Assembly: GCA_020247085.1 (NCBI GenBank)
Contig: JADCJJ010000594.1
Location: forward strand, 1-37,279
Direction: 5' to 3'
Length of the DNA: 37,279 nucleotides
Source: Myxococcaceae bacterium
GTDB taxonomy: Bacteria > Myxococcota > Myxococcia > Myxococcales > Myxococcaceae
Below, piece by piece: positions 1 through 37,279 of the stretch (its first letter is position 1; each line of letters begins with the position of its first letter). Below the pieces are notes generated by a model. That model was not told the DNA's origin. It was given only the letters and a program-made list of their open reading frames with translations, and did not search any database. The position numbers and the translations under genes were made by a program.

Positions 1-73
1 GCAGCGCCCTCGTCAGCGGCCGCACGGCGTTCGCGTCGGGGTCGGCGATGAGCACTTTTCGGGCCTGGGCCAT
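1..73 (-). CDS. Response regulator receiver protein, N-terminal fragment
   Basis: Only the first 24 codons lie in the window; the gene runs off the left edge. The fragment begins MAQARKVLIADPDANAVRPL. A short beta-strand (KVLIAD) followed by a D-P-D acidic pair is the usual opening of a CheY-like receiver domain, whose acidic residues bind Mg2+ next to the phosphorylated Asp. The ATG at 73 is preceded by GAGGAG about 8 bases upstream. It starts 11 bp after the stop of the GAF-domain gene (85-1491) on the same strand, so the two are probably co-transcribed. Whether an output domain follows cannot be seen. Confidence 0.6.
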   Translation of the reverse strand, partial: MAQARKVLIADPDANAVRPLTRAL

Positions 74-84
74 GGCGCCGCTCC

Positions 85-1487
85 TCACGAGGGCTGCAGG
101 TCGTACGCCGCCTGCAGCTTCGAGACGAGGCCCTCGACGAGCGTCGGGTCGCTCGTATGGAAGCCCCAGGTGATGCCCCGGCCGCGGCGCTGCAGCAGGG
201 CGTAGGCGAGCCCGTCGCCCAGCCAGAGCAGGAACTCGTGGCGCGCCAGGTGCTCGTCCCCTTCGAGGAAGACCGGCACCACCGTGGCGTGCGAGGCGAG
301 GTCTGCGCGCCGCCCGAGGACGTAGACGCGGGGCGCGAAGTCGCTCACCGGCACGTCGAGCCCGCGGATGATGCCCAGGTCGGCGCGAACGGCCTGTGTC
401 CCGACGTACACGAGGCCCCGGGCGCCGGGGTCGCGCAACAGCTCCCGCGCCACCTCGAGCTGCAGCTCGTCGAACAGCACGTCGGCCACCTTGCCGCGCC
501 GGGCCGGCTCGCCAGCGGTGCCCGGCAGCTTCGGAGAGCGGGCACTGCCCAAGAGCAGCTCGACCTCGTCCCAGAACGGCAGCCGGTCGAGGTGCAGCTG
601 GTGGTGGAGCGAGCCGCGGCGGTCTTCCATGCGCCGCCGGCAGCGCAGCAGCAGCTCGTCGAAGTCGTCGCCGTCACGCGGGAAGGTGGCGCAGCCACCG
701 GTGAGGCCCGACGGCAACCGCGCCTCGAGCGCCTTCCCGTCGGGGTGCTCGCTCACCGACGCGAGCGCCCGCCGCAGGAACATGAGGCCGCCGAAGAAGT
801 CGGTCTCGGGGAGCAGCACGTGGAACTCGTGCTCGCCGGCGCGCGCGACGACGTCGGCGTCTCGCATCATCTGGGTGATCACCTTGGGCACGGTCTGCTG
901 CGCCTGCCGAGAGGCGGCCTGGCCGAGGCGCGCGCGGATACCCGAGAGGTTGTCGAGCGAGAACGTCAGCAGCGAGAACGAGCGGCCATACCGGCGGGCC
1001 TTGTAGATCTCCTTGGTGGCGTAGTCGGTGAAGTAGCCCAGGGTGTAGGCGCCGGTGTCGCGATCGCGCAGCCCCTGGCGCTGCAGCAGCGCGAAGCGGG
1101 CGGCGGTCTTCAGCGCCGCCGCGGCGAAGGCGCCGAAGCGCTGCGCCGTCGCCAGCAGCGGCGCGCCGAAGCCGCCGTTGAGCGAGTCGCCGAGCTGCGC
1201 CAGGCCCTGGGGCTCGCCGCCCGGGCCGACCAGCGGCACGAGGAACGTCTCGCCGCTCACCCACGGGTTCGCCTGGACGATCGCCGGGTCGACCAGCTCG
1301 GGCAGCGCGTGCCTGGCGACGAGGCCCCGCCAGGCCCGTAACCGCAGCCCGCCGCGCTCCCCTGCGACCCACAGCGCGCCTGACTGGGCGCCGCAGTGCT
1401 CGCAGAGCTCCTGCAGGATGCGCTCCTGCAGCACCTCGATGTCCGTGATGCCGACGACGGACAACGCCCTCGCGTCGACGTCGGCCG

Positions 1488-1491
<4 letters not shown>
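85..1491 (-). CDS. GAF domain plus degenerate GGDEF-like signalling protein
   Basis: About 468 aa from a GTG start at 1491, whose GTGA overlaps the dapF stop; an in-frame ATG 45 bp upstream lies inside dapF and is less likely. Residues about 15-140 look like a GAF sensory domain. Residues about 145-270 resemble a diguanylate cyclase domain (RDRDTGAYTLGYFTDYATKE, then DADVVARAGEHEFHVLLPE). The signature is AGEHEF instead of GGDEF, so both the glycine pair and the metal-binding Asp are changed, and cyclase activity is unlikely. The last 190 residues match nothing I recognise. It may be a cytoplasmic receptor or scaffold. The position between dapF and a receiver-domain gene suggests a signalling role, but this is inference. 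Confidence 0.75.
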
Positions 1492-2312
<821 letters not shown>

Positions 2313-2361
2313 AGCCAGCGGGGGCGGCGCACGCGAGGGGTTCCAGGCGCCTCTGGCACGC

Positions 2362-3420
2362 TCAATCCACCAGCACGACGTCGACGCCCTCCTGCTGCGG
2401 GGCCTCGGACGAGGGGTCGAGGAACAGCCACTTGAGGAGCGCGCGGTAGAAGGCGAAGAGCGGCAGCCGCTGGGCGACCTCGTCACGCACCCGCTCGCGC
2501 GTCGACTTGAAGCTGGCGTGACTCTCGCGGGTGAGGCGCTCGCGCTCGTGCAGGAAGTTCGAGAGCGGCTGCACCTGGATCTCGAAGGTCTTGCCGCCCC
2601 AGTGCACCACCGACTTGAGCGCCGTCCACCCCGACTGCTTGCGCGAGGGCCGCTGCAGGTAGTCCTTGTGCTCGACGAACTGGAGCCGCCCGAAGGCCTC
2701 GGCCCGGGGCAGCCCCCGCCGATCGAGCTGCTCCGCGGGGAACTCGAGCTCCTGCAGGTGCGCCTGCACCCGGTAGGCGTCGTCGTCGGCGCCGACCACC
2801 ACCTTGATGCCGAAGACGTCCTTCACGTAGCGGCTCAGGTGCTGCAGCTGCTTGTCGCGCAGGACGATGCGGTCGAGGTCGAAGAGCTCGTCGACGACCT
2901 TGTTCCAGATCTCCTCTTCGGCCTTGATGCGCGTGAGGAGGCGGTAGACGTTGAAGGGGTTCGGCCCGGTCGGCTCGTACTCGACGACGTTCGACACCAG
3001 GGCCGCCCGGCGCCAGCCGCGCTCGTCGGCGATCGCAAGCCGCGCGAGAATGCGCGTGCCGAGGTCGAGGTCGGTCGAGCGCGCCACCTCCTCCTCGGTC
3101 ACGTCGACGGTGATGGTGAAGCGCTCGTGGGTGCGCTCGATCTCGCCGATGGCCGAGCTCCGGAGCCCGAAGGTGCCCAGCAGGCGCTGCGACAACAGGC
3201 CCGCCAGCGCGTGCAGGTCGCGCTCCCCGCGGCGGATCATCGCGCTGAACTCGGCGCGGGCCTGGCTCAGCTTGAGGCGCGAGAAGACCAGCCGGCCTCC
3301 GTTTCCGGCCTCGAGCGTGCCGCGGGCGGTCTGCAGCGCCAGCACCAGCTCGTTCAGCGCCGGCGCCTGGCTCACCATCCACAAGGGGGAGCCGGCGTTC
3401 TCGTCGGGCAGAGCCTCCAT
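2362..3420 (-). CDS. Divergent RelA/SpoT-like nucleotidyltransferase-fold protein
   Basis: 352 aa from the ATG at 3420, with AGGA about 10 bases upstream. The C-terminal half (about 170-320) resembles the (p)ppGpp synthetase fold. YVKDVFGIKVVV corresponds to the D-x-x-G-I-R strand, EHKDYLQRPSRKQSGWTALK to the E-x-KDY-x-x-P...GYxSLH segment, and KTFEIQVQPL to the EIQIRT strand. The metal-binding Asp and catalytic Glu positions therefore appear kept, but GYxSLH and RT are changed. I see no HD hydrolase, TGS or ACT domain. The first 150 residues are not recognised. It may be a small alarmone synthetase-like enzyme or a relative with another substrate. It sits 44 bp after tgt and 49 bp before dapF. 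Confidence 0.55.
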   Translation of the reverse strand: MEALPDENAGSPLWMVSQAPALNELVLALQTARGTLEAGNGGRLVFSRLKLSQARAEFSAMIRRGERDLHALAGLLSQRLLGTFGLRSSAIGEIERTHERFTITVDVTEEEVARSTDLDLGTRILARLAIADERGWRRAALVSNVVEYEPTGPNPFNVYRLLTRIKAEEEIWNKVVDELFDLDRIVLRDKQLQHLSRYVKDVFGIKVVVGADDDAYRVQAHLQELEFPAEQLDRRGLPRAEAFGRLQFVEHKDYLQRPSRKQSGWTALKSVVHWGGKTFEIQVQPLSNFLHERERLTRESHASFKSTRERVRDEVAQRLPLFAFYRALLKWLFLDPSSEAPQQEGVDVVLVD

Positions 3421-3464
3421 GGCCGGCGTCCTACAGAAAGCGCGCGGCGCGCGACAGCGGCCCG

Positions 3465-5450
3465 TCAGCCCCGGAGCCCGGCGAACTGCGGGTGCTCGAG
3501 CACCTGCCGCTCCACCTCGGGCGAGAAGGCCTCGCCGTGCGCGCCGCGGGCCGACGAGCGCCTCCACCGGGTGAGCCAGCGCTCGCCCAGCGGCTGGTCG
3601 AGGTTGGCGAGCTGCGTCGCCGCGTTCGTCGTCTCGGTGCGCGTGCCCGTCGACACCCCCTGCCCGACGAAGAACCCGGCGAGCAAGAACGACACGCGCG
3701 TCGGCGTGGCCGAGCTGTAGGTGACGAGGAGCCCGCCCTCGTCGTTGGTGTGCCCCCGCACCGCGCGCAGGAAGTCCACCGTCCACAGCGCGGGGTTCGC
3801 CTCGGGAGAGAAGGGGTCGAAGAACACCAGGTCGCACCAGCCGGGCACCCCCTCGATGGTCTCCCGCGCGTCACCCACCAGCACACGCCAGTGCAGGCCT
3901 GGCCCGTCCCAGTGGCCATGGCCGAGGAGCGCCTCGGCGGCCGTCCTGAAGGGGACGAGGAAGGGGAAGGCCTCGGGCGCCGAGAGGGCCAGCTCGAGAG
4001 CCGCCAGATCGGCCTCGAGGCTGATGACCTCGAGCTCCCGCCGGCGCTCGGGCCCCAGCGCCTGCGCCCGCGCCAGCGCCGCCACGGCGTTGGCCCCTGC
4101 GCCGAGGCCGACGTCGAGCACGCGCAGGGGCTCCTCGCGGAACACCGAGAGCCGCTGGGCCAGCTTCGTCTGCTCGACGTAGAGGCGGTTGGCCTCTTCC
4201 CAAGGCCCCACCGGGTGCATCACCTCGCCGTGCGCCGTCTGCCGCACCGCGTGCGCGCCGCCGCGCGTCTTCACCACCTCGAAGGCGCCGTGCCGCTGCC
4301 CGGTGGGCCGGGGCTTCGCCGTCCGCGGTGAGAGGCGCTCCACCAGCTCGCGGTACTCGGCCTCCCACCGGCCGGCGACGATGGCCTCGCGCATGCGCCG
4401 CGTCAGCACCTGAAAGTGGCGCAGGTTGTGAACGGCCAGCAGCCGGGTGCCCAGGTGGTGCCCGCCCTGCGTCAGGTGGCGCACGTAGGCGCGGGTGTAG
4501 CGGCGGCAGGCGAGGCAGTCACAGCCTTCGTCGATGGGCGACTCGTCGAAGCGGTACTCGTGCTTGCTGAGCCGCAGCTGCCCCTCGAAGGTGTACGCGT
4601 AGCCCTGCTGCGCCATCTTCGGCGGGATGATGCAGTCCAACATGTCGACGCCCCGGTGCACGCACTCGACCAGATCGATGGGCGTACCCACGCCCATCAG
4701 GTAACGCGGGCGGTCGGCCGGCAGGCGCGGCGCCGTGTGCCCCGTCATCTCGTAGAGCAGCTCCCGCGACTCGCCCACCGCCAGCCCGCCGATGGCGAAC
4801 CCGTCAAAGGGGTGCCCGGTGAGGAAGCTCGCGCTCTCGGTGCGCAGCGGAGGGAACACGCCGCCCTGCACGATGGCGAACAGCGCCTGCCCTGTCGGGT
4901 TTGCGTCACGGGCCGCGAGGCTCCGCAGCGCCCAGCGGTGCGTGCGCTCCATCGCGTCGCGCGTGACGGCCTCGGTCGAGGTCGACGGCGGGCACACGTC
5001 GAGCACCATCATGATGTCGCTGCCGATGGCGTTCTGCGTGGCGATCGAGCTCTCGGGCGACAGCAGGTGCCGGTGGTTGTCGTACGGGCTGCGAAAGCGG
5101 GCGCCCGCCTCGGTGATCTCGCGCTCGCCCGGCAGGCTGAAGATCTGAAAGCCGCCCGAGTCCGTCAGCACGCCGTGCGGCCACTGCATGAAGCCGTGAA
5201 TGCCCTTCGTACGCTCGAACAGCTCGACGCCCGGCCGGAGCAGCAGGTGGTAGGTGTTCGCCAGGCAGAACCGCGCCCCCGAGTCGGCCACGTCGTCCAT
5301 CGTCAGGAAGCGCACGTGAGCGTGCGTCGCCACCGGCATGAACGCTGGCGTCTCGAGGACGCCGCGGCGGGTGTGCAGCCGCCCGGCCCTCGCGCCCGAG
5401 GGCGCGGTCGCGAGGAGCTCGTAGCGGATCGGAGACGTCAGCGGACGCAT
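3465..5450 (-). CDS. tgt: tRNA-guanine(34) transglycosylase fused to MnmC-like methyltransferase
   Basis: 661 aa, against about 375 for ordinary bacterial Tgt. Residues 1-375 form a complete Tgt barrel, which exchanges G34 for preQ1 in tRNAs with GUN anticodons. Visible are the general-base D97 (VLTDSGGFQ), QGG near 195, the nucleophile D272 (GVDMLDCIIP) and a zinc site C310, C312, C315, H341. The loop after the nucleophile reads PPKMAQQG rather than the common PTRNARNG. Residues about 380-655 are a second domain with a SAM-binding strand (LRVLDVGLGAGANAVAAL) and FFDPFSPEANPALWT, typical of the MnmC1/DUF752 methyltransferase family acting on wobble uridines. The fusion joins two wobble-base modifiers in one chain. 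Its promoter must lie in 5451-5520, below the mdh terminator. Confidence 0.9.
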   Translation of the reverse strand: MRPLTSPIRYELLATAPSGARAGRLHTRRGVLETPAFMPVATHAHVRFLTMDDVADSGARFCLANTYHLLLRPGVELFERTKGIHGFMQWPHGVLTDSGGFQIFSLPGEREITEAGARFRSPYDNHRHLLSPESSIATQNAIGSDIMMVLDVCPPSTSTEAVTRDAMERTHRWALRSLAARDANPTGQALFAIVQGGVFPPLRTESASFLTGHPFDGFAIGGLAVGESRELLYEMTGHTAPRLPADRPRYLMGVGTPIDLVECVHRGVDMLDCIIPPKMAQQGYAYTFEGQLRLSKHEYRFDESPIDEGCDCLACRRYTRAYVRHLTQGGHHLGTRLLAVHNLRHFQVLTRRMREAIVAGRWEAEYRELVERLSPRTAKPRPTGQRHGAFEVVKTRGGAHAVRQTAHGEVMHPVGPWEEANRLYVEQTKLAQRLSVFREEPLRVLDVGLGAGANAVAALARAQALGPERRRELEVISLEADLAALELALSAPEAFPFLVPFRTAAEALLGHGHWDGPGLHWRVLVGDARETIEGVPGWCDLVFFDPFSPEANPALWTVDFLRAVRGHTNDEGGLLVTYSSATPTRVSFLLAGFFVGQGVSTGTRTETTNAATQLANLDQPLGERWLTRWRRSSARGAHGEAFSPEVERQVLEHPQFAGLRG

Positions 5451-5519
5451 GGGGCGCCGGCTCTACCAGACCCGCCCGTTGCCAGGCGCCCACAACCGCC
5501 CGGCTCGAGCCGCGGGCCC

Positions 5520-5575
5520 CGAAAAAGACACGAGGCGGAGCGACTCCGGAGAGGCCCCGGAAGTGCTCCGCCTCG
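5520..5575 (-). terminator. Intrinsic terminator of icd-mdh
   Basis: CGAGGCGGAGC at 5531-5541 pairs perfectly with GCTCCGCCTCG at 5565-5575 (11 bp). Inside the loop a second hairpin forms from TCCGG (5545-5549) and CCGGA (5557-5561). On the minus strand the stem is followed closely by TTTTT (5522-5526). This is the clearest Rho-independent terminator in the window and lies 24 bp past the mdh stop. Confidence 0.85.
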
Positions 5576-5598
5576 GAGACGCCCGACGCGAGGTTCGC

Positions 5599-6546
5599 TC
5601 AGCCCAGGAAGCCGCGGGCGATGTTCATCAGCTCGACGTTGGCGGCCACCGACTTCGAGAACGCCTCCTTCTCGCTGGCCGACAACTCGAACTCGTACAC
5701 CTTCTCGGCGCCGCGGGCCGACAGCACCACCGGCACGCCGACGAAGGCATCCTTCACGCCGAACTCGCCCTGGAGCTCGACGGAGCACGGCAGCACGCGC
5801 CGCTGGTTGCGGACGATCGCCTCGACCATCAGGCAGGTGCCGGCGCCCGGCGCGAGCCACGCCGACGTGCCGATGAGCGCCGTGAGCGTCGCCCCACCCT
5901 TCTTGGTGTCCTCGACGACCTTCGTCAGCTGCTCGGCCGAGAGGAACTTCGACACCGGCACGTTGCCGATGGTCGCCGTCGACAGCACCGGCACCATGTC
6001 TTTGTCGGTGTGCGCGCCCAGCACGATGGCGTTGACGTCTTCGACCGACACGCCCGCGGCCATCGAGAGGTAGGTGCGGAAGCGCGCCGAGTCGAGCACA
6101 CCCGCCGAGCCGATGACGCGCTCACGCGGGAAGCCCGTCACCTGCTTGGCGACGAACACCATCGCGTCGAGGGGGTTCGAGACGACGATCAGCACCGAGT
6201 CGGGCGCGTGCGTCTTCACGTGCTTGCAGATGTCGCGGACGATGCCCGCGTTGATGTTGATGAGCTCCTCGCGCGATTGGCCCGGCTTGCGCGGGACGCC
6301 GGCCGTCATCACCACCACGTCGGCGCCGGCCATCGCTTCGGGCTTGTCGGTGGCGACGAAGGTCGTGTTGTTGAAGCCCTCCCACGCGCCGCACTGCGTG
6401 AGGTCGAGGGCGCGCCCCTCGGCCGCCGTCGCCTTGAGGTCGATGAGCACCAGCTCGCCGAGCTCCTTCAGCACGGCCCACTGCGCCACCGCCGCGCCGA
6501 CGTTTCCACCTGCTCCAACGATCGCAATCTTCGGACGCTTGATCAT
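5599..6546 (-). CDS. mdh: Malate dehydrogenase (LDH-like type)
   Basis: Oxidises malate to oxaloacetate with NAD+ in the TCA cycle. 315 aa, a normal length. The Rossmann motif GAGGNVG is at 11-17, and D36 at the end of the second strand suggests NAD preference. The malate-specific loop VPRKPGQSR carries R86 and R92. NPLDAM and LDSARFR supply the Asn and the Asp/Arg pair. The catalytic His is H179, but its motif reads GAHTDKDMVP instead of the usual GGHGDxMVP, one residue longer. GGAG precedes the ATG by about 8 bases. It follows icd by 34 bp and ends in the terminator at 5520-5575, so icd-mdh form a two-gene TCA operon. Confidence 0.94.
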   Translation of the reverse strand: MIKRPKIAIVGAGGNVGAAVAQWAVLKELGELVLIDLKATAAEGRALDLTQCGAWEGFNNTTFVATDKPEAMAGADVVVMTAGVPRKPGQSREELININAGIVRDICKHVKTHAPDSVLIVVSNPLDAMVFVAKQVTGFPRERVIGSAGVLDSARFRTYLSMAAGVSVEDVNAIVLGAHTDKDMVPVLSTATIGNVPVSKFLSAEQLTKVVEDTKKGGATLTALIGTSAWLAPGAGTCLMVEAIVRNQRRVLPCSVELQGEFGVKDAFVGVPVVLSARGAEKVYEFELSASEKEAFSKSVAANVELMNIARGFLG

Positions 6547-6580
6547 GTTCGTTCGTCTCCGGGTTGATGAAGCCTGCCGC

Positions 6581-7897
<1,317 letters not shown>

Positions 7898-8020
7898 TGC
7901 GGGTTTCCTCTTGGAAATTGGCCGCGCGCACCTTGTCAGGGACCAGCGCATTTTCAACGAGAACCTGACGCGCCCTGACGCGTTGTGCAGCGCGGCTGCA
8001 TCGGTGTAGTCACGGCGCTG
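7898..8020. promoter_or_regulatory. Divergent icd / FHA-activator intergenic region
   Basis: This 123 bp gap must hold the icd promoter and probably that of the activator at 8021. It contains an AT-richer patch (about 7950-7962) and a direct repeat of CCTGACGCG at 7964-7972 and 7974-7982, spaced 10 bp apart (one helical turn), which could be a protein-binding site. I see no convincing -24/-12 sigma-54 element. Confidence 0.4.
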
Positions 8021-9358
<1,338 letters not shown>

Positions 9359-9396
9359 CGTCGTCAGGGTGGCGAGACGCGGCCCGTCGGTGACGA

Positions 9397-10608
9397 ATGC
9401 CCTCATCGGCCATGACGCCTCCGGGGCCCGCCGCGCGGCTGATCGAAGGCCTCCCGCGGCCCTTCTGGTTCCTCTTCGCAGGCCTGCTGGTGAACCGCGC
9501 GGGGAGCTTCATCGTGCCGATGCTGACGGTGTACCTCACGCGCGAGCGGGGGTTGTCGCTCGTCGAGGCAGGCGCCGTCGTCTCGGCGTTCGGCGCGGGC
9601 TCGATCGTCGGTACCACCCTCGGCGGCTGGCTGGCAGATCAACTGGGCCGGCGGTCGACCCTGCTCGTCAGCCTCGTCACCTCGAGCGCGGTGATGGTGG
9701 CGACGGGCCAGGCGCGCGACCGGGCGTCGCTGGCAGCGCTCGTCTTCGCGCTGGGCCTGTCGGCCGACCTCTTCCGCCCGGCGAGCCAGGCGCTGGTGGC
9801 CGACCTCGTGGAGCCGCGCCACCGGGTGAAGGCCTTCGGCGTGCAGTACTGGGCCGTCAACCTTGGCTTCTCGGTCGCTGCCCTCGTGGGAGGCTTCGTC
9901 GCCCGGCAGGGCTTCGGGGCGCTCTTCCTCGCCGACGCGGCCACCACCCTCGCCTGCGCCGCGTTCGTCGCCGTTGGGGTGCCCGAGCCCCGGCCCCCGC
10001 CGTCCGGCCCGGCGCCCGCCGGCTCGGCCTTGACGCCCTTCGTCGACGCCCGCTTCGCGCCCTTCCTCGTCGCCAACCTGGCGCTCGCGCTCGTCTTCTT
10101 GCAGCACCTCACGGCGCTGCCGAAGGACATGTCCGACGAGGGCCTCGGCCCCGAGGCGTTCGGCGTGGCGCTCGCCACCAACGGCGTGCTGGTCGTCGTG
10201 CTGCAGCCGCTGGTGCTGACCCTCGCCACGCGCGCCCCACGCGGGCCCGTGCTCGCCGCGGCAGCGCTGCTCACCGGGCTCGGCTTCGGGGCCACCGCCT
10301 TCGCCCACACCGTCAGCGCCTTCGCGCTCACCGTGGCCGTGTGGACGCTCGGCGAGGTGCTCCACGCGCCGGTGAGCTCGGCGCTGGTATCCGAGCGCTC
10401 GCCGGCGCACCTGCGGGGCCGCTACCAGGCCGCCTTCGGGTTGACGTGGAGCCTCGCCTTCGTCGCCGCGCCGATGCTGGGCCCCCGCCTCATCGAGCGC
10501 GTCGGGCTGGACGCCTTCTGGGGCCTGTGTCTCGCCCTGGCGACGGCCGCCGCAGGCGCCTTCCTCGCGCTCGACCACCGCGCGCGCGCCACCGGCGCGG
10601 GGCTCTGA
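9397..10608 (+). CDS. MFS transporter, probable drug or metabolite exporter
   Basis: 403 aa with about 12 hydrophobic segments split by a short hydrophilic loop near residue 205, the usual MFS layout. The loop after TM2 reads [15 protein letters not shown], a good match to the MFS signature G-x-x-x-D-x-x-G-R-R. TM4-5 contain [12 protein letters not shown], as in the MdtH/YfcJ-like exporter branch. It probably moves small molecules by proton antiport across the inner membrane; the substrate cannot be told. An in-frame ATG at 9412 is an alternative start. It follows the FHA activator by 38 bp, so it may be co-transcribed with it. Confidence 0.88.
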
Positions 10609-10683
10609 CCGGCTCGCCGAACCCCGCTCGCGCGCGCGCCTCTGACTCGCGCCGGGGCCACGTATCCTCTACGGTGCCCCGCT

Positions 10684-11385
10684 ATGCTCTTGCTCGTGCT
10701 TCGCCTCGGCGTCGGGTTGGCGCTCGCGCAGGCCCCATCGCCCACGGCTCGTCCGGCCGAGGCCGCGCCGACGCCCGGCGTCGAGGGGAGCCAGGCGCCA
10801 GGCGCCCCGGGCCTCGACCCGGTCCCGAGCAGCATCAGGCGCCAGGCCGACGAGCTTGCGCGCGCGGCGGCGAAGCTGAAGGAGCTGCAGGGCGCCGAGC
10901 GCGAGAAGGCCGCCGAGGAGCTGCGCAAGCGCGCCGCGGCCTTCATCGGCAACCCCGTGGTGCCGCCGCGGGAGTTCGACCTCGCGGCGTTCTACACGCT
11001 CACCGACGCCGAGCAGGCGCTGGTGGTGTCGCGCGCGTTCTTCGAGGCGCTGGTGACGGGCGACGCAGGCCGCGTGACCGAGTTCGCGGGGCTGCCCTTC
11101 ATGCTCGAAGACCGACGCATCGAGCGGCCCGACGAGCTGCGGTCGACCTGGGCGAAGCACCTGCGCAGCAAGCGTACGGATCTCGTCACGCTGTATGGCG
11201 TCGAGGTCTTCACGCCGGCCGAGCTCGAGAAGAAGCACGGCCCGCCGCCGGCGCGGCTGCGCGGCTGGACGTGGCGCAGCGGCGGCCCGGTGTTCATGGC
11301 CGTCGCCAACCTGTCGGGTCGCGCCGCGGTGGTGCAGCTCAGGCCCGCCGGCGGTACCTGGCAGATCGTCGCGTACCACGACTGA
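10684..11385 (+). CDS. Exported protein of unknown function with a coiled-coil segment
   Basis: 233 aa. The N-terminus (MLLLVLRLGVGLALAQA) looks like a short Sec signal peptide with cleavage after AQA. A Pro/Ala-rich linker follows to about residue 50, then a charged helix (about 54-88, ADELARAAAKLKELQGAERE) likely to be a coiled coil. The C-terminal half (about 100-233) has an alternating pattern beginning SRAFFEALVTGDAGRVTEFA, which loosely recalls NTF2/SnoaL-like domains, but this is weak. Base use matches its neighbours. No ribosome site stands out. It may be periplasmic; I cannot assign a role. Confidence 0.7.
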   Translation: MLLLVLRLGVGLALAQAPSPTARPAEAAPTPGVEGSQAPGAPGLDPVPSSIRRQADELARAAAKLKELQGAEREKAAEELRKRAAAFIGNPVVPPREFDLAAFYTLTDAEQALVVSRAFFEALVTGDAGRVTEFAGLPFMLEDRRIERPDELRSTWAKHLRSKRTDLVTLYGVEVFTPAELEKKHGPPPARLRGWTWRSGGPVFMAVANLSGRAAVVQLRPAGGTWQIVAYHD

Positions 11386-11421
11386 CGCGGCGCGCAGGGC
11401 CCACCACGCCCAAGCGGCCCG

Positions 11422-12627
11422 TCAGCTCACCTTCGACGCGAAGTCGGCGAGGCGCGCGAGGCCCTTCTCGATGATCGCCTGTGACGTCGCGAAGGAGAAC
11501 CGCAGGTAGCCCTCGGCGCCGAAGGGCTCTCCGGGCACCGCGGCGAGCAGGAAGTCTTCGAGCAGCACCTCGGACACGCGCATCGACCCGGTGAGCGTCT
11601 GCCCCTTGTAGGTCTTTCCGATGAGCTCGCCGATGTCGGCGAAGCAATAGAACGCACCGTCTGGGCGGGGGCACCTCACGCCCGGGACACGGCTCAGCCC
11701 GTCGGCCATCAGCTCGCGGCGCTTCGCGTACTCCTTCACCATCGCCAGCAGTGGCTCCTGCGGGCCCTTGAGCGCCGTCACCGCGGCCTTCTGGATCACC
11801 GAGGTCGCGTTCGACGTCGACTGGTCCTGCACCATCTGCATGCCCGCGATGAGCTCCTTCGGGCCGGCCGCGTAGCCGAGCCGCAAACCCGTCATCGCGT
11901 AGGCCTTCGAGAAGCCGTTCACCACCACCGTGCGCGGCGCCAGGTCTGGCGCGACGTTCGCGATGTTCTGGAACCCGCCCTCGACGTACAGCAGCCGCTC
12001 GTAGATGTCGTCCGACACCAGCAGGCAGTCGTGCCCGCGCACCGCCTCCGCGATGCCGAGGAGCGTCTGTCGCGAGTACACGCCTCCGGTCGGGTTCGAC
12101 GGGCTGTTGAGGACCACCGCCCGCGTGCGCGGGGTGAGCGCCTTGCGCAGCTGCGCCGGATCCGGCGCCCAGTTCATGTGCGCGCTGGTCTCGACGATCA
12201 CCGGCTCGCCGTCGGCGAGGCGCACCATGTCGGGGTAGCTGACCCAGTACGGCGAGAAGATGACGACCTCGTCACCCGGCGAGAGCAGCGCCTGAAAGGT
12301 GTTGTAGAGCGAGTGCTTCGCGCCGACCGACACCAGGACCTGATCCGGCGTGTAGTCGAGGCGATTCTCGGCCTTGAGCTTGTCGACGATGGCCGCCTTG
12401 AGCTCGGGGATGCCGCCGGTGGCCGTGTACTTGGTGAAGCCGGCGTCGAGCGAGGCCTTGATCGCGTCCTTGATGTGGGCGGGCGTGTCGAAGTCGGGCT
12501 CGCCGGCAGCGAACGAGACGACGTCGGACCCCTTGGCCGCGAGGGCCTTGGCCTTGGCGTTGAGGGCGAGGGTCGGCGAGGGCCTGGCGCTCTTGAGTCG
12601 GTTGGCGAGTTTCATGGCTGGGTTCAT
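11422..12627 (-). CDS. PLP-dependent aminotransferase, aspartate aminotransferase family (class Ib-like)
   Basis: 401 aa, standard for fold-type I aminotransferases. The PLP lysine is K241 in [24 protein letters not shown] near 175-182 and SDDIYE near 205-210 supply the Asn, Asp and Tyr that hold the cofactor. The C-terminal RFSFATS contains the carboxylate-binding Arg. It most likely transfers the amino group between aspartate or glutamate and a 2-oxoacid; related enzymes also accept prephenate or aromatic acids, so specificity is open. The ATG at 12627 overlaps the coaD stop in an ATGA, supporting translational coupling; an internal ATG at 12615 has no better signal. Confidence 0.92.
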
Positions 12628-13109
12628 TCGTTCTTGGCGTACCGGGCGCGCAGCCCAGCGGCGACGTTGGCGGGCACCAGCCCGTCGACGTTGCCCCCGA
12701 AGCTCGCGACCTCTCGCACGAGGTTCGACGAGACGTAGAAGTAGTCTTCGCCCGTCATCATGAAGACGGTCTCGAACTCGGGGTCGAGCTTGCGGTTCAT
12801 GTTGGCGAGCTGGAACTCGTACTCGAAGTCGCTCACCGCCCGCAGGCCGCGCAGCATCACCTTCACGCCCCGGCGCTTGCCGTAGTCGACGAGCAGCCCC
12901 TGGAAGTCGTCGACCTCGACGCGGGGGTCGTTCGGGAAGGCGTCGCGGATGAAGGCCTTCCGCTCGGCGACCGAGAACAGCGGCACCTTCTTCGGGTTCA
13001 CGGCGATTGCGACGATCACCGTGTCGAAGAGCTTGAGCCCACGGTGAATCAGCGAGAGGTGCCCGTTGGTGAGGGGGTCGAACGAGCCGGGGTAGATGGC
13101 GACGGACAT
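12624..13109 (-). CDS. coaD: Phosphopantetheine adenylyltransferase
   Basis: Transfers AMP from ATP to 4'-phosphopantetheine, the penultimate step of coenzyme A synthesis. From the ATG at 13109 it is 161 aa and opens [20 protein letters not shown], including the nucleotide-binding T/HxGH-type motif (TNGH). [23 protein letters not shown] and the C-terminal [15 protein letters not shown] are family motifs. A further ATG at 13130 would make an ATGA overlap with rsmD and add seven residues. I prefer 13109 because it matches the family start and has GAGG upstream, but either may be used. It sits between rsmD and an aminotransferase, a common rsmD-coaD pairing. Confidence 0.94.
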
Positions 13110-13126
13110 CGGCCGAACAGCCTCAT

Positions 13127-13687
13127 TCACGGCGCCCGAGGGGTCAACCGGAAGATCGACACCACCGTGCCGCCGAAGCGGCGCTCGTCTTCGCGGCGCC
13201 AGGGCCCCACCACCTCGTCGAGCGCCTCGTCGCGCCCGTGCTCGATGACGGCCACGCCGGAAGGCACGACGAGGGGCGCGATGCCCTCGAGCACCTCGAC
13301 GCCCGCCCGGTGCGCGTATGGCGGGTCGGAGAAGACGAGCTCGAAGCGCGCCGCCTCACCCTCCAGCGCGGCGAGGGCCTTGCGCACCGGCAGCGCGCGC
13401 ACCGCGACGCGATCGCCAAAGCCGAGCGCCTCGACGTTCTGTCGGCACACGGCCACGGCCTCGCGCCCGTCGTCGACCAGCACCGCCCGTGACGCCCCCC
13501 GCGACACCGCCTCGAGCCCCAGCGCCCCCGTGCCGGCGAACAGGTCGAGCACCCGCAAGCCCTCGCACGACTGCCCCAGCACGTTGAAGACCGTCTCGCG
13601 CACGCGGTCGGCCGTCGGCCGCGTCACGTCGCCGCCGCGAGGCGTCTTCAACACCCTCCCTCTGGCCAAACCGGCGATGATGCGCAT
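13127..13687 (-). CDS. rsmD: 16S rRNA (guanine-966 N2)-methyltransferase
   Basis: Methylates N2 of G966 in 16S rRNA using SAM during small-subunit assembly. 186 aa, normal size. It begins [20 protein letters not shown] and continues [17 protein letters not shown], the RsmD N-terminal signature. The SAM-binding motif is [20 protein letters not shown]. The catalytic motif DPPY occurs in [12 protein letters not shown]. It is the first gene of the minus-strand cluster rsmD-coaD-aminotransferase. The start codon lies inside a 12-bp palindrome (13681-13692). Confidence 0.95.
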
Positions 13688-13789
13688 GCGCAGTCACCCT
13701 TACCTTTCCCTGCCTTTCCCTGCACGCATTCGTCCACACTTCGGACAGCGTTGGGCTACACCTGACCCGAAATCAGACGAGGTGACCGC
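13688..13789. promoter_or_regulatory. Divergent rsmD / PocR-activator intergenic region
   Basis: A 102 bp gap between divergent genes. It contains a direct repeat of CCTTTCCCTG at 13703-13712 and 13713-13722, giving a pyrimidine-rich tract on the plus strand that reads as AGGGAAAGG on the rsmD sense strand. The tract lies 16-35 bases upstream of the rsmD ATG, so it may sit in the rsmD leader. GAGGTG about 8 bases before 13790 is a good ribosome site for the activator. Confidence 0.45.
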
Positions 13790-15400
13790 ATGGACTACGA
13801 ACGGTACCAGAACCTGCACACCATCGTGATGCTGCGGGACATTCTGAGGAAGTGGTGGCGCGCCGAGCTCTGCTTCGCGGACAAAGGCGGCCAGGTCATC
13901 GAGTGGACGAAGGGGCAGATCACCCCGCCGCCGAATGACTTCTGCCGGCTGTCGCTCTTCTCGAAGGAGGGCTTCCGCCGGTGCGGCTCGTCGGTGCGGG
14001 TGCTTCACGAGAAGTTCAAGGCGTCGCGCAAGCTGCGGCGCAGCCAGTTCCACGAGTGTCACCTCGGCTTCACCATCGTCGGCGCGCCGCTGCACATCAA
14101 CGGCGAGTACGAGGGCATGCTCTTCGTCGAGGGGTTCTCACGGCAAGAGGTGAGCCCGCGCGAGGCCGAGCAGCTCAAGGCGAAGATCGCCGAGGTGAAC
14201 CAGGGCGCGACGGATCTCGAGCGGGCGGTCGAGCGCATTCCGGTGATGGACGACCGCGAGGTCGAGAAGATCTGCGATCTGCTCGAGTTCGGCGCGAACG
14301 AGATCGGCAACTTCGAGGCCGAGCTGGCCCGCAAGGACGAGACGATCGAATCGCTCTCGTCCGAGCTGTCCGACCGCTACCGCTTCGAGAACATCATCGG
14401 CCGCAGCCAGGCGATGCTCGACGTCTTCCGCGTGCTCGAGCGGGTCTGCCAGTCTGACACGACGGTGCTGATCAACGGCGAGTCGGGCACCGGCAAGGAG
14501 CTGGTGGCGAGGGCGATCCACTACAACGGCCCGCGCAAGGACAAGCCCTTCGTCGTGCAGAACTGCTCGGCCTTCAACGACAACCTGCTCGAGAGCGCGC
14601 TCTTCGGTCACGTGCGCGGCTCGTTCACCGGGGCGCTCCGCGACAAGAAGGGGCTCTTCGAGGTCGCCGACGGGGGCACCTTCTTCCTCGACGAGGTCGG
14701 CGACATGTCGCCGTCGCTGCAGGTGAAGCTGCTCCGCGTGCTGCAAGAGGGAACCTTCCTGCCGGTCGGCGGTACGGCGCCCAAGCAGGTCGACGTGCGC
14801 GTCATCTCGGCGACCCACAAGGACCTCGGCGAGCTGGTGAAGAAAGGCGAGTTCCGGGAAGACCTCTTCTACCGGCTCAACGTCATCCGCATCACCGTGC
14901 CCTCGCTGCGCGACCGGAAGGACGACCTGCCGATGCTGGTCGACCACCTCATGCGCAAGCACCGCCGCGACGGGCAGCGGGCCCGGGGTCTGTCGCCCGA
15001 CGCCATGTCGGTCTTCCAGAGCTACCATTGGCCCGGCAACATCCGCGAGCTCGAGAACGAGATCGAGCGGCTGCTGGTGCTCGGCGGCGACCAGGAGCTG
15101 CTGACGGCCGACCTGGTGTCGAGCCGCATTCGCGACACCGTGAGCGGCGCCAACGGCACCAGCGTCATCGGCGCGGCCCGGGTCGCGGCGGTGCCCGCGG
15201 GGCGCCTCAACGACGCGGTGGAGCAGCTCGAGCGCGACATGATCTCGCAGGGCCTGCAGCGCACCCGGCACAACAAGTCGAAGCTCTCGCGTGAGCTCGG
15301 CATCAGCCGGTCGAACCTCATCCTCAAGATCCAGAAGTACGGGCTCGAGCGCCCCGGTTTCGCGGGCGCCGACGACGACGAGGCCGAGGCCAATGCCTGA
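13790..15400 (+). CDS. Sigma-54 activator with PocR-like sensory domain
   Basis: 536 aa; the ATG at 13790 has GAGGTG upstream. The N-terminal domain (about 5-125) carries conserved-looking C52, C65 and C90 (CRLSLF, RRCGSS, HECHLGF) followed by GAPLHINGEYEGMLFVEGF, which matches the PocR sensory-domain pattern. Known PocR domains bind small molecules and may hold metal. A helical linker follows (about 125-195). The AAA+ domain has Walker A ESGTGKE (231-237), the loop RGSFTGA (276-282) and Walker B FFLDE. A Fis-like helix-turn-helix lies near 500-522 (NKSKLSRELGISRSNLILK). The tail is acidic. Its stop overlaps the following hydrolase gene by 8 bp, so they are probably expressed together. Target genes and ligand are unknown. 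Confidence 0.9.
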   Translation: MDYERYQNLHTIVMLRDILRKWWRAELCFADKGGQVIEWTKGQITPPPNDFCRLSLFSKEGFRRCGSSVRVLHEKFKASRKLRRSQFHECHLGFTIVGAPLHINGEYEGMLFVEGFSRQEVSPREAEQLKAKIAEVNQGATDLERAVERIPVMDDREVEKICDLLEFGANEIGNFEAELARKDETIESLSSELSDRYRFENIIGRSQAMLDVFRVLERVCQSDTTVLINGESGTGKELVARAIHYNGPRKDKPFVVQNCSAFNDNLLESALFGHVRGSFTGALRDKKGLFEVADGGTFFLDEVGDMSPSLQVKLLRVLQEGTFLPVGGTAPKQVDVRVISATHKDLGELVKKGEFREDLFYRLNVIRITVPSLRDRKDDLPMLVDHLMRKHRRDGQRARGLSPDAMSVFQSYHWPGNIRELENEIERLLVLGGDQELLTADLVSSRIRDTVSGANGTSVIGAARVAAVPAGRLNDAVEQLERDMISQGLQRTRHNKSKLSRELGISRSNLILKIQKYGLERPGFAGADDDEAEANA

Positions 15401-16301
15401 CGCCGGCGCGCGCTCGTTTCACCAGGGCTTCTTCACCACTGACGACGGCGCCCCGCTGTGGTTCGAGGAGCGCGGAGAAGGCTCAGGCCTGCCGGCGGTG
15501 CTCTGTGACGGGCTCGGCTGCGACGGCTTCATCTGGCGCTACCTCTTCGGTCCGCTGGCGGCGCGGCGGCGGGTGCTGCACTGGAACTACCGCGGCCACG
15601 GCAAGAGCGGCCTTTCGACCGACCCCGCCCGCATCGGCGTCGAGTACATCTGTGACGATCTGGCGCGCCTGATGGACCACCGCGGCCTCGAGCGCGCGGT
15701 GCTCTTTGGCCACTCGATGGGCGTGCAGGTGGCGCTCGAGTTCCACCGGCGCCATGCCGCCCGCGTCGCCGGGCTGGTGCTGATCTGCGGTTCGTACGGC
15801 ACGCCGCTCGACACCTGGCACGATCACTCGCTGATGCGCGTCGTCTTCCCGCGCCTCAAGGCGCTCGTCGAGCGGTTCCCCGCGCAGGCGCAGTGGCTCA
15901 CCTCGCGCGTGCTGCGCACCGAGCTGGCGGTCGAGCTGGGCATTCGCGCCGAGCTGAACCCGCTGCTCATCGACCACCACGATTTCCACCCCTACATGGA
16001 GCACCTCGCGAAGATGCACCCGCTGTCGTTCGTGCGAACGCTCGACTCGCTGAAGGACCACTCGGCCCTCGACCACCTGCCCTTCGTGAACGTGCCGGCG
16101 CTGGTGGTGGGCGGGGAGATCGACAAGTTCACGCCGGTGTGGCTGAGCGAGCGAATGGCCGAGCACCTGCCCGACGCGAGGTACCTCTTCGTGCAGGGCG
16201 GCAGCCACACGGCGCCGCTCGAGCGCGCGGGCCTGGTCAACGCCACCATCGCCACCTTCCTCGCCGAGCGGCTCGAGCCGGCGCGCCGCGTGGGCGCGTG
16301 A
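15393..16301 (+). CDS. Alpha/beta-hydrolase fold enzyme
   Basis: 302 aa from the ATG at 15393, inside the last codons of the upstream activator. Family motifs: WNYRGHGKSG (oxyanion region), nucleophile Ser in LFGHSMGVQVAL (GxSxG), acid Asp in VVGGEIDKFTP and His in VQGGSHTAPLE, giving a complete Ser-Asp-His triad. There is no signal peptide, so it is probably cytoplasmic. It may be an esterase, lipase-like or dehalogenase-like hydrolase; the substrate cannot be told. It overlaps the rhomboid gene by 4 bp (GTGA), indicating a three-gene transcription unit with the PocR activator. Confidence 0.9.
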   Translation: MPDAGARSFHQGFFTTDDGAPLWFEERGEGSGLPAVLCDGLGCDGFIWRYLFGPLAARRRVLHWNYRGHGKSGLSTDPARIGVEYICDDLARLMDHRGLERAVLFGHSMGVQVALEFHRRHAARVAGLVLICGSYGTPLDTWHDHSLMRVVFPRLKALVERFPAQAQWLTSRVLRTELAVELGIRAELNPLLIDHHDFHPYMEHLAKMHPLSFVRTLDSLKDHSALDHLPFVNVPALVVGGEIDKFTPVWLSERMAEHLPDARYLFVQGGSHTAPLERAGLVNATIATFLAERLEPARRVGA

Positions 16302-17398
16302 GCCGCTGCCCCGACCACCCGCGCGAGCTGGTGGCGGGGGCCTCGGGGCTCGCGTGCCCGGCGTGCCGGGGCGCCCTGATGACCCACGAGCAGCTCGTCG
16401 ACGCCGCCGGCCCGGTCGAGGAGCTGCTCGAGGTCGAGCGGCGGCCAGACGCCATTCCCTTCAAGCGGCCGCGGGAGTGCCCGGACTGCGCGGCGCCCAT
16501 GACGCCGCTGCGCATCGCGCGCCTCGAGGCGTGGCTCGAACGCTGCCCGGGCTGCGAGCGGCTCTGGGTCGAGGTGAGCGACCTGCGCTCGCTGAAGATG
16601 GTGGCGGCCGCCCAGGCGCGCCAGGCGGCCTGGGCGACGCTCGACGAGGGCGAGCGAAGGGAGCTGGCGGCGGGGGTCGCTGAGGCCGTCGCGCCGCCGC
16701 GGTCCGAGCTGCTCGAGGCGCTGACGCCGGGCGAGCTGGTGAAGGCCGCGCTCGGGGTGCCCATCTTGACTGGGCTCCAGGGCGCGCAACGCTCGGTGCT
16801 GACGTGGGCCTCGCTGGCGCTGCTCGCGCTCGCCTTCGTCGGCGGGCTCGCCGCTCCCGGGGCCCTCGGCTTCGACGCCCTCGGGTACAGGCCCGACCGC
16901 GACGGCCCCCTGCAGGCGGTGCTCGCCACCTTCGCGCACGACGGGTGGCTGCACCTGGGTGGCAATCTGCTCTTCGCCTGGCTCTTCGGAGACGCGGTCG
17001 AGCGCCGCGCGCCGCACGCGGTCGTGCCGGCGGCGCTCTTCGGCATGGGCGCGGCGGCGCTGCTCATCGACGGAGCGCTGGGCGCGGGCCGGGAGACGCT
17101 CGGCGGCGCGAGCGGCGGCGTCTTCGCCCTGATGGGCCTGTGCGCGGTGCTGCAGCGCCGGGGCCGCTGGCTCGTGCCGCTGGCGTTCCTCTTCGTGTCG
17201 GCGTTCTTCCGCCTCTCAGGGGCGCGCGCAGCGGTCGCGCTCCGGGTGCCCCTGCCCGTCGCCATGGCCGCCTTCGTCGTCGTCGACGTCGCCCGAGCCG
17301 CCGGAGACGGCACGGGGGTGGCCTGGGTCGCGCACGGCGTTGGTTTCGCCCTCGGCGTGCTCGCCGGGCTGGCCCTCGAGCGGCGTCAGGCCGGCTGA
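16298..17398 (+). CDS. Rhomboid intramembrane protease with N-terminal zinc-ribbon modules
   Basis: 366 aa from a GTG at 16298 overlapping the hydrolase stop (GTGA). Two Cys-rich modules come first: C4 with C20/C23 (LACPACRG) and C61/C64 with C83/C86 (RECPDCAAP, LERCPGCERLW), the second like a TFIIB-type zinc ribbon. After a helical linker, residues about 168-365 form a six-or-more helix rhomboid core. TFAHDGWLHLGGNLLFAWL holds the HxxxN motif (H219, N223), GGASGGVFALMG holds catalytic S272 (GxSG), and AHGVGFALGVLAG holds catalytic H346. It should cleave transmembrane substrates in the inner membrane. The cytosolic zinc ribbons may recruit substrates or sense metal; this is inference. Confidence 0.9.
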   Translation: MSRCPDHPRELVAGASGLACPACRGALMTHEQLVDAAGPVEELLEVERRPDAIPFKRPRECPDCAAPMTPLRIARLEAWLERCPGCERLWVEVSDLRSLKMVAAAQARQAAWATLDEGERRELAAGVAEAVAPPRSELLEALTPGELVKAALGVPILTGLQGAQRSVLTWASLALLALAFVGGLAAPGALGFDALGYRPDRDGPLQAVLATFAHDGWLHLGGNLLFAWLFGDAVERRAPHAVVPAALFGMGAAALLIDGALGAGRETLGGASGGVFALMGLCAVLQRRGRWLVPLAFLFVSAFFRLSGARAAVALRVPLPVAMAAFVVVDVARAAGDGTGVAWVAHGVGFALGVLAGLALERRQAG

Positions 17399-18009
17399 GC
17401 CGGCCGCGGCAGGTGCGCCCGCACCGTCTCGCTCGCTGCGAGCGCCCCGGCGGCGACCTTCGCCTCGAGCGCATCGAGCTCGGCCACCAGCGCCTCGCCG
17501 AAGTGCACGCGGAGCTCGTCGCGGGCCCCCGCGTACAGCGTCGGGCCGGTGGTGGCGCAGGCCAGGTCGTCCTTCACGTCGGAGTTGGGCCGCATCACGC
17601 CCCGGTCCCAAGTCACCGGGAACAGCCAGCACACCATCGGCTTGAGCGCGTGGTAGTCGCGCCCGGTCTTCAGCGCGAAGGCGTGAATACCGCAGCCGCG
17701 GCCGCCCCGGTTCAGGAAGACGCAGGCGCCCTGCTGCACGTTGGCCCGCACGAACCGACCCGACGGGTAGTCGGGGTCCTCGAAGACCTCGGGCTTGAAC
17801 CACTCGCTCGCCGGGACGCCGAGGAAGGCCTCGAGTTCGGCCCTGACGGCGAGCAGCCGCTCCCGCTCCTCGAAGTTGACGTCGCAGCCGTACTGGCAGC
17901 AGCTGTCGTGGCAGTACGTGCACTGCATGCACTTCATGAAGTAGCGCAGCGTGAAGATCTCGCTGTCGACGCTGTGCAGGCCTGGGGTCGAACGAATCTG
18001 GAGCAGCAT
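17386..18009 (-). CDS. YkgJ/DUF3109-like zinc- or iron-chelating cysteine-cluster protein
   Basis: 207 aa from the ATG at 18009. A TTG at 18051 could extend it by 14 residues, but these look non-conserved. Near the N-terminus a dense cluster (C27, C30, C33, C37, C38, C42; MKCMQCTYCHDSCCQYGC) is followed by ACVFLNRGGRGCGIH and KPMVCWLFPVTW. These are the hallmarks of the YkgJ-type metal-chelating family, which probably binds Zn or Fe-S through about eight cysteines. The biochemical role of the family is not established. The 3' end overlaps the convergent rhomboid gene by 13 bp, with no terminator between them. Confidence 0.85.
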   Translation of the reverse strand: MLLQIRSTPGLHSVDSEIFTLRYFMKCMQCTYCHDSCCQYGCDVNFEERERLLAVRAELEAFLGVPASEWFKPEVFEDPDYPSGRFVRANVQQGACVFLNRGGRGCGIHAFALKTGRDYHALKPMVCWLFPVTWDRGVMRPNSDVKDDLACATTGPTLYAGARDELRVHFGEALVAELDALEAKVAAGALAASETVRAHLPRPAQPA

Positions 18010-18120
18010 GGAGTGGAGGGGTGACGTAGGCGCGCGCTCCGCGGCGGGCAAGTCAGAAGGCCGGTTCGACAGGCTCCCTGCTGTTCATTGCCCCCCGACC
18101 CGTGTAGAGGCGCCGCCTCC

Positions 18121-19959
<1,839 letters not shown>

Positions 19960-19991
19960 CCCCGGGCGGCCGCTGAGCGCATGATGAGCCC

Positions 19992-21164
19992 GTGCGCTGC
20001 TGGCTCGAACGGGTGACGCCCGCTGGAGACGCCTACGAGCTGCCTGACGGCCGGGCGTCGCTCGTCTTCGGCCGCTCGCCGAAGGCCACGTTGGTCTTCG
20101 ACGACTCGTTGCTGTCGGCCCGCCACTGCGAGCTGTTCAGCGACGGAACCTTCTGGCGCGTCAAGGACCTGGGCACCGAGAACGGCACCCGGGTGAACGG
20201 CCGAGAGATTCGCTACCCGCGGGCCTTGTTCGACGAGGATCGGCTGCAGCTCGGCCGCGTCGAGCTCAAGTTCCGCTCCGAGGTGCGCGCGGACGACCCG
20301 GTGCTGAGAGAGGCCATCGCCCGCGACCCCGACGCGCCCGAGCCCTGGCTGGTGTACGGCGACTGGCTGCTCGAGCGAGGTGACCCGCTGGGCGAGCGCA
20401 TGGCTCAGGCCCGCGCGCACGGGCGCCTCGATCACGCCCCGTGGCTCGGCCCCCTGTGGGATCGACTGCTGAGCGGAGAGCTGGAACTCGACTGGCACCT
20501 GGGCTTCGCCCGACGGGCCACCGTCCGCCAGGCCGTGGGGCAGTTGCCGTTCGACTGGCACGACGCCGTCAGCACGCTGCTACGCACGCGGGTGGCGCAG
20601 TTCCTCCGGGAACTGGTGGTCGATCTGCCGCGGCTCCACCAGGGCCCGCGGGCGCTCGAGATTGAGGCGCTCGTCGAGGCGCAGCGTTTCCTCGGGTCGC
20701 TCCCGCTGCCGGCGACGCTCGAGCGGGTCTCGCTCGGCTACCGGTTGGGAGACCGGGCGCAGCGGCTGTCGTGCATCGAGGAGCTGGCCCAGCGGGCGCC
20801 CCGCGTCCGCGGGCAGGACGTGTTCGCGTCGGTGCGCACGGCGCGGCTCAAGGTGCTGCACCTGGCTGACGGCACGAAGCTCGTCGGGGTGACCGAGGGG
20901 CTGCGGCCGCTCACCGCCGTGACGCGGGTGCGGCGCGGCACGAAGGGCCAGCTGCACTTCGAGTCGCCACCCGGCATTCCCTTCATCGCCGACGGCAACC
21001 CCTGCCACTTCGCGCCCGGCGACGGCACCTGGAAGCTCTTCGCCGGCCGGCTTCGGGGCGAGGTGCGGGTGAACCAGCGCGTCGACTCGGTCTACCAGCT
21101 GCTGCCCGGTGACGTGATCGAGGTGCAGGGCGCCTGCAAGGTGCGCTTCGAGGTTGCGCCTTGA
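19992..21164 (+). CDS. FHA-TIGR02996 protein with second FHA-like domain, copy 1
   Basis: 390 aa from a GTG at 19992; nearby ATGs are out of frame. An N-terminal FHA domain (about 20-95) keeps R28 (FGRSPKATL), SARH near 42-45 and ENGTRVNG near 63-70, so phospho-threonine binding is plausible. The TIGR02996 companion domain follows (about 103-135, DPDAPEPWLVYGDWLLERGDP). The middle (about 150-280) has repeated leucine/basic segments. The last 70 residues (RVNQRVDSVYQLLPGDVIEV) look like the tail of a second, degenerate FHA domain. It overlaps copy 2 by 4 bp. It probably acts as a phospho-dependent adaptor in Ser/Thr kinase signalling; no partner is visible here. Confidence 0.82.
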   Translation: MRCWLERVTPAGDAYELPDGRASLVFGRSPKATLVFDDSLLSARHCELFSDGTFWRVKDLGTENGTRVNGREIRYPRALFDEDRLQLGRVELKFRSEVRADDPVLREAIARDPDAPEPWLVYGDWLLERGDPLGERMAQARAHGRLDHAPWLGPLWDRLLSGELELDWHLGFARRATVRQAVGQLPFDWHDAVSTLLRTRVAQFLRELVVDLPRLHQGPRALEIEALVEAQRFLGSLPLPATLERVSLGYRLGDRAQRLSCIEELAQRAPRVRGQDVFASVRTARLKVLHLADGTKLVGVTEGLRPLTAVTRVRRGTKGQLHFESPPGIPFIADGNPCHFAPGDGTWKLFAGRLRGEVRVNQRVDSVYQLLPGDVIEVQGACKVRFEVAP

Positions 21165-22363
21165 GCGCGTGGCTGCGGCGCATCGAGCTCGAGACCTTCG
21201 AGTCCGAGCGGGTCGAGCTGCCCAGCGAGGGAGAGACGATCTCGATCGGGCGCGCGAAGCAGAGCGCCGTCGTCATCACCAGCGACCGGGTAGCGCGGGC
21301 GCACTGCGTGCTGCGACGCGCGGCTGGCGCCTGGTACGTCGAGGACCGGAGCTCGTCGAGCGGGACGTGGGTGAACGGACGCCGGGTGAGCCGCGCGCCG
21401 CTGGCGCACGGCGACGTCATCGACCTCTTTGGAACCCTGCTCGTCTTCCTCGAGGCCCCCGAGCACCGAGACCCCGGGCTCGAGGCGGCCCTCGACGCGG
21501 CGCCATGGGACGAGCGCCGCATCGCGGTCTACGGTGACCGGCTGCTCGAGCTCGGAGATCCGCTCGGTGAGCAGCTCGCCCATGGAGATGTGGACCCGCG
21601 CTGTCTCGAGGGGCTCGCCGAGCTGGTCGACGCGGGCCGCCTCGAGCTGCGCTGGCGGCAGGGCCTCGTCGAGGAGGCGCGCATTCGCTGCACGAGCGAT
21701 TCGACGTTCCAGGACGTGGACCTGCTGGGGCGGCTGCTGGCGCTGCGCGTGGCGCGGTGGGTGAAGGCCCTGACGGTGGACCTCTCGACGTGGACGATGC
21801 CGACGCCGGCGCGCATCCAGTCCGACGTGGCGGCGGCGCTGCGCGGGCTGCTGAGCGGCCCCGAGCTGCCCGCGCTCGAGGCGCTGTCCCTCGGCTACCT
21901 GCCGACGCCGCTGTCGCCCTCGCACTTTCGCGAGGCGCTGCTCGACCGGCTGCCAGCGCGCTTCCCTCGGCTGAAGACGGCGCCGGGTGACGTGGTGCCG
22001 GTGGCACGGCACGCCTGGCTGGTACCGGAGCAGCTCGCGCCCGGGCTCGACTTTCAGCCGCTCGGGTTCACCGAGCGCGGCCGGCTGCCGCTGCACACGG
22101 GCGTGTGGGTCGGGGCGTCGGCGCCCGGCCAGTTGCGAGCCATGGCGCCGGGCGTGCATCGCCAGGGCGTGCGCGAGAGCTTCCTCGTCAGGCAGGAGGC
22201 CCCACAGTGGTGCCTGCTGCCGCTCGAGCATGGCGTGCGCCTCAACGGGCGTCCGGCGATACCGACGCGGCTGCTCCCCGGCGACGTCATCGAGGAGCCC
22301 AGGGGCTGCCGCTTCCGCTTCGAGCTCCGCCTCGACCCCTCACCCCGCCGCTCACCAGTGTGA
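21161..22363 (+). CDS. FHA-TIGR02996 protein with second FHA-like domain, copy 2
   Basis: 400 aa from a TTG at 21161 that overlaps the stop of copy 1 (TTGA). It has the same architecture: an FHA domain at about 20-95 (SIGRAKQSAVVI, RAHCVL, SSSSGTWVNGRRV), the TIGR02996 segment (about 108-140, DERRIAVYGDRLLELGDP), a middle region of similar length, and a C-terminal FHA-like tail (GVRLNGRPAIPTRLLPGDVI). The tails of the two copies share LLPGDVIE followed by G-C and RFE. In copy 2 the usual Asn before GT is Ser (SSGTW), which may weaken peptide binding. The pair probably arose by tandem duplication and diverged strongly. Function is inferred only. Confidence 0.82.
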   Translation: MSAWLRRIELETFESERVELPSEGETISIGRAKQSAVVITSDRVARAHCVLRRAAGAWYVEDRSSSSGTWVNGRRVSRAPLAHGDVIDLFGTLLVFLEAPEHRDPGLEAALDAAPWDERRIAVYGDRLLELGDPLGEQLAHGDVDPRCLEGLAELVDAGRLELRWRQGLVEEARIRCTSDSTFQDVDLLGRLLALRVARWVKALTVDLSTWTMPTPARIQSDVAAALRGLLSGPELPALEALSLGYLPTPLSPSHFREALLDRLPARFPRLKTAPGDVVPVARHAWLVPEQLAPGLDFQPLGFTERGRLPLHTGVWVGASAPGQLRAMAPGVHRQGVRESFLVRQEAPQWCLLPLEHGVRLNGRPAIPTRLLPGDVIEEPRGCRFRFELRLDPSPRRSPV

Positions 22364-22478
22364 CGCCTCGAAGGCTGCGCCGGCGCGACGTCGAACGCGG
22401 CCCCGCAGGCGACGATCTCCAGGTGAGCCCCCGGGGTGACAGTCGGTTCGGCTGGTCGCTTGTTCCAGTTGGGCCGAT

Positions 22479-23801
22479 ATGTTTCCTGTGGTGCCCATGA
22501 TGCGATGGACGGCAGCGCGACTGGGGGTCCTGGGGCTGACGCTCGGAGCCGTGGCGCAGGCGCAGGTGACGACCGTAGGTGAGATCGTCGTGGTGCCCGA
22601 CACGACGGGGAGCATCCACCAGCGGGTGATGGGCTTTTCGCTGCCGGGGCTGGTGCCGGCGCAAGGGCGCGCCTGCCAGGACGCGGCGCGCGCCGCGCTG
22701 GGGGTGCTGGCGGACGAGTACGACTTTCTCGTCGTCGTCCTGTCAGAGAACGTGCCCGGTCCGACGAACACGCCGGCGTACCAGCAGGCCCGGGTGACGG
22801 TGCAGAACATCGGCCAGAACCCGCTGCTCAACGACGCCCAGCCCTTCGGCAGCCGGGCGAAGCTGCAGGGGTGCCTCTTCATGGGGTCGGCGGTGCGCCT
22901 GCCGGCCGACCCCGATCAGCGAGCCGACCTCGGCTCAGGGAACGTCGGGCTGACCGCCGTCGAGGTGCTCGGCCACGAGTTCGGCCACGCCTGGCTCGTC
23001 GGCGCCGACTACCGCGAGGGCAACATGAAGCAAGAGGACCTGCGCTCGGGCGATCGCCACTACCACCCGCGCGTCGATTCCCGCTCAGTGATGTTCGGCG
23101 GCTGCATCGATTCGCTCGGCGGCGGGGCCTTTCGCGTCAGCCCGTGCGCCCGGAAGTACAACGGCCTCGACCAGTACTTCATGGGGCTGCTGCCGGCGTC
23201 GCAGGTGCCGCCGCTGCGACGCATCTGGGGCGAAGGCGCCTCGGATCCGCCCTACCCGCTCGCGCCCGGCGCGCCGAGCGTCGTCATCATGGGCAGTGAG
23301 CGGCAGATCTCCGTCGATGCGGTGGTGCAGGAGATGGGTGCGCGGGTGCCCGCCTTCCCCAACACGCAGCGCTGCTTCCGCACTGGCTTCGTGCTGGTCA
23401 CGCGGGGCGCCCCCGTTGGGGAGCAGCTCGTGAAGATCGACGCCTACCGGCGCCGCTTCGGCGAGTGGTTCTCGTGGGCGACGGACGGCAACGGCGCCGT
23501 CGACACCCGGGCGCTGGGCGCCGGCTGTGTCGTCCCCGTGGTGGATGGTGGCGTCGCGGTGCCCGAGGACGGGGGCACGTCGATGCCGACAGATGGCGGG
23601 GTCGACGGAGGAGTCGGTGAAGGTGCGCTGGCAGATGCGGGCAAAGACGCGCCGCCACCTGGGAGCGGTCCGCCCGGAGAGCGCATCGAGAACGCGGTGC
23701 TTCGGCCCGCCGGATGCGGATGCAGCTCGACCGATGGGGCCGGGCTCATCGCCCTGGTGGTGCTGGTGATCGCGGTTCGGCAGCGCGCCTCGGTCAGGTG
23801 A
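22479..23801 (+). CDS. Exported HExxH protein with MYXO-CTERM-like anchor
   Basis: 440 aa. A signal peptide lies at about 7-28 (MMRWTAARLGVLGLTLGAVA, cleavage near AQAQ); the ATGs at 22497 or 22500 are alternative starts. The central domain (about 30-360) contains LGHEFGHAWLVGAD, a zincin-type HExxH at H166-H170; the third zinc ligand is not obvious. Several cysteines suggest disulfides outside the cytoplasm. Residues about 365-405 form a Gly/Asp-rich linker (DGGVDGGVGEG). The C-terminus has GCGCSS, a hydrophobic stretch and a final RQR, which matches the MYXO-CTERM sorting tail typical of myxobacteria. It is likely a surface-held metallopeptidase of unknown substrate. Confidence 0.82.
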   Translation: MFPVVPMMRWTAARLGVLGLTLGAVAQAQVTTVGEIVVVPDTTGSIHQRVMGFSLPGLVPAQGRACQDAARAALGVLADEYDFLVVVLSENVPGPTNTPAYQQARVTVQNIGQNPLLNDAQPFGSRAKLQGCLFMGSAVRLPADPDQRADLGSGNVGLTAVEVLGHEFGHAWLVGADYREGNMKQEDLRSGDRHYHPRVDSRSVMFGGCIDSLGGGAFRVSPCARKYNGLDQYFMGLLPASQVPPLRRIWGEGASDPPYPLAPGAPSVVIMGSERQISVDAVVQEMGARVPAFPNTQRCFRTGFVLVTRGAPVGEQLVKIDAYRRRFGEWFSWATDGNGAVDTRALGAGCVVPVVDGGVAVPEDGGTSMPTDGGVDGGVGEGALADAGKDAPPPGSGPPGERIENAVLRPAGCGCSSTDGAGLIALVVLVIAVRQRASVR

Positions 23802-23875
23802 CCGACACGCGGCGTTGTGCCGCGCACGAACCGCTGCGGCGAGCGGCAGGAGCGCCTCTTGCCACCGAACGTGAC

Positions 23876-23910
23876 GAGGCCCGGCAGTGCACGCGCGCAC
23901 GCCGGGCCTC
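23876..23910. terminator. Bidirectional hairpin between convergent genes
   Basis: GAGGCCCGGC (23876-23885) pairs perfectly with GCCGGGCCTC (23901-23910). After one unpaired base the stem continues with GTGC (23887-23890) and GCAC (23897-23900). It lies between the convergent MYXO-CTERM and fasciclin genes, 19 bp past the fasciclin stop. There is no U-run on either side, so termination efficiency is uncertain. Confidence 0.6.
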
Positions 23911-23929
23911 TCGAGACTTCGAAGGGCCG

Positions 23930-24478
23930 TTACTTGGGCATGATCACGGTGTCGATGACGTGGATGACGCCGTTCGACGCCGTGACGTCGGTCTTGACGA
24001 CGTTGGCGCCGTCGACCTTGACCTTGCCGTCCTTCAGGCCGAGCACGAACTCGCGGCCCTCGACGGTCTGCACCTTGCTGCCGTCCTTCATCTTGAGGAC
24101 GTCGGCCGCCGGAATGGCGCCCGCGACCACGTGGTAGGTGAGCACGGCCTTCAGCTTGGCCTTGTCCTTGAGCAGCGCGTCGAGGTCCTTCTTGGCGATC
24201 TTCGCGAACGCCTCGTCAGTGGGCGCGAAGACGGTGAACGGCCCCTTGCCCTTGAGCGTCTCGATGAGCCCGGCCTCGGTGAGGGCGGTGGCCAGCGTCT
24301 TGAACGACCCGGCCGCGACGGCGGTGTCGATGATGTCCTTCGGGGCCTCGGCGGGCTTTGCCTCAGCGGCCTTCGGAGCCTCGGCGGGCTTCGCCGGCTC
24401 AGCGGCCTTCGGGTCCTTCTTCTGCGCGAACGACACGGAGGCCACCACGAGGGTGACCAGCATCAGCAGCTTCTTCAT
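23930..24478 (-). CDS. Exported fasciclin (FAS1) domain protein
   Basis: 182 aa. The signal peptide [18 protein letters not shown] is cut near residue 18. A Lys/Pro/Ala/Glu-rich linker with repeated [11 protein letters not shown] units spans about 19-46. One FAS1 domain fills 47-182: its first conserved box is [16 protein letters not shown], a YHVVAG segment follows, and it ends [15 protein letters not shown]. These are the classic H1, YH and H2 boxes. Single FAS1 proteins are adhesion or matrix proteins in many bacteria. GGGGAG precedes the ATG by about 8 bases, the best ribosome site in this part of the window. Transcription may start from the promoter at 24530-24558. Confidence 0.94.
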
Positions 24479-24502
24479 TGTGTTCTCCCCTGACTTGGAA
24501 AC

Positions 24503-24527
24503 GGCGCGGCTCGGACGAGCCGGCGCC
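24503..24527 (-). promoter_or_regulatory. Hairpin in the fasciclin gene leader
   Basis: GGCTCG (24508-24513) and CGAGCC (24516-24521) form a 6-bp stem with a 2-base loop. After one bulge the stem continues with GGCGC (24503-24507) and GCGCC (24523-24527). It sits between the probable promoter and the ribosome site and may stabilise the 5' leader or act as an operator. Confidence 0.35.
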
Positions 24528-24529
24528 AA

Positions 24530-24558
24530 GAGGTATTCACGTCGATGATTGGAATCAA
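24530..24558 (-). promoter_or_regulatory. Possible sigma-70 promoter of the fasciclin gene
   Basis: On the minus strand TTGATT (24558-24553) is followed after 17 bases by TACCTC (24535-24530). The -35 is fair and the -10 weak. The segment is more AT-rich than its surroundings and lies about 50 bases upstream of the ATG. Confidence 0.3.
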
Positions 24559-24591
24559 CCGGGAGTGCGCGCCGCGCGCTATGTCGCGCGC

Positions 24592-25098
24592 ATGCCTCCG
24601 CTCCCGCCAAAGCGCCCCGTCGAGTCCGTGACCGAGATGACACAGCTCCTCCTGCCGGGAGACGCGAACGCGCTCGGGGCGGCCTTCGGCGGCAGCGTCA
24701 TGGGGTGGATCGACATCTGCGCGGCGGTGTGCGCGCAGCGGCACGCGCGCCAGCTCGTCGTGACGGCCTCGATGGACGACCTGCATTTCCATGCGCCCAT
24801 CAAGGTGGGCATGGCGGTGACGCTGCGGGCGCGGGTCATCGCGGCCTTCACGACGTCGATGGAGGTGGGGGTGACGGTGCACAGCGAGCATCCGGTGACC
24901 GGGGAGCGGAACCTGACGACGAGCGCCCTGCTCACCTTCGTGGCGCTCGACAAGGACGGAAAGAAGCTACCGGTGCCACCGCTGGTGCTCGAGACGAACG
25001 AGGAACGCACGGCTGCGGCGGACGCGACCGAGCGTCGCGCGGAGCGCCTGGCCCGCAAAGACCGTGGCGCACGCTGGCTGACGCTCGTTCAGCAGTGA
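24592..25098 (+). CDS. Acyl-CoA thioesterase, hotdog fold (YciA/BACH-like)
   Basis: 168 aa from the ATG at 24592. The hotdog core reads [20 protein letters not shown], in which the Asp after the helix turn (WIDICA) is the usual catalytic residue. [20 protein letters not shown] and [20 protein letters not shown] follow. It should hydrolyse acyl-CoA to free acid and CoA as a hexamer in the cytoplasm. An ATG at 24581 is out of frame. The C-terminal tail is rich in Glu, Arg and Ala. The gene is divergent from the fasciclin gene and 81 bp from the convergent Fe-S carrier gene. An acyl-CoA dehydrogenase gene nearby suggests a lipid-metabolism neighbourhood. Confidence 0.9.
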
Positions 25099-25158
25099 CG
25101 CCCGTTGGCGGTGGGGCCCTCGGCGTCGGCGAGCGGCGCGGCGTGACGCGCCCGTTCG

Positions 25159-25175
25159 GCGCCCGTGACGGGCGC
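25159..25175. terminator. Short hairpin between convergent genes
   Basis: GCGCCCG (25159-25165) and CGGGCGC (25169-25175) form a perfect 7-bp stem with loop TGA, immediately before the stop of the minus-strand Fe-S carrier gene. There is no U-run. The similar hairpin at 31701-31717 also lies at a convergent junction. Confidence 0.4.
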
Positions 25176-25178
25176 TGC

Positions 25179-25574
25179 TCACGCCGAGAACGACGAGCCG
25201 CACCCGCACGACGACTTGGCGTTGGGGTTCTCGAACTTGAAGCCGGCCGCCGTGTCGGTCTTCACCCAGTCCATGTGCGTGCCGGCGAGGTACTTCGCCG
25301 ACAGCTTGTCGGTGCAGATCTGCACGCCGTCCTGGGTCCAGACCAGATCGCCCTCCTTCGACTCCTTGACGAGGTTCAGGTCGTACCCGAGGCCGCTGCA
25401 GCCCGCCGGCACGACGCGCACCGAGAGGAAGTGCCCATCGAGCGACTGGGTGCTGATGACCTCTTTGATCTGCGTGACGGCCGCCTCGGTGAGCACGAGC
25501 ACGGCGGGCTCGGTCGCCTGAGCGGGGGCCGACGAGGTCTGGAGCGCGGGAGGAGCGGAGAGCGTGGGGTCCAT
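25179..25574 (-). CDS. A-type iron-sulfur cluster carrier (IscA/ErpA/HesB family)
   Basis: 131 aa from the ATG at 25574; an upstream TTG at 25610 is less likely. Residues 1-22 are a Pro/Ala/Ser-rich extension. The rest is the A-type core, LVLTEAAVTQIKEVI through VVPAGCSGLGYDLNLV to SSCGCGSSF. The three Fe-S ligands are C59, C123 and C125. It should receive and pass on 2Fe-2S or 4Fe-4S clusters to target enzymes. IscA, ErpA and SufA cannot be told apart from sequence alone. No isc or suf genes are adjacent. It follows the acyl-CoA dehydrogenase gene by 60 bp on the same strand and may be co-transcribed with it. Confidence 0.93.
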   Translation of the reverse strand: MDPTLSAPPALQTSSAPAQATEPAVLVLTEAAVTQIKEVISTQSLDGHFLSVRVVPAGCSGLGYDLNLVKESKEGDLVWTQDGVQICTDKLSAKYLAGTHMDWVKTDTAAGFKFENPNAKSSCGCGSSFSA

Positions 25575-25634
25575 GAAGGGCTTGTATATCGACGGGGGTT
25601 CGAGAGGCAAAGCGGCGGGGCGGCGCGCGCCGGG

Positions 25635-26774
25635 TCAGAAGCCGACGAGTTTCGAGACGATCTCCTTCATGATCTCGCTCGTTCCACCGCCGATGGTGAT
25701 GAGGCGAATGTCGCGGAAGGCCCTGGCGATGGGCGTCTCTTCGATGTAGCCCATGCCCCCGTAGAACTGCTGACAGTCGTAGGCGACGCGCTGGGAGAGG
25801 TCGCCAGCGAAGAGCTTCGCCATCGAGATCTCCTTCACCGGGCTCTCCTTCGCCTCGAAGAGTTCGACCGCGTGGTAGGCGAGCCGGCGCGAGGCCTCGA
25901 TGGCGGTGAGGTGCTCGACGAACTTGTGGCGCCACACCTGGTACTTGATGAGGGGCTTGCCGAAGGCGCTGCGCTCGTTGCCGTAGCGAATGGCGTCGTT
26001 CACCATCAGGTCCATGCCCGCGTTCGCGATGAGCGCGGCGGTGAGCCGCTCGCCCTGGAAGTTGGTCATGATGTGGTAGAACCCCTCGTTCTCTTCGCCC
26101 AGCACGTACCGGGCGGGAATGCGGCAATCCTCGAAGAACAAGATGGCCGTGTCGGACGAGAGGTTGCCGATCTTGTCGAGCTTCTTCGAGACAGAGAACC
26201 CCTTCACGTCGGTCGGGAAGGTGAGCAGCGAGATGCCGCCGTAGCCCTCGGGGCCGGTGCGCACCGCCAGGGTGATGAAGTCGGCGCGCGTGCCGTTGGT
26301 GATCCACATCTTCGAGCCGTTGATGACGTAGTCGTCGCCGACGCGGCGGGCCGTCGTCTTGAGGTTGGCGACGTCGCTGCCGACGCCGGGCTCCGAGACG
26401 CCGAGGGCGGCGATCTTCTCACCCTTGAGCGCGGGCTCGAGGAAGAGACGCTTCTGCTCGTCGGTGCCGATCTCGTTGATGATGGGCGTCGCCATCTGCC
26501 CCTGGACGAGGAGCGCCATGTTCACACCGGCGTTGCGGCTGTGCACCAGCTCCTCACAGAACGCCGTGACGTACCAGTAGTCGAGGCCCGAGCCGCCGTA
26601 GCGCGGGTCATGGTTGATACCGAGGAAGCCGAGCTCACCGGCCTTGGCGAACACCTCTTTCGGGAAGATGCCGGCGCGGTCCCACTCGAGCGCGTGCGGC
26701 GCCAGCTCGCGCTCCACCCACTGGTGAACGGACTTGCGGAAGGCTTCATGCTCGGGCGTGAACGGGTTGGGCAT
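25635..26774 (-). CDS. Acyl-CoA dehydrogenase
   Basis: 379 aa, standard size. It catalyses alpha,beta-dehydrogenation of an acyl-CoA with FAD, passing electrons to ETF. The N-terminal helical domain is followed by the FAD-binding beta-domain signatures GVSEPGVGSDVANLKTTA and KMWITNGTRADF. The C-terminal helical domain has RSAFGKPLIKYQVWRHK and CQQFYGGMGYIEETPIARAF, where a Glu of GYIEE is the expected catalytic base, and ends GGTSEIMKEIV. Substrate chain length cannot be fixed. GAGGAG about 11 bases upstream supports the ATG at 26774. It is divergent from the ABC operon. Confidence 0.95.
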   Translation of the reverse strand: MPNPFTPEHEAFRKSVHQWVERELAPHALEWDRAGIFPKEVFAKAGELGFLGINHDPRYGGSGLDYWYVTAFCEELVHSRNAGVNMALLVQGQMATPIINEIGTDEQKRLFLEPALKGEKIAALGVSEPGVGSDVANLKTTARRVGDDYVINGSKMWITNGTRADFITLAVRTGPEGYGGISLLTFPTDVKGFSVSKKLDKIGNLSSDTAILFFEDCRIPARYVLGEENEGFYHIMTNFQGERLTAALIANAGMDLMVNDAIRYGNERSAFGKPLIKYQVWRHKFVEHLTAIEASRRLAYHAVELFEAKESPVKEISMAKLFAGDLSQRVAYDCQQFYGGMGYIEETPIARAFRDIRLITIGGGTSEIMKEIVSKLVGF

Positions 26775-26911
26775 GGCGCTTGTGCTCCTCGGTGCTGGGC
26801 CTCGCGCGGGAGCGCGGGCGGGGTCGGTCGAAGATTGACTTGGGAATCAACACCAACCCCGGGGGTGAACGCAACCACCATCGAACCCAAATCATTCCAT
26901 CGGGTTGCACG

Positions 26912-26940
26912 TTGACTCTGGTGGGGGGGCTCCTTACAAG
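26912..26940 (+). promoter_or_regulatory. Sigma-70-type promoter of the Gld-like ABC operon
   Basis: TTGACT (26912-26917) and TACAAG (26935-26940) are separated by 17 bases and lie 40 bases upstream of the ATPase start. The spacer includes a run of seven G residues (26923-26929). This is the most convincing -35/-10 pair in the window. Confidence 0.6.
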
Positions 26941-26979
26941 TCGCCGCGTCGAGGGCCGCAACCGAGGAGCGCCGTCCGC

Positions 26980-27696
26980 ATGGCGATGATCGAGGTCGAA
27001 GGACTCACCAAGCGCTATCGCGATCGAACGGCGATCGACGGGCTGACGTTCTCGGTGCGCGAAGGCGCCATCGTGGGGTTCTTGGGCCCGAACGGGGCCG
27101 GCAAATCGACGACGATGAAGATCCTCACCGGGTTCATGCCGGCGACGCAGGGCAAGGCGAAGGTGGCGGGCTTCGACGTGTTCGAGCAGCCGCTCGAGGC
27201 GAAGCGGCAGATCGGCTACCTGCCCGAGACGCCGCCGCTATACCCGGAGCTGACGGTGCGGGGCTTCCTCGAGTTCGTCGCCGAGCTCAAGGCGGTGCCG
27301 CGGCGCGAGGTGCGGCGCGAGGTCGAGCGGGTCGCGGCGGCGACCGGCGTCACCAGCGAGCTCGACCGCCTCAACGGCACGCTGTCGAAGGGCTACCGGC
27401 AGCGGGTGGGCATCTCGCAGGCGCTCCTGGGAGGACCGAAGCTGCTGATCCTCGACGAGCCGACCGAAGGGCTCGATCCCCGCCAGCGCAACGAGGTGCT
27501 GCAGCTCGTCAAGGGGTTGGCGGGCAAGCACACGGTGGTGCTGTCGACGCACATCCTCGCCGAGGTGAAGGCCATCTGCGAGCAGGTGCTCATCATCCAC
27601 CGGGGGACGCTGGTCGCGAACGACACGATGGCGGCCATCACCGGCGGCCGTGAGAACGGCCTCGAAGAGAAGTTCATTCAGCTGACCGCGAACTGA
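26980..27696 (+). CDS. ABC transporter ATPase, GldA-like
   Basis: 238 aa from the ATG at 26980 with GAGGAG upstream; ATG 26986 is an alternative. Walker A is GPNGAGKST (36-44), the signature motif is LSKGYRQRVGIS (Lys where LSGGQ has the second Gly), Walker B is LLILDEPTEGLD, and the H-loop is VVLSTH. The sequence most resembles ATPases of ABC-2 systems next to GldF/GldG-type proteins. It is followed after 3 bp by the permease gene. Together they should form a two-subunit inner-membrane transporter. In Bacteroidota related proteins support gliding; in other phyla the substrate is unknown. Confidence 0.93.
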   Translation: MAMIEVEGLTKRYRDRTAIDGLTFSVREGAIVGFLGPNGAGKSTTMKILTGFMPATQGKAKVAGFDVFEQPLEAKRQIGYLPETPPLYPELTVRGFLEFVAELKAVPRREVRREVERVAAATGVTSELDRLNGTLSKGYRQRVGISQALLGGPKLLILDEPTEGLDPRQRNEVLQLVKGLAGKHTVVLSTHILAEVKAICEQVLIIHRGTLVANDTMAAITGGRENGLEEKFIQLTAN

Positions 27697-27699
27697 GCC

Positions 27700-28527
27700 A
27701 TGCGCACCATCCTCGCCATCGCGAAGAAAGAGCTGACGATCTTCCTCACCACGCCCTGGGCGTGGATCGTCTTCACCTTCTTCAGCTTCGTCGCCTCGAC
27801 GTTCTTCATGAACGCACTCACCGACTTCCGCCGCGCGCACGCCGACGTGGCGCAGCTATCGGGCGGGTGGAGCCAGGTCGAGCCCGAGTTCCAGTTCCTG
27901 CGCAACCTCACCGACGGCGTCGTCATGCCGACGTTCTCGGCGATGTTGATGGTGCTGATGTTCCTCGTGCCGGTGCTCTCGGCGCGGCTGTTCGCCGACG
28001 AGCGGCGGCAGAAGACGTTCGAGCTGTTGATGACGTCGCCCATCTCGACGACGCAGATCGTCGTCGGCAAGTACCTGGGGGGCCTCTTGCTGGTGTCTCT
28101 CACCATCGCGCTGCTGCTGGTGTACCCGCTGGTGCTCACGGCCTACGGCAGCTCGTTCTCGGCGGTGACGTCGGAGAAGACGTCGACGCTCGAGTGGCCG
28201 ACGGTGCTGCTGGGCTTCCTGGGGCTGCTGGTGTGGGGGGCCGCGCTGCTCGCCATCGGCACCTTCATCTCGTCGCTCACCGAGTCGGTGATCGTCGCCA
28301 TCGTGGTGACGTTCTGCGTGTCGCTGCTGCTGCTGCTCGTCCGAATCCTCGCGCCGGGCGCCGGCGAGCCGCTGCGGAGCGTGCTCGAGTACGCCTCGTT
28401 CGAGGCGCAGCTGCGCAACTTCATGCGGGGCGTGTTCGACCCGCGACCGCTCGTGTTCTTCGCGAGCCTCATCGCGGCGTTCCTAGTGGCGACGCACCGG
28501 TCGGTCGAGTCGAGGCGATGGGTATGA
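27700..28527 (+). CDS. ABC-2 type permease, GldF-like
   Basis: 275 aa with six hydrophobic segments at about 20-38, 73-98, 126-149, 168-192, 196-218 and 250-266. A conserved cytoplasmic loop reads DERRQKTFELLMTSPISTTQ, the usual coupling region after TM2 in this family, and the sixth helix is preceded by AQLRNFMRGVFDPRPL. It is the membrane partner of the ATPase encoded 3 bp upstream. Its stop overlaps the ATG of the next gene (ATGA at 28524-28527). Confidence 0.92.
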   Translation: MRTILAIAKKELTIFLTTPWAWIVFTFFSFVASTFFMNALTDFRRAHADVAQLSGGWSQVEPEFQFLRNLTDGVVMPTFSAMLMVLMFLVPVLSARLFADERRQKTFELLMTSPISTTQIVVGKYLGGLLLVSLTIALLLVYPLVLTAYGSSFSAVTSEKTSTLEWPTVLLGFLGLLVWGAALLAIGTFISSLTESVIVAIVVTFCVSLLLLLVRILAPGAGEPLRSVLEYASFEAQLRNFMRGVFDPRPLVFFASLIAAFLVATHRSVESRRWV

Positions 28528-30095
28528 GGCGGTTCTCGGCGGCCATCGGCGCGACGGGGCTGCTCCTCGTCTTTACCTCGCCCCTCACGCTCGGGGTGAT
28601 GCAGACGTCGCTGGCGGCCTTCTGGGTGAAGCTGGTGCTGGGCCTGCTGCTCGTCGGCGTCTGGGCGGTGCTCAACGGCCAGAAGATCGCCACCTGGGCG
28701 CGCACCGTCTTCTACTTCTCGTCGTCGGCGCTCATCGGGCTGGCCTTCGTGGCGCTCCTCATCGGGGCGAACTTCATCCTCGCGAGGCGGAACCAGACCT
28801 GGGACCTCACGAACAAGAAGCTCAACTCGCTGTCGCAGCAGACCCGCGACACGCTCGCGAGCCTGAGCGAGCCGGTGCGGGTCTACGTCTTCGCCACCGA
28901 GGCGCTCCCGGACACGGTCGAAGATCTGTTGCGCAAATACGCGGCCGAGACGCCCAGGTTCACCTGGGAGCGGGTCAACCCGCGCAAGGCCTTCGAGCTC
29001 GTCGCCCGCTACAAGATCCGCGAGCAGGACTTCGCGGCGGTGCTGGTGCGCAACCCCGACACGCCCACCGAGGCGTCGGCGAAGGCGAGCCTGCCGGCGC
29101 TGGCCGACCCCGGCAAGGGCGAGGCCGAGCTCACCAATGCGCTCATCCGCCTCGTCAAGGTCGGCGAGCAGCACGTTTACTTCCTCGAGGGGCATGGCGA
29201 GCTGCCGCTCGAGGCGCCGAAGCTGCCTGACGAGAGCGGCGTGCCTCCGAACCTCGAGCGGGTGCGCGCTGCGCTCACGGCCGATGGCTACGACGTGGCG
29301 GGGCTCAACCTGGTCGAGAAAGGCCAGATCCCCACGGACGCCGCGGCCCTCGTCATCGCCGGCGCCCGCGCACCATTTACCGAGGGCGAGAAGCGACTGC
29401 TCGAGCAGTACCTCGACGAGGGCGGGCGGCTGCTCTACTTCGCGGCGCCCCAGGCCGAGCCCGGGCTCGACGCGGTGCTGGCGAAGTACGGCGTGCAGAT
29501 CGACAATGGGCTCGTCGCCGACCCACGCCTCGAAGAGAAGCAACCGTACTTCATCGTCACGCCCTTCTTCGGAGAGCACGAGCTGGTGGCGGCCCTCAAG
29601 GCGACGAAGATGAACGTCTACATGGAGGCCGCGCGGTCGATCACCGTGCTGCGTGAGGGCACCCTGCCGGGCGTGAAGGCCACCGCGGCGGTGCTGACGA
29701 CGCCCGACGCGTGGCTCGAGACGAAGCTCGACCAGCCGCCCGATCTCGACGCCGGAGAGAAGTCGGGGCAGCTGGCGGTGGTGACGGTGTCGACGCGCGA
29801 CGTGTCGGCGGCCACCGCGCGTTCCCCGCAGACCCGCGTGGTGGCGCTGGGCAGTTTCCTGCTGCTGTGGAAGCTGTTCGCCCTCGAGCCCAACCGGAAC
29901 CTGGTGCTGAACGCCCTCGGCTGGGCCAGCAACCAGCCGGCGAAGCTGGCCCTTCGCCCGCCCGACCGCGACATCTCGTCGCTCGAGGTCGACAGCGCGA
30001 TGATGAGCAACATCGGCCTCGTCGTGATGGACGTCATCCCCACCCTGCTGATCGCCGTCGGCCTCACCATCTGGCTGGCGCGCCGCGCGCGCTGA
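28524..30095 (+). CDS. GldG-like ABC-associated membrane protein
   Basis: 523 aa. The ATG at 28524 overlaps the permease stop and has GAGG 8 bases upstream, which favours it over the ATG at 28518. Three hydrophobic segments lie at the N-terminus (about 5-85) and one at the C-terminus (about 497-518). Between them is a large soluble domain that should face the periplasm and matches the ABC-type uncharacterised auxiliary family (ARRNQTWDLTNKKLNSLSQQ, YFLEGHGELPL, FTEGEKRLLEQYLDEGGRLL). GldG family proteins act with GldF and GldA in a complex whose transported substrate is unknown. A DUF4340 gene follows after 114 bp, as is common for this cluster. Confidence 0.9.
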   Translation: MRRFSAAIGATGLLLVFTSPLTLGVMQTSLAAFWVKLVLGLLLVGVWAVLNGQKIATWARTVFYFSSSALIGLAFVALLIGANFILARRNQTWDLTNKKLNSLSQQTRDTLASLSEPVRVYVFATEALPDTVEDLLRKYAAETPRFTWERVNPRKAFELVARYKIREQDFAAVLVRNPDTPTEASAKASLPALADPGKGEAELTNALIRLVKVGEQHVYFLEGHGELPLEAPKLPDESGVPPNLERVRAALTADGYDVAGLNLVEKGQIPTDAAALVIAGARAPFTEGEKRLLEQYLDEGGRLLYFAAPQAEPGLDAVLAKYGVQIDNGLVADPRLEEKQPYFIVTPFFGEHELVAALKATKMNVYMEAARSITVLREGTLPGVKATAAVLTTPDAWLETKLDQPPDLDAGEKSGQLAVVTVSTRDVSAATARSPQTRVVALGSFLLLWKLFALEPNRNLVLNALGWASNQPAKLALRPPDRDISSLEVDSAMMSNIGLVVMDVIPTLLIAVGLTIWLARRAR

Positions 30096-30209
30096 GGGCC
30101 TGCGCATGCGCCGGTCTCCCGCTCCCTCGACGGCCGCTGCCCGACCGAGCTCCGCGAAGGCCCCTCGAGACGGGGGCGCAGCGCCTGGCGGGGAAGGTCG
30201 AACGAGCCC

Positions 30210-31673
30210 ATGAACCAGATCCAGAAGACGCTGCTGTCACTCGCCGCCCTGGTCGCCGTCGCCGTGGGCGTCGGCCTCTACGCGTGGCGCGGGGTGCACC
30301 GGGCCGACGAGAAGAAGGCCGCGCAGAGAGACCTCGACGAGCGCCTCTTCGCCCCCGACCGGGTGGAGCGCTCGGTCGACGGCGGCGCACGGGCCGAGTT
30401 CGTGCGGCTGGTCGTCTCGACGCGGGGCGAGCGCACGGTGCTCGAGCGGGCGCCTGGCGGCGCGTGGCGCATCACCGAGCCCCTGTCGGCGAGGGTCGAC
30501 GCCCTCGTCGTCGACGGTGTCGTCAGCCAGCTCCAGACCGCGCGCTTCAAGGCCACCCTCGAGGGCGAGGCCACCGACGCCGAGCTCGAGAAGTACGGCC
30601 TGGCGAACCCCGTCTTCTCGGTCGAGGCCGAGGCCATCGTCGATGGTCGCAAGGCGACGGCTCGGCTCGAGGGCGGCGTCGAGAACCCCTTCGACGGCAG
30701 CATCTTCATGCGCCGCGACGGCAGCCGAACGGTCCAGGTGGCCGAGGGCGGCGTGCGGTGGTCGCTCGCAAAGACGACCTTCGATCTCCGAGACAAGGCC
30801 CTCTTCGGCTTCGACGAGGCCGCCGTCTCGCGCGTCACGCTGAAGAGCGACGCGAACGACTGGAGGCTCGAGCGGCGCGACGACAAGCTCTGGCACTTCA
30901 CCCAGCCCGATGACGCCCTCGCCGATACCGTGTCGGTCACTGGCATGCTGTCGGCGCTGCGCGGCGAGCGCGCGACGGCGTTCGCGGCTGACACCTCTCC
31001 CCAGGCCCTGGCGGCCCTCGGCTTCGACAAGCCCCTGGCGCGGCTGGTCGTCGAGGGTGCTTTCGGCGCAACGACGTTCTCGCTCGCCAGGCCGCCAGGC
31101 GACGCCGGCGAGACGCTCTATGGCCTGCGCGAAGAGGGCGCCGAGCGGCTCGTGGCCCAGGTCTCAGCGACCGCGCGCACGGCGATGGACAAGAACGTAG
31201 CTGAGCTGCGCGACAGGTCGGTGGTGCCCTTCGCCCGGCAGCACGTGACGAAGCTCTCTCTCAAGGGGCGAGAGGGCTCCGTCGTGGTCGAGCGGGCGCC
31301 CGGCACCCAGAGCCTCGAGGCCTGGTCGGTGGTGACGCCCAGGCGAGGGCCGGCGAAGGCCTATCGCGTGGCGAGCGCCCTGTGGCTGCTCTCGGCGGTC
31401 AAGGCTGGCGAGACGATCAGCGAGCACCCCGACGCCTCGTCGCTCGAGCGCTTCGGGCTCGACGACGCGCAGGCGCGCGTCATCACGCTCTCGGGCGAAG
31501 CGGGCGTGCTCGCTGAGCTGCGAATCGGCCGCGCCGTCGACAACAAGGCAGGCGCCTCGTACGCCATGGGGACGCGCAAGGTGATCGTCGAGGTCGACGC
31601 GTCGCGCTTCAACGAGCTGCCCTGGAGCGCCGCCGACCTGATCGACGTGGATGACGCCGGCGCCCCGAAGTGA
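30210..31673 (+). CDS. DUF4340 protein of the Gld-like ABC cluster
   Basis: 487 aa. One N-terminal membrane anchor (about 7-27, LLSLAALVAVAVGVGLYAW) is followed by a long soluble region, expected in the periplasm. It contains repeated modules of similar pattern: VVSTRGERTVLERAPGGAWR, LKSDANDWRLERRDDKLWHF and SLKGREGSVVVERAP, each about 100-130 residues apart. The repeated pattern with linker KYGLANP, LGFDKPLA and FGLDDAQA is typical of DUF4340. The family occurs next to GldG-type genes; its biochemical role is unknown. Expression is probably shared with the three upstream genes. Confidence 0.88.
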   Translation: MNQIQKTLLSLAALVAVAVGVGLYAWRGVHRADEKKAAQRDLDERLFAPDRVERSVDGGARAEFVRLVVSTRGERTVLERAPGGAWRITEPLSARVDALVVDGVVSQLQTARFKATLEGEATDAELEKYGLANPVFSVEAEAIVDGRKATARLEGGVENPFDGSIFMRRDGSRTVQVAEGGVRWSLAKTTFDLRDKALFGFDEAAVSRVTLKSDANDWRLERRDDKLWHFTQPDDALADTVSVTGMLSALRGERATAFAADTSPQALAALGFDKPLARLVVEGAFGATTFSLARPPGDAGETLYGLREEGAERLVAQVSATARTAMDKNVAELRDRSVVPFARQHVTKLSLKGREGSVVVERAPGTQSLEAWSVVTPRRGPAKAYRVASALWLLSAVKAGETISEHPDASSLERFGLDDAQARVITLSGEAGVLAELRIGRAVDNKAGASYAMGTRKVIVEVDASRFNELPWSAADLIDVDDAGAPK

Positions 31674-31700
31674 CGGGCCTCGAGACCGAGTGACGAGCCG

Positions 31701-31717
31701 CGCCCGCTCAGCGGGCG
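31701..31717. terminator. Short hairpin at convergent junction
   Basis: CGCCCGC (31701-31707) and GCGGGCG (31711-31717) form a 7-bp stem whose loop TCA (31708-31710) is the stop codon of the minus-strand M48 gene. There is no U-run. It may terminate transcription of the DUF4340 gene. Confidence 0.35.
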
Positions 31718-32508
31718 AGCTTCGCCTGGATCGCCTTCAGCGCGGCGACGCCCTGCTCGGTCGATGACCAGCCGTTCGCCGCGATGGCGGCGTTGATCTT
31801 CTCGATGCGCTCGGTGTTCGCCGGGTGGGTCGACAGGAAGGTCAGGAGCTCGGGCACCTCGCCCTTCGCGCGGAGCTTCTCGAAAAAGCTCGCCAGCGCC
31901 TTCGGATCGAACCCGGCGGCGTTGGCGTAGCGGGCGCCGTACTGGTCGGCCTCGAGCTCCATGTCGCGCCCGTAGGCGAGGATCGAGCCCTTGCCGACGA
32001 GGGCTGCCGCGAGCTGCGCGACGTCGCTGGGGTCCTTCCCGAGGGCCATCGCCGCGACGGTCTCGAGGCCCTTCGCCGCGACGAGCTGACGGGCCGTGTG
32101 CCGCGCCACGACGTGGGCGAGCTCGTGGCCGAGCACGCCGACGACCTCGGCCTCTGAGTCGGCGGCCAGCAACAGCCCAGTGTACAGGTAGATGCGCCCG
32201 CCGGGGGTGACGAACGCGTTCACCGTCTTCGGGTCGTCGATGACGAAGTACTGCCACTTCACGCCCGGCCGATCCTTGTCCGCGAAGGGGGTGAGCTTCT
32301 GCACGAGGCCGCCGACGTAGAAGCCCACGTCTGGGTTCTCGAGGAACTTCGTGTTCTCCTTCTTGAGCTCCTCGTGCACCTGGAAGCCGAGCTCCGTCTC
32401 CTGCTGATCGCTCACCAGCGTCGCCGCGACGATCTGCTCGGTCTGAGAGCGCTGCATCATGCTGCAGGACGACGAGATGACGACGGCGAGGAGGGGGACG
32501 AACCGCAT
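31708..32508 (-). CDS. M48-family metalloprotease, BepA/LoiP-like, exported
   Basis: 266 aa with AAGGAAG upstream of the ATG at 32508. The N-terminus is a short hydrophobic signal ending ISSSC; the Cys may be lipidated, though the -3 residue is not typical of a lipobox. The zinc site is LGHELAHVVARH (HExxH) with the third ligand in DMELEADQYG. TFLSTHPANTERI near the C-terminus is the family H-P motif. Proteases of this group sit in the periplasm or at the outer membrane and handle misassembled outer-membrane proteins. Unlike BepA, I see no TPR domain. The gene is divergent from the ECF sigma operon, with 480 bp between them. Confidence 0.93.
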   Translation of the reverse strand: MRFVPLLAVVISSSCSMMQRSQTEQIVAATLVSDQQETELGFQVHEELKKENTKFLENPDVGFYVGGLVQKLTPFADKDRPGVKWQYFVIDDPKTVNAFVTPGGRIYLYTGLLLAADSEAEVVGVLGHELAHVVARHTARQLVAAKGLETVAAMALGKDPSDVAQLAAALVGKGSILAYGRDMELEADQYGARYANAAGFDPKALASFFEKLRAKGEVPELLTFLSTHPANTERIEKINAAIAANGWSSTEQGVAALKAIQAKLAR

Positions 32509-32988
32509 GTGCGCTTCCTTTCGGGTGAGCCGCCTGCGTTAGCCCAACTCCTCGCCCCGGGGCACCGCCTTCTCGTCACCCCCGACCGGCCTTCGCGACT
32601 GAGGGGTACGCGACCGAACCCCTCGAATCGACACGCCCCGTCGGCGTCTCACCTGCCCCTTTTCCTTTTCCCGGGTCGGGCGTGTCCATCGACGTCGAGG
32701 GCCCTGCATGGGGCAGCGCCCGGGACCGAGGCGGCAGACCGATGAGACGTGCGCTGGCTGCCGTGCTTGCCCTCTGCGACGGCGCGGTGACCTGCTGGCG
32801 CCTCGGCGGGCAAGGCCCCGCTGCCGGGTGTCCGCCGGGCATCGGTCGCCGGAGCGTGGACCTCACAGGGGAGCCGGCCGTGCGCACTGCGCGCAGCGGC
32901 TGTGCGATGCAACCGAGGACGCTGCCCGCCGCTCGGCGGTCGCTTCGAGCGCGCGGCGCATGCACCCGCGGCGAGCGTGCGCCATAAC
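32509..32988. other. 480-bp gap between M48 and ECF sigma genes, no supported gene
   Basis: Several open frames exist, but their codon choice lacks the strong third-position G/C bias of neighbouring genes and their products match nothing. The plus frame 32682-32987 has a vaguely signal-like MRRALAAVLALC, which I do not accept. The segment includes a pyrimidine tract (about 32652-32668) and overlapping palindromes GTGCGCAC (32880-32887) and CTGCGCGCAG (32887-32896) about 100 bases before the ECF start. It must contain the promoters of both divergent genes, but no -35/-10 pair is convincing. Confidence 0.5.
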
Positions 32989-33543
32989 ATGCACGCCATG
33001 GGTCGCCCGACGCTCGAGGTCATCGCCGGAGGCAGGAGCTCCGGGCGGGCATGGCTCAAGCAGCTGTACGCGACGTATGGCGCGGCCGTGTTCCATCGCT
33101 GCCGCTACCTGTTGAAGGACCCGACAGCCGCCGAGGACGCCATGCAGGACGTGTTCGCGAAGGCGATGGTGAATGAGGCCTCGTTCCGGGGTGAGGCGAG
33201 CCCGATGACGTGGCTGTTGCGCATCGCGACCAACCATTGCCTCAACGTGCTCCGCGAGCGGCGCGCCGCCTGGCACGACCAGTACGAGGCGATGGAGCAG
33301 GTGAAGGGCTCGAGCGCTGGTGGCGCCGGAAGCCTCGAGGCGCGCGACCTCGTGCGCCGCACGCTGGCGCGGTTCGACGTCGAGACCCAGGCAGCGGTCG
33401 TGCACTACTGGGTCGATGATCTGACCCTCGAAGAGGTGGCGCAGGTGCTCGGCCGGTCGGTGCCGACGATCCGTAAGCGGCTGAACGCCTTCACCGCGGC
33501 GACGGGCCAGGCGATGCGCGCCGAAGACGGAGGTGCCACGTGA
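32989..33543 (+). CDS. ECF-type RNA polymerase sigma factor
   Basis: 184 aa from the ATG at 32989; the ATG at 32998 is an alternative. Region 2 spans about 20-90: LKQLYATYGAAVFHRCRYLL, DPTAAEDAMQDVFAKAM and SPMTWLLRIATNHCLNVLRE, with the usual A-E-D-x-x-Q-D-V-F motif. Region 4 (about 125-175) contains LTLEEVAQVLGRSVPTIRKRL, the helix-turn-helix that reads the -35 element. It has no region 3, as expected for the ECF group. The stop overlaps the next gene's GTG (GTGA), and that gene encodes a membrane protein with an anti-sigma zinc-finger-like motif, so the pair should be regulator and anti-regulator. Confidence 0.93.
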   Translation: MHAMGRPTLEVIAGGRSSGRAWLKQLYATYGAAVFHRCRYLLKDPTAAEDAMQDVFAKAMVNEASFRGEASPMTWLLRIATNHCLNVLRERRAAWHDQYEAMEQVKGSSAGGAGSLEARDLVRRTLARFDVETQAAVVHYWVDDLTLEEVAQVLGRSVPTIRKRLNAFTAATGQAMRAEDGGAT

Positions 33544-34313
33544 GCGCGGTCGAGCTGAAGCACCCGGGGGCCCTCACGCTGCGGCGGCTGCGGGCCGGCG
33601 AGGCGGTCGAAGAGGCCACGCGCGCCCACGTCGCGGCCTGCGCCCGCTGCACGACCGCGCTCGGGGCGCTCGACGCGGAGCAGGCGCAGTTCGAGCTGGA
33701 GCTGCCGTTCGAGCGGTTCGCCGCCGGCGTCGAGCGGGCGGCACGGCAGGCCTCGCGCCCAGCCCCCGGCCAGCGGTGGCGGGCGCCGGCGCTCGCGCTC
33801 GCGGCGGGCCTGCTGGTGATCGCCGGCGCGCAGCTGGTGCTCGCCCGGGTCGAGCCCGAGATGGCCCATGGCACCCGGCTCAAGGGCGGCGCGCAGCTCG
33901 AGGTCATCGTCGCTGGCGCGGGCGCCCAGCGCCGGGCGTCATCGGCCCCGTCGGTACCCGAGGTGCTGGCCCCAGGGGAGCGCGTGCGCGTGGGGCTCAC
34001 CGCGGCGCCCTTCCGCTACTGCCTCGTCGTCAGCATCGACGAGCGGGGCGCGCTGACGCCGATCTACGCCGACGGCGCCCGCAGCCTGGCGCTCCCCGCC
34101 GGCGAAGGCACGACGTGGCTGCCCGACAGCCTCGAGTTCACCGGCGCGGGGCTCGAGCGCGTCGTCGTCGTGCTGTCGGCGACGCCGCTCACCGTAGAGC
34201 AGGTGGGCGCGGCGCTCCGCGAGGCCTACCAGACCGCGGGCGGCGCGCTGACGAGGCTGGGCGAGCTGAACCTGCCGGGCGCGCAGTTCCACCGGACGTT
34301 CCTCAAGCCGTGA
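33540..34313 (+). CDS. Membrane anti-sigma-like protein with periplasmic DUF4384-like domain
   Basis: 257 aa from a GTG overlapping the ECF stop. Residues 30-37 read HVAACARC, an HxxxCxxC motif as in zinc-finger (ZAS) anti-sigma factors, in the cytoplasmic part. One membrane helix spans about 82-102 (APALALAAGLLVIAGAQLVL). The part beyond it (about 130-235), starting VLAPGERVRVGLTAAPFRYC and continuing VVSIDERGALTPIY, resembles DUF4384, a domain often found with caspase-like proteins. It would hold the sigma factor at the membrane until a signal reaches the outer domain. The next gene, for a caspase-like protein, overlaps by 4 bp (GTGA). Confidence 0.8.
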   Translation: MSAVELKHPGALTLRRLRAGEAVEEATRAHVAACARCTTALGALDAEQAQFELELPFERFAAGVERAARQASRPAPGQRWRAPALALAAGLLVIAGAQLVLARVEPEMAHGTRLKGGAQLEVIVAGAGAQRRASSAPSVPEVLAPGERVRVGLTAAPFRYCLVVSIDERGALTPIYADGARSLALPAGEGTTWLPDSLEFTGAGLERVVVVLSATPLTVEQVGAALREAYQTAGGALTRLGELNLPGAQFHRTFLKP

Positions 34314-35974
34314 CGTCCCTGCCTCCACGGCGCAGCTTGCTCGCCGCGCTGGTGCTCGGCGGCCTCGTCACGTCGGCATCGCGCGCCCAGGCGCCGTCAT
34401 CGGAGTCGCCACCCTCGCCTCCCCGGAGCACGACCGCGACGCGCCGCTTCGCGCTCTTCGTGGGCAACAACGAGGGCGGCGAGGGCACGCGCCCGCTGCT
34501 GTACGCCGCCGACGACGCGCGGCGCATGCACGACGTGCTGGTGCGGCTGGGCGGCACCGCGCCGGCCGACGCGATGCTGCTCGTCGATCAACCCGCCGAC
34601 GACGTGCTCACCGCGCTCGGCGAGCTCGAGCGCAGGGCCCGCGACGCCCGGGGCCGCGGCGAGCGCACCACCCTCTTCTTTTACTTCTCGGGCCACGCGA
34701 AGGACGGCGCGCTGCGTCTGGGGGCGACGAAGCTGTCGCTCGAGTCGGTGAAGGCGCGCCTGGCGCAGGGCCCGACGGACATGCGGGTGGCGGTGTTCGA
34801 CGCGTGCCGCTCGGGAGCGCTCACGCGCACCAAGGGCGTCAGGCGGGCGCCGGCGTTCGAGGTCGAGTCCGACACGACGCGCGCCGCGAAGGGCCTGGTC
34901 ATACTCACCTCGAGCGCCTCGGACGAGGACTCGCAGGAGTCAGACCAGATCGGCGCGAGCTACTTCTCGTACCACCTCGCCAGCGGGCTCCTGGGGAGCG
35001 CGGACCAGAGCGGCGACGGGCGCGTCAGCCTGTCCGAGGCCTACGCGTACGCCTACGAGCGTACCGTCGCCTCCACCGCCGACAGCGCCGCCGGCCCGCA
35101 GCACCCGACCTTCAGCTTCGACCTGGCAGGCAATGGAGACCTCGTGCTGACCGACGTGCTGCGCCGCCGCGAAGGGCTTCGGCTCCCCGCCGAGGCGCCG
35201 GTGGGCACCTACTTCCTCATCGACCGGAGGGGCGTGGTGGTGGCCGAGCTGACGAAGGCCGACGCCGAGCGGGTGATCGCGCTGCCCGCCGGCACCTACA
35301 CGGTGAAGCGGCGGCTGGCCGACCGGCTACGCGTCGGAGCGGTTCAGATCATCGAGGGGCAGGTGACGACGCTCGACGAGCGCGCCTTGTCGAACGCCCG
35401 CTTCTCTGACGACCCCGTGAAGGGCACGGGGCTGTCGACGACCTACACGCGGCACTGGAGCCTCTCGGCCACCGGGCAATACCAGGCGGTCTTCGACGCG
35501 CCCCCGAGCGCCGGCGGACTGTTCCCCTCGGCGCCGATGGTGGGTGGCGAGGGCACGGTGCACAACTTCTTCGGCCGCGGCTTCGCCTGGAGCTTCGACG
35601 TGCAGTACGGGTGGGCGAGCGCCAGCGTCTTCACGCCGCGGCTGGGGAGCGCGCTCGGTTACCGCTACGGGCTGCTGAACGTCGGCACCTCGCTGCTCTA
35701 CGAGTGGAACCAGGAGGGCGCGTGGGTGCCGTTCGTCGGGGCCCGCGTGGGGTTGTCGCTCATGAGCCGGGAGTTCGACGACCCCGGCTTCGCGCGGCAG
35801 GGGTTCACCACGATGAGCCCGGGCGTGGTGTTGGGGCTCAAGCTTCGGATCGGGCGTTCGTTCGGCCTCGTCGGCCGCGGCCGGGTGCACTACCTGCTGT
35901 ACAACGTCGATGAGACGCGCAGCCTCGGGTACGCCGAGCTGGGGCTGCTGCTCTCGTACGAGTTCCGGGACTGA
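34310..35974 (+). CDS. Exported caspase-fold (C14) protein with C-terminal beta-barrel-like domain
   Basis: 554 aa from a GTG at 34310 overlapping the upstream stop. A signal peptide covers about 1-28 (RRSLLAALVLGGLVTSASRA, cleavage near AQA). The caspase p20-like domain spans about 45-290: RRFALFVGNNEG, then TTLFFYFSGHAKDG with H129 and RVAVFDACRSGAL with C166, the complete His-Cys dyad. ASYFSYHLASGLLGSADQSG is the p10-like part. A small beta domain follows (about 300-365, GTYFLIDRRGVVVAEL, PAGTYTVKR). The last 170 residues (about 385-554) alternate aromatic and small residues in strand-like stretches (WSFDVQYGWASASVF, LLYEWNQEGAWVPF) and end SYEFRD, suggesting an outer-membrane barrel. Export of a caspase fold is unusual; the substrate is unknown. 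Confidence 0.85.
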   Translation: MTSLPPRRSLLAALVLGGLVTSASRAQAPSSESPPSPPRSTTATRRFALFVGNNEGGEGTRPLLYAADDARRMHDVLVRLGGTAPADAMLLVDQPADDVLTALGELERRARDARGRGERTTLFFYFSGHAKDGALRLGATKLSLESVKARLAQGPTDMRVAVFDACRSGALTRTKGVRRAPAFEVESDTTRAAKGLVILTSSASDEDSQESDQIGASYFSYHLASGLLGSADQSGDGRVSLSEAYAYAYERTVASTADSAAGPQHPTFSFDLAGNGDLVLTDVLRRREGLRLPAEAPVGTYFLIDRRGVVVAELTKADAERVIALPAGTYTVKRRLADRLRVGAVQIIEGQVTTLDERALSNARFSDDPVKGTGLSTTYTRHWSLSATGQYQAVFDAPPSAGGLFPSAPMVGGEGTVHNFFGRGFAWSFDVQYGWASASVFTPRLGSALGYRYGLLNVGTSLLYEWNQEGAWVPFVGARVGLSLMSREFDDPGFARQGFTTMSPGVVLGLKLRIGRSFGLVGRGRVHYLLYNVDETRSLGYAELGLLLSYEFRD

Positions 35975-35979
35975 CTGCG

Positions 35980-36912
35980 ATGCGACGCCTCCTCTGCCCT
36001 GCCCTGCTCGTCGTCACCGCCTGCGGAGGGAACTGGTCGAACGCCGACCTCGAGTTCTCCGCGGCGCTGCCGTGGAGGCGAGAGCTCGGCTCGACCCTGC
36101 CGACGAGCGCGTCGACGGGCCAACCGCTGTCACGTCAGGACGGCCTCAACGCCGGGGAGCCGTCGCAGGCCTACGTCGACACGAAGAAGGCGGTGACGGA
36201 CTTCAACGGGCTGCTCGACTTCTTCCTCGGGGTGATCGACACGGTGCGCGCGCAGCCGCCATCGAGCCGCGCCGACGAGGCGCGCACCTGGGGGCCCTTC
36301 GTGGCCGCCGACCTGCCCGGGTACCAGTTCCAGGTGACGATCACCCGCACCGCGAGCGAGCCGCGAGAGACGTTCGCCTGGAGCATTCAGGCGCGGAGGT
36401 TCGGCGAGGCTGACTTCTTCGACCTGGTCCGCGGCGACTTCCAGGCGTCGCCCGAGACGGTGCGGCGCGGGGTGGGGACGATCGAGGTGCCGGTGAAGGA
36501 GGTGCGCGCGAGGGCGACGTTGCCGGCCGAGTTGCAGCAGCTCGACCGGGTGTCGATCGGCTACCAGACATCGACCTTCCCGCAGACGACGCAGATGGGC
36601 TTCACCTTCGCGGCGGGCAACCCCATCGGGCTCTCGCAGGGCGGCTACCGCTCGGAGCGCCGGGAGGACGGCGCCGGAGCGCTGGTGTTCTCGCTCAGCT
36701 CGCTCGACCCGAACCTGCGTCGCGCGACGGTGCGCAGCCGGTGGCTCGTGGACGGGAGCGGCGCGGCGGTGCTCACCGTCGACGAGGGCACGTACCGGGG
36801 CGCCACGCGCTCGGAGTGCTGGAACGCCCAGTACAAGGTGACGTGGTTCAAGGAGAGCTGGCCCGGAGGCAAGGAGTCGGGCCGCCAGGCCGACTGCCCC
36901 GCGGGGAACTGA
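35980..36912 (+). CDS. Lipoprotein of unknown function in the ECF-caspase operon
   Basis: 310 aa. The N-terminus MRRLLCPALLVVTACGGNWS is a lipoprotein signal with lipobox VTAC, so the mature protein should start at C15. I recognise no domain. The body has mixed beta-strand character (YQFQVTITRTASEPRETFAW, RVSIGYQTSTFPQTTQMGFT) and two further cysteines near the C-terminus (RSECWNAQ, RQADCPAG) that may form a disulfide. The gene starts 5 bp after the caspase gene, with no promoter space, so it is almost certainly part of the same operon. It may be a partner or target of the caspase-like protein; this is inference from position only. Confidence 0.82.
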   Translation: MRRLLCPALLVVTACGGNWSNADLEFSAALPWRRELGSTLPTSASTGQPLSRQDGLNAGEPSQAYVDTKKAVTDFNGLLDFFLGVIDTVRAQPPSSRADEARTWGPFVAADLPGYQFQVTITRTASEPRETFAWSIQARRFGEADFFDLVRGDFQASPETVRRGVGTIEVPVKEVRARATLPAELQQLDRVSIGYQTSTFPQTTQMGFTFAAGNPIGLSQGGYRSERREDGAGALVFSLSSLDPNLRRATVRSRWLVDGSGAAVLTVDEGTYRGATRSECWNAQYKVTWFKESWPGGKESGRQADCPAGN

Positions 36913-36925
36913 CGCGGCGGTGGCG

Positions 36926-37279
36926 CTGCCGAAGCGCGGAGGCGGCTCCACGACGGCGCACCTTCGGCCTGCGCGTCGAGGTGGGCCCACGGGTGGACCC
37001 ATTCACGGGTCGCACGCACCGCATCCACCCGCCGCAGCGTCGCCCCAGAAGCGTGGTGGCGGCTCCACGGCGGCGCACCTTCAGCGCACGCGTCGAGGTG
37101 AGCCCACGGGGTGGAGCCATTCACGGGTCGCACGCACCGTGTCCACTTGCCGCAGCTTCACTGCCGAAGCGCGGAGGCGGCTCCACGGCGGCGCACCTTC
37201 GGTGTGCGCGTTGAGGTGGCCCCACGGGTGGAGCCATTCACGGGTCGCACGCACCGCATCCACCCGCCGCAGCGTCGCC
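36926..37279. repeat. Tandem repeat, three units of 117-118 bp, running off the window
   Basis: Three near-identical units fill the 367 bp after the last gene. The marker GGCGGCTCCA starts at 36941, 37058 and 37176. A second marker, CATTCACGGGTCGCACGCA, starts at 37000, 37118 and 37235. Spacings are 117/118 and 118/117 bp, so a single-base length change breaks any common reading frame. Open frames on both strands across the repeat are therefore not conserved as protein repeats. The units differ by scattered substitutions (for example gaagcgcgga and gaagcgtggt). The array may continue beyond the window. No other gene is seen here. Confidence 0.85.

Follow-up and report, generated by a model that had tools for sequence, protein, structure and literature searches.

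What caspases do in bacteria is still largely a matter of conjecture, with cell death the role most often proposed. In E. coli, sigma-E is governed by RseA, DegS and RseP, a system (also cited in PMC10028731) with an inner-membrane anti-sigma factor that has a periplasmic domain and receives its first cut in the periplasm. Closer in gene content are the operons described by Asplund-Samuelsson et al., 2012 (PMC3501461), who reported sigma factors in metacaspase operons, four of them in M. xanthus and others in Anaeromyxobacter, Haliangium and Sorangium. In the Type III-E Craspase system, a caspase-like protease (Csx29), an ECF inhibitor (Csx30) and an ECF sigma factor (CASP-sigma) are coded together, and cleavage of Csx30 by Csx29 relieves the sigma factor (PMC10028731). 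Caspase-type proteases with a CHAT domain are also found in the genomic context of the ECF54 group, for which proteolytic control has been proposed (PMC8999054).

Four genes of this general kind lie on the plus strand of the window, by which we mean the whole stretch of 37,279 nucleotides that was analysed. They encode an ECF sigma factor (32998-33543), a membrane anti-sigma factor (33540-34313), an exported caspase of family C14 (34310-35974) and a lipoprotein, lipo2 (35980-36912). The close packing noted in the preliminary description was confirmed from the reading frames and the sequence: the first two genes share the four bases GTGA at 33540-33543, with the anti-sigma gene starting at GTG 33540; the next two share another GTGA at 34310-34313, with the caspase gene starting at GTG 34310; and 5 bp separate the caspase stop, ending at 35974, from the ATG of lipo2 at 35980. 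The order and packing therefore stand as first described, but the start of the unit at 32989 does not, since the sigma orthologs align only from residue 4 and the conserved start is thus ATG 32998; the functional unit itself begins at a promoter element, at 32661. No sigma-70 promoters or intrinsic terminators were found within 32000-37279. Directly after the operon, a 117-bp unit is present in three head-to-tail copies (84% matches) at 36926-37276, reaching the contig end.

The sigma factor, of about 180 amino acids, consists of the sigma2 and sigma4 regions only, as is characteristic of ECF (group IV sigma-70) factors; it matches TIGR02937 above the cut-off (8.7e-21) and Sigma70_r2 at 5.9e-14, with Sigma70_r4_2 just below the cut-off (2e-5). 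With a sigma-70-family gene and a caspase-domain gene in one predicted operon, the locus is of the type reported in 2012, several of which may occur in one myxobacterial genome, and the earlier remark that no named system has this set is, in that wording, not supported. The accessible part of that paper does, however, suggest a role in cell death and names no anti-sigma factor, DUF4384 domain, barrel, lipoprotein, promoter, regulon or mechanism (PMC3501461). A literature search, with most subscription papers outside its coverage, yielded no follow-up to the published pairing. Found here beyond that pairing are an OmpA/NspA-type barrel, a DUF4384-like anti-sigma domain, a promoter element of fixed spacing and a juxtamembrane R-x-K-G motif. 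The Craspase protease differs from the present one in being a cytoplasmic, RNA-triggered TPR-CHAT protein without a membrane anti-sigma factor, barrel or lipoprotein (PMC10028731); a Type III-E Craspase is marked by the CRISPR effector gRAMP/Cas7-11 with TPR-CHAT and Csx30, and the present locus is not of that type, as no TPR-CHAT region was found in the caspase and there are no CRISPR genes here, the neighbours of the caspase gene in the operon and its conserved flank being genes for the sigma factor, the anti-sigma factor, the lipoprotein, the M48 protein and the DUF4340 protein. ECF54, for its part, is without an anti-sigma factor (PMC8999054), whereas the operon studied here has one, which is the proposed substrate.

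A caspase ortholog, full-length or split between contigs, is present in about 47 of 59 Myxococcaceae genomes, as counted from the matches listed, and where the DNA flanking the ortholog is present the order sigma, anti-sigma, caspase, lipoprotein is nearly always kept. The search of relatives that the preliminary description had proposed thus came out in its favour, the contrary outcome being an order conserved in no relative, and it supports the description of a single conserved operon of ECF factor, membrane anti-sigma factor, exported barrel caspase and lipoprotein. Measured against L008, dN/dS is about 0.18 for the sigma factor, 0.33 for the anti-sigma factor, 0.20 for the caspase and 0.35 for the lipoprotein. 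The two genes upstream (window 30210-32508), which encode a DUF4340 protein and an M48 lipoprotein metalloprotease, stay beside the operon in many relatives. Seven caspase genes are found in the source genome; all six that could be tested for pairing (the seventh, at a contig edge, was left out) are preceded at a distance of about 1.1-1.4 kb by an ECF gene of the same orientation, which is not a chance pairing given a background of 55 Sigma70_r2 matches in 7.36 Mb. Several individual loci may also be recorded. L310 (G054) 1803-3177 is a decaying operon in which lipo1 (see below) and the sigma gene are truncated and the caspase gene is a stub, with the anti-sigma gene and the promoter element intact; G104 has a promoter element like that of G054. 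At L309 (G064) 1110-8987, a second-copy caspase operon lies between two cassettes for an exported CxxCH protein, a lipoprotein and a twin-arginine-type lipoprotein, and the caspase reading frame at L019 7908-8804 is about 300 residues longer at its N-terminus.

The caspase comprises a signal peptide (residues 1 to about 27), a caspase domain (42-285; Peptidase_C14, 8.5e-12 in Pfam), a beta linker (289-365) and a C-terminal eight-stranded barrel (382-554). Its AF2 model, with a mean pLDDT of 82, shows the signal helix, the caspase fold, the linker and eight long strands (382-552), and Foldseek relates the barrel to OmpA (3.3e-9) and NspA (6.8e-9) and the remainder to the Yca1 metacaspase (9e-8) and to caspases; a sequence profile of the barrel matches NspA at 0.0023. 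Eight antiparallel strands together with an export signal make this a predicted OmpA/NspA-type barrel, expected to hold the caspase, itself periplasmic, at the outer membrane. Judging from known barrels, the N-terminus of an even-stranded barrel, and hence the caspase domain, would lie in the periplasm, so that the catalytic domain should face that compartment from the outer membrane. Alignment to the metacaspase His and Cys places the catalytic dyad at H129 and C166 (codons 34694-34696 and 34805-34807, plus strand), and the fold and dyad are those of a C14 orthocaspase or metacaspase; the dyad is retained in 38 of the 38 ortholog loci examined. Also retained are D69 and D164, aligned to metacaspase Asp positions, which we take to be the acids of the Arg/Lys pocket, as in TbMCA2. 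With these acidic positions kept, the caspase is a candidate for Arg/Lys specificity. Orthocaspases cleave after basic residues (PMC6426788).

In the anti-sigma factor, alignment of orthologs reveals a zinc site of H8 and H30-x3-C34-x2-C37, one transmembrane helix (about 82-102) and a periplasmic DUF4384-like domain. The N-terminal H-xn-H-x3-C-x2-C array, adjoining an ECF gene and lying before a transmembrane helix, is the ZAS motif, and the sequence supports a ZAS-type inner-membrane protein that is the putative inhibitor of the sigma factor. The Pfam evidence comes largely from relatives: the protein itself matches no family above the cut-off, giving only a sub-threshold DUF4384 match (0.012), while among 15 related anti-sigma factors zf-HC2 was detected in 2 and DUF4384 in 6 (best 2.9e-6), and the sole DUF4384 above the cut-off in the source genome belongs to the anti-sigma factor of another caspase operon. 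H8 is nearly invariant; H30, C34 and C37 are kept in orthologs and lost in about 6 of 25 relatives across the phylum.

More strongly conserved than these ligands (19/25) is a juxtamembrane motif, R113-L-K115-G116, encoded at 33876-33887 on the plus strand, some 11 residues past the helix. In the 25 phylum anti-sigma factors K115 is the sole invariant residue, G116 is kept in 24 and R113 in 23, so that R-x-K-G is the most conserved feature of the protein and a candidate site of caspase cleavage. K-G follows the helix in 16 of 16 DUF4384 proteins that adjoin both an ECF and a caspase gene and in none of about 10 DUF4384 proteins without a sigma factor, the latter being a weak control, since their architecture differs. 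Two sigma-linked anti-sigma factors have no caspase alongside; one (L254/L306, G018) keeps RFKG and the other (L263/L307, G036) is without KG. The motif could instead have a structural role, marking where the periplasmic domain starts, and not be a cleavage site. The association of DUF4384 with caspases extends beyond this operon: of the 73 DUF4384 domains in 58 Myxococcota genomes, at least 39 adjoin a caspase domain in the same orientation, which 38 of these precede by 159-305 bp, and in cyanobacteria 23 cases of DUF4384 fused to orthocaspases have been reported (PMC8283722).

Most relatives have an ancestral fifth gene at the front of the operon, encoding a paralogous lipoprotein, lipo1, and lipo2 is a paralog of this lost gene product, with about 25% identity to it and a lipidation cysteine, C15, that is invariant in the ortholog alignment. 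What is left of lipo1 in the window is its 3' end, at 32946-32997 on the plus strand, recognised by a blastn match (32946-33098) to L008 and L009 that runs across the end of lipo1 and the start of the sigma gene; alignments of 32690-32945 scored barely above shuffled sequences, and we therefore limit the remnant to the 3' end. No other copy of lipo1 was found in the source genome, nor was the gene found in G088, G086 or G081. The AF2 model of lipo2 is beta-rich (pLDDT 86); no Pfam family matched it and Foldseek gave no known fold below 0.001. A resemblance to an OspA-like sheet was considered and is not trusted, the best VIA match having a Z of 9.6 and an rmsd of 5.6 over 158 residues.

The promoter element, TTTCCTTTT-N12-GTGTC, lies at 32661-32686 on the plus strand and recurs at fixed spacing upstream of orthologous operons, with the consensus TTTC[TC]GTTT-N12-GTGTCCAT. 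Among the 37 genomes with a sigma-bearing operon and its upstream DNA, 34 have it exactly before the first operon gene and the other three with one extra base in the spacer (13 bases); the chance expectation in the whole window, with one mismatch allowed, is 0.13. In operons lacking lipo1 it is the sigma gene that the element precedes, and in L118, from another family, it is lipo2. Its -35-like box is T-rich and not the usual GGAAC, of which no boxes were found. Such a conserved element before the first gene is a sign of the autoregulation proposed in the preliminary description, and its co-occurrence with the operon leads us to infer that the cognate sigma factor reads it. The element was not found before the paralogous caspase sigma genes of the source genome and so looks specific to this ortholog group.

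Elsewhere in the genomes the element mostly precedes genes for lipoproteins or exported proteins, so the circuit probably has an outside regulon; that it is self-contained, as had been suggested, is not supported. Across the 59 genomes a relaxed pattern is about 10 times commoner than its reversed control. Among 27 strict sites outside the operon, 12 have a lipoprotein start within 140 bases and 11 a signal-peptide-like start (at least 4 of these 11 look false on reading, for example kinases), compared with 3% and 11%, respectively, at random positions. Among the targets are CotH kinases, pectinacetylesterase-like lipoproteins, a polysaccharide lyase and the exported CxxCH protein. The last of these is present in about 19 of 24 operon-bearing genomes and in none of 10 in which the operon is lacking or decayed (counts that ignore kinship); its gene flanks second-copy operons and, by pattern, has the element in 9 of 29 copies. 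In the source genome a search for its ortholog gave only a weak match of 77 residues, and two further element sites, one with a mismatch, precede lipoprotein genes. A shared C-terminal tag on the regulon proteins, looked for with a sortase in mind, was not seen beyond one orthologous family. In genera g5 and g2 (L220, L222, L190 and L218) a serine/threonine kinase gene closely follows the element pattern or a variant of it. At many sites in L187-L204 only about 34-41 bases separate the first T from the start codon, a distance that suggests very short leaders or leaderless transcripts.

The preliminary description saw the sigma factor as switching on an envelope caspase module. The ECF factor, the anti-sigma factor, the barrel caspase, the operon and the signs of autoregulation all agree with this; a caspase that is mere output is, in that form, not supported. 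The reading we favour, at a probability of roughly 45%, is that the caspase cleaves the anti-sigma factor at RxK|G and so frees a sigma factor that is autoregulated and serves an envelope regulon. The barrel, the lipoprotein or the DUF4384 domain would sense an envelope signal, whereupon the caspase would cut after the Lys of the juxtamembrane R-x-K-G, as the first step of regulated proteolysis; the intramembrane and cytoplasmic proteases usual in such pathways would break down the trimmed anti-sigma factor; and the freed sigma factor would transcribe the operon itself together with a small regulon of lipoprotein and exported-protein genes. The caspase would thus be the dedicated site-1, or DegS-like, protease of the pair. 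As with RseA, the proposed substrate is an inner-membrane anti-sigma factor with a periplasmic domain that would first be cut in the periplasm; in contrast to DegS, the protease would be of the cysteine type and held at the outer membrane, and its gene lies in the operon and is conserved together with that of the anti-sigma factor.

Were the caspase output only, as first supposed, other proteases would free the sigma factor, and the proteins that it then switches on, a caspase tethered to the outer membrane and lipoproteins, would serve to process, recycle or defend the proteins of the envelope. This we regard as a doubtful though serious contender: the caspase gene is packed downstream of the sigma gene behind the same promoter element, and the exported proteins and lipoproteins of the regulon could be its substrates, but in all the paralogous operons the caspase is tightly paired with the sigma and anti-sigma factors, not with lipo2, and the RxKG of the anti-sigma factor is invariant. 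G071 (L149 4612-7991) bears on both sides. A clean natural deletion has removed lipo1, sigma and anti-sigma there, and the genome has no copies of the promoter element; caspase and lipo2 are retained, as output alone would allow, and since the dyad of this caspase is intact it may have another role, but its AYAYAY and QHP residues, invariant elsewhere, are lost along with the sigma and anti-sigma factors. Such a loss, the invariant RxKG and the DUF4384-caspase link suggest that at least part of the caspase's action lies upstream, on the anti-sigma factor. Adjacency and fusion of DUF4384 and caspases would also fit an association without cleavage, in which DUF4384 docks on the caspase or the beta linker, and docking or release on a signal alters the hold of the anti-sigma factor on sigma; this seems improbable, as the catalytic dyad is retained at every ortholog locus and conservation in the anti-sigma factor is highest in a short basic motif of the linker and not on the surface of a domain. 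We give very little credence to programmed cell death, with the caspase as an executioner released in stress or development, the role that the 2012 paper (PMC3501461) suggested for metacaspases of M. xanthus, for this caspase is exported and predicted to be membrane-tethered rather than cytoplasmic, genomes carry up to about 13 matches to it, and the regulon sites precede lipoproteins and exported enzymes. Taken together, RxKG, the K-G pattern, the adjacency and fusion of DUF4384 and caspases, the basic specificity of orthocaspases and G071 indirectly favour a protease of the anti-sigma factor over a caspase that is merely output.

In its widest form, offered tentatively and at odds short of even, the proposal extends to the whole phylum: a class of anti-sigma factors would be under the control of dedicated caspases, periplasmic and tethered to the outer membrane, which would cut them at a conserved juxtamembrane R-x-K|G. 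With several such copies in parallel per genome, bacteria would have a caspase-operated pathway of envelope-to-gene signalling with a regulon of lipoproteins and exported enzymes. If true, most myxobacterial caspases would be signalling proteases of ECF sigma factors, and with substrate, cut site (RxK|G), promoter and target list defined, the question becomes directly testable in M. xanthus. DUF4384 beside caspases would then acquire a meaning, and the Craspase-Csx30-sigma cascade would have its counterpart at the envelope.
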